Made by a program: the position numbers and the translations under genes | Part shown: positions 1 through 64,000 of the stretch, piece by piece | Layout: each line of letters begins with the position of its first letter | Position numbering within the stretch: position 1 is the stretch's first letter | The notes under the pieces: model-generated | What the model saw: only the letters and a program-made list of their open reading frames with translations | Told to the model about the DNA's origin: nothing | Databases searched by the model: none | NCBI RefSeq assembly: GCF_900143535.1 | Contig: NZ_FRFA01000008.1 | Span: 62,001-126,000, forward strand | Reading direction: 5' to 3' | Source: Tateyamaria sp. Alg231-49 | GTDB lineage: Bacteria; Pseudomonadota; Alphaproteobacteria; Rhodobacterales; Rhodobacteraceae | DNA length: 64,000 bases

Positions 1-152
1 AAGGTGGGGCCGTCCCCATTGCGGATCACCGTTATCGGTACGGGCAGCCACCCATAGGCCGAACGGTCAACGGAGTGTGGCACGCGCAAATAGCCCGACT
101 GTTTGCCTTCGGCCTCAAAATCAACTTCTGATATGATCTGTGTTGTTGTCAT
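1..152 (-). CDS. DoeB-like N-acyl deacylase, 5' end only
   Basis: About 50 N-terminal codons run off the left edge of the window. The protein begins MTTTQIISEVDF and continues through EAEGKQSGYLRVPHS and ITVIRNGDGPT. This resembles the N-terminus of succinylglutamate desuccinylase/aspartoacylase-family zinc enzymes of the DoeB type, which deacetylate N-acetyl-diaminobutyrate in ectoine breakdown. The zinc ligands lie outside the window, so the activity cannot be verified. It is transcribed away from the DUF3604 gene, with a 447-base divergent gap between them. Substrate assignment is an inference from the N-terminus only. Confidence 0.55.
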   Translation of the reverse strand, partial: MTTTQIISEVDFEAEGKQSGYLRVPHSVDRSAYGWLPVPITVIRNGDGPT

Positions 153-599
153 GGGTTATCTCGTGGACAGTATGTCCCGATTGATCGCTCCTGACCAGAT
201 TGAGCAGCTGTTCTGTACATCAGTTTGGACTTTGTCGAGTTTGGTTATCTGTAAGAGCCCGTTCTCGCGCCCGGTTTGCTCGGTCTGGGTGTCGGCAGTG
301 CTAAAGACATGCAAAGAGCACGATTTGCAAACACGCTCACCTTGGATCCTGATATCGCATTTCAATGCCAATCTGCGTCGACGATTGATGTGTAACTTTA
401 CACATACGTCTTGAACCGGTTCGATGATGCCACAGGCACGGTTAATCCTTCGATAGAAATATGACCCATGAACCTTGTGTAACGGATCAGATGTGTCAAA
501 AAATCATGGTAATGCGAACCAGCATATAACTCACTATGCTTGGAACGATCCCGGGGCGCCTTGTGCTGCGCTCCGGACAACTCTTGGAAAGGAACTTCC
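153..599. other. Divergent intergenic region, no gene seen
   Basis: This gap separates the minus-strand DoeB-like gene from the plus-strand DUF3604 gene and must hold promoters for both. The open frames here have no plausible composition or ribosome-binding site. I saw no convincing operator palindrome. A purine-rich ribosome-binding site (GGAAAGGAA) lies just before 600. Confidence 0.5.
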
Positions 600-2909
600 A
601 TGCCAAATCACGAAACACCACGGCCATGGGAGAATACAGATTCAGGCGTTATCTTGCACGCCGTCGCACCCCAAGACCTCGGAACGGCAAAGATTACACC
701 GACAGGACGGTTTGATGCAGGTAGCTATGCCAGTTTTGATTTGGTCTACACTGCGGGTCCTTACGGGATCGATGACTCTGGCAGCCTGCGTGTGTGCTTT
801 CGGTTCGCTTCGGATCAATCCAATCCTCAGTTCGAGGATCCAAAAGGGGCGAACTTCTGCACAGTAGAAGCATCCAACGGCGCAGTTTTGCAACTGCGCT
901 GGGACCCCAAGGGGAACGTCCGGCCATGGGACAAAACGTTGTGGATCAAAGTGGTCAAAGGATACTTGGCAGAAGGCGACACAATCACGATCAGATTTGG
1001 TGTGACCGACGACGGCGGTCCGGGCATGCGATTGCAGACGTTTTGCGAAGACACCTTTGAATTCCGCGTGCTTAGCGACCCCATCGCAACCTTTAACTTC
1101 CAACCGCTGCCTGAGCAGCCCATGATTGAAATCGGCCCAGGCGTGCCCGAGCGTTTTCTGGCGGTGCTACCGACCAAACGCAGGCCCGGAGAAACCTTTT
1201 CACTCAAGGTCAAAGGTGAGGATCGTTGGGGAAACCCCTCTGATCGCTGTGACAATGTACTCAAGGTGATCGCAGAAGGCGACATTGCGGGCCTGCCTGA
1301 CACGATCACGTTGACTCCGGGCGCACGTGCTTTCGTGTTTGACGGCCTGAGTGTGCCCATGACGGGCCGCGTTTCGATCTCTCTGCAAGATGAGAGTGGG
1401 ACAACAGTTGCGCGTTCCAACCCCTTGATGATCGAAGACACTGAACTGGTTCAGTTCTGGGGTGACCTTCACGGCCAATCCGAAGAAACAATCGGTACCG
1501 GAAGCGCAGAACAATATTTCACTTTTTCCCGTGATCTCGCCTTCGTTGATGCCTGCGGACATCAGGGAAATGATTTTCAGATCACCGATGCCTTTTGGGG
1601 CGAACTCAACCGCATTACGGCGACGTTTGATGTGCCCGGCACGTTCCTGGCGCTGCCCGGTTATGAGTGGTCGGGGAATACGGCATTGGGTGGAGATAGA
1701 AACGTATATTTTCCGAACGAAAACAGGATTATACGTCGCTCATCTCATGCTTTGATTGAAGGTGGCGACGCCGCAGGGACTGATGCATTGACGGCCGGCA
1801 AACTCTTTGAGGATCTGGCGGAAGCCGGTGAGTGGGATGTCGTGACGTATGCCCATTGCGGCGGGCGGTATGCCGACATCGAGGTGGCCCATGATGGCCG
1901 CTTTGAACGATCTGTCGAGGTTCATTCGTCTTGGGGGACGTTTGAATGGCTTTTGTATGATGCGTTTCGGTTAGGATACCGTGTTGGCGTTGTCGCCAAC
2001 TCTGACGGACACAAGGGGCGTCCGGGGGCAAGTTATCCGGGGGCTGGCAAGTTTGGCGCCATTGGTGGACTGACTTGCTTTGAAATGGAAAACCTGACGC
2101 GCGAGAACCTGCTGGATTGCATGAGGAGCCGCCGACACTACGGCACGACAGGTGGCGTAAATGGTCGGATGATCATTGATCTGAGTGCAAAATTCGACGC
2201 CGCAGCGACCGTGTATTCAGATGATCCAAACCTTTTTGAGAACGCAAAAGGCACCCAAGCCACGACAGCCAAAATGGGCGACATTGTTCATCTGCCCAAC
2301 GGTGAAATGCACCTGTCCGGATCGGTAGAGACCACGTCTGCGATTGAACGTATCGAGGTGTTCAATGGTGAGCGGCTGATACATACGGTTCGACCGTTTT
2401 CGCCATCTGAACTTGGGAGCCGCATTCGAGTTCTTTGGGAAGGCGCAGAGTACCGGGGGCGTTTTCGTCAGGTGATTTGGGATGGCACAGCGCAGATCAC
2501 GGGCAATCAGGTGCTTGCGGCCCAACCTGTGAATTTTCTCAACCACGACAAGACTTTAGAACGTGACGGCAACACTTTGTCATGGGAGGCGCTGACAACG
2601 GGCAATTTCGGCGGCGTTGATATCCAGCTTGCAGATGCTCGCTCGGGCCAGTTGGCCATAAATACTCCGCTGGTCGAGTTTGAAATACCGATTGGCGACA
2701 TCGGCCAAGACGATCTTTTGTTCGACGAAACTGGGCGGTTGCCACGGTTTATCAGGGTATTCCGATTGCCCGATACCTTGACCTGCACATCACACCGCTT
2801 TTCTGTGGCCGTCGACCTGTCCGCAACCGGTGACAATCCGATCTATATTCGACTGACGCAAGAGGACGGAACGCGGGCATGGACAAGTCCGATTTACGTG
2901 TATCGCTGA
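600..2909 (+). CDS. DUF3604 (PHP-like) domain protein, cytoplasmic form
   Basis: The 769-residue protein starts at MPNHETPRPW; a GGAAAGGAA ribosome-binding site just upstream favours this over an in-frame ATG 60 bases earlier. The first ~280 residues look like beta-rich accessory domains. The DUF3604 core begins at about residue 286 with FWGDLHGQSEE, followed by AHCGGRYADIEV and ANSDGHKGRP (about residue 465). These histidine/aspartate motifs resemble metal-binding PHP-type hydrolases. No signal peptide is visible, unlike the second DUF3604 protein at 58849-60774. An acyl-CoA synthetase follows 58 bases downstream on the same strand, possibly co-transcribed. The biochemical function of DUF3604 is not established; a metal-dependent hydrolase is only an inference. 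Confidence 0.85.
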   Translation: MPNHETPRPWENTDSGVILHAVAPQDLGTAKITPTGRFDAGSYASFDLVYTAGPYGIDDSGSLRVCFRFASDQSNPQFEDPKGANFCTVEASNGAVLQLRWDPKGNVRPWDKTLWIKVVKGYLAEGDTITIRFGVTDDGGPGMRLQTFCEDTFEFRVLSDPIATFNFQPLPEQPMIEIGPGVPERFLAVLPTKRRPGETFSLKVKGEDRWGNPSDRCDNVLKVIAEGDIAGLPDTITLTPGARAFVFDGLSVPMTGRVSISLQDESGTTVARSNPLMIEDTELVQFWGDLHGQSEETIGTGSAEQYFTFSRDLAFVDACGHQGNDFQITDAFWGELNRITATFDVPGTFLALPGYEWSGNTALGGDRNVYFPNENRIIRRSSHALIEGGDAAGTDALTAGKLFEDLAEAGEWDVVTYAHCGGRYADIEVAHDGRFERSVEVHSSWGTFEWLLYDAFRLGYRVGVVANSDGHKGRPGASYPGAGKFGAIGGLTCFEMENLTRENLLDCMRSRRHYGTTGGVNGRMIIDLSAKFDAAATVYSDDPNLFENAKGTQATTAKMGDIVHLPNGEMHLSGSVETTSAIERIEVFNGERLIHTVRPFSPSELGSRIRVLWEGAEYRGRFRQVIWDGTAQITGNQVLAAQPVNFLNHDKTLERDGNTLSWEALTTGNFGGVDIQLADARSGQLAINTPLVEFEIPIGDIGQDDLLFDETGRLPRFIRVFRLPDTLTCTSHRFSVAVDLSATGDNPIYIRLTQEDGTRAWTSPIYVYR

Positions 2910-2967
2910 TCCGTCGGGCCGGTCCAAACGCAAGACGTGATTGCAAACGTGAAATGGAGAGCATGCC

Positions 2968-4731
2968 TTGAGTATCGAAAACACATCTTCAGACCGGGTA
3001 GGGGCGCAGGCTCTGACAGGAGAACAAGCCCAGCATGGTGCATCGCTGACACCACGTGATGGACGCTCTCACGTTGTAGGACCGACAGCTCCGGGATTGT
3101 TGCCAATCACCATCCCACAGATGATGCAAAATACAGTTGCGGAGTACGGTGAAAACCTTGCCGTTGTGTCCTCTCACCAAGGCATCCGGCGCAGCTATAA
3201 CGAACTGGACCGTGACGTTCTGAAACTGGCCGCAGGCTTTTTGTCTCTTGGTCTGGAAAAAGGGGATCGCGTGAGTATCTGGGCGCCCAATTGCTATGAA
3301 TGGATTCTGACCCAACTGGCAACGGCGCGCATTGGCGTAATTCTGGTCAACATAAACCCAGCCTACCGGACGGCCGAAGTGCAATACGCGCTCAACAAAT
3401 CGGGGTGCAAAGCCTTGGTTGCCGCCGAGCACTTCAAGACGTCGCACTACATCGACATGATACGTGCGCTTGCACCAGAGTTGGACAGGTCTGACCCAGC
3501 CGCGTTGCAGTCAGAAAAGCTGCCTTACCTGCGACAGGTGATCGCAATCACACCGAACGCCATGAACGGGGTTTTGCGCTTTAGCGATGTACAAAAGGCG
3601 GGGACGCCCGATCATGAGCGGCGGGTTGACGACATCGCAAACACATTGTCCTGCGATGATGCGATCAACATTCAATTCACGTCCGGAACCACCGGTGCTC
3701 CGAAAGGGGCCACGTTGACGCATTTCAACATCGTTAACAACGCCCGCTTTGTCACCGATCGGATCGCCCTTGGACCGACAGACAAGCTGTGTATTCCTGT
3801 GCCACTTTACCATTGTTTTGGGATGGTCATGGGGGTGCTTGGCGCGCTCTCAAAAGGCGCCGCGATACTGCTACCGAATGACGGCTTTGACACCGCCTTG
3901 ACGCTGGATTGCCTCGAACACGAGAAATGCGCCGCCCTCTACGGGGTGCCGACTATGTTTGTCACAATGCTCGAGTCCCTGAAGGATAGGCCACGCCCCC
4001 TTACATCGCTGCGCACCGGCATCATGGCTGGTGCGCCATGCCCGGTCGAAGTCATGCAACGCGTGGGTTCAGAAATGAACATGACCGAGGTGACAATCTG
4101 TTACGGCATGACCGAAACGTCGCCTGTGTCCTTTCAAAGTTTTGTAGACGACCCACTTCAACTGCGCTGTGAAACTGTTGGGCGGGTTCATCCGCATCTG
4201 GAGGTGAAAATCGTCGACGAGACCGGCGCAATTGTTCCCATAGGGGCGCAGGGCGAGTTGTGTACGCGGGGCTATTCCGTCATGAAAGGGTATTGGGAAG
4301 ACGAGGTTCAGACCGCTGATTGCATCCAAGATGGGTGGATGCAAACCGGAGACCTTGCGACACTTGACGAGAACGGGTTTTGCCGGATCACGGGACGCGT
4401 CAAGGATATGATCATTCGGGGCGGCGAAAACATTTATCCCCGTGAAATCGAAGAGTTTCTGTTCACGCATCCCAAAGTGAGTCAGGCACAGATCTTTGGC
4501 ATTCCTGACGAAAAGTTTGGTGAAATCGTGTGCGCATGGGTGGTGCAGACGCCAGGGACAGAACTGAGCCCCGAAGACGTTCTGGACTATTGCGAGGGGC
4601 AGATTGCGCGGCACAAAGTACCGTCACACGTCAGGGTCGTCTCGGAAATCCCGATGACGGTCACAGGGAAGCCGCAAAAATTTATCATGCGAGACAAGAT
4701 GTTGGACATGCTCGCGCCCTCCAACTTGTAA
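2968..4731 (+). CDS. Acyl-CoA synthetase (AMP-binding, acyl-adenylate-forming)
   Basis: The 587-residue protein of the ANL superfamily activates a carboxylic acid to its acyl-CoA through an acyl-AMP intermediate. The phosphate-binding loop FTSGTTGAPKG is at about residues 237-247, the YGMTETSPV motif in the middle, and the hinge/C-terminal motif GRVKDMIIRGGENIYP near residue 477. The closing lysine motif TGKPQKF is near the C-terminus. The start is a TTG preceded by GGAGA; the first ~45 residues precede the usual N-terminal fold. Length is slightly above the medium/long-chain fatty acyl-CoA synthetase norm. The acid substrate cannot be told from sequence. Confidence 0.9.
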   Translation: MSIENTSSDRVGAQALTGEQAQHGASLTPRDGRSHVVGPTAPGLLPITIPQMMQNTVAEYGENLAVVSSHQGIRRSYNELDRDVLKLAAGFLSLGLEKGDRVSIWAPNCYEWILTQLATARIGVILVNINPAYRTAEVQYALNKSGCKALVAAEHFKTSHYIDMIRALAPELDRSDPAALQSEKLPYLRQVIAITPNAMNGVLRFSDVQKAGTPDHERRVDDIANTLSCDDAINIQFTSGTTGAPKGATLTHFNIVNNARFVTDRIALGPTDKLCIPVPLYHCFGMVMGVLGALSKGAAILLPNDGFDTALTLDCLEHEKCAALYGVPTMFVTMLESLKDRPRPLTSLRTGIMAGAPCPVEVMQRVGSEMNMTEVTICYGMTETSPVSFQSFVDDPLQLRCETVGRVHPHLEVKIVDETGAIVPIGAQGELCTRGYSVMKGYWEDEVQTADCIQDGWMQTGDLATLDENGFCRITGRVKDMIIRGGENIYPREIEEFLFTHPKVSQAQIFGIPDEKFGEIVCAWVVQTPGTELSPEDVLDYCEGQIARHKVPSHVRVVSEIPMTVTGKPQKFIMRDKMLDMLAPSNL

Positions 4732-4787
4732 GGTCGTTGAATGCCTTTTGACCCACGCAGCGGTTGATCAGCCCGCCGCAATCGCCC

Positions 4788-5039
4788 TCAGCGATCGCCA
4801 CCTCTTCTGCTGTCCCTGATCGCAGCTTCACAGTCCTTTTGATCGTTTGGCTCGCAAGAGACGGTCGACGATCCAACACGTATATACATCTTTTCGAATG
4901 TCCGATTTCCGCGTTGGATTGTCTTAATTGTCGCGGGCACAGATTTGCCGTTATAGCTGAATGTCGTTTCTTGTTCAGCGATAACTTTCGCCGTGGCCAA
5001 AGTCGGCAAACAGATCAGAAGTACAGCAAACACTCTCAT
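4788..5039 (-). CDS. Small secreted hypothetical protein
   Basis: The 83-residue product has a clear Sec signal peptide (MRVFAVLLICLPTLATA, cleavage probably after ATA-K) and a mature part of about 65 residues with two cysteines (SCEPNDQKDC) that could form a disulphide. A GGAG ribosome-binding site sits before the ATG. The frame remains open upstream into the cheA remnant, but the signal peptide and ribosome-binding site support this internal start. The family is not recognised. It probably acts in the periplasm or outside the cell. Confidence 0.6.
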   Translation of the reverse strand: MRVFAVLLICLPTLATAKVIAEQETTFSYNGKSVPATIKTIQRGNRTFEKMYIRVGSSTVSCEPNDQKDCEAAIRDSRRGGDR

Positions 5040-5213
5040 TTTTAGGACTCCAGTTTCGCATCTATCGAAGACTTGGGGGACGAATAACTTACTCTGATAG
5101 ATGTTGCGACAACGCATAAAAATCAAGGCTCTTAGGTGCGGCCCGCGATGTTTCGGTGATAAGATGCACGCTAGCGTAAGCTCCAGTGCGCTATCCGTGG
5201 CATCATCCCAGAC

Positions 5214-5369
5214 AGAATGCCAAACCGCGCGAAACACCACGTTGATAATTTCTCCGTCTGCTCAGCCGTCTTCCAGGTGCTGTAGGCCGTCCTGCGCCGC
5301 CTCTAGCAGCTCATCGCATTCGACGAAAAACGACACGCGGATGTCTTCCATCGGATCGGGTGTGCTCAT
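5214..5369 (-). pseudogene. cheA: Remnant of cheA 5' end (Hpt domain), nonsense-interrupted
   Basis: Starting at ATG 5369, the frame reads MSTPDPMEDIRVSFFVECDE and continues LLEAAQDGLQHLEDG, the typical start of a CheA histidine kinase Hpt domain. It then meets TGA at 5262-5264 after 35 codons. The same frame continues ADGEIINVVFRAVWHS, matching the CheA segment that normally reads INVVFRAVHSIKG around the phosphorylated histidine. One extra tryptophan codon precedes the histidine and similarity stops right after. The rest of cheA (over 600 codons) is missing. CheY and a STAS gene directly upstream are intact, so this is a decayed chemotaxis operon. Confidence 0.8.
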
Positions 5370-5378
5370 CCTGCGGTC

Positions 5379-5744
5379 CTAGCCAGCAACCATTTGCAAC
5401 GCTTTAACTAACTTGACCGGGTCAAAGGGTTTGACGATCCAACCGGTGGCACCGGCCTTACGAGCTCTTTGTTTCAACTCTGGTGCTGCTTCGGTTGTCA
5501 GCACAAGGATCGGGGTGGACCGATAGGCATCGAAATCACGTACAGCACCGATAAAGTCGAAACCGTCCAAGCGAGGCATGTTGATGTCGGTAATAATGAC
5601 GTCTGGTTTGATTCCAGAAAGCACCTCGGTCCCGTGCACTCCGTTATCGGCTGTGTGAACCGTAAACCCAGCGGGTTCTAAGGCAAAGCGGATCATGTCT
5701 CGCATTGTACTGCTATCATCTACGACGAGGACTTCGAGGCTCAT
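5379..5744 (-). CDS. cheY: CheY-type single-domain response regulator
   Basis: The 121-residue receiver domain has the acidic pair D9-D10 (VVDDSSTMR), phospho-acceptor D53 (IITDINMP), a conserved threonine (VLTTEA) and lysine (WIVKPFD). No output domain is present, as expected for a CheY that binds the flagellar switch or acts as a phosphate sink. It overlaps the upstream STAS gene by 4 bases (ATGA) and is followed 9 bases later by the cheA fragment. With the kinase partner broken here, phosphorylation would have to come from a kinase elsewhere, or the gene is on its way to loss. Confidence 0.9.
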   Translation of the reverse strand: MSLEVLVVDDSSTMRDMIRFALEPAGFTVHTADNGVHGTEVLSGIKPDVIITDINMPRLDGFDFIGAVRDFDAYRSTPILVLTTEAAPELKQRARKAGATGWIVKPFDPVKLVKALQMVAG

Positions 5745-6019
5745 GGCGCACCTTCCGATAGGTGTTCTGGCGCAAGGCCCATCATCGCCAACTGACGACC
5801 GGCGCGGTCACTGATCGCTGAAATCTCCAACGTGCCGCCCTGCGCATGTTGTGCCCGGGCAGCCGCGATTATCAGCTGGGCGGCGAGCGCGCCCATATGC
5901 GTCACATTGCTGGCATCAAGATGCACTTGCCCCCCGCTACAGGCTCGCGTCAGCCGGGGAGCAAACGCACTGAGTTCTTTTGCATCAAGGCGCGATGGCA
6001 ACAGAATCTGTTCAGTCAT
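5741..6019 (-). CDS. STAS-domain protein of chemotaxis operon
   Basis: The 92-residue protein consists of a single STAS domain (LDAKELSAF, then VHLDASNVTHMGALAAQLI). In canonical anti-sigma-factor antagonists a phosphorylatable serine lies in a D-S-S-G motif; here the equivalent stretch is THMGAL with no serine, as in STAS genes linked to alphaproteobacterial chemotaxis operons. It is the first gene of the residual STAS-cheY-cheA unit and is translationally coupled to cheY. Its role is presumably scaffold or regulatory. It could be non-functional now that cheA is destroyed. Confidence 0.75.
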   Translation of the reverse strand: MTEQILLPSRLDAKELSAFAPRLTRACSGGQVHLDASNVTHMGALAAQLIIAAARAQHAQGGTLEISAISDRAGRQLAMMGLAPEHLSEGAP

Positions 6020-6164
6020 TGCGCACCCAGGCAGATATCAACGGGTTGTCGTGTCATGATGGACCTCGGGGCTGCTCAACTCGAGGTTTGTGTAACGAAC
6101 GCTCTCTTAAGACGGCGTTACCGGGCACGACATCCGGCGCTAAAAACAACCAAGCTACGCCCAA

Positions 6165-6197
6165 CAAAAAAACCCGCGCCGGGTAAGGGCGCGGGTT
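6165..6197 (-). terminator. Rho-independent terminator after corrinoid methyltransferase gene
   Basis: A GC-rich hairpin is formed by AACCCGCGCC and GGCGCGGGTT around a short loop. Read on the minus strand it is followed by a run of seven T. It lies directly after the stop codon at 6221 and ends the minus-strand one-carbon operon. Confidence 0.85.
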
Positions 6198-6220
6198 TCA
6201 ATGTCGTCATAGGGCTGGTG

Positions 6221-7300
6221 TCAGGCCCGGCGACGTCCACCGGTGCGTCCCGCGCGCCCACGGCCCTCTTGTCCGGCCTTGGGTGCAACCCGGTTGAACT
6301 TGATCCAGTTGCCACCGCCTTCGTCGTTATTGGTCAGGAAGTTGGCGGCCCGGATCGCCTCCATTTCCTTGCCAGCGCGGGGCAGGGTGGACCCAAGTCC
6401 AAACATCTGCACAAACGCTTCATCATCCATGCCTTCGGGCAGCACGATACCTGCGGCGGCGACTTCGGCGCGTTTTTCGGCGATCTTTGTTGGCCCGACG
6501 GGCAGGGCGACAGGGTTCATGATCGCAGACGTCATGCCAGCGCCCATGGCCATTGGCAAAAACGCATTGTTAACCCCATGGCGATTGGGCAACCCAAAGG
6601 AGATATTGGAGGCCCCGCAGGTCGTATTTACACCCAGTTCTTCGCGCAAACGGCGCACCAGAGTGAACACTTGCAATCCAGCTGTGCCCATAGCGCCGAT
6701 CGGCATGACCAGCGGGTCCACAACAATATCATGAGCTGGAATACCGAAATCTGCAGCCCGCTCCACAATCTTCTTAGCCACAGCAAAGCGCACGTCGGGA
6801 TCTTCGGAAATGCCCGTGTCGTCGTTGGAAATGGCAACCACCGGGACGTTGTATTTCTTGACCAGCGGCAGAACGAGCTCGAGGCGTTCTTCCTCACCGG
6901 TCACAGAGTTCAAAAGGGGGCGCCCTTCAGCAGCCGCAAGGCCATTTTCGAGCGCACCGGGCACGGAACTATCGATGCAGAGAGGGCAATCCGTCACCGC
7001 CTGCACGCACTCCACCAGCTGCCTCATCAGCGTCGGCTCGACAAAGTTGTTGTCGGCATAACGTGGATCTTCGGCCATCTTGTTGGAGAACACAGCACCC
7101 GAATTGATATCAAGGATCGTGGCACCAGCGGCCACTTGCGCGCGCGCATCCGCCTCGACACGGGAAAAATCACCGCGTTCCAACTCTTCATTCAGGACTT
7201 TGCGGCCTGTGGGGTTGATGCGCTCGCCAATGACGCTGAATGGCTGGTCAAAGCCTATTATGGCTGTCTTGGTCTTGGATTCGACAATGGTGCGTACCAT
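6221..7300 (-). CDS. Methyltetrahydrofolate:corrinoid methyltransferase (pterin-binding)
   Basis: The 359-residue TIM-barrel protein of the pterin-binding family has an N-terminal VIGERINPTGR motif, DINSGA, CIDSSVPGAL, SNDDTGI, and a GASNISFGLPNR motif. These fit enzymes that move a methyl group between a corrinoid protein and tetrahydrofolate. The C-terminus ends in an unusual Arg/Gly-rich tail (RGRAGRTGGRRRA). It lies 69 bases downstream of a MetF-like reductase and a small PF13769-type protein, a grouping often seen in roseobacters with methylamine/betaine-type demethylation genes. No corrinoid protein or MttB-type gene is in the window, so the methyl donor is unknown. Confidence 0.85.
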   Translation of the reverse strand: MVRTIVESKTKTAIIGFDQPFSVIGERINPTGRKVLNEELERGDFSRVEADARAQVAAGATILDINSGAVFSNKMAEDPRYADNNFVEPTLMRQLVECVQAVTDCPLCIDSSVPGALENGLAAAEGRPLLNSVTGEEERLELVLPLVKKYNVPVVAISNDDTGISEDPDVRFAVAKKIVERAADFGIPAHDIVVDPLVMPIGAMGTAGLQVFTLVRRLREELGVNTTCGASNISFGLPNRHGVNNAFLPMAMGAGMTSAIMNPVALPVGPTKIAEKRAEVAAAGIVLPEGMDDEAFVQMFGLGSTLPRAGKEMEAIRAANFLTNNDEGGGNWIKFNRVAPKAGQEGRGRAGRTGGRRRA

Positions 7301-7369
7301 GCGGGTCTTGTGTCCTTTTGTAGGCGTCGACCGGAACGATCGCGTTAATGGTCGACCGGGGCGGTCGAG

Positions 7370-8296
7370 TTATTGGTTGGCGGGGACAGCCGAGCGGCCC
7401 CCGTTTTGAATCGCCCAATTGGCATTGGTCTTGATCCCACCAAGGGGGAAGAAATGCACTTGAGCGATGTTGAAGTCGGGATTTGCAGCCTTGTGGGCGG
7501 CCAGCTGCGAGATCACATCAGTGGGCTCGAACGGCATCAGCAGTTTGGTGACGTCCTTGGCGCGGCGTTGCAAGACGCGCAACGAGGGGCCAACACCACA
7601 GGCGATTGCGAACTTGATCATGGTTTGCAACTTGGCAGGGCCTGCAATGCCGATATGGACGGGCAGGTCGATGCCTGCGGCTTTAAGGCTGTCTGCCCAC
7701 GCGATGATGGGGCCTGCTTCAAAGGCGAATTGTGTGGCCAAGGCCATTTGTGCGTCCGTGGTTTCAGAGAATTTCTGTTTCCAATGAAGCGCTTCTTCGA
7801 CGTTCTTCATGTTACCATCAGGATCGATGTCTTTATTCCCCTCAGGATGACCCGCCACATGCAACCGCTTGAATCCAGCGGCATCAAAAGCCCCGGACTC
7901 CAAGAGCTGCATCGAAGAATGGAAATCACCGTATGGTTTGTCGACACCACCGGCGAGCAACAGCGCCTGATCCACATTCGCCTCGCCTTGATAGCGTGCG
8001 ACCCAATCCTTCAGGGTGGCGGCATCCTTGATGATACGCGCGGGAAAGTGCGGCATGACAGGAAAGCCATCGGCGTTCAGCCGTTTGGCAGTCGCCACCA
8101 TGTCTTCGATCGGGGTGCCTTCGATATGGGCGATGTAGACGCGGGTGCCTTTGGGCAGAATGGCACGGAAATCTGCGACCTTTTCGGCAGTGCGCGGCAT
8201 GACCTCGATGGAATAGCCTTGCAGGAACGTCTCCACCTCGGGGCTTAGCGTCCCCGCAACGGGCCCATCGTCTTTTTTGAAGTTCAACAATGCCAT
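7370..8296 (-). CDS. Methylenetetrahydrofolate reductase-like protein
   Basis: The 308-residue TIM-barrel protein is of the MetF family (TRVYIAHIEGTP, GFPVMPHFPARII, LLLAGGVDKPYGDFHSS, HVAGHPEGNKD, HIGIAGPAKL). These would bind FAD and folate to interconvert methylene- and methyl-tetrahydrofolate. It differs from the housekeeping MetF in its short N-terminus and belongs to the catabolic type found beside corrinoid methyltransferases. It sits between the small PF13769-type gene and the methyltransferase, all on the minus strand. Direction of the reaction (oxidative, in C1 dissimilation) is inferred from this context. Confidence 0.85.
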   Translation of the reverse strand: MALLNFKKDDGPVAGTLSPEVETFLQGYSIEVMPRTAEKVADFRAILPKGTRVYIAHIEGTPIEDMVATAKRLNADGFPVMPHFPARIIKDAATLKDWVARYQGEANVDQALLLAGGVDKPYGDFHSSMQLLESGAFDAAGFKRLHVAGHPEGNKDIDPDGNMKNVEEALHWKQKFSETTDAQMALATQFAFEAGPIIAWADSLKAAGIDLPVHIGIAGPAKLQTMIKFAIACGVGPSLRVLQRRAKDVTKLLMPFEPTDVISQLAAHKAANPDFNIAQVHFFPLGGIKTNANWAIQNGGRSAVPANQ

Positions 8297-8320
8297 TTGT
8301 CCGTCTCCTACATGCGGGCC

Positions 8321-8617
8321 TCAGGCCCAACCCTCATTGTCGATCAGCGCTTTAATGCGAGCGGTGTCGTATTCTGTTTCCAGACGGAAAGCTTCGGCCT
8401 CGGCCAATTCGCCGGGATCGCCGTCCATGGGGTAGGGATCAGCCTTGCGCCATTCAGCCAGATAGGCATCGGCATCCTTGGCGTTCACCTTCATTGCAGC
8501 GCGATCTATCGCCTGCTCAAAACGTTCGGCCAATTGCCGTTTGGAACCGCGACGCCCCTTGCCGACAATGACTTGCGCCGGGATATCGCGCCAATAGACG
8601 ATTGTGACATCAGGCAT
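8321..8617 (-). CDS. Small PF13769-type ('virulence factor') protein
   Basis: The 98-residue protein starts MPDVTIVYWRDIPAQVIVGK, with a strong GGAGGAA ribosome-binding site before ATG 8617, which decides against an open extension upstream. The RDIPAQV..G.GR core is characteristic of a small family annotated 'virulence factor', which regularly precedes the MetF-like/methyltransferase pair in alphaproteobacteria. The name is historical and there is no evidence for virulence. It is probably an accessory protein of the corrinoid/folate methyl-transfer system and the first gene of this operon. Confidence 0.75.
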   Translation of the reverse strand: MPDVTIVYWRDIPAQVIVGKGRRGSKRQLAERFEQAIDRAAMKVNAKDADAYLAEWRKADPYPMDGDPGELAEAEAFRLETEYDTARIKALIDNEGWA

Positions 8618-8876
8618 CTGATTCCTCCGTTCCAGTTGACCCGTGATAGGGCACAGCGCGGGCCGGGCGCGGCTCATTTTCGACAAATGCGGCGGCTGTT
8701 GCGACTTGGCAGGCCTGCATAGCTCAGCCGCCCCCTGTCTAGGCGTAAATATGCACCCCGGTAAACTTCGGATGTCTCATGTTCTTCATGAAGCAAGTGA
8801 GGTCCACCGTAAGCCACTTGCGTGATTGCAATCCGCGACCTATCGTTGGGATAACTCGATTTGAAAGGCGCGAAAG

Positions 8877-10001
8877 ATGGCGCCAAAGCGTCCCGAAGGT
8901 GCGGGCGCGATAGACCACCGGCCCTCCGATCAGAGGGCCAAGCCCGTGCCGTGTGCCCCTGGATCGCCTGAGCTTTATGCCGCGCTTGATCTGGGCACGA
9001 ACAGTTGTCGCATGTTGATTGCCGAGCCGCGAGGCGCGGGCTTTCATGTTGTCGACAGCTTTTCTAAATCCGTACAGCTGGGCTTGGGGCTTGAACGCTC
9101 AGGCAAACTGTCGCGTGGATCGATGGCACGCACCGTACAGGCGCTGCGCATTTGCCAGCAAAAGCTGAAGCGTCACAATGTGAACCGCATGCGTCTGGTG
9201 GCAACAGAAGCCTGTCGGCGAGCGTTTAATGCGACTGAGTTCATTGATCGTGTGCACCGCGAAACCGGACTGCGTCTGGACATCATCGAGCCCGAGGAAG
9301 AGGCACGTCTGGCAGTGGTGTCCTGCGCCCCACTGGTCAGTCCAAAGACCGAAAATCTCTTGGTGGTGGACATCGGAGGCGGATCAACCGAACTGGTCTG
9401 GATCGACCTATCCAAAGTGCCAAGGCCGGACCGCCCGCAAGCGATCATGCGCCTTCATTCGGGGTTCAAAAAGGCGATCAGCGACGTGCCCGAAGCCCGC
9501 GTGGTTGATTGGATCAGTGTACCACTGGGCGTTGCCACGTTGCGCGAGCAATTCAACGATGTGGATGATGATGCAGCACGTTTCGCGCTGATGAGCTGGT
9601 TTTTCGAGGAAAACCTGTCGAGCTTCTCTCCGTACCACGCGACCGAACCGACCGAACGCTTCCAGATCGTTGGCACCTCGGGCACAGTTACGACCGTTGC
9701 AGCCTCGCATCTGGGGTTGAAGCGCTATGACCGCGCAAAGGTGGACGGGTTGCGCATGTCCACAGAACAGATCGATACCGTCATCAGGTCCTACCTGCAG
9801 ATGGGCCCGGGCGGGCGCCGGGCGGACCCGCGTATTGGTTCAGACCGGCACGCGTTGATCATGTCGGGGGCAGCGATATTGCAGGCGCTGATGCGCTGCT
9901 GGCCCACGGACCGCCTGTCGGTGGCCGACAGGGGCCTGCGCGAGGGGTTGCTTTATGCGCAAATGAGCGCGGATGGCGTGCTGGACGATCAGTCGGCTTG
10001 A
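8877..10001 (+). CDS. Ppx/GppA-family exopolyphosphatase/pppGpp phosphatase
   Basis: The 374-residue protein of the ASKHA fold has phosphate-1 motif ALDLGTNSCRMLI, catalytic/adenosine region VVDIGGGSTELVW and IVGTSGTVTTVAA. These enzymes hydrolyse terminal phosphates from polyphosphate or pppGpp. The first ~30 residues (MAPKRPEGAGAI...) are a polar tail before the conserved fold, so an internal start remains possible. It is followed 44 bases later by rlmE, a conserved pairing in Rhodobacterales. Which substrate is used cannot be told; the length matches the short form lacking the HD-like C-terminal domain. Confidence 0.88.
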   Translation: MAPKRPEGAGAIDHRPSDQRAKPVPCAPGSPELYAALDLGTNSCRMLIAEPRGAGFHVVDSFSKSVQLGLGLERSGKLSRGSMARTVQALRICQQKLKRHNVNRMRLVATEACRRAFNATEFIDRVHRETGLRLDIIEPEEEARLAVVSCAPLVSPKTENLLVVDIGGGSTELVWIDLSKVPRPDRPQAIMRLHSGFKKAISDVPEARVVDWISVPLGVATLREQFNDVDDDAARFALMSWFFEENLSSFSPYHATEPTERFQIVGTSGTVTTVAASHLGLKRYDRAKVDGLRMSTEQIDTVIRSYLQMGPGGRRADPRIGSDRHALIMSGAAILQALMRCWPTDRLSVADRGLREGLLYAQMSADGVLDDQSA

Positions 10002-10045
10002 TGTGGGTGCGGGCGCACTGTATCGGCTGAGGCCAGCAAACAAAG

Positions 10046-10783
10046 GTGAGTGACGTGGCCAAGACCCCCACAGGAAAAAACACATCCGGGCGCGGGCAGC
10101 GTGATCTGAAGGTCAAGGTCAAGTCAGCCCGCGGTCGCAAGCTGTCCTCAACCCGCTGGTTGCAGCGTCAGTTGAACGACCCCTACGTCAAACGGGCGCA
10201 GGCCGAAGGCTATCGCGGGCGCGCGGCCTACAAGATTCTCGAACTGGATGACAAATTTCGCTTTCTCGTTCCCGGTGCGCGGATTGTCGATCTGGGCTGT
10301 GCTCCGGGTGGGTGGTGTCAGGTTGCTGTGAAACGCTGCAACGTGCTTGGTGAAAAGTCTGGCAAATCCCAAGGCACTATTCTGGGCATCGATTTACAGG
10401 AAATGGAACCGATTGCAGGTTGTGAACTCTACCAGCTCGATTTCATGGAAGACGACGCCGACCTCAAGGTCAAAGAGTGGCTTGGTGGTAAGGCGGATGT
10501 GGTGCTGTCAGACATGGCGGCCTCGTCCTCTGGACACAAACAAACTGACCATTTGCGTATCATCGCCCTGTGCGAAGCGGCAGCTTACTTTGCTTTTGAT
10601 GTTCTGGAAGAAGGCGGGACATTTGTGGCCAAGACCCTCGCAGGGGGCGCCGAGGGCAGCCTGCAACAACTGCTCAAGCGCCGGTTCACCAAGGTCGCCA
10701 ATGTAAAACCACCGGCCTCACGCGCGGACAGTTCAGAAAAATTTGTCGTAGCGACGGGATTTAAGGGCGCGTTGGACGAATAG
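10046..10783 (+). CDS. rlmE: 23S rRNA (uridine-2'-O) methyltransferase RlmE/FtsJ
   Basis: The 245-residue SAM-dependent methyltransferase would modify the 23S rRNA A-loop uridine. The SAM motif [14 protein letters not shown] is clear, followed by DMAAS with the catalytic aspartate and VAKTLAGG with the catalytic lysine. A GTG start ([11 protein letters not shown]) is used; the N-terminus is a basic, disordered extension typical of alphaproteobacterial RlmE. It lies downstream of the Ppx/GppA gene on the same strand. Its 3' end overlaps by 23 bases the convergent small gene at 10761-10958. Confidence 0.92.
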
Positions 10784-10958
10784 CCGCGTCAGAAAACGAG
10801 CGCAGAGCGATCTGCTGGACGCGCTCAAGCTCATCTGGTTCGAGACGTCTGGTGCGCAACTCTTGGGCGTCGGACGCGCGATCAAGCGCCACATCGCGCT
10901 GACGCATCAACTCGAACAGGCGCATGTGGCGCGGATTTTCTGGATCTGACGACAACAT
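10761..10958 (-). CDS. Hypothetical small protein
   Basis: The 65-residue product ([20 protein letters not shown]...) is highly charged, rich in Arg, Glu and Leu, and probably mostly helical. It has no signal peptide or membrane segment. It converges on rlmE with a 23-base overlap and lies downstream of the GlxA-type regulator on the same strand. The amino-acid make-up is protein-like and unlike an antisense shadow, but I do not recognise a family. Confidence 0.45.
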
Positions 10959-11026
10959 GGCCTTTGCCTAACCGCCTATTTGGGCGGGCAAAGGGACTTA
11001 ATGTGGTGAATTTCGGACGCTTCGCC

Positions 11027-12031
11027 TTAGATCGACAGACGCGCTGCGTGCGTGCCGCGTTCACGGTATGGCGTGGTGTCATAGTGAGCACGGTAGCACT
11101 TGGAGAAATGTGAGGGTGAGGCAAACCCGCAGGCCAGCGCCACATTGATCACGCTCATATCGGTTTGCATCAGCAGGTTACGGGCTTTTTGCAACCGTAG
11201 TTCCATGTAGTACCGCTTGGGTGAGCGGTTCAGATATCGCCGGAACAGACGTTCAAGCTGGCGCGTGGACATCCCTACATCATTTGCCAGAATCGAAGGG
11301 CTGATCGGTTCCTCGATGTTTTGCTCCATGATCTGGATGACTTGGCTCAGCTTAGGATGACGCACACCGATGCGGGTGGGTACAGACAAACGCTGCGTGT
11401 CCTGATCCGTGCGGATCGACGAATAGATCAGTTGATCGGCAACTGCATTGGCCAGTTGTTCGTCATTGTCATCCGCGATCAGCTTCAACATCAGATCAAT
11501 AGAAGACGTCCCGCCAGCGGTCGTTAACCGTTTGTCATCAACCACAAAGACAGATTTGGTCAACTCAACCTCTGGGAATTCCTCGGTGAAACTATCCTGG
11601 TTTTCCCAGTGAATCGTCGCGCGCTTGCCATCAAGCAAACCCGCCTTGGCCAGCGAATAGGCGGCGGTGCAAAGCCCGGCCACAGCGGGCCCTTTGCGCG
11701 CTTCACGGCGCAACCACCCCAATAGACGTTTGGTTGTCGCCGCTTGGACGTCAATGCCGCCGCAGATCATGATCGTGTCATCCCGGCCAACCTCGTCCAG
11801 ATCCCCGTCCAGCTTGAAACCGGTGCCCGCCGAGCAATAGGCCACATCACCGCCTTCGCCGACGATACGCCAAGTATACCGTTCTTTTTCCGCCATTCGG
11901 TTGGCAATACGCAGACTTTCCAGCGCAGCAGAGAAACACAGCAAGGTGAAGTTGTTCAGCAGCACGAACACAAACCGCTTGGGCTGATCCCCTTGGGGAT
12001 GGGTCCGGGTGGCGTGGCGCGTGATCGACAT
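11027..12031 (-). CDS. GlxA-family AraC-type transcriptional regulator
   Basis: The 334-residue regulator has an N-terminal DJ-1/PfpI-like domain (FVFVLLNNFTLLCFSAALE, DDTIMICGGID, GLCTAAYSLAKAG, ATIHWE) and a C-terminal AraC double helix-turn-helix (SPSILANDVGMSTRQLERLF, then VALACGFASPSHFSKCYR). Members of this family in Rhodobacterales control amine, betaine, carnitine or arginine catabolism. It is divergent from class II aroG with a 189-base gap. It may sense a small nitrogenous metabolite, but the target is not evident from its neighbours. Confidence 0.88.
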   Translation of the reverse strand: MSITRHATRTHPQGDQPKRFVFVLLNNFTLLCFSAALESLRIANRMAEKERYTWRIVGEGGDVAYCSAGTGFKLDGDLDEVGRDDTIMICGGIDVQAATTKRLLGWLRREARKGPAVAGLCTAAYSLAKAGLLDGKRATIHWENQDSFTEEFPEVELTKSVFVVDDKRLTTAGGTSSIDLMLKLIADDNDEQLANAVADQLIYSSIRTDQDTQRLSVPTRIGVRHPKLSQVIQIMEQNIEEPISPSILANDVGMSTRQLERLFRRYLNRSPKRYYMELRLQKARNLLMQTDMSVINVALACGFASPSHFSKCYRAHYDTTPYRERGTHAARLSI

Positions 12032-12183
12032 CGCGGCGGCTTCCTAAGCTGGCGGGGGTATCAGGTCGACCGGGCCCGCTCGTTATTGGTGACGCGCACC
12101 TTGAGCATGGGCCAAACCCTAGGTCAAGTGGTCGCAATTATGATATGGTCACGTGCGCGCACCTTTTGTATAGGGGGGATCGC

Positions 12184-12210
12184 TGGCGTTAACGCCAACA
12201 TTTTTTTGCG
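12184..12210 (+). promoter_or_regulatory. Hairpin plus T-run in the aroG leader
   Basis: A perfect 14-base palindrome TGGCGTTAACGCCA (12184-12197; stem 5, loop TTAA) is followed by ACATTTTTTTG and then by the aroG ribosome-binding site GGAGAGAGA. This shape, hairpin then seven T just before a biosynthetic gene, looks like an attenuator or a weak terminator. The stem is short, and the palindrome could equally be a protein-binding operator. Confidence 0.4.
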
Positions 12211-12220
12211 GAGAGAGACG

Positions 12221-13594
12221 ATGAGCAATTGGACAAAATCTGACTGGCGCACACTGCCCCGGATACAGATGCCCGATTATACCGACGCTGCGGCCCTGAA
12301 CGCGGTTGAGGCGCAGCTTTCCAAGTATCCACCGCTTGTTTTTGCAGGCGAAGCACGCAGGCTGACCAAACACCTGGCTGATGCCGGGCGCGGGGATGCG
12401 TTCCTGCTCCAAGGGGGCGATTGCGCAGAAGCCTTTGATCAGTTCAGCGCAGACGGCATCCGCGACACGTTCAAGGTGATGCTGCAAATGTCGATGGTGC
12501 TGACCTATGGCGCCAAGGTGCCGGTGATCAAACTGGGCCGCATGGCCGGTCAATTTGCCAAGCCACGCTCGGCCCCGACCGAAACAATCGATGGCGTGGA
12601 ACTGCCCAGCTACCGCGGTGACATCATCAACGGTCTGGACTTCACCCCCGAGGCACGCATTCCTGATCCAAAGAAGATGTTGCAGGCCTACACACAGGCA
12701 GCGGCCACGCTGAATTTGCTGCGGGCCTTCTCGACTGGTGGCTATGCAGACATGAACATGGTGCATTCGTGGACCCTTGGGTTTGCGGAAGGCGCTGAGG
12801 CCGAAAAGTACCGTGAGATTGCCACGCGCATTCAGGATACCATCGATTTCATGGCGGCCGCTGGAATCGACGCGGACACCACGCACGAATTTTCATCGGT
12901 GGAATTCTACACCAGCCACGAGTCGCTGTTGTTAGAATACGAAGAGGCGCTGACCCGCGTTGACTCAACCTCTGGCAAGTGGCTGGCCGGGTCCGGGCAC
13001 ATGATCTGGATCGGGGACCGTACCCGTCAACCTGACGGAGCACATGTGCATTTCGCAAGCGGCGTCCAGAACCCGATTGGCCTCAAATGCGGCCCAACGA
13101 TGACGTCCGAAGACCTCAAGGCGCTGATGGCAAAACTGAACCCGAACAATGAAGAGGGACGTTTGACCCTGATCGCACGCTTTGGGGCAGGAGCCGTCGG
13201 TGAAAACCTGCCGCGCCTGATCAATACAGTGCGGGAAGAAGGCGCAAACGTCACTTGGGTCTGCGATCCGATGCACGGCAACACGATCAAGTCCTCGACA
13301 GGGTACAAGACGCGGCCCTTCGAGTCGGTCTTGCGCGAAGTGCGCGAATTCTTTGGGGTGCACGCATCCGAAGGGACGATCCCAGGCGGTGTTCATTTTG
13401 AGATGACAGGGCAGGACGTGACCGAATGCACGGGCGGTGTGCGTGCAGTGACGGATGAGGACCTGTCTGATCGTTATCACACAGCCTGCGATCCGCGCCT
13501 GAACGCCTCGCAATCACTGGAACTGGCGTTCTTGGTCGCCGAAGAACTCTCGAACCTGCGCCGTGCGCGGGGCGGGGCACGCGCAGCCAGCTAA
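12221..13594 (+). CDS. aroG: Class II 3-deoxy-7-phosphoheptulonate (DAHP) synthase
   Basis: The 457-residue enzyme condenses phosphoenolpyruvate and erythrose-4-phosphate to DAHP, the entry step of the shikimate pathway. Class II (plant/AroG-II) hallmarks are the N-terminal W-R-x-x-P region (SDWRTLPRIQMPDY), LLQGGDCAEAF, the GRMAGQFAKPRS segment, WIGDRTRQ, CDPMHGNT and GGVHFEMTGQDVTEC. Start chosen at MSNWTKSDW because of the GGAGAGAGA ribosome-binding site. An in-frame ATG 27 codons upstream at 12140 would run through the leader hairpin and is less likely. It ends at a strong terminator. Confidence 0.95.
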   Translation: MSNWTKSDWRTLPRIQMPDYTDAAALNAVEAQLSKYPPLVFAGEARRLTKHLADAGRGDAFLLQGGDCAEAFDQFSADGIRDTFKVMLQMSMVLTYGAKVPVIKLGRMAGQFAKPRSAPTETIDGVELPSYRGDIINGLDFTPEARIPDPKKMLQAYTQAAATLNLLRAFSTGGYADMNMVHSWTLGFAEGAEAEKYREIATRIQDTIDFMAAAGIDADTTHEFSSVEFYTSHESLLLEYEEALTRVDSTSGKWLAGSGHMIWIGDRTRQPDGAHVHFASGVQNPIGLKCGPTMTSEDLKALMAKLNPNNEEGRLTLIARFGAGAVGENLPRLINTVREEGANVTWVCDPMHGNTIKSSTGYKTRPFESVLREVREFFGVHASEGTIPGGVHFEMTGQDVTECTGGVRAVTDEDLSDRYHTACDPRLNASQSLELAFLVAEELSNLRRARGGARAAS

Positions 13595-13609
13595 ACCTCA
13601 ATCAAAGAT

Positions 13610-13650
13610 GAAAAAAGCGCGAGAGGTCATCACCTCTCGCGCTTTTTTTT
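13610..13650. terminator. Bidirectional rho-independent terminator after aroG
   Basis: The 12-base-pair stem AGCGCGAGAGGT / ACCTCTCGCGCT with a CATC loop has six A before and eight T after it. It can therefore terminate aroG on the plus strand and the convergent PAS gene (stop at 13668) on the minus strand. Confidence 0.92.
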
Positions 13651-13667
13651 CTTGCTCAGTCTGCTGG

Positions 13668-14366
13668 TCAGTTGTCTGATTTTACCACACGCAGATACGG
13701 CACGTCCGCTCGGGGCGTATGAGACTTGAAGGCACGCGCAGGCTCAGCGAACCCATCAGCGGGCTGAGGTGCTTCGGTCACGTTGGGCGCAGGCGCTTGT
13801 GCTACCGGTAATGTGGAGGGTGCGGTAATCGACCGAATCTTGGCCCCAACCACATCAAAGCGGCGCGGGGTGTGCCCGATTTCGCCCTGCGCTACGAGGC
13901 AGCCCAGAATGCGGCTGACATCGCCCAGATCGCTTTTGAGTGGCAGCAACAGTAAACGGCCTTCCAACTGAGGTTTGGTCACGCTGGTCTCTGCGTTCAG
14001 GCGCATCTCGCACACCGCTGGGCGCTGACATACGTCTTCAAGCAAATCGTTGATCTGACGTCGGCAGGGCGGCGTGATCAGCGAAGTAAGCGGCATCCCG
14101 CGCACTTCCATTCCCATCAGGTCGCTTAAGTGGCTACCTGCGATACGGATACGGGCCATTCCGGGCGCAATGCGCTCCAAAACGAACGTATACTCCAGTG
14201 CGGATTCGATACCCCGAGGATCAATCTCGGACCGTTTCGGCATAAGGCGTGCACCACGCAAACCTTCCCAATAGGCCTCAACCTGGGAAATAGCGGAATA
14301 TCCAACTTCTGCGCGAAATTCTGTCATAACGGCGATATTGTGCGGGCTGTAATCTGATTTGTCCAT
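13668..14366 (-). CDS. PAS-domain (PF07310-type) protein
   Basis: The 232-residue protein contains the YWEGLRGARLMPKRSEIDPRG...LEYTFVLERIAPGMARIRIAG signature of the alphaproteobacterial PAS_5 family, with a DLMGMEVRGMPLTSL core. There is no transmembrane segment and no kinase or DNA-binding output, so it is probably a soluble sensor or adaptor. The start at MDKSDYSPHN is preferred since conserved similarity begins soon after; an ATG at 14414 is the alternative. The C-terminal ~60 residues are Pro/Ala-rich and look unstructured. It converges on aroG and shares its terminator. Confidence 0.75.
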   Translation of the reverse strand: MDKSDYSPHNIAVMTEFRAEVGYSAISQVEAYWEGLRGARLMPKRSEIDPRGIESALEYTFVLERIAPGMARIRIAGSHLSDLMGMEVRGMPLTSLITPPCRRQINDLLEDVCQRPAVCEMRLNAETSVTKPQLEGRLLLLPLKSDLGDVSRILGCLVAQGEIGHTPRRFDVVGAKIRSITAPSTLPVAQAPAPNVTEAPQPADGFAEPARAFKSHTPRADVPYLRVVKSDN

Positions 14367-14550
14367 CTTCTGAGTGTCGCAGTCTAATTCAAGGGTGAAG
14401 CATGCTGTGTTCATGTCCGTGTTGATACCAATATGTATCAAATTCGCGTCGAACGTAGGTCAAAACATAACAACTGGTTAATCTGCCCCGCGCCACAAAG
14501 CAGCAGGCTTTGGCTTGCCCCCTCTGGACACAGACCCTAAACGCTTGGGT

Positions 14551-15492
14551 ATGACCAAGGTATCGCCCGGCGCCGATGGGGGCGCAAAAACACAAAAACA
14601 TGTCATCCGTTCCATGACCGGATTTGCTGCAGCAAACGGCGCACTTGAACCGTTCCGCTGGTCTTGGGATGTCCGATCTGTAAACGGCAAGGGGTTGGAC
14701 GTGCGCCTGCGGGTCCCCGACTGGATCGACGGGCTTGAAGCGGCGTTGCGCCCCTTGGTTCTGGCCCGTGCGGCACGGGGTAACGTGACATTGTCCTTGC
14801 GCCTGTCGCGTGATGATGCGGTCGCATCCGTGACCCTGAACACCACCCAAATGAAAGCCACCGTGCAATCCCTGCTTGATATCGAGGCCGAGGCGATGGA
14901 GCAGGGGCTGTCCCTTGCTCCGTCACGCGCCAGCGATATTGCGGTGATGCGCGGTGTTTTGGAGCAAAGCGTGGGCCAGGACGATCCGGCCCCATTGCGC
15001 GCCGCGCTTGTGGCCGAGTTGCCCGAGATTTTGGAGGCATTCGATGCCATGCGCCAAAGCGAAGGGAGTGCTTTGCGCGCTGTATTGGTCGCTCAATTAG
15101 ACGAGGTGGCGACGCTGACGAAAGAGGCCGCAACATTGGCCGAGGCACGCAAGGACGAGGTCGCGACCACATTGAAAGAGAACCTCGCCCGCGTTCTGGA
15201 CAATACCGACGGGGCCGATCCGGACCGCGTCGCTCAGGAATTGGCACTGCTTGCCGTCAAGGCCGATGTCACCGAAGAGATCGATCGTCTCTACACCCAT
15301 GTAGGCGCGGCCCGTGTCTTGCTGGATGAGGGTGGCAGCGTGGGCCGCAAACTCGACTTTCTGATGCAAGAGTTCAATCGCGAGGCCAACACCTTGTGTT
15401 CCAAGGCGCAAAACGCAGACCTCACACGCGTCGGATTGGCGCTTAAGGCGCTGATCGACCAGATGCGCGAGCAAGTACAGAACGTGGAATAG
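14551..15492 (+). CDS. YicC-family endoribonuclease
   Basis: The 313-residue protein of the YicC/YloC family carries the N-terminal SMTGFA motif, [20 protein letters not shown], and the C-terminal [18 protein letters not shown] and CSKA motifs with conserved acidic residues that bind metal. Family members cleave RNA. The start is uncertain: ATG 14551 gives a 21-residue polar lead, whereas ATG 14614 starts at the conserved MTGF; neither has a strong ribosome-binding site. It lies 4 bases before gmk, a conserved yicC-gmk pairing. Confidence 0.85.
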
Positions 15493-15496
15493 CCCT

Positions 15497-16150
15497 ATGA
15501 CGACCGACCAGACGAAACGCCGTGGGCTGCTGATCATCCTGTCTTCGCCATCGGGAGCCGGGAAAAGCACCTTGGCGCACCGCTTGCGCGCCTGGGACAA
15601 TGACATTGTTTTCTCGGTGTCCTCCACCACTCGGGACGCGCGCCCGGGTGAAGAGGATGGGGAGCATTACCATTTTGTGTCGGTCGATGATTTTAAAGCA
15701 TCGGTAAAGCGATCCGAGATGCTCGAACACGCTCACGTATTCGGCAATTTTTATGGCTCCCCCAAAGGCCCGGTGTCCGAGGCGATTGAGCAAGGGCGCG
15801 ACGTGCTCTTTGACATCGATTGGCAGGGTGCACAGCAAATCCGCAACTCAGACCTTGGCATGCACACGCTGTCGATCTTTTTGCTGCCCCCCTCCATCAC
15901 CGAATTGCACCGCCGTCTGGTGGCACGCAATCAAGACAGCGAAGACGTCATCGAAAAGCGCATGCGCAAAAGCTGGGATGAAATCAGCCGGTGGGATTCC
16001 TATGATTTCGTGCTGGTCAACGACACCCTCGATCACACCGAAGCGCAGCTGAAAACGATCATTCAGGCGACGCGCCTTCGCCGATTGCAGCAACCTGACC
16101 TGACGGATCACGTGCGCGACCTGCAAACCCAGTTTGAGGAGCTAAAATGA
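15497..16150 (+). CDS. gmk: Guanylate kinase
   Basis: The 217-residue enzyme phosphorylates GMP to GDP with ATP. It shows the P-loop [10 protein letters not shown], the GMP-binding region ([10 protein letters not shown] and EDGEHYHF), the lid and [11 protein letters not shown]. Length is normal. It sits 4 bases after the yicC-like gene and overlaps the following carbonic anhydrase-like gene by 4 bases, so the run yicC-gmk-CA-CHMI-transsulfuration enzyme is probably one transcript. Confidence 0.96.
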
Positions 16151-16674
16151 CCCTTTATGCCCTTGGTACAGACAGTCCCGAAATCCATGAGGATACGTGG
16201 GTCGCGCCTGATGCGAACGTCATTGGAAAAGTGGTTTTAGAACGCGCTGCAAGCATCTGGTTTGGCTGCACAATTCGCGCCGATCACGAAGAGATTCGGA
16301 TTGGTGAAGGCTCTAACGTTCAGGAAAACTGTGTCATGCATATCGACGCAGGCTTTCCGCTTACAATCGGTGCGGGTTGCACAATCGGGCACAAGGTCAT
16401 GCTGCACGGCTGTACGATCGGAGATAACACGCTGATCGGAATGGGTGCGACCGTTTTGAACGGCGCGCGCATCGGCAAGAACTGCCTGATCGGGGCAGGG
16501 GCGCTGATCACCGAAGGCAAGGAAATTCCTGATGGCTCTTTGGTTATGGGGATGCCGGGCAAGGTCGTCCGGGAACTCGACGAAGCGGCCATTCAAGGCC
16601 TGCGCGCCTCGGCGTTACATTATCAGGACAACATGCGCCGCTTTCGCGACACCATGACAGAGGTTACGGGCTAA
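16147..16674 (+). CDS. Gamma-carbonic-anhydrase-family hexapeptide protein
   Basis: The 175-residue left-handed beta-helix protein is built of hexapeptide repeats ([35 protein letters not shown]). The histidines in the VMHID and IGHKVMLHG motifs match the zinc ligands of gamma-class carbonic anhydrase-like proteins (YrdA/PaaY type). It would act as a trimer in the cytoplasm. Start and stop both overlap neighbouring genes by a few bases, so translation is coupled. Real carbonic anhydrase activity is variable in this family and not provable from sequence. Confidence 0.88.
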
Positions 16675-16997
16675 TGCCGCATTGCGAATTGCACTACTCC
16701 GATGATCTGGACATCGACGTGCCCGCAATTCTGGCAAAGGTCGAGGCAATCATTCTGGCCCATGACTCCGAAGCGGGCGATACCAAGGGGCGGGCCTATC
16801 CCGCAGCCCAGTTCCACCACACAAACTTCAAGGCCACGCTGTCGCTGCTGTCAAAACCGCACCGCGACGCGCAGTTCGTGGCCGCCCTGCAGCGCGATGT
16901 GGTCGCCGCCATTTCCAAATTTCTGCCACGCCCCTGCTGGATGAGCATCGACATCACCTTTAGCACGCCAAACTACCACACGGAGTTTCTGGAATGA
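16674..16997 (+). CDS. 5-carboxymethyl-2-hydroxymuconate isomerase-like tautomerase
   Basis: The 107-residue protein begins with Met-Pro ([11 protein letters not shown]), the N-terminal proline being the catalytic base in the tautomerase superfamily. The AYPAAQFHHTNFKATLSLLSK segment fits the CHMI (HpaF-like) family. No homoprotocatechuate pathway genes are nearby; instead it lies between a carbonic anhydrase-like gene and a trans-sulfuration enzyme, overlapping both. The physiological substrate is therefore unknown. Confidence 0.8.
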   Translation: MPHCELHYSDDLDIDVPAILAKVEAIILAHDSEAGDTKGRAYPAAQFHHTNFKATLSLLSKPHRDAQFVAALQRDVVAAISKFLPRPCWMSIDITFSTPNYHTEFLE

Positions 16998-18181
16998 CCA
17001 AGAACGACCGCGGGTCTCTTATTCGTCCCGTACCGCTGCCAGAAAGTGCGTCACGCCCTGTGGCCACGCCACTGTCGCCCTCTGTGGTTTATGCTTCGGA
17101 CACGCCGGACATGTTGGATGCACAGTACGAAGGGGATCTGCACGGTTACACATATAGTCGCGAGGGCCATCCAAACGCAGATGTGGTCGCGCGCACCATC
17201 GATGCGATGGAAGGGGCACCGCATATGGGCGTCGTCGTGTCCTCCGGGATGGCGGCTGTCTCTGCGGTTCTTTTGGGGCTGACCAAAGCCGAAGATCACG
17301 TGATCGGGGGCAATCAGCTTTATGGCCGGTCTTTGCGGATGATGGCCGAGGATTTGCCGCGCCTCGGGATTGCCACCTCAATGGTCGATCCCGGTGACGT
17401 CGAAGCGGTGCGCGCTGCCATCCGTCCCGAAACAAAGATGATCCTCGTTGAGGTTGTGTCGAACCCAACGTTGCGTGTGGCCGACATCCTCGGCTTGTCG
17501 GCGCTGGCCAAGGAAACCGGCATTCTGCTCGTGGTGGACAATACCTTTACAACGCCGCGCAGTTTTAAGGCATACGACCACGGTGCCGACATCGTCATCC
17601 ATTCCGTGACCAAGCTGTTGGCGGGACATTCGGACGTTATGCTTGGCTATGTCTCAGCCAGGGACAAGGCGCTCAATGACCGATTGCGGGTGTTCGCCGT
17701 GACCGCGGGCATGTCGCCCAGCCCCTTTGATTGCTGGCTAGCAGAGCGGGGCATGCTGTCTTTTGAATTGCGCTTTGATCGGGCACAGTCCACAGCCGCA
17801 AAACTGGCCAAACACCTTGGCACCCTCGAAGGCGTCAAGCGCGTGATTTACCCTGCACGGCGGGACCACCCCGATCACTTACGGGCCGAGGCACTGCTTA
17901 AGGGTCAGTACTGCAACATGGTCAGCTTTGAGATCGAAGGCACGCGGGCGGCAGCCAATGCGCTGGCACGTGGCGCTGAGGGCCTTAGCTTTGCCCCCAC
18001 GCTTGGGGATGTGGGCACCACGCTGTCGCACCCCGCGTCTTCCTCGCACCGCGCACTGACAGCGGAAAAACGGGCAGAACTCGGCATGTCCGAAGGGTTC
18101 TTTCGCGTTTCTGTTGGTCTTGAAGACCCGGACGCCCTGTGTGACGTGTTTACAAGCGCCGTACAGGCCGCAACGACGTAG
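16994..18181 (+). CDS. Trans-sulfuration PLP enzyme (cystathionine lyase/synthase family)
   Basis: The 395-residue fold-type I PLP enzyme has the YSREGHPNADVV N-terminal motif, SSGMAAVSAVLL, LVVDNTFTTP and HSVTKLLAGHSDVMLG, where the lysine binds PLP. The C-terminal SFAPTLGDVGTTLSHPASSSH and FFRVSVGLED are conserved in the Cys/Met metabolism group. It could be cystathionine beta/gamma-lyase, gamma-synthase or a methionine gamma-lyase-like enzyme; these cannot be separated by eye. It overlaps the isomerase gene by 4 bases and precedes phoR by 12 bases. Confidence 0.85.
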   Translation: MTKNDRGSLIRPVPLPESASRPVATPLSPSVVYASDTPDMLDAQYEGDLHGYTYSREGHPNADVVARTIDAMEGAPHMGVVVSSGMAAVSAVLLGLTKAEDHVIGGNQLYGRSLRMMAEDLPRLGIATSMVDPGDVEAVRAAIRPETKMILVEVVSNPTLRVADILGLSALAKETGILLVVDNTFTTPRSFKAYDHGADIVIHSVTKLLAGHSDVMLGYVSARDKALNDRLRVFAVTAGMSPSPFDCWLAERGMLSFELRFDRAQSTAAKLAKHLGTLEGVKRVIYPARRDHPDHLRAEALLKGQYCNMVSFEIEGTRAAANALARGAEGLSFAPTLGDVGTTLSHPASSSHRALTAEKRAELGMSEGFFRVSVGLEDPDALCDVFTSAVQAATT

Positions 18182-18193
18182 ACGAGGTGCGAG

Positions 18194-19252
18194 ATGGGCG
18201 ATGACATCCTTGACGCCCTGTTGGCCGCGTTTCCGCTGCCCAGCCTTGCGATCGACAGCACCGAACGGATCATTGCAGCCAACACCGAGGCCCTGACCCT
18301 AATTGGTCAACAGGCCAAGGGGCGCAACTACGTCACCATCCTGCGCCAGCCCGCGCTGCTCGACGCCATCGAGGCAACGTTGACGGATCGCACGCCACGC
18401 ACGACCAGATACCTCAGCAACGATGGTGCACAGGACACCACCCTTCGGGTCAGTTGCAGGCCCGTGCGCGATGTTGGGCAGGACGGGGCAGGGGCCGTGC
18501 TGCTCTCGTTTGAAGACGTCAGCCATGTCGAGCAAGCCGGCCAGATGCGGCGCGACTTTGTGGCGAATGTCAGCCACGAACTGCGTACGCCGCTGACAGC
18601 GCTCATGGGGTTTATCGAAACCTTGCGCGGCCCCGCGCGCGATGATGCAGCGGCATCGACACGGTTTCTGAACATTATGCAGGATGAGGCAGAGCGGATG
18701 AACCGGCTGGTCGGCGACCTGATGTCTCTTAACAGGGTGGAAGGCGACGAACGGGTGCGGCCAACGCAAAGCGTGGTCCTCAATGATGTGCTTGAATCGA
18801 CCCTGCGCACCTTACGTCCGCTGGCAAGCGAGGCGGGCGTGACCTTTGACATCCAAATGCCAGACACGCCCGTGCACATGATTGGGGACAGTGATCAACT
18901 GAAACAGGTTTTCACCAACCTGACCGAAAACGCGATCAAGTATGGCGGATCCGGGGGGCGGATCACCGTTAAGATGACCACAAGCCCACGTGAAGCTGCC
19001 CTGCGCGCGCCCGGAGCGCGGGTGCAGGTCATCGACTATGGCCCGGGGATCGATCCTGTGCACCTTCCGCGCCTGACTGAACGGTTCTATCGCGCAGACG
19101 ATCACCGCAGCCGCGCCCTTGGTGGAACGGGTCTGGGGCTTGCCATCGTCAAGCATATCATCAACCGCCACCGCGGCAGATTACGCGTCGAAAGCGAACT
19201 TGGTGAGGGGGCGACCTTTACCGTCATCTTGCCGGTTCAGGAAAATGTTTGA
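18194..19252 (+). CDS. phoR: Phosphate-regulon sensor histidine kinase PhoR
   Basis: The 352-residue kinase has an N-terminal PAS-like domain (PSLAIDSTERIIAANTEA), a HisKA domain with phospho-acceptor His128 in NVSHELRTPLTALMGF, and a HATPase domain (LTENAIKYGGSG, DYGPGID, RALGGTGLGLAIVKHI). It would phosphorylate PhoB (24881-25570) under phosphate limitation. No transmembrane helix is visible, unlike E. coli PhoR, so membrane contact would have to be through the Pst/PhoU complex. It lies upstream of, and separate from, the Pho-box-controlled pst genes. Confidence 0.9.
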   Translation: MGDDILDALLAAFPLPSLAIDSTERIIAANTEALTLIGQQAKGRNYVTILRQPALLDAIEATLTDRTPRTTRYLSNDGAQDTTLRVSCRPVRDVGQDGAGAVLLSFEDVSHVEQAGQMRRDFVANVSHELRTPLTALMGFIETLRGPARDDAAASTRFLNIMQDEAERMNRLVGDLMSLNRVEGDERVRPTQSVVLNDVLESTLRTLRPLASEAGVTFDIQMPDTPVHMIGDSDQLKQVFTNLTENAIKYGGSGGRITVKMTTSPREAALRAPGARVQVIDYGPGIDPVHLPRLTERFYRADDHRSRALGGTGLGLAIVKHIINRHRGRLRVESELGEGATFTVILPVQENV

Positions 19253-19275
19253 GTGACGTCAGGGTAATTTTGGCT

Positions 19276-19304
19276 CTGTCATAAAACTGTTACGCAAGTG
19301 TCAC
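19276..19304 (+). promoter_or_regulatory. Tandem Pho box (PhoB operator) upstream of pstS
   Basis: Three direct heptamers, CTGTCAT (19276), CTGTTAC (19287) and GTGTCAC (19298), recur exactly every 11 bases with A-rich spacers (AAAA, GCAA). This is the PhoB-binding pattern (CTGTCAT, 4 A/T-rich bases, repeat). It lies 84 bases before the pstS ATG and 23 bases after the phoR stop codon, so it drives pstSCAB-phoU-phoB. Confidence 0.92.
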
Positions 19305-19387
19305 AAAAGCATTGCGCGGGGTCCATAGACGGGCCGCAAGATTCCCATGGGGGGGATCACCAACAAATGTTCAAACAGGAGACATTC

Positions 19388-20428
19388 ATGTCCTTTGTGA
19401 AACTTGCAGCTTCCGCGCTGACACTCTCGGCGATGGCCGCAACAACGGCTACGGCACGTGATCAGGTTCAGGTTGCCGGATCTTCCACGGTCCTGCCTTA
19501 CGCGTCGATCGTCGCCGAAGCTTTTGGCGAAAACTTCGACTTCCCAACTCCAGTTGTTGAATCCGGCGGCTCAAGCTCAGGCCTCAAGCGGTTCTGCGAA
19601 GGTGTTGGCGAAAACACGATCGACATCGCGAATGCATCCCGCAAAATCCGCGAAAAAGAAATCAAAGCCTGCGCAGAAGCCGGTGTGACCGACATCATCG
19701 AAGTGCGCATTGGCTATGACGGCATCGTGTTCGCGAGCCAAATCAACGGCCCGGCCTACACCGCTTTCCAACCTGCTGACATTTTCAATGCTCTTGGTGC
19801 CAAGGTTCTTGTGGACGGTGCCATCGTCGACAACCCTCATCAACAGTGGGCCGACTTTAACAGCGACCTGCCAGCGTCAGACATCGTCGCCTTCATCCCC
19901 GGCACCAAGCACGGCACGCGCGAAGTGTTCGAAGACAAAGTGCTGCTGGAAGGCTGTGAAGCCACTGGCGCAATGGAAGCGATGATCACATCCGGCATGT
20001 CCGAAGATGACGCAGAAGATGCCTGCATCGACGTCCGTCAGGACGGTGGTTCAGTCGACATCGACGGTGACTACACAGAAACACTGGCCCGCATCGACGC
20101 CAACCCTAACGGCATCGGCGTGTTCGGTCTGGCATTCTACGAAAACAACACAGACAAGCTGAAAGTGGCGACAATGGGCGGTGTTGCACCTTCCACTGAA
20201 ACCATCTCTACCGGTGAATATCCTGTGTCGCGCCCACTGTTCTTCTACGTAAAGAAAGCGCACATCGGCGTGATCCCCGGTCTCAAAGAGTTCGCTTCAT
20301 TCTTCGTTGCCGACGAGCTTGCCGGACCTGACGGCCCACTGGCGGCCTACGGTCTTGTTGCTGACCCAGAGCTGTCGGCGACCCAAGCGACAGTTGCTGC
20401 CGAAACACCAATGGGCGGCGGCAGCTAA
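19388..20428 (+). CDS. pstS: Periplasmic phosphate-binding protein PstS
   Basis: The 346-residue protein has a Sec signal peptide (MSFVKLAASALTLSAMAATTATA) without a lipobox, so it is a soluble periplasmic binding protein. Phosphate-binding motifs are VAGSSTVLPYA and ESGGSSSGLKRFCEG near the N-terminus and PGTKHGTREVF in the middle. Start chosen at the ATG with AACAGGAG upstream; an open upstream extension contains the Pho box and is excluded. First gene of the Pst operon, followed by a strong hairpin before pstC. Confidence 0.95.
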   Translation: MSFVKLAASALTLSAMAATTATARDQVQVAGSSTVLPYASIVAEAFGENFDFPTPVVESGGSSSGLKRFCEGVGENTIDIANASRKIREKEIKACAEAGVTDIIEVRIGYDGIVFASQINGPAYTAFQPADIFNALGAKVLVDGAIVDNPHQQWADFNSDLPASDIVAFIPGTKHGTREVFEDKVLLEGCEATGAMEAMITSGMSEDDAEDACIDVRQDGGSVDIDGDYTETLARIDANPNGIGVFGLAFYENNTDKLKVATMGGVAPSTETISTGEYPVSRPLFFYVKKAHIGVIPGLKEFASFFVADELAGPDGPLAAYGLVADPELSATQATVAAETPMGGGS

Positions 20429-20451
20429 GCCAACCTGACCGTAACAGAAAC

Positions 20452-20476
20452 GGGGGCGGCGTTTTGCGCCGCCCCC
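20452..20476 (+). terminator. Strong hairpin between pstS and pstC (probable attenuation/processing)
   Basis: A 10-base-pair perfect stem GGGGGCGGCG / CGCCGCCCCC with a TTTTG loop lies 24 bases after the pstS stop. No T-run follows, so it should not fully terminate. Its position suits a 3'-end stabilising or partial-termination structure that makes the binding protein more abundant than the permease. Confidence 0.6.
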
Positions 20477-20543
20477 TATCACAACAAACACCCCGCCCAT
20501 CTGCCGGGCACTCTGCCACCTGACTACGACGATTGGAGCCGAC

Positions 20544-22016
20544 ATGCCGTTTACATGGCTCGTCTTGATCATTCTCGCCATTGCTGCCGTTGGCTTTGTC
20601 ACAGGGCGCAGCCGCGCACTACAAAGCGCAGGCGGTGACAGCCGTGATCTCCATTCCCTGCCAATCTACTACGGATCTCACGTTGCGATGTGGGCCGTCG
20701 TGCCAGCGGCGGCCGTTCTGATCGTCTGGCTTTTGGCGCAGCCATTTTTTGTCAATTCCCGGGTTCTGGCGACATTGCCCGACGGTGTCGTAACTGAGGG
20801 CAGTTCCATCGGCCTTGTGATGAGCGATGTGCGCCGCGTGGCGGGCGGTCTGGACGTCGCTGTGGCCCAAGGGGCAATGACACGTGACGAGGCCGCAGCG
20901 ATCAGCAGTAAAACAACTGATGTGCGTGAAAGCCTTGGCCAAGTCGGCGTCGCCCTTGGATCAGACGTCAGCGCCGAGGTGTTGGGCGGCGCGCAGCTTT
21001 ACCGTACTCTGAACGCGACCGGGTCTTTGATTATGACGGTCGTTGTGCTGGTTATCGCCCTGGGTGGCGCAGGATGGGCCGTATCCCGTTCCGACGCGAA
21101 TTTCAGGGCACGCAACACAGTGGAACGCGGAATTTTGGCGTTGTTGATTTGCGCCGCTTCAATCGCGGTCCTGACAACCATCGGCATCCTGTTTGCTTTG
21201 CTGTTTAATACGATCGAGTTCTTCCGACTGTATCCGGCTGCCGACTTTTTCTTTGGCACGAAATGGGCGCCCAGTTTTTCTGGAAGGGGCGGGGCGTCTG
21301 ACCTTGGGGTGCTGCCGCTTTTGTGGGGCACGTTCTATATCTCCATCATTGCGCTGCTGGTGGCCGTGCCCATCGGCCTGTTCTCAGCCATTTATCTCTC
21401 TGAATATGCAAGCCCGCGCGTGCGTGGCATCGCCAAGCCACTGATCGAAATCCTCGCCGGCATCCCGACAATTGTTTACGGGCTGTTTGCTCTGCTCACT
21501 GTTGGTCCACTTTTGGTGTCGATGTTCGGCAAGGACACTGTCGGCTGGATGCAGGGCGGCACGGCGGTGATGACGGCGGGCCTTGTGATGGGGATTATGC
21601 TGATCCCTTTTGTGTCTTCGCTGTCTGACGACATCATCAACGCGGTGCCCCAAGCCATGCGCGATGGGTCTTATGGGCTCGGTGCCACACAATCCGAGAC
21701 GATCCGTCAGGTGATCTTACCCGCGGCCCTGCCGGGCATCGTGGGTGCGATCCTGCTGGCGGCCAGCCGCGCCATTGGCGAGACGATGATCGTTGTGCTG
21801 GGGGCAGGGGCCGCGGCCCGCCTGTCGCTGAACCCGTTTGAAGCGATGACAACCATCACCGCCAAGATCGTGAGCCAGCTGACTGGCGACGCCGACTTTG
21901 CCTCTCCAGAGGCGCTGGTGGCCTTCGCGCTTGGCATGACCCTCTTTGTCCTGACGCTCGGGCTCAACGTCTTTGCCCTTTATATCGTGCGCAAATACCG
22001 GGAGCAGTACGACTGA
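20544..22016 (+). CDS. pstC: Phosphate ABC transporter permease PstC
   Basis: The 490-residue integral membrane protein has an N-terminal pair of hydrophobic segments and a soluble insert (about residues 60-150), followed by the permease core from FNTIEFFRLYPAADFFFGTKW. The EAA loop region reads AMRDGSYGLGATQSETIRQVILPAALPGIVGA. It is longer than E. coli PstC, as usual in alphaproteobacteria. A GGAG ribosome-binding site lies before the ATG. The stop codon overlaps the pstA start by one base. Confidence 0.94.
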   Translation: MPFTWLVLIILAIAAVGFVTGRSRALQSAGGDSRDLHSLPIYYGSHVAMWAVVPAAAVLIVWLLAQPFFVNSRVLATLPDGVVTEGSSIGLVMSDVRRVAGGLDVAVAQGAMTRDEAAAISSKTTDVRESLGQVGVALGSDVSAEVLGGAQLYRTLNATGSLIMTVVVLVIALGGAGWAVSRSDANFRARNTVERGILALLICAASIAVLTTIGILFALLFNTIEFFRLYPAADFFFGTKWAPSFSGRGGASDLGVLPLLWGTFYISIIALLVAVPIGLFSAIYLSEYASPRVRGIAKPLIEILAGIPTIVYGLFALLTVGPLLVSMFGKDTVGWMQGGTAVMTAGLVMGIMLIPFVSSLSDDIINAVPQAMRDGSYGLGATQSETIRQVILPAALPGIVGAILLAASRAIGETMIVVLGAGAAARLSLNPFEAMTTITAKIVSQLTGDADFASPEALVAFALGMTLFVLTLGLNVFALYIVRKYREQYD

Positions 22017-23347
22017 TGACTGACGCAAGTATGACACCCGCCCCAGCCAAGCCCAAGAGATCGAGCCTGTCCGTTCTGGATGCACGCACCCGCAAGCGCA
22101 ACGCTGCCGAAACGCGGTTTCGGATGTACGGTGTTGCGGCCATTGCCGTGGGCCTGCTGTTTCTGGTGTTCTTGTTCGCCTCGATCCTGCGCTCGGGCAT
22201 TCCCGCCTTTACACAGACGGTGATGGATATCGAATTCGTGCTCACCCAAGAGCAGTTCGAAGAAGCCGAGAGCAAGATGCTCAAGACGGGCGAGTATCAA
22301 AAGATTTTTGTGAATGCGCTGCAAAGCCAACTTGAAGAAAGCGGGCTTGAAGTCGCCTTTGACAACAAGGCCATCGAACGGATCGTGGGCAAGCCGGGTG
22401 GTACAATCCGCAGCTATTTCCTTGAAAACCCGGATCGAGTCGGCACGCCGGTTTCCTTCGAACTGGCCGCATCGTCTCGCGTGGACGGCTATTTCAACGG
22501 CCGCGTGACGCGGGAAAATATCGTGGACAGCCGGTTTCTGATGGCCTCTGACCTTGATCTGGTGGATGCGCTGGAAGAAGCCGGGATCATCCACGGCGCC
22601 TTCAACTGGAACTTTATCACTGGCACGGATTCTGGCGTGGACAACCCCGGCGGTGCCGGCCTTGGCGCGTCAGTGATCGGGTCCTTCTTTATGATGCTGG
22701 TGGTGCTGTTCCTGTCGCTGCCCATTGGGGTTGCGGCATCGATATACCTTGAGGAATTTGCACCCAAGAACCGCTGGACTGACCTTATAGAGGTGAACAT
22801 TTCCAACCTCGCGGCGGTGCCTTCTATCGTGTTTGGTATCCTTGGTCTGGCCGTCTTTATCCAGTTCGCGGGCTTGCCTCAGTCCGCACCACTGGTCGGT
22901 GGCCTTGTGCTGACACTAATGACGCTGCCCACAATCATCATCTCAACACGCGCCTCGCTGGCCGCTGTGCCGCCATCGATCCGCGATGCGGCTTTGGGGG
23001 TAGGGGCCTCCAAGATGCAATCGGTGTTCCACCATGTGCTGCCCTTGGCGATGCCGGGTATCCTGACCGGGACAATCATCGGACTTGCACAGGCGCTCGG
23101 TGAAACGGCCCCGCTGCTGCTGATTGGCATGGTCGGCTTTGTGGCGCGCGAATACCCCGAAGGGTTCCTGTCGGGCTTTACCGACGCCAACTCGGCCATG
23201 CCCGCCCAAATTTACACTTGGGCGAGCCGCGCGGATCCCGGATTTTACGAGAAAGCATGGGGCGGTATCATCATCCTCCTGCTATTCCTGATTACGATGA
23301 ATGCAATTGCCGTGATCTTGCGACGCCGTTTTGAACGCCGCTGGTAG
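22016..23347 (+). CDS. pstA: Phosphate ABC transporter permease PstA
   Basis: The 443-residue permease has one N-terminal membrane helix (residues ~40-65), a ~150-residue periplasmic insert, and a six-helix permease core starting near [23 protein letters not shown]. The EAA loop is [32 protein letters not shown]. The long N-terminal extension is typical of alphaproteobacterial PstA. Start overlaps the pstC stop; the ATP-binding gene pstB follows after 10 bases. Confidence 0.94.
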
Positions 23348-23357
23348 GGGCAAAGAC

Positions 23358-24155
23358 ATGAACGACATGAGAATTGTGGAGAGAGACGTGGACACAAACG
23401 AGGTCAAAATCGCGGCCAGGGACGTACAGGTCTTTTACGGCGACAACCACGCGATCAAGGATGTCAGCGTCGACATCGACGACAAGACTGTCACGGCCTT
23501 CATTGGTCCGTCTGGTTGCGGAAAATCAACTTTTCTGCGTTGTATCAATCGGATGAACGACACAATTGATGTGTGTCGAGTCAAGGGCGACATTCGGATC
23601 GACTCCGAAGACATCTATGATCCCAAGGTCGACCCGGTACAGTTGCGCGCCAAAGTGGGCATGGTGTTTCAAAAGCCGAACCCGTTCCCCAAATCCATCT
23701 ACGACAACGTCGCCTATGGCCCTCGCATTCACGGCCTTGCCAGGTCCAAGGCTGATCTGGACGACATCGTTGAAAAGTCGCTGCGTCGCGGAGCAATCTG
23801 GGATGAGGTCAAAGACCGCCTGCATGCCCCCGGCACAGGTTTGTCTGGCGGGCAACAGCAACGCCTGTGCATCGCGCGGGCTGTCGCCACAGAACCCGAA
23901 GTTCTGCTGATGGACGAACCTTGCTCGGCTCTTGACCCAATCGCCACTGCGCAAGTCGAGGAATTGATTGACGAATTGCGCAAGAACTACTCGGTCGTCA
24001 TCGTCACGCACTCGATGCAGCAGGCCGCGCGGGTCAGCCAAAAGACAGCGTTCTTCCATCTCGGCCATCTGGTCGAATACGGCGAGACCGGTACCATTTT
24101 TACCAATCCCGTCGATCCACGCACTGAAAGCTACATCACTGGCCGCATCGGCTAA
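23358..24155 (+). CDS. pstB: Phosphate ABC transporter ATP-binding protein PstB
   Basis: The 265-residue ABC ATPase has Walker [11 protein letters not shown]-loop [12 protein letters not shown], signature LSGGQQQR, Walker [14 protein letters not shown] and the H-loop histidine in [11 protein letters not shown]. It powers PstCA import of phosphate. The ATG at 23358 with an AGGGGCAAAG ribosome-binding region is preferred over an alternative start inside pstA. It precedes phoU by 10 bases. Confidence 0.96.
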
Positions 24156-24165
24156 GGAGTTCCAA

Positions 24166-24867
24166 ATGAACGATCAACATATCGCATCGGCCTTTGACCG
24201 CGATCTTGAAGCGATTCAGGCCCAGATCATGAAAATGGGCGGGCTTGTCGAAAACGCTATTCTGGAGGCTGCGATCAGCCTTGAAACCCGCGACGAAGAG
24301 CGCGCAGAGGCCGTGCGCCGGGCCGACAAGGCTATCGACGCCCTCGAGGAAGGTATTAATGAAGAAGCAGCTCGCGTGATCGCACTGCGCGCGCCCACTG
24401 CGATTGATTTGCGTCTTGTGCTGTCAGTCATCAAGGTGAGCGCCAACCTTGAACGCATTGGGGATTATGCAAAAAACCTCGCCAAGCGCACCAGCGTCTT
24501 GTCGCAACTCGCACCGGTTGACGACAGCGCAAGCGCCTTGCGTCGCATGGCCAAAGAGGTTGAGCGGATGCTCAAGGACGCACTGGACGCCTATGTGTCC
24601 CGCGACGCTGAATTGGCGCAAGACGTGATCGACCGCGACATCGACGTGGACCAGATGTATAACGCGCTATTCCGCGAATTCCTCACCTTCATGATGGAAG
24701 ACCCGCGCAACATCACCGCATGCATGCACCTGCATTTCATTGCGAAGAATATCGAACGCATGGGCGATCACGTGACCTCGATCGCCGAACAGGTTGTCTA
24801 CCTCGTTACCGGAGCGATCCCTGACGAAGCGCGCAGCAAGGGCGACAAGACGTCCTTGCGGGCCTAA
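24166..24867 (+). CDS. phoU: Phosphate signalling protein PhoU
   Basis: The 233-residue all-helical protein is made of two PhoU three-helix repeats, with metal-binding E/D motifs VSANLERIGDYAKNLAKR (first repeat) and FIAKNIERMGDHVTSIAEQ (second repeat). It couples Pst transport state to PhoR, keeping the regulon off when phosphate is plentiful. An AAGGAG ribosome-binding site precedes the ATG; an open extension running back into pstB is not real. It lies between pstB and phoB. Confidence 0.95.
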   Translation: MNDQHIASAFDRDLEAIQAQIMKMGGLVENAILEAAISLETRDEERAEAVRRADKAIDALEEGINEEAARVIALRAPTAIDLRLVLSVIKVSANLERIGDYAKNLAKRTSVLSQLAPVDDSASALRRMAKEVERMLKDALDAYVSRDAELAQDVIDRDIDVDQMYNALFREFLTFMMEDPRNITACMHLHFIAKNIERMGDHVTSIAEQVVYLVTGAIPDEARSKGDKTSLRA

Positions 24868-24880
24868 GGAGACTTAGCAC

Positions 24881-25570
24881 ATGTCCGCTGCTCAACCCCG
24901 TGTCCTGATCGTAGAGGATGAACCGGCACAGCGCGAAGTGCTGGCCTATAACCTAGAGGCCGAAGGCTTTGCCGTAAGCCAAGCACAAAACGGGGAAGAG
25001 GCGCTGTTGCTGATCGACGAGGACGCACCAGACATCATTGTTTTGGACTGGATGATGCCAAACCTGTCCGGCATCGAAATCTGCCGCCGCATCAAAATCA
25101 AGCCTGAGACGCGCTCTATACCCGTCATCATGCTCTCGGCACGTGCAGAAGAGGTGGACAGGGTACGGGGGCTGGAAACAGGCGCAGATGACTATGTGGT
25201 CAAACCCTATTCAGTCCTCGAGTTGATGGCTCGTGTGCGCAGCCAGCTGCGCCGAGTCCGCCCGTCTACTATGGGCCAAAGACTTGAATTTGATGACATA
25301 ATTTTGGATGCAGAAACCCACAAGGTCACGCGCGGGCCGGATGAGTTAAAGCTTGGCCCAACCGAATTCCGCTTGCTCAGCACGTTCATGGAAAAACCGG
25401 GCCGGGTCTGGAGCCGCGAACAATTGCTGGACCGGGTATGGGGCCGCGACATTTACGTCGACACGAGGACAGTCGATGTGCATATCGGCCGACTGCGAAA
25501 AGCGTTGACACAACATGGTGGCGGCAATCCCGTGCGGACGGTGCGTGGTGCCGGGTATGCATTGGGGTAG
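24881..25570 (+). CDS. phoB: Phosphate-regulon response regulator PhoB
   Basis: The 229-residue OmpR-class regulator has a receiver domain with D56 as phospho-acceptor (IIVLDWMMPNL), the lysine in YVVKPYS, and a C-terminal winged helix ending in RTVDVHIGRLRKAL and VRTVRGAGYAL. It binds the Pho box at 19276-19304. It is the last gene of the Pst operon, so it amplifies its own synthesis. PhoR at 18194-19252 is its likely kinase. Confidence 0.95.
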   Translation: MSAAQPRVLIVEDEPAQREVLAYNLEAEGFAVSQAQNGEEALLLIDEDAPDIIVLDWMMPNLSGIEICRRIKIKPETRSIPVIMLSARAEEVDRVRGLETGADDYVVKPYSVLELMARVRSQLRRVRPSTMGQRLEFDDIILDAETHKVTRGPDELKLGPTEFRLLSTFMEKPGRVWSREQLLDRVWGRDIYVDTRTVDVHIGRLRKALTQHGGGNPVRTVRGAGYALG

Positions 25571-26309
25571 GGCGCGCCACAGACACATTCACCTTGCCAC
25601 ATAATACACTGTTATAATTACATTTTGCCTTCATGATATCCATCATCAAGGTGGTGACAGCCTATTCCGCCTTACCTAAGGTTCATAACAAACGCCGCCT
25701 GTCCAGGTGCCATCACTGTCGCTTGAGCAATGAGTAAGGCGCAGCATGCTGTTTGTTCGTCGCGCATGTTGAAAACCGCCAAGCGCTGCGTTGATGCAGG
25801 TTCGATGAGAAAACCCGACACGGTAACCGAACTGGGAACCATAGAGTCAGCCATGGCAAACATCAGTTAAGAATTGGCAACGATATCAAAAGGTACCGCA
25901 GGACATGTAATCCACGGATGCTTCCGTGGCATAAGCCTGTGCAGCACCCAAGCAAAACGCAGCGATGTTTGAAGAAGCCAATACGGCATGCTCAAACTTG
26001 TCCCAAGGGGCAGAGATGTTGTGTGCGCTTTCGCTTAAGCTCTGTGCCAGCACCCGCTAATTGACTGTCCGCTATGGTGCGCGACCCATTTCAAAAACTC
26101 ACATAATGTGGATTATAAGTTTTAAGGATACACTCTGGCAGGGCGTCAGGACACCAAAGCGTCTCTCTGCGCGTCAACGCGCATTGAACGCCCTATCGCT
26201 ATCCACAACAGCGTTCACAGCGGCGCATCCTCAAGCAAAGGTTTGCGTGCAAAATCTGCTAAGACACGGTTGAGTGTTTCAGCAAGCACCACAACAACAG
26301 GAAACCAAA
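25571..26309. other. 739-base intergenic region with decayed-looking short frames
   Basis: No gene is supported here. On the minus strand two short open stretches have protein-like composition: about 26058-25896, reading VLAQSLSESAHN then APWDKFEHAVLASSN, ending in a stop, and 25863-25672, starting MFAMADSMVPSS. Each has fewer than 65 codons, they lie in different frames, and neither has a ribosome-binding site, which fits a degraded minus-strand gene. I could not assign the family. The 60 bases before 26310 should hold the promoter of the SIS gene. Confidence 0.4.
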
Positions 26310-26864
26310 ATGAATGAGCGACTGTCCTTCGCCCTGAAGAATGTTGAAACCGTGCTTGGCTCTGTGGACCGGGCTTCCGTGGACGCAGCATGTCGCATGA
26401 TTGCAGCCGCCAGTACGATTGGCGTCTATGGGTGCGGTCGCGAAGGATATCAGATGCGCGGGCTTGCCATGCGTCTGTTTCACCTCGGTCTCAACGTTGG
26501 CTATGTTGGCGAAACAACGATGCCTGCTCTTACGCACGGCGGACTTTTGATTGTCTCGTCTGGTCCGGGTGGTTTGGCGACGGTGAATGCCCACATCAAG
26601 ACAGCCAAATCAGCAGGCGCATCCGTTGTTCTGCTCACCGCACAAAGCGACACGTCAGGTGCGCATGAAGTTGACCTTGTTCTCACGTTGCAAGCGCAAA
26701 CCATGGCAAATGACGGCCAAACAGCAGAAGATGACATTCTGCCCATGGGGTCAGCTTACGAGGGCGCGTTGTTCTTTTTGTGTGAATGGATCGTTGCAGA
26801 CACAAAATCGATCCTGGGCACTTCAGCCGAAGCGACCAGAGCGCGCCACACGAATATGGAATAG
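26310..26864 (+). CDS. SIS-domain sugar-phosphate isomerase-like protein
   Basis: The 184-residue single SIS domain is similar in size and pattern to 6-phospho-3-hexuloisomerase (IGVYGCGREGYQMRGLAMRLFHLG, GGLLIVSSGPGGLATVNAHIKTAKSAGASVVLLT). The C-terminal ILPMGSAYEGALFFLCEWIV is typical of the HPI/PHI group. No hexulose-phosphate synthase gene is nearby, so it may act on another ketose phosphate. Start chosen at the ATG behind CAGGAAACC. It stands alone, convergent with kynU. Confidence 0.75.
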   Translation: MNERLSFALKNVETVLGSVDRASVDAACRMIAAASTIGVYGCGREGYQMRGLAMRLFHLGLNVGYVGETTMPALTHGGLLIVSSGPGGLATVNAHIKTAKSAGASVVLLTAQSDTSGAHEVDLVLTLQAQTMANDGQTAEDDILPMGSAYEGALFFLCEWIVADTKSILGTSAEATRARHTNME

Positions 26865-26898
26865 TGTGCCGCGCCCTGCCCGCCAGTTTGTATTGTTC

Positions 26899-28092
26899 TC
26901 ACGTGACGCGCGACTTCACCTGATACTTTGGCTCGCGCCAGACTTCGGTGTTGATCACCTCTTCGACAATCTCCGCGGCCCGGATGATCTCGGCCTCTTC
27001 CAGATAAAGCGGCGTAAAGCCAAATCGCATGATGTTGGGCGCGCGAAAATCTCCGATCACGCCACGTTCAATCAACGCCTGCATCGCGGGATAGCCGTGC
27101 TCAAAGGCGAAGGACACCTGAGAGCCGCGAATGTTTGCATCGCGCGGTGAGGCAAGGCTCAGCGTCGGGCAGCGCGCCTCGACCTCTGCAATGAACGTTT
27201 CTGACAGTGCGACGGTTGCGGCGCGCAAGTCGGCCATATCAACCCCCTCCCACACTTTCAGCGCCTCTTGCAGAATCGACAGTTGCACCACCGACGGTGT
27301 GCCCACCCGCAGCCGTTCGGTTGACATAGCAGGTCGATAGGCCTGCTCCATCGCAAATGGCGCGGCATGGCCCAACCAGCCGGAAAGAGCCGGCTCGAGG
27401 CCAAGCGTGATGTCAGGACGCGCATAGATGAACGCAGGCGCGCCCGGCCCGCCATTGAGGTATTTGTAGGTACAGCCGACAGCGAATTCCGCGTTGCAGC
27501 CAGCAACATCCACCGGCACCGCACCTGCACTATGCGCCAGATCCCAAATCATCACGGCTCCAGCGGCATGCGCGGCAGCGGTGATCGCGTCCATGTCGTG
27601 CATGCGACCCGTCCGGTAGTCGACTTGCGTCAACATCACCACGGCCACCTCGTCCGAGATTGCCTCCAACACGTCCTCGGGCGCAGGTGTTTGGAGCTCA
27701 TAACCCTTGTCGATGGTTTTGATCAGCCCTTCGGCCATGTAAAGATCGCTGGGAAAGTTGCCGCTGTCAGACAGGATTACACGCCGGTCAGGGCGCATTT
27801 TGAGAGCGGCGGCAAGCGCCTGATAGACTTTGATCGAAAGTGTATCACCTGTGGCAACCGACCCCTCCGGCGCGCCGATCAGCCCGGCAATCGTGTCTCC
27901 AACTTCGCTTGGCAACGCCATCCAACCTGCGGTGTTCCACGCCTTGATCAACTGGCCGCCCCACTCGTCTCTTATGACCGAACTGGCCCGTTCAACGGCC
28001 CCTTTGGGCAGAACCCCCAATGAGTTTCCGTCAAGGTAGATGACCCCCTCAGGGATATCGAACATCTCTTTTCTTGGCAGCGATACGCCCAT
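26899..28092 (-). CDS. kynU: Kynureninase
   Basis: The 397-residue PLP enzyme cleaves kynurenine to anthranilate and alanine. Conserved features are YLDGNSLGVLPK at the N-terminus, the PLP aspartate region MIWDLAHSAGAVPVDV, and the lysine in CTYKYLNGGPGAPAF. Start taken at MGVSLPRKEMF, which sits behind a GAGGAG ribosome-binding site; an ATG 27 bases earlier overlaps kynA. Only two bases separate it from the kynA stop, so kynA-kynU is one operon for tryptophan catabolism. Confidence 0.93.
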   Translation of the reverse strand: MGVSLPRKEMFDIPEGVIYLDGNSLGVLPKGAVERASSVIRDEWGGQLIKAWNTAGWMALPSEVGDTIAGLIGAPEGSVATGDTLSIKVYQALAAALKMRPDRRVILSDSGNFPSDLYMAEGLIKTIDKGYELQTPAPEDVLEAISDEVAVVMLTQVDYRTGRMHDMDAITAAAHAAGAVMIWDLAHSAGAVPVDVAGCNAEFAVGCTYKYLNGGPGAPAFIYARPDITLGLEPALSGWLGHAAPFAMEQAYRPAMSTERLRVGTPSVVQLSILQEALKVWEGVDMADLRAATVALSETFIAEVEARCPTLSLASPRDANIRGSQVSFAFEHGYPAMQALIERGVIGDFRAPNIMRFGFTPLYLEEAEIIRAAEIVEEVINTEVWREPKYQVKSRVT

Positions 28093-28094
28093 TT

Positions 28095-28934
28095 TCACAA
28101 CTCTCCTCTTAAGTGCCACAGTTCGGGGAACAGTTCGACTTCGAGCATACGGCGCAAGTAGGACACACCCGATGTGCCCCCTGTCCCGCGCTTGAACCCG
28201 ATGATCCGTTCCACTGTGGTCACGTGGTTGAACCGCCAGCGGCGGAAGTAATCCTCAAGATCCACCAGCTTTTCCCCCAATTCATACAAGGTCCAATACG
28301 TGTCCACGTTTTCATAGACCAGCTTCCATTTGGCCTGAATGTCTGGGTTCGCTGTGTGCGGCGTGTCGAGCTGTATGGGCGGCCCCCCTGCCCCCGGACC
28401 GTCAATTGTCACGAACAGATGCCGCACAACCTCGTCATAAAGGCTGGGCCGCGCCAGTTCCGCCGCCAGAAGGTCATGATAGGCAGGCACATGGGCATGC
28501 GGTTTGAGCATGTTGGGGTTACGATTGCCAAGGATATATTCGATCATCCGGTACTGATGCGACTGAAAGCCTGAAGACGGTCCCAAAGCTTCGCGAAAGG
28601 TTGTGTAATCCGCCGGCGTCATTGTGCGCAGCACATCCCATGCGCTGTTGAGTTGTTCAAAGATGCGCGACACCCGTGCCAGCATTTTGAACATGTGGCT
28701 CATGTCACCAGAAATCAGAGCGTCCCGCGCTGCGCCCATTTCGTGAATGGCCAGTTTCATCCACAACTCTGATGTCTGGTGCTGGATGATGAACAGTAGT
28801 TCATCATGAGCGGTGCTGATCGGGTGTTGTTTTTCTAGCAATCCGTCAAGTTGCAGGTAATCCCCATAGGACATCGCGTCTTTGAAGTGCATTTTGGCAC
28901 CATCGCGTTCAGGATCGTAAGCTTGATCAGTCAT
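28095..28934 (-). CDS. kynA: Tryptophan 2,3-dioxygenase
   Basis: The 279-residue haem enzyme opens the tryptophan indole ring to N-formylkynurenine. It shows [32 protein letters not shown] with the substrate-proximal histidine, [17 protein letters not shown], and the C-terminal haem-ligand region [14 protein letters not shown] followed by [13 protein letters not shown]. Start [11 protein letters not shown] has an AGAGGA ribosome-binding site; open sequence further upstream overlaps the divergent SDR promoter. A kynurenine formamidase (kynB) is not in the window. Confidence 0.95.
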
Positions 28935-29062
28935 GATTGTCCTCTTGTTTACGGGCATACCGGGACACGGCACGAGGGTACTGAAAGGTTTGAATGACCA
29001 CATACCCGTTGCCCGCACCTTTTGCGACGATAGACTGCGCCTGCACAATTCGGGGAACGGGC

Positions 29063-29827
29063 ATGGAGTTGAGAGACAAGACAATCGTGGTGACGGGTGC
29101 TGCCAACGGCATAGGACGCGCCTTGTGCACCACCTTTGCCGCGCAAGGCGCCAAGGCCATCGTGTGTGTCGACAGGGATGCAAGTGCATTGGCCTCAGTA
29201 ACAAATGAAATCAATGGCTTTTCATTCACAGTCGATGTTTCGCATGAAGATGAAATTGCCAGTATGATCGAAGACGTCGAAGACCGGATTGGCCCCATTG
29301 ATCTGTTTTGCTCAAATGCAGGCGTGTATGCACCCGGCGGGGCCGAGGCTGCGGATGACGACTGGCAGCGGTTGTGGGACGTCAATGTGATGGCCCATGT
29401 CTGGGCCGCGCGGCATGTGGTGCCCCGTATGGTGGCGCGAGGTGGTGGGTATTTGTTGAACACGGCCTCTGCAGCCGGCTTGCTGAACCAGATTGGGGCG
29501 GCGCCTTATGGGGTCACCAAACACGCCGCCGTCGGTCTGGCCGAATGGTTGGCCATGACCCACGGGGATGACGGGATTAAGGTGTCGGTACTGTGCCCTC
29601 AGGCGGTGCGTACAGCAATGATCGAAGGGTTCGAGGATGGCGTCGCTGCAATTGACGGGCTGTTGGAACCAAACCAGATCGCTGACGCCTGCGTCGAGGC
29701 CATCCGCGCCGAGACATTTCTGGTGCTGCCCCACCCCGGCGTGTTGGATTACATGCGCCACAAGGCAGCGGACTATGACCGATGGATCGGCGGGATGCGC
29801 AAGCTGAACCGCGTTTATTCGAACTAG
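29063..29827 (+). CDS. Short-chain dehydrogenase/reductase
   Basis: The 254-residue Rossmann-fold oxidoreductase has the cofactor motif [22 protein letters not shown], catalytic serine region NTASAAGLL and YGVTK with the catalytic Tyr and Lys. It has a D at the end of the second strand (CVDRDAS), suggesting NAD(H). It is divergent from kynA across 128 bases. Substrate unknown; a link to tryptophan breakdown is possible only by position. Confidence 0.85.
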
Positions 29828-29834
29828 GAGTTGG

Positions 29835-29870
29835 CTGGGGCTCTGCCCCAGACCCCGGGATTTTTTTAAT
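29835..29870 (+). repeat. GC-rich palindromic intergenic repeat, copy 1
   Basis: CTGGGGCTCTGCCCCAG forms a hairpin and is followed by ACCCCGGGA and seven T. The core GGGGCxCTGCCCC, then GACCCCG, recurs at 35334-35375 in the same orientation. Such elements are common between roseobacter operons. With its T-run it can also end transcription of the SDR gene that stops at 29827. Confidence 0.7.
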
Positions 29871-29903
29871 CAGAGAAGATGGGGTGCGGTTGAAAAGGCG
29901 CGC

Positions 29904-30773
29904 TTAACTTTTGGCTTTGATGGGGCGGATCAGCCCCTCTTGGGCAACGGATGCGATCAGCGTTCCATCTCGGTTGTAGATCATGCCCCGATTAAAGCCA
30001 CGCCCGCCTCCAGACCATGGACTTTCCATGGTGTAGAGGTGCCAGTCAGAAAACTGCGCTGGCCCATGAAACCAGATCGCGTGATCAAGGCTTGCCGACA
30101 TCACCTGCCCGGTGAACCAAGTCTGCCCATGCGGTCGCAGGGATGAACCAAGCAAGTTCATGTCCGAAGCATAGGCCAGAAGGCAGTGCTGCAATGCAGG
30201 GCTGATCCCTTTTGCAGCGGCCATCCGGAACCACAGGTGGTTCACGTCATCTGCAGGTTCGGGTGTGAAAAAGTCGCGCGGTGCCACTTCGCGGATATCG
30301 ATGGGGCGCGGGCGTAGGAACTCGGCGTGGTACTTTTCCGGTATACGATCCGCAACAGTGGCCCGCAGGGTTTCGCGGTCCGCCAGTTCTTCGGGTCCTT
30401 CGACCTGCGGCATGGCGTGCTGATGGCTCCATCCTTCTTCGCCGACCTGGAACGAGGCGGACATGTTCAGGATCTGCCGCCCCTTCTGGATCGCAACGAC
30501 ACGGCGGGTGGTGAAACTGCCCCCGTCCCGTGCGCGGTCGACTTGATAGATCACGGGGGTCTTGGGATCGCCCGGTCGAATGAAATAGGCGTGGAGCGAA
30601 TGGCACAGCCGTTCTTCGACCGTTTGATAGGCCGCAGCCAGTGCCTGCCCGATCACCTGACCGCCAAAGATGCGCGTGGGCGTCTCGCCCCCCTGCCCGG
30701 TGCCGCGAAACAGATCAACCTCAAGCGGTTCAACTTGCAGCAGGTTTAGCAGTGTCTCGTGGGCTTCGCTCAT
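29904..30773 (-). CDS. tesB: Acyl-CoA thioesterase II (TesB family)
   Basis: The 289-residue double-hotdog thioesterase hydrolyses acyl-CoA to free acid and CoA. The motifs RIFGGQVIGQALAAA, LHAYFIRPGDPKTPVIYQV, and SLDHAIWFHGPAQFSDWHLY near the C-terminus, with the catalytic Asp/Gln/Thr region, are typical. It is the last gene of the minus-strand acyl-CoA cluster, 30 bases after the serine hydrolase. Chain-length preference is unknown. Confidence 0.92.
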   Translation of the reverse strand: MSEAHETLLNLLQVEPLEVDLFRGTGQGGETPTRIFGGQVIGQALAAAYQTVEERLCHSLHAYFIRPGDPKTPVIYQVDRARDGGSFTTRRVVAIQKGRQILNMSASFQVGEEGWSHQHAMPQVEGPEELADRETLRATVADRIPEKYHAEFLRPRPIDIREVAPRDFFTPEPADDVNHLWFRMAAAKGISPALQHCLLAYASDMNLLGSSLRPHGQTWFTGQVMSASLDHAIWFHGPAQFSDWHLYTMESPWSGGGRGFNRGMIYNRDGTLIASVAQEGLIRPIKAKS

Positions 30774-30803
30774 CTAGATTTCTCCATCACTGGGCCCTGC
30801 CTG

Positions 30804-32021
30804 TCACATCAGCGCTCCATGCACCAGCGCCTTCAACTCGGCCCGCGCAGGCGTGGCCGAGGACGGGCTGAGCTGGGTAAACAGCACTGTCGTGAGGGCA
30901 TGCACCGGATCGATCCAGAAAAAAGTTGAGGCCATGCCGCCCCAACTGAAATCACCCACCGAACCGGGCACTCCACTGCGTGCCGCATCCAGCACCACGG
31001 CACCGCCGATACCAAATCCAACACCCCGCATAAGCTGCTCAGCAAAACTGGACGGCCCAAAGCTCGCGATGTCGCCCGGCAGGTGGTTCTGCATCATGAA
31101 TGCGGCCGTTGCACGCGACACAATCCCCTGCCCGCCCTTCCGCATCGCTTCGGCAAAGCGGGCATAGTCATCGATGGTGCCAACGAGCCCGCCGCCGCCG
31201 CTCAGGCAGGTCGGGTTCAAAAATGGTGAGTTATCTGCATCATCCACAAGGCGCAAACTCTCATCCCCCGTCACAGCGGAATTCAGGTCCATCGCGTCAC
31301 CTGCCAGCGGAGTGTAAAGCGATGCAAACCGGTCTTGCTGACTTTTCGCGACGGCAAAACCAGTCTCGGCCATGCCCAGCGGGTCAAATATCCGGGTTTG
31401 AAAAACCTCGGCCAGCGACTGACCGGTGACCACTTCAATCACGCGCCCAATCACATCGATCCCGACCGAGTATTCCCAACGCGCGCCCGGCGCGAAGGCC
31501 AACGGCAACTGAGCCAGCTGCTCACAGGTCTGTGCAAGCGTGCCTGCGCGCGGTGCAAAGGTCAGGTCGCGCGCTGCCATCTGCTGCGGCACAAGGCCCG
31601 GATTGAACGCATAGCTGAGGCCTGACCGGTGGGTCAGAATCTGGTGCAATGTTGGTGTCGGGCATGGTTCTGTTTGACCAAGATCAGACGCATGCGGGAT
31701 CAGCGCGTGCGGGTCGGAAAACTCTGGCAAAAACCGCGACACTGGCGCGTCCAGATGCAACCGCCCTTCCTCAACCAAGGTCATAAGGGCGAGCGACGTT
31801 ATGGGTTTGGTCATCGAATAGATGCGTGCGACCGTATCGCGGGCAAAAGGCAACCCGTCCTCAACATCGCGCACTCCACGGGCATCAAAGAACACCTCCT
31901 GCCCCTCTTGCAGGATCAACACCGACATGCCGGCAAAACGGCGCGCCGCGATGTAGGTGTCCGCCCAATCGCGAATGCGCTCGAGCCGTACAGCATCCAA
32001 AGTCATCCGCGTTTCGCTCAT
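30804..32021 (-). CDS. Serine beta-lactamase-like hydrolase (class C / esterase fold)
   Basis: The 405-residue protein of the beta-lactamase/penicillin-binding superfamily has the SxxK motif SMTK at residues 69-72, the Tyr motif WEYSVGID, and GVGFGIGGAVV before the C-terminal SPSSATPARAEL. Without a signal peptide it is more likely a cytoplasmic esterase (EstB/lovastatin-esterase-like) than an antibiotic resistance enzyme. It starts at ATG 32021, overlapping the preceding phosphotransferase gene by 4 bases, and belongs to the acyl-CoA cluster. Confidence 0.85.
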   Translation of the reverse strand: MSETRMTLDAVRLERIRDWADTYIAARRFAGMSVLILQEGQEVFFDARGVRDVEDGLPFARDTVARIYSMTKPITSLALMTLVEEGRLHLDAPVSRFLPEFSDPHALIPHASDLGQTEPCPTPTLHQILTHRSGLSYAFNPGLVPQQMAARDLTFAPRAGTLAQTCEQLAQLPLAFAPGARWEYSVGIDVIGRVIEVVTGQSLAEVFQTRIFDPLGMAETGFAVAKSQQDRFASLYTPLAGDAMDLNSAVTGDESLRLVDDADNSPFLNPTCLSGGGGLVGTIDDYARFAEAMRKGGQGIVSRATAAFMMQNHLPGDIASFGPSSFAEQLMRGVGFGIGGAVVLDAARSGVPGSVGDFSWGGMASTFFWIDPVHALTTVLFTQLSPSSATPARAELKALVHGALM

Positions 32022-33040
32022 TTCAGCGCCTTTAATCCGTTTTCGGCAAAGACCGGGACCAGCGCGCCCAGCTGACGCCCCTTGGCTGGGTTGGAGGCAT
32101 TGCCATCCAGCGCGCGGCGCAACACGCCTTGAATGATCGACGCCATGCGGAAAAAGCAAAAGCCAAGGTAGTACCCAAAATCGTCTATCGGCGGCAGGTT
32201 GCGCCGCTCGCAATAGGCCGCCACGAATTCCGCATCCGTCGGCAGACCCAAAGCGGCGCGATCCACGCCCATCAGGCCCCTTCCTTGCAGACCGGGCGGC
32301 AGTTGCCATTGCATGATGACAGACGCGAGGTCTGCAAAGGGATGCCCGATCGTGCTCAATTCCCAGTCCAGCACCGCCAGACAGCGCGTACCATCCGCCT
32401 CAAATATCATGTTGTCGATGCGGTAATCGCCATGCACCAGCGTGCGCTGACCATCATCAGCAGGCATTTCGGCCGCAAGACGCGCCATCAACCTGTCCAT
32501 GTCCGGCAGTTCTTGCGTTTGCGTCGCCACATATTGCTTGGACCAGCGCGCCACCTGCCTCTCAAGATAGTTTCCGGGAGGCCCGTAATCCGACAGACCC
32601 ACAGCGTCGATATCCACGTCGTGCAGCGCCGCAAGCACCCGGTTCATGTCGTCGATCACGGCTCCACGCTCAGCCTCAGTGGCGCCGTCCATCAAAGGCT
32701 CGTCAAAGTTCCGCCCGGCCACGTGATCCATCACGTAAAAATCTGATCCAATGACGCTGGCGTCTTCACACAGCACATGCACATCGGCCACAGGTACCGC
32801 GCTGCCCTTCAGCGCACGTTGTACGCGAAATTCGCGGTCCACCGCATGGGCTGATTTCAGCAGTTGTCCGGGCGGCTTTCGCCGCAGCACATAATTGCCC
32901 GCGTGAGTTTTCAACAGAAAGGTCGGATTGGACTGACCGCTTTCGAACTTGATCGCTTCAATCGGCGCGTCAAAACCGGGCAAGTGATCGCGCAGATAGG
33001 TGCTGACAGCATTTGTATCGAGTGTCTGCGTATCAGCCAT
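32018..33040 (-). CDS. APH-type phosphotransferase (ACAD10/11 N-terminal-like)
   Basis: The 340-residue aminoglycoside-phosphotransferase-fold kinase has a G-rich ATP loop region (FESGQSNPTFLLKT), Brenner motif LVHGDYRIDNMIF and the metal motif LAVLDWELSTIGHPFADLA. The family stands alone in bacteria near acyl-CoA dehydrogenases and corresponds to the kinase part of ACAD10/11, where it acts on 4-hydroxyacyl-CoAs. The surrounding thiolase, SDR and thioesterase genes agree with such a role. Starts at MADTQTLDTN, overlapping the upstream monooxygenase gene by 8 bases. Confidence 0.85.
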   Translation of the reverse strand: MADTQTLDTNAVSTYLRDHLPGFDAPIEAIKFESGQSNPTFLLKTHAGNYVLRRKPPGQLLKSAHAVDREFRVQRALKGSAVPVADVHVLCEDASVIGSDFYVMDHVAGRNFDEPLMDGATEAERGAVIDDMNRVLAALHDVDIDAVGLSDYGPPGNYLERQVARWSKQYVATQTQELPDMDRLMARLAAEMPADDGQRTLVHGDYRIDNMIFEADGTRCLAVLDWELSTIGHPFADLASVIMQWQLPPGLQGRGLMGVDRAALGLPTDAEFVAAYCERRNLPPIDDFGYYLGFCFFRMASIIQGVLRRALDGNASNPAKGRQLGALVPVFAENGLKALK

Positions 33041-34016
33041 TTGTTCCCCCCGCCAACCGTGCCTGTGCCGCCGCGTATTCTGCCGCCATCCGGTCCACAA
33101 TTGCACCAGCCGGGCCGACAGACTTGATTGCACCGATCCCCTGACCCGAGCCCCAGATCGTCTTCCACGCCTTGGGTTTGGACGATCCATCTGCGAAATT
33201 CATCGCGCTCGCATCCGCCTCTGGCAGGTTATCCGGGTCCATGCCCGCATTCTTAACAGATCCGCGCAAGTAGTTGCCCCAAACCCCTGTAAACAGGGAG
33301 GAATAGACTATGTCTTCTGCCCCACTCTCCACGATCATTCGCTTGTAATCACTCTGTGCGTTGGCCTCATCCGTGGCGATAAAGGGAGATCCGACATAGC
33401 CAAAATCGGCCCCCATGGCGCGCGCGGCCAAAAGCGCGTCCCCTGTTGCAATGGCACCTGACAGGGCCAGGGGACCGTCAAACCACGTCCGAATTTCTGA
33501 GATCAAGGCGAAGGGCGATTGTTGACCCGCATGCCCCCCCGCACCAGCCGCCACAGCGACCAACCCGTCGGCGCCCTTGGCGATGGCCTTGCGCGCAAAG
33601 GTGTTGTTGATCACATCGTGCAACACGACGCCTCCGCAGGAATGTGCAGCTTCGTTCACCTCGACACGCGCGCCCAGCGAGGTGATCCAAATCGGCACCT
33701 TGTGGCGCGCGCAAATCTCCAGATCACGCTCAAGGCGTGTATTTGACCGATGCACAATCTGATTGACGGCAAAAGGTGCCGCGGGGCGATTCGGATTGTC
33801 CTGATTGTGTCGGTCCAGCGCCTCGCTGATCTGGGTTAACCATGCCTCGAGCAATGGCGGCTCACCCTTACCCTCGCGCGCATTTAGCGCTGGGAACGAT
33901 CCGACAATTCCGGCCTTGCACTGGGCAATCACCAGTTCTGGGACGGAAATGATAAACAAGGGCGCCGCAATCATTGGAATGCGAAGCCCCTGCAATGCGG
34001 CAGGCAATGTGCTCAT
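33033..34016 (-). CDS. Nitronate monooxygenase / NAD(P)H:flavin oxidoreductase family
   Basis: The 327-residue FMN-binding TIM barrel has RIPMIAAPLFIISVPELV at the N-terminus, VAAGAGGHAGQQSPFALI (with the histidine of the NMO family), LSGAIATGDALLAARAMGADFGYVGSPFIAT and SGQGIGAIKSV for phosphate binding. A GGGGAGGAAGG ribosome-binding site supports ATG 34016 and excludes a longer in-frame extension into the thiolase gene. Found often in acyl-CoA degradation clusters; the real substrate may be an enoyl compound rather than a nitronate. Confidence 0.85.
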   Translation of the reverse strand: MSTLPAALQGLRIPMIAAPLFIISVPELVIAQCKAGIVGSFPALNAREGKGEPPLLEAWLTQISEALDRHNQDNPNRPAAPFAVNQIVHRSNTRLERDLEICARHKVPIWITSLGARVEVNEAAHSCGGVVLHDVINNTFARKAIAKGADGLVAVAAGAGGHAGQQSPFALISEIRTWFDGPLALSGAIATGDALLAARAMGADFGYVGSPFIATDEANAQSDYKRMIVESGAEDIVYSSLFTGVWGNYLRGSVKNAGMDPDNLPEADASAMNFADGSSKPKAWKTIWGSGQGIGAIKSVGPAGAIVDRMAAEYAAAQARLAGGTNG

Positions 34017-34104
34017 GACCTTCCTCCCCGACGGAACCATCCCGATTTCTCTGTTTCCAAGAAATCCCGACCGGCGTCTCCGGACTTTGCAAACCCGACC
34101 ATGC

Positions 34105-35301
34105 TCACAGCACCTCGAACAGGCCAGCCGCGCCCATGCCCCCGCCGACGCACATGGTGCAGACGACATATCGCACACCGCGCCGTTTGCCTTCGATCAG
34201 GGCATGCCCGACCATCCGGGCACCAGACATGCCGTATGGGTGACCAATGGAGATCGCGCCACCATTGACGTTAAGCAACTCGTCCGGGATGCCAAGGCGA
34301 TCACGGCTGTAGATCACCTGTACCGCAAAGGCCTCGTTCAGCTCCCACAAACCGATATCGTCCATCCCCAGCCCATGGGCCGCCAATAGCGGTGGAACGG
34401 CAAAGACCGGACCAATGCCCATCTCATCCGGCTCGCATCCTGCGGCCCACGCGCCGACGCAGCGGCCCAAAGGTTCAAGGCCCTTCTTTTCGGCCAGCGA
34501 CGCCTCCATCACCACTGCAGCGGATGCTCCATCGCTGAGCTGCGAGGCATTCCCTGCGGTGATAAAACCGCCTTCCTTGATGTGAATCCCATCCTTGAAC
34601 ACAGGTTTGAGGCCAGCGACCGTCTCATAGGCCGTACCGGGCCGGTTGCCTTCGTCCTTGTCCAGCGTCACCTCATGTTCGGATATGGCGCCTGTCTCAC
34701 GATCCTGAAATTTCATAGTGGTGGTCAGCGGGACAATCTCGTCGTCGAACTTGCGGGCGTCCTGCGCCGCTGCCGTTCGGGCCTGAGATTGCACAGCATA
34801 CCGATCCTGTGCTTCGCGGCTGACGCCATAGCGTGCAGCGACGGTTTCAGCAGTTTCCAACATGCTCATGTAAAGTTCTGGCTTGTGCGCCTTAAGCCAT
34901 GGATCCGCATGTGCGCGCATCTCTGGTGTTTGCACCATCGACACGGATTCGACGCCGCCGCCCACCACAATGTCCATACCGTCGTGGACGACCTGCTTGC
35001 TGGCCGCGGCAATTGCCATCATCCCGCTGGCGCACTGCCGATCGACGCTCATGCCCGCGACGCTGACCGGCAGGCCCGCGCGGATGGCTGCCTGCCGTGC
35101 GATGTTGCTGGCCTGATGACCCTGTTGCAGTGCGGACCCCAGAACAACGTCCTGTACTTCGGCCCCTTCAATGCCAGCGCGAGAGACAGCCGATTGAATG
35201 GCATGACCCGCCAGCGTTTGCGGCGGTGTGGCGTTAAACGCGCCACGATAGGCTTTGCCAATCGGCGTACGGGCGGTTGAAACGATGACGGCGTCGCGCA
35301 T
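34105..35301 (-). CDS. Acetyl-CoA C-acyltransferase (thiolase)
   Basis: The 398-residue thiolase carries out thiolytic cleavage or Claisen condensation of acyl-CoA. The nucleophilic cysteine is in [14 protein letters not shown] (about residue 88), the histidine in [18 protein letters not shown] and the second cysteine in [11 protein letters not shown]. It lies between an SDR and the monooxygenase on the same strand, consistent with beta-oxidation of an unidentified acid. No hydroxyacyl-CoA dehydrogenase of the FadB type is nearby; the SDR may supply that step. Confidence 0.93.
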
Positions 35302-35333
35302 TTGTGTAACGTCCTTTGTGTTTTGTGAGACAG

Positions 35334-35375
35334 GACCGGGGCGCTGCCCCGGACCCCGTGGTACTTCTGGTCAAA
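35334..35375 (+). repeat. GC-rich palindromic intergenic repeat, copy 2
   Basis: CCGGGGCGCTGCCCCGG forms a hairpin and is followed by ACCCCGTGGTACTTCTGG. It matches the copy at 29835 over GGGGC-G/T-CTGCCCC and GACCCCG. It lies inside the minus-strand acyl-CoA cluster, in the 135-base gap between the SDR and the thiolase, so it may separate two transcripts. Confidence 0.65.
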
Positions 35376-35436
35376 AGAAGTGTGCGGTCACATCGAGCAC
35401 GCGTCCAGCCCTCTCTTTTTTCGTGTTGGGGTCGGC

Positions 35437-36261
35437 CTACCCCCCAAGGGCGGCGCGAAACAGGTTCGGCCCGCTCATCACCTGAATGCCACCCGAAACA
35501 GGCAACACTGCACCTGTCAGATAGGCGCCTCCCATCCCGCACAGGAACTGCATGCAACCTGCAATGTCTTCGTCCCGGCCCACACGGCCCAAGGGCACAT
35601 CATCACCCACCTTGGCGCGCGTTCCTTCGTCAGCGGTCGCAAAGGCCGTCATTTTGCTGACGAATGGGCCCGGGGCCAGCGCATTGACCGTGATGTGATG
35701 CGGTGCCAACTCCTTGGCCATGATCTTGGTCATGTGAAGCACGGCCGCTTTGGACGCTGCATAGGAATATGCCCCGTCACCAAGCGCAGCTTCGCCCATA
35801 ACAGAACCGACATTGACCACGCGCGCGGGATCTTCGGCGGTGGCGGATTTGATCAGGATGGGCAGCAGCGATTGCGTGAGGTGAAACAGCCCCGCCACAT
35901 TCACATTCATAACCTTTTCCCATGCGGCATGCGGGAACTGACCCATTGGCGCGCCCCATGTCACACCTGAGTTGTTCATCAGGATGTTGAGCGTATCCGA
36001 GCGCGCCTCTACCTCTTTGACAAGGGCTGCGATGCCCTCCTCGGAGCCGACATCGCCTGCAAACCCCTCGACACTGCCCGGCGCATCCATAGCATTCAGC
36101 TCTTCGGCGACGGCGACACAGGCGTCCCCTTTGCGGCTGGCGATCATAACGCGCGCGCCTGCCATCATCAGGCCAGTGGCCGCCATCCGCCCAATGCCAG
36201 AGGCGCCACCGGTTACAAGGGCAACCTTACCCTCTAATGAAAACAATGTATTGGGGTCCAT
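35437..36261 (-). CDS. Short-chain dehydrogenase/reductase
   Basis: The 274-residue SDR has cofactor motif VTGGASGIGRMAA, SRKGD after the second strand, MNNSGVTWG, and the catalytic YSYAASKAAVLH. The C-terminal PVSGGIQVMSG is typical of the classical family. It is the first gene of the acyl-CoA cluster, divergent from the MaoC hydratase by 228 bases, so a role as 3-hydroxyacyl-CoA dehydrogenase or related reductase is likely. The Arg/Lys after the second strand hints at NADP(H). Confidence 0.85.
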   Translation of the reverse strand: MDPNTLFSLEGKVALVTGGASGIGRMAATGLMMAGARVMIASRKGDACVAVAEELNAMDAPGSVEGFAGDVGSEEGIAALVKEVEARSDTLNILMNNSGVTWGAPMGQFPHAAWEKVMNVNVAGLFHLTQSLLPILIKSATAEDPARVVNVGSVMGEAALGDGAYSYAASKAAVLHMTKIMAKELAPHHITVNALAPGPFVSKMTAFATADEGTRAKVGDDVPLGRVGRDEDIAGCMQFLCGMGGAYLTGAVLPVSGGIQVMSGPNLFRAALGG

Positions 36262-36489
36262 TCCTCACCTCCTTTTATCGACTTGCGCCCACAGCTTCTT
36301 GCAAGCCTGCCTGTAAAGGCACGTGGAGTGCACCCTTGCCGTTACGTCATATTGTGCGCGCCTTTGGGCTGGCGCAACCGGCGATCAGGGGTATTCTGGC
36401 CAGACTTTTGATCGGAGTGAAACTTTGAAACCCCACAATGCGCCCACCCTTTCGGCCTCGCGCCCTCGCAAAAGTTTGCGCAGCGTCCA

Positions 36490-36957
36490 ATGAGCATTGC
36501 TGCCGCGCACGAGTATCTGTCCGCTCAATTGGGTCACGAGGTTGGCCTGTCCAACTGGATCACTGTGGATCAGGCTATGATCGACCAATTTGCCGCCACC
36601 ACCCATGACGACCAGTGGATCCATCTCGATTCAGACCGTGCAGCGCGCGAGACACCCTTTGGCGGCACCATCGCACATGGTTTTCTGACGCTCAGCCTTG
36701 CGAGCCGCTTTGCCTATGACTGTTTCGAGGATCTGCCAGGACAGGTCATGGGTATCAATTATGGTTTTGACAAGCTGAGGTTCCTGTCGCCCGTGCGTCC
36801 CGGCAACCGTTTGCGGGGACGATTTACCCTGACAGACGTCAAAATTCGCAAGTCGAAAGAGTTGCTGCGCACGTCAACGCTGCACATCGAAATCGACGGG
36901 CAAGACACGCCCGCGCTTGTTGCAGAATGGCTTGGCTTGCTGATCTTTGACCATTGA
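36490..36957 (+). CDS. MaoC-family (R)-specific enoyl-CoA hydratase
   Basis: The 155-residue hotdog-fold hydratase has the catalytic Asp/His motif FAATTHDDQWIHLD and the following FGGTIAHGFLTLSL. It would hydrate trans-2-enoyl-CoA. It is divergent from the SDR-thiolase cluster, fitting a shared acyl-CoA pathway. Translation starts at MSIAAAHEYL; no strong ribosome-binding site is visible. Its C-terminus (LVAEWLGLLIFDH) is complete. Confidence 0.9.
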   Translation: MSIAAAHEYLSAQLGHEVGLSNWITVDQAMIDQFAATTHDDQWIHLDSDRAARETPFGGTIAHGFLTLSLASRFAYDCFEDLPGQVMGINYGFDKLRFLSPVRPGNRLRGRFTLTDVKIRKSKELLRTSTLHIEIDGQDTPALVAEWLGLLIFDH

Positions 36958-37025
36958 GGCAAAGGCGACACTAGACAGAACCCCAACATTGCCGCTAACA
37001 CCATGGCACTACAAAGGTATTTTCC

Positions 37026-37469
37026 ATGTCTGCCATACTTGTTCTCAATGGTCCCAACCTCAACCTGTTGGGGCTGCGCCAGCCCGAGATTTACGGGCAC
37101 ACCACGCTCGCCGATGTTGAGGCGATGTGCGTGGCACATGGCGAGGCCCATGGGCATCACGTTACCTGCCGCCAATCCAACCACGAAGGTGCGTTGGTGG
37201 ACGCAATCCATGCGGCCCGCGGCACTTTTGAAGGCGTGTTGCTGAATGCGGGCGCCTATACACACACCTCTATCGCGTTGCACGACGCCATCGCAGGCAC
37301 CCAGATGCCCGTGGTTGAGTTGCACCTGTCCAACATCCACGCCCGCGAACCTTTTCGGCACAAGAGCATGATCGCGCCTGTGGTAATCGGTATGATTTGC
37401 GGCTTTGGCGCGCCGGGGTATACTCTGGCCCTGGACGCATTGTTTGGCCATCTGGGGGTGACGACGTGA
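37026..37469 (+). CDS. aroQ: Type II 3-dehydroquinate dehydratase
   Basis: The 147-residue shikimate-pathway enzyme has [21 protein letters not shown] (active-site Tyr near the end of the motif), [17 protein letters not shown] and [15 protein letters not shown] with the catalytic histidine. It forms dodecamers. The second shikimate gene in this window (with class II aroG), but far from it. The TGA stop overlaps the GTG start of the luxR-like gene, so the two are translationally coupled. Confidence 0.95.
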
Positions 37470-38215
37470 AATCATTTCTGCACCGCATGTCAAACTGCCA
37501 GACCATTGAAGAACTGTGGGAATTGCACACCCGCAAAATGGCCGAGTATGGGTTTGATCGGCTGATCTACGGCTTTACACGCTACCGGTCAGGGAATTCG
37601 CTGGGCGACCCCGAAGACTTTATCATCCTCACCAACCACGACCGGTCCTATGCGGACGTGTTTATGGGCGAACAGCACTATGTCCATGCGCCAATGGTAA
37701 ATTGGGCTCTGGCAAATGAAGGCGCGTGCAGCTGGGGAATCCTCGCCCAGATGCTGGAGAGCCATACCCTCACCCCGGCTGAGCAGCGCGTTCTGGAATT
37801 CAACTATTCCATGGGCGTGACCGCCGGTTACACCATCAGCTTTAAATCGGTCTCGGCCCGTTCAAAAGGCGCGATTGCGCTGACAGCGCGCCAGGGGATC
37901 AGCCAGGCGGAAATCGATGCAGTCTGGAAAGAACACGGCGCGGACATTCATCTTCTGAACAATGTAGCCCACCTAAAGATTCTTACTTTGCCCTACACGG
38001 CCCCCAATCGCTCGCTTACCAAACGCCAGCGCGAAGCGCTTGAATGGGTCGGGGATGGCAAAACTATGCAAGATATTGCCATTATCATGGGGCTGACCTC
38101 GGCCACGGTCGAAAAACATTTGCGCCTCGCGCGCGAAGCCTTGGCTGTTGAGACGACGGCCCAAGCCGTGCTCAAGGCTGCCTTTGCAAACCAGATGTTC
38201 ATTCTCGAAGCCTGA
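37466..38215 (+). CDS. LuxR-family regulator with autoinducer-binding-type domain
   Basis: The 249-residue regulator has an N-terminal autoinducer-binding-like domain (residues ~1-165) and a C-terminal GerE helix-turn-helix ([45 protein letters not shown]). At the place of the usual D-P pair that contacts acyl-homoserine lactone it reads YVHAPMV, so the key aspartate is absent. No luxI synthase is in the window: a solo regulator. GTG start overlaps the aroQ stop (GTGA). Whether it binds a lactone or another ligand is open. Confidence 0.85.
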
Positions 38216-38218
38216 ACA

Positions 38219-38839
38219 GTGTCGCGTAGATCCGTTCTGCGCTATCTGAGCCATCCGCAAGTCTTGATCGACCCGGACGTTCCGGTGCCTGACTGGGGGC
38301 TTAACGACGAGGGCAGTGCACGGGTCGCTACCCTTTGCGTGACGGTGGGCAACGGCGCATTGGCGGGCACCAAATCCGTTTTTTCCAGCCCCGAACGCAA
38401 GGCGCTTGAAACCGCGCGTCCCTTGGCGGACGCGCTGGGGTGTCCGCTCAGCTTGGCACCAGATAGCTACGAAAACGATCGCAGTGCGACAGGCTACCTG
38501 CCCGGCCCCGAATTTGAGGCGCTGGCCGATGCGTTCTTTGCGAATCCGGAAACATCCGTCAAAGGGTGGGAACGCGCACTGGATGCTCAAACCCGGATCA
38601 CGACCTCAATTGCCGACATGACAGCCACAGCCCCCAAAGGCGACATACTGATTGTCGGGCACGGCGCCGTTGGCACTCTATTGTATTGCGCCCGTGCGGG
38701 TTTCCCCATCAGCCGGGCGCATGATCAGGGCCTAGGCGGCGGGGGCAATTATATAACCTTTGACCGCGTAACGGGCGTACCTTTCGGCGGATGGCGACCA
38801 ATAGAATCACTCGTTAGCGATTCTGTTACAGGCCAGTGA
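38219..38839 (+). CDS. Histidine phosphatase-superfamily protein
   Basis: The 206-residue protein starts with GTG 3 bases after the luxR-like stop. It has SVLRYLSHPQV (the usual R-H-G is here Y-L-S-H, so the catalytic histidine is displaced), FSSPERKALETARPLAD and a later IVGHGAVGTLL histidine motif, all of the phosphoglycerate-mutase-like family. The altered first motif could reduce activity. Probably the third gene of the aroQ-luxR transcript. Substrate unknown. Confidence 0.75.
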   Translation: MSRRSVLRYLSHPQVLIDPDVPVPDWGLNDEGSARVATLCVTVGNGALAGTKSVFSSPERKALETARPLADALGCPLSLAPDSYENDRSATGYLPGPEFEALADAFFANPETSVKGWERALDAQTRITTSIADMTATAPKGDILIVGHGAVGTLLYCARAGFPISRAHDQGLGGGGNYITFDRVTGVPFGGWRPIESLVSDSVTGQ

Positions 38840-38928
38840 AAATCGTTATTTGCGCAAACAGCTTCACGAAATCCTCCCTCAAAGGTAGAATTTTAGGCCC
38901 AATCAACACGCATTGAGGTATTAAAGTC

Positions 38929-38961
38929 ATGAAATTTCGTTCACCGCGACGTCAAAAGTAA
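38929..38961 (+). CDS. Possible 10-residue basic peptide
   Basis: A GAGG ten bases upstream precedes ATG, giving MKFRSPRRQK then TAA. Five of ten residues are Lys or Arg. It lies in an otherwise non-coding 406-base gap ahead of a base-paired segment. It may be a leader peptide or a chance frame. Confidence 0.2.
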   Translation: MKFRSPRRQK

Positions 38962-39069
38962 TTTTTGACCCTTAGGTAAGGAATCCCAGACTTTGTGAAT
39001 CGTTCGTTAAAGAGCATTCTACAGAAGTTCCGTGAGTGGTGGCTTTAGCCAGGGAGCAACGGGAAGGAT

Positions 39070-39151
39070 CCTCTGGGATTTCAGAGGCCCTCATTTCCGA
39101 CCGGTCTAACCGGACCCGGCTCACCTGCGTATTGATCCGCAGGTGGGTCGG
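39070..39151 (+). ncRNA. Candidate structured RNA segment
   Basis: Nested pairing is visible. A small hairpin CCTCTG / CAGAGG (39070-39087) is followed by a larger arm in which CCGACC (39097-39102) pairs with GGTCGG (39146-39151). Inside the arm are CCGGT / ACCGG and the 8-base-pair stem CACCTGCG / CGCAGGTG (39122-39145), directly abutting GGTCGG. There is no coding capacity. The strand is not determined because the pairings also work on the other strand. I did not match it to a known RNA family. Confidence 0.35.
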
Positions 39152-39202
39152 ATTATCAAGCGCCTGATGTCTCATCCCCGTGGCTCTCAGGTCCGCAGAT
39201 AA

Positions 39203-39236
39203 GGGCGGGGTGTCGTCCCAAAGTGAGACCCCGCCC
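39203..39236. terminator. GC-rich hairpin between convergent genes
   Basis: A perfect 9-base-pair stem GGGCGGGGT / ACCCCGCCC with a 16-base loop lies 10 bases beyond the stop of the minus-strand peptidase gene. Neither side has a T-run, so termination strength is uncertain. It could also be the 3' end of the candidate RNA. Confidence 0.5.
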
Positions 39237-39245
39237 ACCTTCTCT

Positions 39246-40202
39246 TCACACAATCAAAGCATCGGTGGCCGCGCGAATGCGCGTGCGCATCTCTTCGTCC
39301 AGTGCTGAATGGGTTGTGCCACCCAGTATCTCCAAATGCGCCTGTGGCCAGACCTGGGCCAATTCCCATGGCCCCCTAAGCGGACAGGACGGATCAAACC
39401 TGCTGTGGATCATCTGGCAGGAAATTTGCGCCATGCGGTCCACCCGGCGCAGTATCGCATCATCCTCCAACCAGCCCCCATGCGTAAAATAGTGCGTAAC
39501 GATCCGCGCGAACCCAAGCCGAAAGGCAGGGTCGGCCATACGCGACCCCGGATCATGGATCGTTCCGCCAAAAATTCCGGTTTCCCACGCGCACCACGCA
39601 TCTGCCGCCGCTTGCGCACGGCTCGGGTCGCGCAGGGCTGCGTGATATGCTGCCACCCGTTCGGCAGTGTGGCGTGCATCGGGATCAATCTCAGGCAAAT
39701 GCGCACAGAAGTCCGCATAGGCCTCCGGGAACATCGCGCCGACATCCCCATAAAGCCACTGAAGATCGCGCGCCGCTGTGGTCGCAACGCCGGCCAGCAC
39801 CATGGCCTTCACCTTCTCGGGGTGCGCTTGCGCGTAAGCCATCGCAAGGGTTGACCCCCACGAGCCACCAAACAGCACCCATGCTTCAACCCCATAGTGG
39901 ATGCGCACAGCCTCGATGTCCGCAATTAGATCGGAGGTGGTGTTGTGATCAAGTGCCACGAGCGTTTCCGATGCCAAAGGCCTGCTGCGCCCGCATCCGC
40001 GCTGGTCCATCAGCGTGACGCGGTAGCGGTCAAGATCGAAAAGTTCATAATGCCCAGGGCGACATCCTGATCCCGGTCCGCCATGCAGCACAAGGGCGTC
40101 CACCCCCTGCCCCGCCTGTTCGATGTGCAGGCGGTGACCGCCGCTGACATCCAGCATGTGATGCGCCCCTATGGCTGTCTTGCTGATCCGTACTCGAGCC
40201 AT
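39246..40202 (-). CDS. pip: Proline iminopeptidase (alpha/beta hydrolase)
   Basis: The 318-residue serine peptidase of family S33 has the oxyanion motif LHGGPGSGCRPGHYELFD, DQRGCGRSRPLA, the nucleophile elbow GGSWGSTLAMAYAQAHPE, and a C-terminal histidine region GTTHSAL. It removes N-terminal proline from peptides in the cytoplasm. Using the first ATG it overlaps the upstream sulfotransferase by 34 bases; an internal ATG at 40157 would leave a short gap, and either is possible. Confidence 0.88.
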   Translation of the reverse strand: MARVRISKTAIGAHHMLDVSGGHRLHIEQAGQGVDALVLHGGPGSGCRPGHYELFDLDRYRVTLMDQRGCGRSRPLASETLVALDHNTTSDLIADIEAVRIHYGVEAWVLFGGSWGSTLAMAYAQAHPEKVKAMVLAGVATTAARDLQWLYGDVGAMFPEAYADFCAHLPEIDPDARHTAERVAAYHAALRDPSRAQAAADAWCAWETGIFGGTIHDPGSRMADPAFRLGFARIVTHYFTHGGWLEDDAILRRVDRMAQISCQMIHSRFDPSCPLRGPWELAQVWPQAHLEILGGTTHSALDEEMRTRIRAATDALIV

Positions 40203-41050
40203 GCCCGGTCTTCTGCACTCAGATGTGCGTCCATCGCCGCGTCATAGGCCGCCAGATGCGCATCGCTCAACACTCCGACCCATTTGTTGCTGGTTCCGCT
40301 GTGAAAGAATTCGCTGTCCGATTTCATAAACCCTTTGCCTCCCGACGGGGCATAGCGTTCGGCCTGTGCTTTCATATTGTCAAAAGTGGCCGCCGCGATC
40401 AGGTCGTCCATAACCGCGTCTGAATGGGAAATGTCGAGCAACGACGCAACACGGGCGAACGTGCCCGGCAGATCACGGCTCATGTCCGCATAGTGGAACA
40501 GGGTGACGTTCGGGCGCTTTGCCAGATCACGGGCCGTCTTGTAGTGGTGCAAGATCGTGGCCAGCGGCATCGCATCCAAATCCCACCCCTCTGCCCCGCC
40601 ATCCAGAAAACGGCGGATTGTCGTGCCATCGCTGTCATCCTCGGGATACCAGTGATCAAACCAGTTCATCGGAATGTTGCGGGCATGCTTGCGGAAGGAA
40701 AAATGCGCATCCAGCGGGTGTCGCAACACGCACAGGTACTGCGCCTGATCATGCAACGGTAACCCATCCATGGGCGTGTGGCTTTTCATCGACCGGCGCT
40801 GCGTCTGCGCCTCGAGTCGCTCGGCGACTTCTTCCATCTCGCGAATGCGGATATCAACCCACGGCATTTTGACGGACAGTTCGGTTTCCATCTCGGGATC
40901 GCCAGAGAGCAGCAAGGCAACGATGGTCTGCATCCATGTGGTGCCGCATTTTGGGGGCGTGACGACAAACACGTCGTCGGGGCGGATGTTGACCTTGTCC
41001 CAGCGGCGGTTGTCAGTGAGCGCGCCCAGATAAAGCTTGCGGTCGGTCAT
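40169..41050 (-). CDS. Sulfotransferase family protein
   Basis: The 293-residue PAPS-dependent sulfotransferase has the 5'-phosphosulfate-binding motif TPPKCGTTWMQTI near residue 35, the 3'-phosphate motif LRHPLDAHFSFRKHA and the C-terminal FHSGTSNKWVGVL loop matching the eukaryote-like (type 1) group. The acceptor is unknown; steroid-like, alcohol or amine acceptors are possible. AAGGA nine bases before the ATG at 41050 favours MTDRKLYLG over an ATG three codons earlier. Same strand as, and overlapping, the peptidase gene. Confidence 0.85.
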   Translation of the reverse strand: MTDRKLYLGALTDNRRWDKVNIRPDDVFVVTPPKCGTTWMQTIVALLLSGDPEMETELSVKMPWVDIRIREMEEVAERLEAQTQRRSMKSHTPMDGLPLHDQAQYLCVLRHPLDAHFSFRKHARNIPMNWFDHWYPEDDSDGTTIRRFLDGGAEGWDLDAMPLATILHHYKTARDLAKRPNVTLFHYADMSRDLPGTFARVASLLDISHSDAVMDDLIAAATFDNMKAQAERYAPSGGKGFMKSDSEFFHSGTSNKWVGVLSDAHLAAYDAAMDAHLSAEDRAWLEYGSARQP

Positions 41051-41105
41051 AATTGGCATCCTTCAAATAAGGATAACTAGACCCCTACCCCGCGGCCTGC
41101 GCAAC

Positions 41106-41132
41106 AAAAAAGGGGCGCATCGCTGCGCCCCT
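41106..41132 (-). terminator. Rho-independent terminator of rpsB-tsf
   Basis: The 9-base-pair stem AGGGGCGCA / TGCGCCCCT around a TCGC loop is followed, on the minus strand, by a T-run, and lies 27 bases after the tsf stop codon. Confidence 0.92.
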
Positions 41133-41158
41133 CAATTCTCAATGACTTGTTGTCAGTT

Positions 41159-42034
41159 TTACGACTGGCCAACTTTCGCAACTTCTGCGGCAAAGTCTTC
41201 TTTTTCCACTTCGATGCCTTCGCCGACTTCGAGACGGGCAAAACCAGTGATGGTTGCGCCTGCTTCTTCGGCGGCTTTGGCCACGGTCAGATCAGGGTTC
41301 ACCACAAAGGACTGGTTCAGCAATGTCACTTCGGACATGTACTTCTTCATCCGGCCGATGATCATCTTTTCGATGACCGCTTCGGGCTTGCCGCTTTCGC
41401 GGGCGATGTCCATCTGGACCTGCTTTTCTTTCTCGACGACAGCCGCATCCAGATCCGCTTCGGACAGGGATGCAGGGTTCACAGCCGCGATGTGCATCGC
41501 AACCTGCTTGCCAAACGCCTCATCGCCACCGGTCATTGCAACCAGAACGCCGATTTTGCCCATGCCATGCGTGGCGGCATTGTGGACGTAAGACACAACT
41601 TTTTCGCCCTCAAGCGACGCCATGCGACGCAGGGCCATGTTTTCGCCAATAGTCGCGATCTTATCGGTGATCAGGGCCTCGACTGTCTTGCCGCCGATAT
41701 CTGCGGCACGCAGACCATCGACATCGCCCACACCCATTGCGGCATAAGCGATCTTGCCGACCATTTCCTGAAACTCAGCGTTTTTGCCGACAAAGTCGGT
41801 TTCCGAGTTCACTTCGATGGCGATACCTTTGCCACCTTCAACGTGTACGGCAACCAGACCCTCAGCGGCGGTGCGCCCGGATTTCTTGGCCGCCTTGGCC
41901 AAACCTTTGGTGCGCAGCCAATCAACGGCTTCGTCCATGTTGCCTTCGGTTTCAGTCAACGCCTTCTTGGCGTCCATCATGCCTGCGCCCGTCGAATCGC
42001 GCAGTTCTTTGACCATTGCTGCTGTGATTGCCAT
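41159..42034 (-). CDS. tsf: Translation elongation factor Ts
   Basis: The 291-residue guanine-nucleotide exchange factor for EF-Tu starts [26 protein letters not shown], with the UBA-like N-terminal domain, and carries the conserved [12 protein letters not shown] loop in the core that contacts EF-Tu. Length is normal. It lies 81 bases downstream of rpsB and ends in a strong terminator, the standard rpsB-tsf operon. Confidence 0.97.
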
Positions 42035-42115
42035 CTCTTGGCTCTCCTCAAAATAGGAATGTCAGTGCGGCGGTGCCTACACCGCCGCATATGTCAGGTT
42101 CGTGACGCGCGGGCC

Positions 42116-42952
42116 TTAGCTGGCAGCAGGCGTTTCCTCGGCAGGAGCTTCTGCAGCCGCTTCAGCGGGTGCTTCTGCAACAACCTCTTCGGCAGGTGCC
42201 TCGGCGACAGCCTCTTCCACGGGTGCTTCTTCCATCGCGCCCAGATCAACGCCAGCGGCGCCCATCTGTGCGGTCATGCCGTCAAGTGCGGCGCGTGATG
42301 CCAGATCGCAGTACAGCGAGATGGCGCGTGCTGCGTCATCGTTGCCAGGGATGATATAGTCTACACCATCGGGCGAGCAGTTGGTGTCAACCACAGCCAC
42401 AACTGGGATGCCCAGCTTGTTGGCTTCGGCCACGGCCAGCGCTTCTTTTTTCACGTCGATGACAAAGATCAGGTCAGGACGACCGCCCATTTCGCGGATA
42501 CCGCCAAGCGAAGCCTGAAGCTTGCCCTGGTCACGTTCCATGCCCAGACGTTCTTTCTTGGTCAGGCCTTCAAAACCAATCTCAGCCTGCTCGTCGATGG
42601 ACTTCAGGCGCTGGATGGATTTGGAAACGGTCTGCCAATTGGTGAGCGTGCCACCGAGCCAGCGGTGGTTCATATAATACTGTGCGCATTTCTCTGCGGC
42701 TTCGGCGATCGGCTGTGCCGCCTGACGCTTGGTGCCCACGAACAGAACGCGACCGCCCTTGGCGACGGTGTCGCGGATGGCTTGCAAAGCCTGATCCAGC
42801 ATTGGAACAGTCTGCGTCAGGTCCATGATGTGGATGCCGTTGCGTGCGCCGTAGATGAACGGGCCCATGCGGGGGTTCCAGCGCTGTGTCTGGTGACCAA
42901 AGTGTACGCCTGCCTCAAGCAGCTGGCGCATGGTGAACTCGGGAAGAGCCAT
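42116..42952 (-). CDS. rpsB: 30S ribosomal protein S2
   Basis: The 278-residue S2 has the signatures [19 protein letters not shown] near the N-terminus and [49 protein letters not shown]. The C-terminal ~45 residues are an Ala/Glu/Val/Pro-rich low-complexity tail absent from E. coli S2 but common in Rhodobacterales. Start set at MALPEF, 6-7 bases after AAGGAA; an ATG two codons earlier is directly on the ribosome-binding site. Confidence 0.97.
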
Positions 42953-43436
42953 GTGCATTTCCTTTTCCGGTTTTCGCCTTGGCGGGGTATCAGTGCATGT
43001 GCACCAACCGGTGGACTTTTGAGGATGTCTCCCCCATCGGCCCGAGCCCCGCCTGCGGATTGAATGCGCGTCGCATAGGGGAATGTGCGCACGATAGCAA
43101 GGGCTTTTGCGCGAGGATCATGGAGATGAACCGAATATCGCATGAGCGACTATAGTAGCAGAGATTCATTGTTCTGATTGCGTCACTGTTCGGCAACCCG
43201 GTGAAAACCGCGCCTGATTCAAGGCAGCATTGGGGCACTGTGTGAAATAGTATTGGCCTTCCAATGCAAGAATTTCTATTAAATTATTGATTTTAATAGG
43301 TTAATTTTAGACATTCGCCTTTACTGGAAAATTGCAACTAAGACATCTTAGATCAAATTCTCGCCAAACTTGTATGAGAAGACTCACCTCAACGCTGCTT
43401 ATGGCGGCCACAAGGCTGCTGATCGTGAGGTATAAA
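42953..43436. other. Intergenic region upstream of rpsB and of the VPLPA gene
   Basis: This 484-base gap separates rpsB (minus) from the VPLPA-anchored gene (plus). The stretch from ~43235 to 43340 is AT-rich (TTAAATTATTGATTTTAATAGG) and probably promoter DNA. The ~100 bases directly before rpsB may contain the S2 leader, but I could not recognise a specific structure. Open frames here are not supported as genes, apart from in-frame upstream ATGs at 43374 and 43401 that could extend the VPLPA protein. Confidence 0.4.
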
Positions 43437-44033
43437 GTGCTTATTGAACGACTGACAAAACAGACAACCGCTGCTGTTCTTAGTGTCGGCTTAATGGCGA
43501 GCGCTGCAAGTGCGGCGACGACCCTGAATCTGACTGGTTCGCGCGCGAACCTTGGAGCAACAGAAACCTATTCTGTAGATGATATTACCGTCGAAGTGAC
43601 CAGTGTCGGCGGGAACATCCACCGCAATGGCAACGGACTTGGTGTGACTGGCAACCCGGACCGCAACCGGCTTGGCTCAAATGGCACGGCATTCGAAACC
43701 CTGACGTTCTCGTTCTCGAAAAGTGTTACACTGCTCAGCAGCCTTATATTTGAGCACCGTCGTGGCATTGAGACTTTCTCAATATCTGTCGATGGTTCCG
43801 ACGATCTTTCGTATTTCCGGACGATGGCTCCTGAAAGAAGCAATACAATAGTGTCGTTTTCCGACATGAATCTCGAGGGTAGTACTTTTACCTTCACCCA
43901 CCTCGATGGCAGCGGCATCCGGATCAATGAGTTGACGGTATTGGTGCCCGTTCCTCTGCCTGCGGCCATGCCAATGGCGCTGCTGGCATTTGGTGGATTG
44001 TTTGTGTTGGGCCGTCGCCGAAAGAAGGTGTGA
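43437..44033 (+). CDS. VPLPA-CTERM-sorted secreted protein
   Basis: The 198-residue exported protein has an N-terminal signal (LIERLTKQTTAAVLSVGLMASAASA), a ~140-residue beta-rich, Asn/Gly/Ser-rich body, and a C-terminal sorting signal VPLPAAMPMALLAFGGLFVLGRRRKKV: VPLPA motif, membrane helix, Arg cluster. Such proteins are processed by an exosortase-type enzyme in Rhodobacterales and are thought to be surface or exopolysaccharide-associated. The GTG start at 43437 with GTGAGG upstream is preferred. It is monocistronic and ends at a hairpin. No exosortase gene is in the window. Confidence 0.8.
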   Translation: MLIERLTKQTTAAVLSVGLMASAASAATTLNLTGSRANLGATETYSVDDITVEVTSVGGNIHRNGNGLGVTGNPDRNRLGSNGTAFETLTFSFSKSVTLLSSLIFEHRRGIETFSISVDGSDDLSYFRTMAPERSNTIVSFSDMNLEGSTFTFTHLDGSGIRINELTVLVPVPLPAAMPMALLAFGGLFVLGRRRKKV

Positions 44034-44078
44034 GCCGCCCAACCAAAGCGCCTAACTTTTAGGTCAATGAAATCACAC

Positions 44079-44107
44079 AACCTGTGCACCAGCGGTGCGC
44101 AGGTTTT
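44079..44107 (+). terminator. Terminator after the VPLPA gene
   Basis: A 12-base-pair stem AACCTGTGCACC / GGTGCGCAGGTT (one G-T pair) with an AGC loop ends in TTTT, 45 bases after the stop codon. Confidence 0.7.
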
Positions 44108-44238
44108 CCACCTTCTGTGCTGTGCGTCGCCAGAACTGAGTAACCGCCCCACACGCAACGTATTTCGTTAATATATCCGGCTCATGATAAACTTTGATAA
44201 ACTCATGACCCTGCGATAATCCCGCCAATTCTCAGGAT

Positions 44239-45060
44239 TCAGACCAGTTCGTGCCCACCACGCACGGCTGCTTCACAGGCTGCCGCCAGCGCCTTTCGAT
44301 CCACAGTTTCGGCCACGCGGATCGGATCGTGATAGACCACAACAACACGCCCTTGTCGCGGCAGTGCCAGCGTATGGAGCAAGTGCGGCCCAAACTCCAT
44401 CTCTCCCCACCACCCATAGGTGCGCGGCTCGCCCCCGTCGGGCGCGTGATAGGTCACGGACACAGGTTGCACCGACAATACGTCACGTAGACCATCCGCA
44501 AAAAACGCCTCGAACAGGGTCGACTTGAAAGGCAACACGCGCCAGCCATCCGTGCTGGTCCCTTCGGGAAAGAACAACAGCCTTTGGCCGGCCATCAACC
44601 GGGTTTTGAACAGCTCCGTTTGTGCACGTGCCTCTTTGCGGTCGCGGGCAATGAACACGGTGCCGGTCGCACGGGCCAGAAAACCAATGCCCGGCCAGCC
44701 TGCCACTTCAGATTTTGACACAAAATACACGCGGTCGCCCGCGTTAAGCGTGAAGATATCCAGCCAGCTGGAATGGTTGGCGACAATGGCACCTGCACCA
44801 TGTATCGGGGTCCCGCGCCGTTCGTATCCCAGACCCATCCAGACCAATGACAATCGGCAGACAATCCGCGTGATATACGGCGTCCAGGGGCGAAACATGC
44901 CGTGGATCGGGCGTTCGATCAAACGCAAAGGAAGAAGGATGGCGAGCCCTAGGATGACGGTCCCAAGGATGGCCAGACCGCGCAGAATAACACGCACCCA
45001 GCCCAAAATACTAATGGACATGGGCCCCGGAGGTTCATCGCCCTCCCATGTCACGCTCAC
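44239..45060 (-). CDS. olsA: Lyso-ornithine-lipid acyltransferase (OlsA/PlsC-like)
   Basis: The 273-residue 1-acyl-glycerol-3-phosphate acyltransferase-family membrane enzyme has an N-terminal hydrophobic segment (ILGWVRVILRGLAILGTVILGLAILLPL), the catalytic NHSSWLDIF motif (HX4D) and FFPEGTST. The GTG start overlaps the stop of the preceding OlsB-like gene (GTGA), so translation is coupled, and by context it would O-acylate lyso-ornithine lipid. A role in phosphatidic-acid synthesis cannot be excluded. Confidence 0.85.
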   Translation of the reverse strand: MSVTWEGDEPPGPMSISILGWVRVILRGLAILGTVILGLAILLPLRLIERPIHGMFRPWTPYITRIVCRLSLVWMGLGYERRGTPIHGAGAIVANHSSWLDIFTLNAGDRVYFVSKSEVAGWPGIGFLARATGTVFIARDRKEARAQTELFKTRLMAGQRLLFFPEGTSTDGWRVLPFKSTLFEAFFADGLRDVLSVQPVSVTYHAPDGGEPRTYGWWGEMEFGPHLLHTLALPRQGRVVVVYHDPIRVAETVDRKALAAACEAAVRGGHELV

Positions 45061-45821
45061 GTCGTTACCCCGTAGATGCGACGCTGACGCTCTGACATCG
45101 CGCTTGTGTCCATGATCAGGCACACATCGGTGGTGTTGAAACTGTGGTCGATATAGGCCCCCTCACCCACCACGCCGCCCAACCGTAAATACGCCTTGAT
45201 CAACGCAGGCATCTGTACCATCGCCGAACGCCGATCAATCTGCTCCGGTGCAATGAGGCTCATGTTGGCAGCATGTGGCGCACGCGCCGTCACCCGCATG
45301 GTTTCGGGCGCAAGGTGGCGGTGATGGAGCAAAGACAAAGGGGCGGCCAAGGCATCGACATCAGTGCCATGAAAAGAAGCCACGCCAAACAGAATGTCGA
45401 TGTCGTGGTCAGCGACATATTCGGCAAGGCCGTTCCAAAGGTGAAACATCGCCCGACCACCGCGGTAATCGACATGCACACAGGATCGTCCCAGTTCCAG
45501 CAATCGCCGTCCTGTCGCCTTCAACGGCGCAAGATCGTATTCGTCCTCTGAGTAAAACGCGCCGGCCTCTTTGGCCTTCTCGCAGGGCAACATGCGGTAT
45601 ACCCCGGCAACGCGCGCCCCTGCGGCATCGTCATACAGGATCAAATGGTCAAAGAACGGATCGAAACGGTCCCTCTCAAGGCGCTGGACGTGATCGACCA
45701 AGGGTCCCCCCCCGCCAAGTTCCTCAACAAACACGTCATAGCGCAGTCTTTGCGCAGCACGCAAATCTTCGTCGGTACGAGCCAGCGCGACGCGAAATTC
45801 AGGGTCATGGGTCAATGTCAT
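45057..45821 (-). CDS. olsB: Ornithine N-acyltransferase (OlsB-like, GNAT)
   Basis: The 254-residue acyl-ACP-dependent N-acyltransferase of the OlsB type begins with FRVALARTDEDLRAAQRLRYDVFVEELGGGG and contains RRLLELGRSCVHVDYRGGRAMFHLWNGLAEYV and FGVASFHGTDVDALAAPLSLLHHRHLA. It makes lyso-ornithine lipid from ornithine and 3-hydroxyacyl-ACP. It is the first gene of the olsB-olsA pair. Ornithine lipids replace phospholipids under phosphate limitation in many alphaproteobacteria, but no Pho-box heptamer is visible in the ~100 bases upstream. Confidence 0.85.
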   Translation of the reverse strand: MTLTHDPEFRVALARTDEDLRAAQRLRYDVFVEELGGGGPLVDHVQRLERDRFDPFFDHLILYDDAAGARVAGVYRMLPCEKAKEAGAFYSEDEYDLAPLKATGRRLLELGRSCVHVDYRGGRAMFHLWNGLAEYVADHDIDILFGVASFHGTDVDALAAPLSLLHHRHLAPETMRVTARAPHAANMSLIAPEQIDRRSAMVQMPALIKAYLRLGGVVGEGAYIDHSFNTTDVCLIMDTSAMSERQRRIYGVTT

Positions 45822-45914
45822 TGCGCGTTCTCTAGCTGCGCGCGTGCATAAAGGCAAAGTCCATCACCAGTTGCGACCCCAGATTGTATTCTGTTAACCT
45901 TTCAGAAAGGATGC

Positions 45915-46097
45915 TCAGGCATCATGCACAAGCTCCAGTGCAACATGAGCACCATCGATCACCACTTTTCCGGCGTCTGGAAAGTTCACAGTGATCCGGC
46001 CCGCAATATTGCTTTGGACCTGACCAACGCCCCATTCCGCACAGTCGGGGTGGCGCACCAACATGCCGGGAGCCAGAATGGCATTTAAATTTTCCAT
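45915..46097 (-). CDS. DUF3553 small protein
   Basis: The 60-residue protein contains a CarD/Tudor-like motif: PGMLVRHPDCAEWGVGQVQSNIAGRITVNFPDAGKVVI. The PGM..HP..PEWG.GQVQS pattern defines DUF3553, found in alphaproteobacteria and in the C-terminus of some helicases. The fold suggests nucleic acid or RNA polymerase contact. It is divergent from chpT by 26 bases. Function not established. Confidence 0.85.
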   Translation of the reverse strand: MENLNAILAPGMLVRHPDCAEWGVGQVQSNIAGRITVNFPDAGKVVIDGAHVALELVHDA

Positions 46098-46123
46098 TGC
46101 CTGCCTTTCACGCGGGGCCTTCG

Positions 46124-46717
46124 ATGGGTCAGAGTAACGTCAACCTTGCAGCATTGATTGGCAGCCGCATCTGCCATGACTTGATATCGCCCATTGGCGC
46201 AATCAACAACGGTCTGGAATTGCTTGGCATGTCCGACGACCGCGAAAGCCCTGAAATCGATCTGATAACGGAAAGTGTCGAAAACGCCAGCGCACGCATC
46301 CGGTTTTTTCGCATTGCTTTTGGTGCTCCCTCTAACACACTGATGGGTCGGTCCGAAGTCATCACCATTCTTCGGGATGTGACGAGCGGCGGGCGAATGA
46401 CGGTGGCCTACGGGCCGATGGATGACCAACCCCGCTGGGCGGTGCGCTTGGTGTTCCTTGCGGTCCTGTGCCTTGAAACCAGCATGCCATACGGCGGCCG
46501 GATTGAGGCAAGCTGTGCATCTGGCAAGTGGACGATCACGGGCCACGCCCCCAAGACCAACGCAGATCCTGCCCTTTGGGCGGTCTTATCTGGCGCAGAG
46601 CCTGATGGACTGGCCCCGGCCCATGTTCAGTTCGCACTGCTTCCTGCTGTGGCAGATGACGCCAAACGCCCGGTCACCTGTGACGCATCAGAAAACACGC
46701 TGACCATCCGTTTTTGA
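46124..46717 (+). CDS. chpT: Histidine phosphotransferase ChpT
   Basis: The 197-residue protein has the DHp-like helical pair ALIGSRICHDLISPIGAINNGLELLG, in which the histidine carries the phosphate, and a degenerate ATPase-like C-terminal domain with no ATP motifs. In alphaproteobacteria ChpT passes phosphate from CckA to CtrA and CpdR, controlling motility genes and cell cycle or gene transfer agents. ATG 46124 is used because similarity starts at LAALIGSR; an earlier in-frame ATG at 46097 gives nine extra residues. Divergent from DUF3553. Confidence 0.88.
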   Translation: MGQSNVNLAALIGSRICHDLISPIGAINNGLELLGMSDDRESPEIDLITESVENASARIRFFRIAFGAPSNTLMGRSEVITILRDVTSGGRMTVAYGPMDDQPRWAVRLVFLAVLCLETSMPYGGRIEASCASGKWTITGHAPKTNADPALWAVLSGAEPDGLAPAHVQFALLPAVADDAKRPVTCDASENTLTIRF

Positions 46718-46783
46718 TCGAATTCGCAGTCGCGTAAATCCATGAAGACCTTATCGCAACAGATTGGTAAGATATGATTTAAT

Positions 46784-48049
46784 TCAGGCGCGCACGGTTC
46801 CATCACCCCGAACGAGGTACTTGAAACTCGTCAGTTGCGCCGCCCCGACAGGACCGCGTGCGTGCATCTTGCCCGTGGCGATCCCGATCTCGGCTCCCAT
46901 CCCGAACTCACCGCCATCTGCAAACTGGGTTGAGGCATTGTGCATCAGAATTGCGCTGTCCAACTCATTCAGGAACCGGCCTGCCGCGTCCGCGTTTTCG
47001 GTCAGAATGCAGTCAGTGTGATTGGAGCCATGGGTGCGGATGTGGTCAAGGGCCGCGTCCAGATCTGGCACCACACGGGCGGCTATATCCATGTCAAGGT
47101 ATTCGCGCCCCCAATCCTCATCCGTTGCGGCCATCACATCCTTGATGGACTGCAAAGCGGTGTCCGCGTGCACACGCACACCCGCATGGATCAAAGCACT
47201 GATCACACCGCGCCCGATGCTGTTGGCAACATCAGCATGGATCAGCAAGCATTCTGCGGCGCCACAAATGCCTGTGCGCCGTGTCTTGGCGTTCAGCACC
47301 ACTTTCAGCACCTTTTCGGCATCCGCATCCTTGTCCACGTAGATGTGTACGATCCCTTCGAGATGGGCAAAAACCGGCACGCGGGCTTCGCGTTGCACCA
47401 GCCCAACCAGCCCCTTGCCACCGCGCGGGACAATCACATCGAACGTATCGGTCATCACCAGCATCTCACTGACCGCAGCCCGGTCCCGGGTGGGGACAAG
47501 CTGGATAGCGTCCTCGGGCAGGTTTGCATCGCGCAAACCCTGCTGCAGGCATGCATGAATAGCGGATGACGAATGAAAGCCTTCCGACCCGCCTCGTAGA
47601 ATAACCGCGTTACCAGCCTTCAGGCACAGCGCACCCGCATCCGCCGTCACATTGGGCCGACTTTCGTAAATCACACCAATCACGCCAAGTGGCGTGCGGA
47701 CCCGCTGGATATTGAGCCCTGTAGGTTGCGTCCAATCGGCGATCACCTCGCCCACCGGATCGGCCTGCTCGGCCACAGCGCGAAGACCATCGACGATGCC
47801 CTGAATGCGGTCCTCGTCCAGACGCAAACGATCCATCATCGCGTCTGACAATCCTTTTTCGCGACCGTATTCCATGTCCTTGGCATTGGCGGCAACGATG
47901 TCTGCCCGATTGGCCCAAACGTTGTCCGCCGCACTTATCAGGGCCGCATGTTTGCGTTCAGCACTGGCGGAGGCAAGCACAGTGGCCGCCTGTTTTGCCC
48001 GCGCTCCGATGTCGGCCATGAGGCTGGGAATGTCAGCAAAGTCTTTCAT
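46784..48049 (-). CDS. proA: Glutamate-5-semialdehyde dehydrogenase
   Basis: The 421-residue NADPH-dependent enzyme reduces glutamyl-5-phosphate to the semialdehyde in proline synthesis. The cysteine nucleophile lies in [16 protein letters not shown], and the ProA signature [20 protein letters not shown] and the [29 protein letters not shown] region are present. ATG 48049 with an AAGGAAAG ribosome-binding site is used. It follows proB after 74 bases. Confidence 0.95.
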
Positions 48050-48123
48050 AGCGGCTTTCCTTGGAAACGGATTTGCAGGTGTTTTTAAGCTTTCGGAGGC
48101 AGCATTTACAGCCAAAAGGCGCG

Positions 48124-50261
<2,138 letters not shown>

Positions 50262-50367
50262 CTAGTACAGGTGGGCGGTGAAAGGAATAGGCGTTGCGCG
50301 CACCCTCTAGCTTGTCGGCCTCCTCCAAAGGATTTCAAAAAGACAAAGCGCGCGCCCGCCGGTTGGG

Positions 50368-50904
50368 TCAGAATTTATGACTGTATGTCCATGTCGGCAC
50401 CGTTTTGTCGCGTGCCACGCAAAAGCTTTCGGCATCTCCGAGATACTTGAACCCGCAATGGGTCAACACCCGGGCCGAGGCCGGATTGTCCTGAAAAACG
50501 CTCGCAAACATCGCAGCATTCTGCATTGGGTTTTCGTTTACCAATGCTTGCACCGCATCAGAGGCTAGCCCGGTGTTCCAGAACGGTGGTGCCACCCAGT
50601 AGGCCACTTCCGATTGCTCGCGATCCATCCGGGCAAGAGAAATCAGCCCCATCACTTCGGAGCCACCGGATTTGTGTCCATCCATCGCCCAGATGTCTTC
50701 ATCTCGTTGATCGGCCATAGCACGCGTCACAAAGGCCTCGGTCATGCCGGGGGGAACAGGATGTGGGATCGATGTGGTCATATGAGCGACGCGTGCGTCA
50801 GACCAATACATCTCGATCAGACCCATGTCGGACTTGCGCAATGGACGCAGCACAAAACGCTCTGTCTCAATTGGGGCCAAAGTCACAATTTTCTCCATCT
50901 CCAT
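50368..50904 (-). CDS. GNAT acetyltransferase (RimJ/RimL-like)
   Basis: The 178-residue acetyltransferase has the ETERFVLRPLRKSDMGL N-terminus and the acetyl-CoA-binding region NTGLASDAVQALVNENP, then VFQDNPASARVLTHCGFKYLGD. The RimJ/RimL subgroup acetylates N-terminal amines of ribosomal or other proteins or small amines. GGAGGA eight bases ahead supports ATG 50904. It lies 2 bases after the LysE gene stop on the same strand, so the GNAT-GNAT-LysE-GNAT run is coupled. Confidence 0.85.
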   Translation of the reverse strand: MEMEKIVTLAPIETERFVLRPLRKSDMGLIEMYWSDARVAHMTTSIPHPVPPGMTEAFVTRAMADQRDEDIWAMDGHKSGGSEVMGLISLARMDREQSEVAYWVAPPFWNTGLASDAVQALVNENPMQNAAMFASVFQDNPASARVLTHCGFKYLGDAESFCVARDKTVPTWTYSHKF

Positions 50905-50906
50905 CG

Positions 50907-51509
50907 TCAAGTTCCTCCTCCGAACAAAACAAACAGGACCGACGCAACGGTCAGACCTGCGAGGGTGTACATTAGATAGGGTTCCGCGCGCGTGCCCGAA
51001 AGGCTGCGTGCGATGCGGTCACCGGCAAGTGTCCACATGGGATGCAACACCACTTGCGTGCCCAGCAGGATCGCCGCAATTGTCGCCGTGGCGATCAAAG
51101 GATCGGTGCCGGGGGTCACAAACCCGGTAAAGCCTGCGACGATCATTGCCCATGCCTTGGGGTTCAGCGGATGAACGATCAGCCCGGCCGCAAAACCGGG
51201 CGCTGTCGCACTCGGATCACCCGTCCCAAGGCGCAGGTTCGCCACTTTCCATGCCAGCCAGATGATATACGCGGCAGAGACCCATTTGAGCGTTTCAAAC
51301 ACCCAAGGGGCCCGATCCGCCAGTTGCATCAATCCAAAACCGACGGGCCAGATCACAAGCTGTTTGCCAAGCGCGACACCGGCCACAAACGGCAATGCTG
51401 CGCGAAAGCCATAGCGTGCGCCAGTGGCCAGCAACGCCATGTTCGCCGGGCCAGGCGTTCCAACCTGAGAGGCCGCAAACACTGCAAAAGAGGTGGCTGC
51501 GACACTCAT
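50907..51509 (-). CDS. LysE-family amino-acid exporter
   Basis: The 200-residue membrane protein with about six hydrophobic segments shows the SQVGTPGPANMALLATGARYGFRAALPFVAGVALGK family signature near the N-terminus. LysE/RhtB proteins export basic amino acids or homoserine lactones by proton exchange. It is embedded in a cluster of acetyltransferase genes and overlaps the upstream one by 4 bases. The exported compound is unknown. Confidence 0.85.
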   Translation of the reverse strand: MSVAATSFAVFAASQVGTPGPANMALLATGARYGFRAALPFVAGVALGKQLVIWPVGFGLMQLADRAPWVFETLKWVSAAYIIWLAWKVANLRLGTGDPSATAPGFAAGLIVHPLNPKAWAMIVAGFTGFVTPGTDPLIATATIAAILLGTQVVLHPMWTLAGDRIARSLSGTRAEPYLMYTLAGLTVASVLFVLFGGGT

Positions 51510-52051
51510 CTTTTTAGGTCCTGCGCCAACAGGCCAAGGATCAGGTCATCGTGCCATTTTCCAGCAATTAGCGCTGCTTCGCGTTCGCGCCCTTCGACCA
51601 CAAAACCGACCTTTTCGTAAGCCGCGATCGCGCGCTCATTGAAATCGAGCACCCGACAGCCCAGCCGGTGCAGCCCCATAGTGTCAAAGGCATGCGCTGC
51701 CAACAACTGCATCGCCTCAGTGCCGATGCCTTTGCCAAGCGCATCCGGGTCCACAATCCCGATCGCAATTTGTGCGCGCTTGTCGGAATAGTTGATGGTG
51801 TGAAGACGCACGCCACCGGCCAGCGCGCCGCCCGCCTCGATGATCCATGCGTACGCGTCGTCGATATGGGATTGGACCCAAGCCTCGGCGGCCTCTGGGG
51901 TGATATCGCGTACTGCGGCGGGGTCGGCCCCAAACATCGCCTGAATCTCGGGCGTGTTGCCAAGTGCAAAGCGTGCGGTGACATCCAAAGGGGTGGCTTC
52001 ACGCAAGACGACGCGGTCACCATGCAGTGTGATTTTATTGGCCAAGTTCAT
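51506..52051 (-). CDS. GNAT acetyltransferase
   Basis: The 181-residue RimJ/RimL-type acetyltransferase begins ITLHGDRVVLREATPLDVTARF and has the acetyl-CoA pyrophosphate-binding segment GKGIGTEAMQLLAAHAFDTMGLHRLGCRVLDFNERAIAAYEKVGF. The substrate is unknown. Its start codon overlaps the previous GNAT stop (4 bases) and its stop overlaps the LysE gene start, indicating a tightly coupled four-gene unit. Confidence 0.88.
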   Translation of the reverse strand: MNLANKITLHGDRVVLREATPLDVTARFALGNTPEIQAMFGADPAAVRDITPEAAEAWVQSHIDDAYAWIIEAGGALAGGVRLHTINYSDKRAQIAIGIVDPDALGKGIGTEAMQLLAAHAFDTMGLHRLGCRVLDFNERAIAAYEKVGFVVEGREREAALIAGKWHDDLILGLLAQDLKR

Positions 52052-52548
52052 GCGTCACCTTCCCACATTTTGCGCGACAAGATCACACGGTTGATGGTCA
52101 CGTTCGCCTTACGCGACAAACACGGCGTTTCTTTGAATCCGTTGGAAACAAAACCGATCTTTTTCAGTACATTTCGAGACGCTTCGTTCCCGGCGATGTA
52201 TCCTGAATCGATTGGTGCATCGCTGTGCGCAAAGTGCGCATTTACAACCGCACGGGCCGCCTCGGTAGCGTATCCCCGCCCCCAATGCTTGGCCCCATAC
52301 CAATACCCAAGATCGCCCATGATCGACACACAGCCAACCAGCTCATCCGCGCGGCACACCGCATAGACCATAGCCTCACTCGCAACCTTGTCGAAAAACG
52401 CCAACGCATCGGCTTCTCCGTAAGGGTGCGGTACACGGGTCAGCCATTGGCTAACGGCAAATTCGCCGATCTGTTCCGCCACAGTCACCGCATCCGATGC
52501 GCGATACGGGCGCAGCAGCAGACGTTCGGTTTCAAGTGTTCTGGTCAT
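52048..52548 (-). CDS. GNAT acetyltransferase (RimJ/RimL-like)
   Basis: The 166-residue acetyltransferase begins MTRTLETERLLLRPYRASDAV and carries the GAKHWGRGYATEAARAVVNAHF motif, with IAGNEASRNVLKKIGF after it. First gene of the coupled acetyltransferase/LysE unit that follows rpmA. Start at ATG 52548, where family similarity begins; in-frame sequence upstream runs into the rpmA-GNAT gap. Paralogous to, but diverged from, the two others in this cluster. Confidence 0.88.
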   Translation of the reverse strand: MTRTLETERLLLRPYRASDAVTVAEQIGEFAVSQWLTRVPHPYGEADALAFFDKVASEAMVYAVCRADELVGCVSIMGDLGYWYGAKHWGRGYATEAARAVVNAHFAHSDAPIDSGYIAGNEASRNVLKKIGFVSNGFKETPCLSRKANVTINRVILSRKMWEGDA

Positions 52549-52646
52549 TAGACCATCCTCGCTGTTGGCAGGAGGGGCGGAAACGTAAAAGGGACCGGCG
52601 TTTCCGCCGATCCCTTCGAATTTTGTCAAAACCCGTGAGGTGCGGC

Positions 52647-52916
52647 TTATTCAGCGGCCTCCGCGACCGGGAGAACCGAAATGAACGTGCGGTTTTTAAG
52701 GCCTTTGTGGAAGGTCACAGACCCGTCCACGGTTGCAAAGATCGTGTGATCTTTGCCCATGCCGACGCCATCGGCTGGCCAAAACTTGGTGCCGCGCTGA
52801 CGCACAATGATGTTGCCAGGAATTACAGCTTCGCCGCCGTATTTCTTTACGCCAAGACGACGACCTGCGGAGTCGCGACCGTTACGGGATGAGCCGCCTG
52901 CTTTTTTATGTGCCAT
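52647..52916 (-). CDS. rpmA: 50S ribosomal protein L27
   Basis: The 89-residue L27 has the signature [42 protein letters not shown]. The N-terminal residues reach the peptidyl-transferase centre. The C-terminus is typical of Rhodobacterales ([11 protein letters not shown]). It follows rplU by 12 bases on the minus strand, forming the standard rplU-rpmA pair. Confidence 0.97.
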
Positions 52917-52928
52917 TGGTGTCTCTCC

Positions 52929-53615
52929 TTAGCCTTTCGCCATTTCAGCAGCCTGTGCGATCCAGCCTTCACGCTCGATCCGGCCTTTGAACGACAGTTT
53001 CTCGTCCATAGCAGCAACGTCCTCGGGGGTCCATGCTGCGATCTGCGCGAAGGTGGTCACACCAGCTGCGTGCAGTTTTTTCTCAAGTGCGGGGCCAACG
53101 CCGGACAGTTGCTTGAGGTCGTCACCACCGCTGGCGGCTGCCTTGGCAGGTGCTGCCTTCTTGGCTGCAGCCTTAGGTGCGGCTTCGGCCTTTGGCGCTG
53201 CTTTGGGCGCTTTGGCTTTCTTGGCAGGCTTGACCTCTTCGGCGGCGGCTTTAACAAAACCGGCGCCATTTTCGGCAGCCATGATACCGGAAGCCGCAGC
53301 GCCCGATGCCAGAATGTCTGTCACACGCACCAGCGTCAGTTGCTGGCGGTGGCCCTTGGTACGCTTGGAAGAGTGCTTCCGGCGACGCTTGACGAAGTTG
53401 ATCGTCTTTGGGCCTTTGATCTGCTCGATGACTTCGGCTTGTACGCCTGCATCGGCTACAACGGGCGAACCAACCTGTGGTTTGTCACCACCGATCATCA
53501 GCACTTCGTTGAATTGGACTTTGTCACCTGCGTTTGCGGCCAGTTTTTCAACGCGGAGCGTGTCGCCCGATTGAACTTTGTACTGTTTGCCGCCGGTTTT
53601 GAGAACCGCGAACAT
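52929..53615 (-). CDS. rplU: 50S ribosomal protein L21 with C-terminal HhH extension
   Basis: The 228-residue protein: the first ~105 residues are L21 ([25 protein letters not shown], then [24 protein letters not shown]). The rest is extra: an Ala/Lys/Pro-rich linker ([20 protein letters not shown]) and a C-terminal helix-hairpin-helix-like domain ([34 protein letters not shown]). This extension doubles the size of L21; similar tails occur in Rhodobacterales. Start at the L21-conserved MFAVLKTGG. rpmA follows. Confidence 0.95.
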
Positions 53616-53726
53616 GGTCGTCTTCCTTTGTCTGCCGCGTCCTGTGGCCCCGGTTGCCCGGTGTTTGTGCACCCCTGGTTGGGGTCCGCCTCGAACAGCG
53701 CGCCCGTGTGGGGCGTCATGTAAATA

Positions 53727-53763
53727 AAAAGCAGCCCGCGTTATGCAGGCTGGTGGGCGGGCT
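53727..53763 (-). terminator. Terminator after DUF2059 gene pair
   Basis: On the minus strand AGCCCGC pairs with GCGGGCT (positions 53757-53763 and 53733-53739), followed by GCTTTTTATTT. It lies ~45 bases beyond the stop of the gene ending at 53809, and upstream of rplU. An alternative pairing of GGCTGGTGGGC with GCCCATCAGCC overlaps it. Confidence 0.7.
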
Positions 53764-53808
53764 TATGTGCCCATCAGCCCATCAAGTCAAGAGGGGTTTC
53801 TTGGCCCT

Positions 53809-54588
53809 TCAAAGATCGTTCTGAGGCAAAAGGCGCCCTGCCGCCTGCCCAAGGCCAAACGACAGGGTGGCATAGCTGTTTGCGAATGCTTCAAACAGCA
53901 CGTCATCAAGAGCCATGGCGACTTCGGTGTTCCAAAATGCGGTATAGATAGCAACGTCATCCTCGCTCAGCGGGGATTGGGCAAGCGCATAATACCCTCG
54001 CAACCAGCGTTCCGTTTCGGCCTGCATCAAGGCGCGCTGTTCCTCTGTTTCTGGGGGCGGCACGATTTGGGGGGATGTTTCCGCAATCCCGGCAAAGAAT
54101 GCTGTCTGAGCTTTCATGGCGGCATCTGTGTTGCGCTCGACCAGATCTCGGACCTCCAGAAACTCGGTGATCGCAGCATTGCCTGCCGATGGCGCGGCCG
54201 TGGCTGCGGCCTCAAGCTCAGGGTTGAGCATGGCCTGACGGGCCTGCACCTCCAGATCGATGATCCGCGCGCCGACATCGCTTTCAAAGAACAGCAGGGC
54301 CTGCGCGGCCACTTGCTCTTCCAGATTTTCAGCAAAGGCTCCACGTATTTCTTCTTCCAAACGCGCAGGGTCATAGAGGCGGCGCACTGTCTCAGCCCAG
54401 ACATTGCCGCCCTGCCCGTTCAGGATGCCTTTATCGACGGCCGTGCCGTTTTCGATCCCGTCAGCGGAAAAGGCCGCGATCAGCGCCGGGATGCCCATCG
54501 CATCCACAAGCTGGTCTGTTTGCGGACTGGCCAGTGCAGCACTGGCGCTAAAAGCCAGCGCAGATAAGGCGGCGCGCAGGGTCATCAC
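53809..54588 (-). CDS. DUF2059-like secreted protein
   Basis: The 259-residue exported protein has a short signal peptide (MMTLRAALSALAFSASAALA, mature from SPQTDQL). The body is helical, with repeated patterns FAENLEEQVAAQALLFFESDVGARI that match the DUF2059-type FxSxxG helix. Its function is unknown; probably periplasmic. The ATG overlaps the stop of the upstream paralogue by 4 bases, so both come from one transcript. No enzymatic motif is visible. Confidence 0.7.
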   Translation of the reverse strand: MMTLRAALSALAFSASAALASPQTDQLVDAMGIPALIAAFSADGIENGTAVDKGILNGQGGNVWAETVRRLYDPARLEEEIRGAFAENLEEQVAAQALLFFESDVGARIIDLEVQARQAMLNPELEAAATAAPSAGNAAITEFLEVRDLVERNTDAAMKAQTAFFAGIAETSPQIVPPPETEEQRALMQAETERWLRGYYALAQSPLSEDDVAIYTAFWNTEVAMALDDVLFEAFANSYATLSFGLGQAAGRLLPQNDL

Positions 54589-55412
54589 AGTTCCTGACTG
54601 GGCTGTAGTCGCTGCATGGCAACTGCCAGTGCCTCGAACCGGTTTGCCATAACCTCGTATTGCACAGCGTTCATCAGATCATAGACCTTGCGCATTTTGG
54701 GGTTCTCCAGCGCTTCGGTGTATTCCAGCACCTCAGCATCGGAAAAGGCCTGATAGGTATAGGCCGACCCGATCAAGGCGTTTGCCTCAATCTCGGCTTT
54801 CATCGCGTCCTCATCTGTCTCAAGCAGTGCGCGCAGATCCGGCTCCTCGAGCTGTAACTCGATCACACCCGCACCAGCCGCAGCCATCAGAAAACGCACT
54901 TGCACCTCTTGAATAGCACGCACCGCCGTGCCTGCACTGTCCGATGCGGCGTTCATACGCTCCAGATAATCCAGCCGAGGACTGTCGATCCGGGCAAGCC
55001 CTGCAATGATGGCCTCGCCACTTTCGTCCTTCAACTCCCCCTCCTCACTCATATGCGACGAATTCTCGGCCACAACCAACCGCTGGCCCAGATCGGTGGC
55101 GTAAAAGTCTGCCGCATGGGTCAGCAGATCATCCTCCAGCGTCTTTTCCAGCAGGTCGAGGGCGAGATCATGCATAACATCGGTTGCAAAGACTTCTGTG
55201 GTCAGGCGGGTCCATTCAGAGCCGAACGCCTCGGCCTCAAGACCCAGCATATCGGGCGCGGAACTTGCCGACAGACGAATGCTCTCAAGTGCAACATCAA
55301 AGCCGGTGACTTCCAGAAACTCCTCCAATTTGGCCCGGTCAGCGGCCAGCGCCAACCCCGGCATCATGACCAAAACACTCAGCGTGAATGCGAAATAGCG
55401 AACTGCGCGCAT
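54585..55412 (-). CDS. DUF2059-like secreted protein
   Basis: The 275-residue secreted protein has a signal peptide (MRAVRYFAFTLSVLVMMPGLALA, cleaved before ADRAKLEEFLE) and DUF2059 features (LEDDLLTHAADFYATDLGQRLVVAEN). GGAAGGAAAGAG directly upstream supports ATG 55412; upstream in-frame sequence is not real. It is the first of two tandem, translationally coupled paralogues next to tRNA-Ser. Role unknown; the two may form a hetero-complex. Confidence 0.75.
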   Translation of the reverse strand: MRAVRYFAFTLSVLVMMPGLALAADRAKLEEFLEVTGFDVALESIRLSASSAPDMLGLEAEAFGSEWTRLTTEVFATDVMHDLALDLLEKTLEDDLLTHAADFYATDLGQRLVVAENSSHMSEEGELKDESGEAIIAGLARIDSPRLDYLERMNAASDSAGTAVRAIQEVQVRFLMAAAGAGVIELQLEEPDLRALLETDEDAMKAEIEANALIGSAYTYQAFSDAEVLEYTEALENPKMRKVYDLMNAVQYEVMANRFEALAVAMQRLQPSQEL

Positions 55413-55584
55413 CTCTTTCCTTCCTCTAACTGGGCGGACCATGCCGGTCCTGCCTTTATTATTGCGTGTAAGGGTATGCCTTTTAGCTTCTGCGTCCACC
55501 AAATTTAGCGTGTGGTCATTTGCGCGTGAAAAGTACCTTGCTCTTGGGGCACTGAGCATCTAATTGGGCGCACCAGACCCCCGC

Positions 55585-55674
55585 GGAGAGGTGCCGGAGT
55601 GGTCGAACGGGGCGGTCTCGAAAACCGTTGTGGGTGCAAGCCCACCCAGGGTTCGAATCCCTGTCTCTCCGCCA
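55585..55674 (+). tRNA. tRNA-Ser(CGA)
   Basis: The 90-base class II tRNA has acceptor arms GGAGAGG... and ...CTCTCC, discriminator G and an encoded CCA. The anticodon stem-loop GCGGT-CTCGAAA-ACCGT exposes CGA, which reads UCG serine codons. The long variable arm (TTGTGGGTGCAAGCCCACCC) and T-arm GGTTCGAATCC are clear. Accessory genes begin immediately downstream, so it may be an integration site, though no repeat of its 3' end was found. Confidence 0.96.
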
Positions 55675-55870
55675 GCATCACTTGTAAATAATTGAATTTG
55701 TTTACAAAAAGCGCGACCGTGTTTTTCGTTGCCACATCTTACCTGCCATCAGCGGAGTGATACGTCGAATTGCACGTTGAAACACGTAGCCACTCATTCC
55801 GCCCCAAGGCTCGTCAAGTTGGATCTGTCCCAGAAACACATTTTTAACCAATACCTGAAACGTTTCTATC

Positions 55871-56053
55871 ATGCAGGTTTTCAAAATCGTCGTTCGCCCT
55901 GATCCGGATAGGCCTGATTTGCGCCAAGGCTGGGTGAGCGCGCAGTCAGAGGGGGCCGCGCTAAGGCTACTCAATCTTCCAAATGCGATCGTTTCACCTA
56001 GGCACGCCCTATGGCCGGGGCCTCCACAAGCAAAGGTATACTGGTCGAATTGA
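55871..56053 (+). CDS. Small hypothetical protein (mobile-element type)
   Basis: The 60-residue protein begins MQVFKIVVRPDPDRPDLRQG and ends LWPGPPQAKVYWSN, compact and aromatic/proline rich. It resembles small orphan proteins of alphaproteobacterial plasmids and phages. No ribosome-binding site is evident. It lies between tRNA-Ser and the HNH endonuclease and is the first probable gene of the accessory stretch. A longer minus-strand frame across the same bases has an unlikely composition and is rejected. Confidence 0.5.
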   Translation: MQVFKIVVRPDPDRPDLRQGWVSAQSEGAALRLLNLPNAIVSPRHALWPGPPQAKVYWSN

Positions 56054-56140
56054 GCTTCCAACTCTGTTAAACAGCGTGGAGCGAAACGCTTGGACTTCTT
56101 TCCTCTATGAGCAATCAACTACTGCTTGTATGCTGACAGG

Positions 56141-57148
56141 ATGTCTAAGCAGTTCCTATCCCATGAAGATTTCGCGCCCAGAGACTTGGAGCATCATGAA
56201 GTTGCACGAATATTGGGCAATTTCTCTACCGCCGAGTTCGCAGCGAAGTATGCTCAAATGTATCCTGAACGGGCGCCCGGCTCGGTTTTGCCCGGCGACT
56301 ATGCCTACAACAACAGGCAGCAGGCTCGGAACAACTATCCTTCCTTCTTGGAGGTAATAGGAAGGGCGAGTTACCGCTTCGTTGGTCTATCAGCTGGACA
56401 GGCACAAAAGCATGGTAAAAATCCCGATTGGACCCGCGACGAGCTTATCCTCGCGACTGAGTTCTACAAGACGCACGCTCCCAAGATACCGGGGAAAACC
56501 GATGCTCGGTTGATCGCTTTGGCAGACGACATTAGGGCCGTTGCTCATGGTCGCGGTCTCTACGGCGATGAAACGTTCAGAAACCCGAACGGCTGCTACA
56601 TGAAGTTGATGGAGCTGAGGAAGTACGACCCAGCTTACGCAGGTAAGGGGCTCGGAAGGAAATTGCGACCTCTGGAGCAAGGTGTTTGGGATCTACCTGA
56701 AGACAGTCTTTTGGCCGCTGCTAAACATATACGAGAGGCTCTTAAATTTCTGGAGGAAAGCAGAGATTTAGGCGGACTGATGGTGGAGTACGACGAGCCG
56801 GAAGTAGCAGATGCAGTCGAGGGAGCCATCGTTACCCGGATACATCGAACGCGGGAACGCGATCCTAAGATCGTCCGTGACAAGAAAAAACAGTTCTTGG
56901 CCCAGCATGGCAGCCTCTACTGTCAAGCCTGCGGTTTTGACTTTGCAAAACGATACGGCCCGCGCGGCGAGGGGTTTATCGAGTGCCACCACACAGTGCC
57001 GGTGTCCGAAATGGGAATCGGCGCGAAGACCAAGCTTGCCGACCTGATGCTAGTTTGTTCAAACTGTCATAGGATGATACACGCTAAGCGCCCATGGCTT
57101 TCGCCCGACGCAATCAAAGGCCTGCTAACTGGCAACCAGTATTCCTAA
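56141..57148 (+). CDS. HNH endonuclease (McrA-like)
   Basis: The 335-residue protein has a C-terminal zinc-stabilised HNH nuclease: CQAC (C261, C264), the catalytic ECHH at 281-284, then CSNCH and the final RMIH. Upstream are an N-terminal domain (residues 1-80) and a middle domain WTRDELILATEFYKTH as in type IV (methyl-dependent) or orphan HNH restriction enzymes. ATG 56141 follows GACAGG. It is alone with no methyltransferase gene next to it, which suits a type IV or solitary defence nuclease. The target base modification is unknown. Confidence 0.8.
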   Translation: MSKQFLSHEDFAPRDLEHHEVARILGNFSTAEFAAKYAQMYPERAPGSVLPGDYAYNNRQQARNNYPSFLEVIGRASYRFVGLSAGQAQKHGKNPDWTRDELILATEFYKTHAPKIPGKTDARLIALADDIRAVAHGRGLYGDETFRNPNGCYMKLMELRKYDPAYAGKGLGRKLRPLEQGVWDLPEDSLLAAAKHIREALKFLEESRDLGGLMVEYDEPEVADAVEGAIVTRIHRTRERDPKIVRDKKKQFLAQHGSLYCQACGFDFAKRYGPRGEGFIECHHTVPVSEMGIGAKTKLADLMLVCSNCHRMIHAKRPWLSPDAIKGLLTGNQYS

Positions 57149-57363
57149 GAGCTTTTGACCAGCGTCGTAAGAAGACTTATCGCGTGTCGATATTCGCGGT
57201 AGTAACTCGCGAGAGCCGCCAACTATGTTCCTGCAGGGTCGCTTGACCGGAGCCAGCCCGAAGCGGACTTTGATAAATACTTTTTCTTGCTCCGTTTTCG
57301 CCTTCAGCTCACTCGTCTATGTTGTTTCATTCAGATTGGCTACAAACGAAAGCCCTCACTTAA

Positions 57364-58410
57364 ATGCATCCCGACATTCAGAGATATTATTCAGACGTAA
57401 GACGAGTTGCTTTCTCGAAACCGATTCCGCATGTGAGCGCACAATGCCCTGATACAATTTCTTTCTATTTGGCGACCAAGGATTTGGTTCTAGAAAGCGG
57501 CTGGCACTGGCTTGGATATCTATACAACTTGCCATGGGCCGACGCTAACATTTGGAGGTTCGCAAACCTGTGCGTTCGGGCCGAGCGACGTTTGCCGGGT
57601 TTGGGCATCCGCTACATTAATGAACTCGCGCACTTAGGTGGACCTGAACGCGACGAACCCCGTTATGAGCAGATGTTACAGTTATTTGCCGAAGTGTTCG
57701 CGATCGATAGGGTTTTGGTGATGCCTTGGGGTGACGAAGCACAGTTTTACTTCGAGCCACGAGGCGAAAATGGACTTCGTCCCGAGTTCAGGGTTGTCGA
57801 CAAAGACGACGCTTACAATTTTGAAGTTAAGTCGCCAAGCCTACTGGCCCACCAGCGGCTAAGGGCAGCAGCTAGCGTTCAACTACCTGTGCGTATCACA
57901 AAGGAGTTCACTACTTCCGTGCAAATGAAAAACCCGGGCGCTCTGTTGCCACGAGACAATCCTATAAAGGATTTTTTGGTCAGTGCAGATGCAAAGTTTT
58001 CCGGATTTCCCAGAAACTCGGGCGCAAATATTCTGGTCATTGTATGGGATGATTTTATTTACGAACCTATCGGCAGTCTGTTGTCAGACTTTGCTGGCCT
58101 ACTGACGAACAATTCATTTCATAGATTAGGCGGGGAAGCAGTTATTTTTGAGAATGTTGATGCTGTCATTTGTGTGCGTCACATGAATGTTTTTCAGGAG
58201 GCGTTAGCCGAGCGTCCGTTGCCAGATGATAGGACTGACATGTTCGATCTAAGCCACAACCCTTTCACTCCTAACGTTTTCATTCCAACGCCTTGGGGCA
58301 ATGCATGCCCCCAATTTATACTCGAAAGCTTTGGTGCGCTCATGCATAATGACAAGCGCCTCCAAACCATTGCTGAATATAGGATCCCTGAGTACATTTT
58401 TTACGTGTAG
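57364..58410 (+). CDS. Unrecognised protein with PD-(D/E)XK-like motif
   Basis: The 348-residue protein has no signal peptide or membrane segment. Residues 140-142 (PEF) and 154-156 (EVK), 13 residues apart and framed by beta-like strands (LRPEFRVV, NFEVKSPS), fit a PD-(D/E)XK nuclease active site with Glu in place of Asp. The N-terminal half is helical and Trp/Tyr/Leu rich. Visibly more AT-rich than its housekeeping neighbours. It follows the HNH gene by 215 bases on the same strand. I do not recognise a family; the nuclease assignment is an inference from the motif alone. Confidence 0.5.
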   Translation: MHPDIQRYYSDVRRVAFSKPIPHVSAQCPDTISFYLATKDLVLESGWHWLGYLYNLPWADANIWRFANLCVRAERRLPGLGIRYINELAHLGGPERDEPRYEQMLQLFAEVFAIDRVLVMPWGDEAQFYFEPRGENGLRPEFRVVDKDDAYNFEVKSPSLLAHQRLRAAASVQLPVRITKEFTTSVQMKNPGALLPRDNPIKDFLVSADAKFSGFPRNSGANILVIVWDDFIYEPIGSLLSDFAGLLTNNSFHRLGGEAVIFENVDAVICVRHMNVFQEALAERPLPDDRTDMFDLSHNPFTPNVFIPTPWGNACPQFILESFGALMHNDKRLQTIAEYRIPEYIFYV

Positions 58411-58848
58411 TCTTTGCCCCAAGTTCATCAAATCCGCTTGTCTGCTCTGGGCCAATCACGCAACTTTGCAAAGGTCACTATCTGCGCATGGCCGCCGCTC
58501 ATTCGACACCTCCAGACGCAATCTGCGCCTATTCTAGGTGTCCACCAAATCAGAGCAAAACCAGTCAGCCCAAAGCGGTCATAGCGCGAAACGGCGGAGT
58601 TGGTCAGAGCGGACCTTCGCGATGCTTCTGTTGAGTGACCGATGTGCGGGACAAAGCCGCCTTATGCGGGTGCAGCGGATTTCACTTCAATACATCAGAC
58701 CTGAAGGAGGAGTTCATGCTTTCAAAGGGAGACCCAAGTAGATAGTTTTTGAGAACTGAGTGCGAAACGCCGTATGATTGAGCTATTGGGACAACCCCGA
58801 TAGCAGCAGCAATAAGGCGGAGGCTAATAGTTCTCTACTGGAACCCAC
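58411..58848. other. Intergenic region with repeat copy and a stray ribosome-binding site
   Basis: No real gene is seen. It holds one copy of a 39-base repeat (58462-58500). At 58716 an ATG preceded by a perfect AAGGAGGAG ribosome-binding site opens a frame of only nine codons (MLSKGDPSR, TAG at 58743), which looks like the truncated 5' end of a lost gene. It separates the PD-(D/E)XK-like gene from the convergent DUF3604 gene. Confidence 0.45.
58462..58500 (+). repeat. 39-base dispersed repeat, copy 1
   Basis: AACTTTGCAAAGGTCACTAT and the following TCTGCGCATGGCCGCCGCTC match 61851-61889 at 33 of 39 positions with no gap, in the same orientation. It may be a remnant of a degenerate intergenic repeat family. 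Confidence 0.55.
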
Positions 58849-60774
58849 TCACTCCGCAGTGTACCAGATCGGCGAAGTATATGCCCGATCCTGAATTTCT
58901 GGCGGCACGCTGTCTGGCAACGGAATATCATAGAAAGCTGCATCGTATGTCGTCCAACGCGGTTTTGGGATTTCTATAACACGCACATAGTAAAATGCAT
59001 TTTGGGACGGATCGAACTCGGGGTCCTGCCAGTAGGCTTCCAGCCCGGCTGCGCCAATCGAATTGTTAAATGTCGCGTTTTCGATATCGACAGTCGATCC
59101 GACGGGCTGTCGCGCACGGCCATCTTCGCCAATCTCGCGACCATCGGAAACAGCCACATCATAGATACGTTCAAAAGTTTTCCCGGTGTCGTCGATCCAT
59201 CCCTTGATGATCTGAACGCGATCCAGATTGGCCCCGTCCGGATCGCGCAGAGCATGGATCAGGAAGCGGGGTGCGGCTCCTTCAGGCGCGTTGATCAGAT
59301 CACTGCCCATCGGAACACCGTTCTGGTATCCGTTGGAAACAAAGTCAGGTGCGCGTAAATCAGTCTCTTTGAATTGCCAGCCGCCAAACACCCGAACTCT
59401 TATCCGGCTACCGGTCGTTGCATAGGCTTCTTTGCGGGAAATGGCGCCGTACACTTCGTCGCGCGTGTTTTCCCTTGCCCAGACCGCGGTCAGACCTGAC
59501 GCGGATTCCTGCGCTGTCAATATCCGAAGCGCGGGGTTTTCGGCTGGGATTACTTCCCTGTTGTGCCGGGTCGCGGAGGGTTCCGTGTGTTGGTACTTCC
59601 CAAAGTAATTGTCTTCACGCGTTGTCGGAAGTGCCGTATGCGAGTCCGTCGTGCCATAAAGCCCAAATTTGTAGGGGTTTACGCCGATATCACGCTCGAT
59701 CTCCAGCCCGACCTTCATCGCGGAACGCGTGTATTCGTATTTCAACATCTCGGGCGTCTTTGCGGATGTCCCCCCAAGGTTGGACACATCCCAGCGCTCA
59801 AAGCCAGCAAACTCGTCATCCGGCGACAACATCGGATGAGTTTCCTCGTCCCCTTTGATCTGGGTTACTTCATGCATTGGCTCCCAACGAATGCGCTTGG
59901 CCGCATATTCGGCATCCATAGGCGACCCATCGAACTTGTTCTTGTTGAACATCAAGCCGTTCGACATATTCCCGTTGTGAGGTACAGCAATGGCATTTCC
60001 GCCGATGGTCGTTTCATAGTCTGCAAGATAATCCCACAGCATTTCGGGGTCCGGGGCTTCGAAGAAGGATAAAGGTCTGGTCTGACTGGTTTTGTCCGCG
60101 CCATCCCCGAAGATGATAACCCGATGCAGGTTGTCGCCTTTGGGGGTGAAGGTCCATTCAAACCCGCTCAACGCGGTAAAAGTGCCGGGATCGTTGTACT
60201 GATCCACAGTTTCCACAATATCGAGCCAGATGTCGCCATCCAACCCCAGCCCTCCGGTCGGGTCGATGCCCCGTACCGTCGCCATTTCAATAATTTCCGC
60301 AAAGGCGGCCATCCGGGCTTCCTGCCCTTCGGTAAATCCGTCGTGAATGCGGCGGCCCCAATCATCTGCTAACAGGTTTGGATGCGACGTGCGAATTGCA
60401 GTTGCCAGCCCGAGCATCTCTGCATGTTCCGTGATGGCAAGGAAATCTAACGGGCGAATGAGTTGAACCGGTTGCCCTGTATTTGAAGTTATTCTTTCGC
60501 CACGGGCCACCCGAAAAGCATCATGGATGTTCAGGGAGGTGCCAATCAGACCGGCATCAAAAGATATTTCTGTGTGAAAATGCAAGTCGCCAAAAAGCAC
60601 CTGATCCGGATAAGACCGCCCGACAAATGGAGAGTAGTTCGGCTCAGTTTCGACAGTCTCGGTTGAAACTACGCCCTCGAAAGCTGCGGCATCCAACGCC
60701 AAAGACGACATCAAAGCAGCGCTCAGACATAACGTAACGAGCGATGTCCGATCCAGAAACCACGAGTATTTCAT
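58849..60774 (-). CDS. Secreted DUF3604 (PHP-like) protein
   Basis: The 641-residue DUF3604 protein is exported by a signal peptide (MKYSWFLDRTSLVTLCLSAA... cleaved near DAAA-FEG). Candidate metal ligands lie in LFGDLHFHTEISFDAG, DFLAITEHAEMLG, IAVPHNGNMSNG and GLYGTTDSHTALP. TGGAGGGGA before the ATG supports 60774. It is clearly a different subfamily from the cytoplasmic DUF3604 protein at 600-2909. Divergent from a Crp/Fnr regulator that probably controls it. A metal-dependent hydrolase of the periplasm is likely, with unknown substrate. Confidence 0.88.
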   Translation of the reverse strand: MKYSWFLDRTSLVTLCLSAALMSSLALDAAAFEGVVSTETVETEPNYSPFVGRSYPDQVLFGDLHFHTEISFDAGLIGTSLNIHDAFRVARGERITSNTGQPVQLIRPLDFLAITEHAEMLGLATAIRTSHPNLLADDWGRRIHDGFTEGQEARMAAFAEIIEMATVRGIDPTGGLGLDGDIWLDIVETVDQYNDPGTFTALSGFEWTFTPKGDNLHRVIIFGDGADKTSQTRPLSFFEAPDPEMLWDYLADYETTIGGNAIAVPHNGNMSNGLMFNKNKFDGSPMDAEYAAKRIRWEPMHEVTQIKGDEETHPMLSPDDEFAGFERWDVSNLGGTSAKTPEMLKYEYTRSAMKVGLEIERDIGVNPYKFGLYGTTDSHTALPTTREDNYFGKYQHTEPSATRHNREVIPAENPALRILTAQESASGLTAVWARENTRDEVYGAISRKEAYATTGSRIRVRVFGGWQFKETDLRAPDFVSNGYQNGVPMGSDLINAPEGAAPRFLIHALRDPDGANLDRVQIIKGWIDDTGKTFERIYDVAVSDGREIGEDGRARQPVGSTVDIENATFNNSIGAAGLEAYWQDPEFDPSQNAFYYVRVIEIPKPRWTTYDAAFYDIPLPDSVPPEIQDRAYTSPIWYTAE

Positions 60775-60802
60775 AACATCCCCTCCAAAACGCGGACACA
60801 AC

Positions 60803-60816
60803 TTGATCCACCTCAA
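60803..60816. promoter_or_regulatory. FNR/Crp-type half-palindrome box
   Basis: TTGATCCACCTCAA matches the FNR-box TTGAT-N4-ATCAA with one mismatch (CTCAA). It is 29 bases upstream of the DUF3604 start codon, where a bound Crp/Fnr-type protein would overlap the promoter. Confidence 0.5.
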
Positions 60817-60843
60817 AGTCTGTCACAATCCAATCTGAAAGAA

Positions 60844-60859
60844 ATGATCCTCAGATCAT
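60844..60859. promoter_or_regulatory. Perfect 16-base palindrome, likely Crp/Fnr operator
   Basis: ATGATCCTCAGATCAT is a perfect inverted repeat (ATGATC, 4-base spacer, GATCAT) of the TGATC-N4-GATCA type, 40 bases before the Crp/Fnr regulator's ATG and 70 before the DUF3604 gene. Its position fits autoregulation. Confidence 0.6.
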
Positions 60860-60898
60860 ATCCCATGCATTTCTCAAATAATTCGGTTATTTTACGGT

Positions 60899-61633
60899 AT
60901 GAATGAAGCTCAAAGAACTGACGCTGCTTCAGCCAGCACGCGAAAACTGACATCAAAACAAAAGAAAATGATGTGTCGCTCCGGCTGGTTGTCGACGTGC
61001 CCTAAAGCATTTCAAGACGCACTTTTGAACTTAGGCACGGTGAACCTGTTGCAACCCGGCGATGTCCTATATCACCGCGGTAAAGTTCCAACACATGTGC
61101 ACGGATTGATCGGTGGACAGATAGACATGCGTCTGTTGTCACAGCAAAATGAAGAACTCGTGTATCCCGCTACCGGTTCTGACAAATGGTACAGTTTCGC
61201 GGACGTGATTGCCCAGGAAAAAGCCGTGGGTGAGGCAGTCGCGCATAGGCCGACGCTGATGCTGAGCATTCCTCGTTCAGAGATCATGGCCTTTCTTGAT
61301 GCAGAGCCGGACAGATATCACCGGATCATCTCTCATGATAACGCATTACGTAGGCACCTTCAGGAAATCATGACAGATCTGGTTACATTCGACGGTGCCG
61401 AACTAGTTGCGCGGCGTTTGCTGTGGATGCTGAACTCCGGTCGTATTGATCCGCGATACCCTTTTATTTTGTCACAGCATGATTTGGCCTCATCTATGGG
61501 CGTGTCTGTTCCAACGGTCCAGCGTGCCTTTCGACAACTAAAATCCGAAGAAATTGTGACTACAGAATACGGAAAGTTTTTTGTGAAAGATCGCGACAGG
61601 CTTAAGGCATTTCTGGACAATACCCCCAAATAA
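60899..61633 (+). CDS. Crp/Fnr-family transcriptional regulator
   Basis: The 244-residue regulator has an N-terminal cyclic-nucleotide-binding-like beta-barrel (QPGDVLYHRGKVPTHVHGLIGG), a dimer helix, and a C-terminal winged helix-turn-helix (ILSQHDLASSMGVSVPTVQRAFRQLKSEEIV). Cys26 and Cys34 are the only N-terminal cysteines, so it lacks an Fe-S FNR signature. The ligand is unknown. It is divergent from the secreted DUF3604 gene with palindromic boxes in between, which suggests it regulates itself and that gene. No strong ribosome-binding site is visible. Confidence 0.88.
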   Translation: MNEAQRTDAASASTRKLTSKQKKMMCRSGWLSTCPKAFQDALLNLGTVNLLQPGDVLYHRGKVPTHVHGLIGGQIDMRLLSQQNEELVYPATGSDKWYSFADVIAQEKAVGEAVAHRPTLMLSIPRSEIMAFLDAEPDRYHRIISHDNALRRHLQEIMTDLVTFDGAELVARRLLWMLNSGRIDPRYPFILSQHDLASSMGVSVPTVQRAFRQLKSEEIVTTEYGKFFVKDRDRLKAFLDNTPK

Positions 61634-61962
61634 ACCTGTCATAGGGCGACGTGTATTACGGCAAAATCACTGGAAAAGACGTATTGACTGGACGCCTCTG
61701 CATTGCTGTCACCTGCGCAGAATTTCGTTCCGGATATGTTGAGGACAACATGCTGCGGTTGCAAAATCGGAATTTTTCCATGTCTCCTTCGGGCTCTCAA
61801 CCGACCTTCGCTGCACTCAGTTTGAAGGTCCGCTGTCGGGAAACTGCCCAAACTTTGCAAAGCTCGCTTTCTGCGCATAACTGCCGCTCAAACGGCTCGG
61901 CTAAGTCAAAGTTCTTGACGAAAACTGTCAGATGGCGGTCGCTCAACAGATGCATCGCGAGC
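61634..61962. other. Intergenic region, no gene seen
   Basis: This 329-base stretch lies between the convergent Crp/Fnr regulator and the DUF5677 gene. It contains the second copy of the 39-base repeat (61851-61889). A plus-strand open frame from 61651 runs antisense through the DUF5677 gene and is not credible. Confidence 0.45.
61851..61889 (+). repeat. 39-base dispersed repeat, copy 2
   Basis: AACTTTGCAAAGCTCGCTTT and the following CTGCGCATAACTGCCGCTC match 58462-58500 at 33 of 39 positions, same orientation. It lies downstream of the Crp/Fnr gene. Confidence 0.55.
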
Positions 61963-62676
61963 CTAGTCAGATTTATCCCGAACAAAATGATCCGAAAGTC
62001 CCGTTTCAAAGATTTCATGGATAGTTTCAGACGCATGGTGGATTGCTACAGCACACGTGTCTATCAAGGTTGGAAAACTATCTTCTGCGTCCCTTTGAAA
62101 GCTGACCATTTTGAAGTCGTCATCGCCATCAAAATGAAAATGGCGATTTCTAAGCGTTTGAAGATTGTTGTGACCGCTATTGCAAAGCTGCGCATACACC
62201 GTTCGATACTCTTTCTCCCATCCTAACGCCTTGTGTTTTTGGAACATGTTCTTGCTGACGGCACCTTGGTTTTTCAATTGATCAACCTCAGTTTGCTTAG
62301 CCATCCGAACTCCATCAAAATCTTCAATTTCACTAAGACCTTTTACAAAGGGGTTTCCTTCACTGCTCTGATTAAAGAGCTTTAACCAATATTGATGATG
62401 CTCAAGTTCTATAGCTCTGATGTGCTGACGGTCCTTTTTTAAGAGCGCGAGATCGACCCAAGCCTCGTACATAGTACGAAGCAATGGATATGCCATTTGT
62501 CCTCTGCCAGCTTTTACCAGCATCAAGACTGTATCGCCGACTTCCAAAACTGTCAGGTAAAGCGCAACCGTAGTTGTTTGGTACATGTCTCTTGAATTCA
62601 GTTTTAAGTGCTGAGTTTCTGGAAGGCATTTTTCGTGGATTAAGGCCACCAATTCATCAGCCGTTTCAAGTTTCAT
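61963..62676 (-). CDS. DUF5677-family protein
   Basis: The 237-residue all-helical protein has the DUF5677-like core PLLRTMYEAWVDLALLKKDRQH and later HFHFDGDDDF. An Asp/His-rich middle (NSGHNNLQTLRNRHFH) recalls HEPN-like helical RNA-cleaving domains but no strict R-x4-6-H motif could be confirmed. GAGAGGG precedes ATG 62676. It is less GC-rich than the core genome. It lies 67 bases downstream of the Mom-like/zinc-ribbon pair on the same strand. Function is unknown; defence is a speculation. Confidence 0.7.
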   Translation of the reverse strand: MKLETADELVALIHEKCLPETQHLKLNSRDMYQTTTVALYLTVLEVGDTVLMLVKAGRGQMAYPLLRTMYEAWVDLALLKKDRQHIRAIELEHHQYWLKLFNQSSEGNPFVKGLSEIEDFDGVRMAKQTEVDQLKNQGAVSKNMFQKHKALGWEKEYRTVYAQLCNSGHNNLQTLRNRHFHFDGDDDFKMVSFQRDAEDSFPTLIDTCAVAIHHASETIHEIFETGLSDHFVRDKSD

Positions 62677-62743
62677 CCTAAACCCTCTCGCATAAGGTTA
62701 AGTGCTACAGGCAATGCCAATCCGGTTTCGTCGCAGCATCTGT

Positions 62744-62893
62744 TTATTTTTTTTGCTGTCGTGATGCACGCTTTCGGTATGCATCGCCGCAGTATTTAGG
62801 CGTCGTGTTGTATACATTGATCTTTTCGCCGCACATCTGACAACGCAACGGCACAGCAACTAGCCGAGTAATTGACGCCAACGACCGTATCAC
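62744..62893 (-). CDS. 49-residue zinc-ribbon-like protein coupled to Mom-like gene
   Basis: GTG 62893 overlaps the TGA stop of the Mom-like gene (GTGA), giving MIRSLASITRLVAVPLRCQM, CGEKINVYNTTPKYCGDAYR and KRASRQQKK. C18-x2-C21-x13-C35 has the same spacing as the N-terminal zinc ribbon of the Mom-like protein (C15, C18, C32, C36), but the fourth ligand position is Tyr39. Positively charged C-terminus. Too short to be noticed by length alone; coupling and cysteine spacing support it. It may bind nucleic acid or be a duplicated, decaying piece of the ribbon. Confidence 0.55.
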   Translation of the reverse strand: MIRSLASITRLVAVPLRCQMCGEKINVYNTTPKYCGDAYRKRASRQQKK

Positions 62894-63669
62894 AGGCCCA
62901 ACAGCTTCGCCCGGCTCCGTCTATACGTCTTCGATCCGGCCAGTTTGACGAAACGACGCTTGCGCGGACGATCAATCAAACGCAGTCGATCGCCATACTT
63001 TGCGCGCAGCTGCTCATATCGATCTGGCTGGCCGCGAAACTCGCCCAAAATGGAGAACGAATGCCGGGTCTGCCTGCGTATTCGATATTCGCGTCTTCGC
63101 GCTGACCAACCCAACGGAATAAAAGACGCAGCGTGATAGATGCCGCCCCGGTGGCCTTGCCGGGGATCTGCAAACGTCACGCATGTGAAATCGCCAACGA
63201 TCGAACGCATCAGTTTCAGCGATCTTGAGATCAAACGCGTCGCGTCGTTTGGTCGATTGCTTCGAAGGACGAGGCGGTTCAATTCCCAGACTTCGCCAGC
63301 GTGATCTGGGCCGAGTACTGCGTCACGGGCTGATTGCGTTGCAGGGCGCCCGTAGGTGACAACGCCTTCGAGTGTCTCACCCACAAAAAGGCCGAATATG
63401 AAACTGACGGGTGGCCAACGACGCGCATAATGGATGCGCGTGATCAGATGGTCGGCGGCTGATCTGTCGATCTGCCTGATTGTCGTCCCACCCGTCGGCG
63501 CGGGGCAATTATCTGTGACGTTCTGTCGTTTGTTCGATCGAACGCGCTTTGCACGTTGCCTACATGTCGCGCCACAGAACGTAGCGTCGACGCGTTTTCG
63601 AATGAAGGTGTTACCGCACAGGGCGCACTGCGTTTTGACAGGCTGTTTGGGGCGGTAAGTTCGGACCAT
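62890..63669 (-). CDS. Mom-like GNAT DNA-modification protein with zinc ribbon
   Basis: The 259-residue protein. Residues 1-45 form a zinc ribbon (C15-x2-C18...C32-x3-C36, followed by RQRAKRVR). Residues ~75-200 match the phage Mu Mom pattern: HYARRWPPVSFIFGLFVGETLEGVVTYGRPA, EVWELNRLVLRSNRPNDATRLISRSLKLM, and FADPRQGHRGGIYHAASFIPLG. Mom is a GNAT-like protein that modifies adenine in phage DNA to evade restriction. The basic C-terminus (RPRKRRFVKLAGSKTYRRSRAK) fits DNA contact. Found at the edge of a mobile-looking segment. The activity here is inferred from pattern only. Confidence 0.7.
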   Translation of the reverse strand: MVRTYRPKQPVKTQCALCGNTFIRKRVDATFCGATCRQRAKRVRSNKRQNVTDNCPAPTGGTTIRQIDRSAADHLITRIHYARRWPPVSFIFGLFVGETLEGVVTYGRPATQSARDAVLGPDHAGEVWELNRLVLRSNRPNDATRLISRSLKLMRSIVGDFTCVTFADPRQGHRGGIYHAASFIPLGWSARRREYRIRRQTRHSFSILGEFRGQPDRYEQLRAKYGDRLRLIDRPRKRRFVKLAGSKTYRRSRAKLLGL

Positions 63670-63709
63670 TCGTCACGAATAATTGCCCCGCTCGGCGGCG
63701 TCAACGGCG

Positions 63710-64000
63710 TCACGCAACGCCTATGAACTCAGGTCGAACACGCGAAATTTTGACCGCCCTGCGCAGATGTCGCGGCGCGGTCACGCCAGGCAATTTTGCC
63801 TTGACCAAAGCGGCGTTCATCAAATCAGACGTACGGACGTCGCTGTGTGCGATTTTCGCAGGACACGAACAACGCCAGAATTCCAAATCGGCGCTGTCGA
63901 AACGATGAACGATAATGCCAAAAAGCCACGTTTTGCCGCTCTGATCGACGTCGAACTGCATAGCGCCAAATGCAGATTTGTTAGATCCACAGATCTTTAT
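63710..64000 (-). CDS. Hypothetical protein, 5' end beyond window
   Basis: The frame stays open from the right edge to TGA at 63710, with the first readable residues IKICGSNKSAFGAMQFDVDQ and the C-terminus RVRPEFIGVA. An internal ATG at 63961 would give 83 residues. Two cysteines (WRCSCP) are present. The stop is 40 bases before the Mom-like start, same strand, so the two are probably in one operon. Family not recognised. A plus-strand frame over the same bases is less likely. Confidence 0.4.
   Translation of the reverse strand: MKICGSNKSAFGAMQFDVDQSGKTWLFGIIVHRFDSADLEFWRCSCPAKIAHSDVRTSDLMNAALVKAKLPGVTAPRHLRRAVKISRVRPEFIGVA

Follow-up and report, generated by a model that had tools for sequence, protein, structure and literature searches.

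The window, by which we mean the whole 64,000-nucleotide stretch of DNA analysed (C14:62001-126000 of a 4.5-Mb genome), carries between 62744 and 63669 two reading frames on the minus strand, a mom-like gene for a 259-residue protein and a frame of 49 residues, both at the positions that a preliminary description of this DNA had assigned to them. The overlap that it had claimed between them is there as well: mom starts with ATG, and its TGA stop (62892-62890) is overlapped by the GTG start of the 49-residue frame (62893-62891) in the string GTGA. We refer to the 259-residue protein as P0001, and to a second Mom protein with a finger, from genome G286, as P0003. The features discussed below are, in window coordinates:

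62890-63669, minus strand: mom-like gene, 259 aa, N-terminal zinc finger and Mom/GNAT domain (Pfam, PHROG, phmmer, AlphaFold)
63508-63669, minus strand: finger-coding segment of mom, residues 1-54 with C15, C18, C32 and C36 (phrog_6975, 2.2e-9; model)
62944-63483, minus strand: Mom domain, residues 63-242 (limits of the Pfam match; Foldseek to 8BV8)
62744-62893, minus strand: 49-residue frame, finger with three Cys and a Tyr (reading of the frame; phrog_6975, 4.6e-5)
63671-63691 (L002:7671-7691), no strand: inverted-repeat arm directly 5' of the mom start codon (pair unique in the genome at one mismatch or fewer)
63500-63520 (L002:7500-7520), no strand: inverted-repeat arm within mom, directly 3' of the finger-coding segment (base-pairs with the other arm in the predicted RNA)
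55661-64000, no strand, continuing to C14:135057: in-window part of E1, a 17.4-kb integrated element (14-bp direct repeats; G006 junction)
55585-55674, plus strand: tRNA-Ser(CGA), with the attachment core as its last 14 bp (55661-55674)
56126-57148, plus strand: HNH nuclease gene in E1, type IV restriction-like (PADLOC mREase_IV, 2e-6; HNH, 1.4e-9)
61963-62676, minus strand: DUF5677 gene 3' of the 49-residue frame (PF18928, 1.8e-16)

The preliminary description had taken the larger protein for a Mom-type GNAT and had suggested comparing it with profiles of Mom families. In this comparison residues 63-242 match the Pfam family Mom, PF25680, at 5.4e-29 (101.7 bits, cut-off 27.1), and the assignment is borne out by a match to PHROG_1384, 'Mom-like DNA modification protein' (5.3e-33), and by phmmer, which finds the Mom of phage Mu (PDB 8BV8) by sequence alone (5.8e-12, residues 72-256). 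The AlphaFold model of P0001, made with 58 sequences, has a mean pLDDT of 88.9, with values above 90 for the greater part of the Mom domain and of about 80 in residues 11-40. When Foldseek was run with this model, the best PDB match was again 8BV8 (E 3.3e-11), followed by ordinary GNATs, and the two structures superpose with TM-scores of 0.63-0.65 by target length and 0.52-0.55 by query length, at an rmsd of 5.4-6.2. With Mu Mom the protein shares the GNAT fold and the His-Tyr, ELNR and FAD..GH.G..Y.A motifs (both ELNRLVLR and FADPRQGHRGGIYHA are found in it); it differs in its N-terminal finger, which we read as a treble clef, in a Thr in place of Ser124 and in a His in place of the Gln of the YQA motif. 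Judged by its sequence, P0001 is a genuine but unusual member of the Mom family, with a fused N-terminal finger and in an unexpected carrier.

In a FastTree tree of 132 Mom domains, that of P0001 clusters with the viral-contig loci L099, L100, L101 and L130 (local support 0.935), a grouping that points to a phage origin for it. These nearest relatives, at 42-43% identity to P0001 for the three that were aligned, are without the finger and end in PYP at the C-terminus, and some loci outside the clade are slightly more identical (44-45% for L104 and L102, and up to 46%). Searches with single-protein patterns found no close relatives of P0001 in viral_contigs or genome_contigs, and none of P0003 in viral_contigs. 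Two further candidates, L007 and L009, gave weak matches only and were set aside as not Mom-like on reading.

The zinc ribbon that had been described as built into the N-terminus of the enzyme stands up as a zinc-binding module, through the match of residues 10-57 to phrog_6975 and through the model. Its cysteines are spaced C-x2-C-x13-C-x3-C, and in the model strands 11-14 and 21-24 flank C15/C18 while a helix (34-47) leads from C32/C36, an arrangement that differs from Com and that we read as a treble clef. A further match, to the HNH endonuclease family phrog_1271 (9.7e-6), covers residues 11-71, and the best match of the finger among PDB sequences has an E-value of 0.64. A search with an alignment of the two finger-Mom sequences returned four viral loci, all matched in the finger region only, and a finger of the same type was read in two HNH proteins and one HTH protein of viral contigs. 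Because of this company, and because of the match to an HNH family, DNA binding appears to be the likeliest role of the finger.

We looked for the same fusion in 125 Mom loci, 45 from genome_contigs and the best 80 from viral_contigs, and in a further scan of viral contigs directed at the nearest sub-clade, which gave 76 new locus ids among its best 80, at least 11 of them re-fetching contigs already among the 125; each viral scan thus describes its best 80 loci and not a frequency across all viruses. By pattern, a C4 finger fused in frame to the N-terminal side of Mom occurs in 0 of the 125 loci (best 80 for the viral part) and in 0 of the 76 further ones (again the best loci), and it is also absent from 11 other Mom proteins of annotated phages, plasmids and G140. 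The one other finger-Mom is P0003 (L008/L022), in a genome of the same family as the host. It begins, like P0001, with MVRTY.P, has the same finger, with identity at 22 of the first 42 positions, and carries Thr at the position of Ser124, but its Mom domain is divergent (27.8 bits, cut-off 27.1), with the H/Y/E/L core residues lost, and no finger frame follows it. Its surroundings, with portal-type, tape-measure-like and minor-head-type proteins, were read as a prophage. Elsewhere in the same genome, a second Mom-part copy (C1:1612512-1612985, L189) is 81% identical and has one internal stop and no finger in the match.

In the tree the Mom domain of P0003 stands apart from that of P0001, on a long branch, so that two Mom lineages seem to have acquired the finger, with long-branch error as a caveat. 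So rare a pairing does not allow a conserved function to be deduced. Among the papers listed in the literature searched, the titles and abstract openings describe no Mom that is fused to a finger or borne by a satellite, which says little since subscription papers mostly fell outside its scope; the text of PMC9122126 does not mention Mom.

The 49-residue frame repeats the spacing of the enzyme's finger exactly, with C18, C21, C35 and Tyr39 in the arrangement C-x2-C-x13-C-x3-Y, so that the preliminary description was right to give the two ribbons one cysteine spacing, with Tyr in place of the fourth ligand in the smaller. A strict finger pattern, written after the frame had been seen, fits it alone among the 487 six-frame window ORFs of 40-120 aa, and a loose one fits three of the 487. 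The frame matches the finger family phrog_6975, and blastp against the enzyme's own finger gives an E-value of 0.001 in a single comparison; against phages the best E-value is 0.3 among the best 15 of 79 records, which is uninformative. A finger ancestry is likely on these sequence matches. The codon usage of the frame (-0.174) falls below every on-frame window of the E1 genes (0.284 ± 0.137), which served both as training set and as comparison, and is typical of their off-frame windows (-0.127 ± 0.140). This test is weak here, because mom itself, unlike the other E1 genes, scores only 0.034.

From the two coupled frames it had been proposed that the locus is a rearranged or undescribed Mom/Com-like unit, with conservation of the small frame next to homologues set beforehand as the test. 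The coupling is ordinary, since 26 of the 125 other Mom loci (best 80 for the viral part) have a frame that overlaps the stop of mom; a chance listing of small window ORFs has such a stop/start overlap in 3 of 385. Loose zinc-like frames were counted upstream of mom at 3 of the 125 Mom loci and downstream at 4, against 2.5 ± 1.5 and 2.1 ± 1.4 at random places in the same loci, and at this background rate they show no association with mom. No frame with the C-x2-C-x13-C-x3 spacing was found beside the other moms of the 125 and 76 loci (the best-scoring ones for the viral part), and P0003 is without one too, so that as far as tested the small frame is not conserved. Other cysteine-rich frames next to mom have other spacings: a 94-aa frame with eight Cys at L061:3648-3932, with a 4-nt overlap with the mom stop and no PHROG match, a frame of 71 aa and six Cys from L121:3651 onward that also overlaps the mom stop, and a C2H2-like frame of 58 aa just 3' of mom in L152/L154.

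A com/mom pair is present in L006 (from G140), at 1233-1427 and 1393-2118, in what was read as a Mu-like prophage; its Mom matches 8BV8 at 7.1e-74. The likeness of our locus to this operon is a small zinc-type frame adjoining mom. There, however, Com (64 aa) is encoded upstream of mom and has the form CxxC-x15-CxxC, whereas here the frame is downstream and has the form CxxC-x13-CxxxY. The Com parallel fails on position, finger type and conservation, and the proposed unit is left without support. We rejected a Com-like regulator as the leading reading of the frame, given its downstream place, its missing zinc ligand, its non-coding-like codons and the background rate of such neighbours; by its sequence it is most likely a decaying or accessory finger. 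Small C4 zinc frames upstream of mom, in the Mu-like order, were seen in two viral contigs, one at L113:2041-2175, of CxxxC type and one frame further up from mom, and one at L228:3858-3998, which resembles Com (CxxC..CxxC).

To place the Mom domain of P0001 among its relatives residue by residue, we used 130 other homologues (11, together with 119 of the 125 loci; the remaining six were left out for frames of less than 150 aa that arose from start choice). P0001 retains H80, Y81, G102, E129, L130, R132, D168, H173, G175, Y178, A180, G187, H203 and K237. It has Thr144 where the other 130 have 126 Ser, 2 Thr and 2 Gly, Thr being present in this column in L070 and L076 and in P0003. Further departures are H179 (Gln in 125 of 130), S182 (123 Asn, 5 Ser), P185 (Tyr in 121 of 130) and the lack of the C-terminal YPK that is near-invariant in homologues. 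The title of 8BV8 reads 'inactive mutant S124A', and when its chain is aligned to the Mu-like P0006 the conserved Ser, which shares its column with T144, is matched by an Ala of the chain. From the length of the chain and that of the protein, we take this Ala to be residue 124. P0001 may, on these comparisons, be active with altered catalysis, or it may be decaying.

Decay would extend to the whole locus if it held a catalysis-dead finger-Mom and a finger fossil in an old element, which we consider unlikely, though a serious contender. The threonine at the Ser124 position, the histidine at Gln179 and the missing YPK all agree with it, as do the lost zinc ligand and non-coding-like codons of the small frame, the weak codon signal in mom, the lost core residues of P0003 and the interrupted second Mom-part copy in the G286 genome. 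Against it, the Mom frame is open over 259 codons and most core residues are retained, the integrase frame of E1 is open, and Thr keeps the hydroxyl and is found in L070 and L076 as well. Ser182, being common to P0001 and its near relatives L099 and L101, is a feature of the lineage and not a mark of decay.

The start of mom lies next to an inverted repeat with 21-nt arms, paired at 19 of 21 positions, and a 150-nt loop, which brackets the finger-coding segment. No further copies were found in the genome at one mismatch or fewer; by chance 0.16 such sites are expected in the 20-kb stretch at three mismatches or fewer, and 1 of 200 shuffles reached two, for a pattern taken from the repeat itself. 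The predicted RNA fold pairs the arms around the start of mom, with a z-score of -2.29 and 3 of 100 shuffles equally stable. The repeat could hide the start and so control translation, or it could mark the point where the finger was joined. Two other uses were rejected: a dispersed element or operator, as the genome has no copies besides the two arms at one mismatch or fewer, and an invertible segment yielding a second Mom variant, as the reversed 150-nt loop has stops in the mom frame. One other frame of the reversed loop stays open, and on/off switching by its inversion is possible.

A repeat that is unique, directly before the start codon and directly after the finger segment, and whose arms pair in the predicted fold, also fits a merger of Com and Mom in which the enzyme's finger would bind a hairpin of its own mRNA and control translation of mom in cis. 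In excerpts of PMC6483171, Com is described as binding a hairpin beside a structure that inhibits translation. The finger is, however, of another type than Com's, the loop, at 150 nt, is large, the searches gave no close relative in which the arms could be compared for covariation, and the P0003 locus has only one 12-base self-palindrome in the 400 bases searched; we regard such a merger as improbable. More doubtful still is the wider idea that the satellite Mom is regulator and enzyme in one, with the finger, as a cassette joined to two Mom lineages, reading its own hairpin so that modification would occur only when the satellite is active.

Mom lies close to the end of a gene run that takes up about 10 kb of E1, most of whose core is beyond the window. 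The recognised genes of the run are all on the minus strand (long plus-strand frames overlapping them were taken as spurious), and their order is integrase, AlpA, an AAA_25 replication protein similar to phage primase/helicases, TerS, genes without an assigned family, and mom. The TerS match is marginal in Pfam (PF05119, 2.6e-5, 25.0 bits against a cut-off of 24.7) and stands at 6.2e-5 for terS in PHROGs. This TerS is the only PF05119 protein of the genome, in which no PF03354 TerL was found; it has no relatives in viral_contigs and reaches only an E-value of 0.01 in phages, where u231 found no relatives either. Between rep and terS lie four 31-nt repeats (D1, 65-100% alike, L002:12405-13040), possibly iterons of a replication origin. 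A scan for promoters and terminators gave one site each, both on the plus strand and at shuffle level.

The last 14 bp of tRNA-Ser(CGA) recur at C14:135044 and 144426, and E1 spans C14:117661-135057, or 17,383 bp core to core. In G006, of the same genus, the tRNA-Ser core runs directly into the sequence of E1's right-hand flank, at 87% identity, and E1 is thus absent from that site. The other 10 of 11 same-genus loci have no E1 DNA beyond 25 nt past the tRNA, within the roughly 1.5 kb compared; the flanks of G009, which matched in two separate parts, were not included. Behind E1, in tandem and likewise at this tRNA-Ser, comes a second stretch (C14:135044-144439, from L002:17044) that encodes a tyrosine integrase of its own (DUF6538/Phage_integrase), and G006 has DNA similar to it directly at the tRNA.

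Counterparts of part of the run are found in G217, where terS-u250-u92-u231-u212 stand in the same order; they are 25-43% identical to those of E1 and have close by a tRNA-Cys and a frame that partly matches an integrase. The rep, AlpA and integrase of E1 have no detectable counterpart there and u135 is placed differently; mom is absent from the block, which fits mom as variable cargo. The left part of E1 holds the HNH gene (56126-57148) followed by a 348-aa protein without a Pfam match, near the left end, and two genes that are odd cargo for a satellite, one for a DUF3604 protein (58849-60816, E 1.7e-229) and one for a Crp-type regulator (60899-61633).

For phage-inducible chromosomal islands (PICIs), excerpts of PMC6092414 list a conserved order of integrase, replication module and transcriptional regulator, the absence of structural and lytic phage genes, a typical size of 12-15 kb, an att site never used by prophages, and induction and packaging by a helper phage. 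E1 agrees with the first of these through int, AlpA and the AAA_25/primase-helicase-like gene, and no structural or lytic phage genes were found in it by Pfam (23 frames) or PHROGs (14 frames), TerS aside. At 17,383 bp it is larger than 12-15 kb. Its att site is also used by the second integrase-bearing stretch, which may or may not be a prophage. With the Gram-negative PICIs, as these excerpts present them, it shares the integrase, AlpA, a replication gene, TerS, the lack of recognised structural genes and a tRNA site; it differs in its size of 17.4 kb and in its Mom cargo. A PICI-like satellite carrying Mom appears to be the best label for E1, and a prophage remnant is the alternative.

Least probable of all is a modification-restriction pair in which the HNH nuclease of the same island, with its mREase_IV similarity, would attack unmodified competitors while Mom protects the island, since some 5.7 kb and four other genes separate the two, which are encoded on opposite strands, and since the nuclease looks like a modification-dependent enzyme, whose substrate would be modified DNA; for the same distance and orientation it is a weaker case than jumbo phages, where fusions of Mom to nucleases, as a restriction pair, are frequent (PMC7824862, excerpts).

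The reading we prefer, to which we give an even chance, is that P0001 is a Mom adenine modifier with a fused treble-clef finger, carried as end-of-run cargo by a PICI-like island, and that it protects packaged DNA. It starts from what the sequences themselves establish, namely the Mom family, the fused finger, the gene order, the ends of the island and the island-free site in a relative. On induction of the island, we infer by a helper phage, the enzyme would be made and would be active, the finger would bind and help it hold DNA, and adenines of the replicating island (and of helper-phage DNA) would be modified before packaging; the name methylcarbamoyl for the product is taken from the molecule name of 8BV8. 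Packaged DNA so modified would survive restriction in the next host. Mom protects DNA from restriction according to the abstract of PMC6483171, and the island Mom probably has an anti-restriction role. Counted against this reading are Thr144, the changed Gln179, the missing YPK, the odd codon usage of mom and the rarity of finger-Moms, as well as the marginal TerS, the lack of rep, AlpA and integrase counterparts in G217, the size of E1 and its unusual DUF3604 and Crp-type cargo; nor did a helper phage come to light.

What is new here is a Mom with a built-in finger in a satellite-like carrier; the Mom family itself is known. Mom is the classic example of DNA disguise by a phage, and the mechanism of Com is still partly open. 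With threonine at the Ser124 position, the part that this residue plays in catalysis can be tested directly, and the finger-Mom is a compact construct for asking whether the finger holds DNA or controls its own message. If E1 parasitises phages, satellites would carry a DNA disguise of their own instead of relying on that of the helper.
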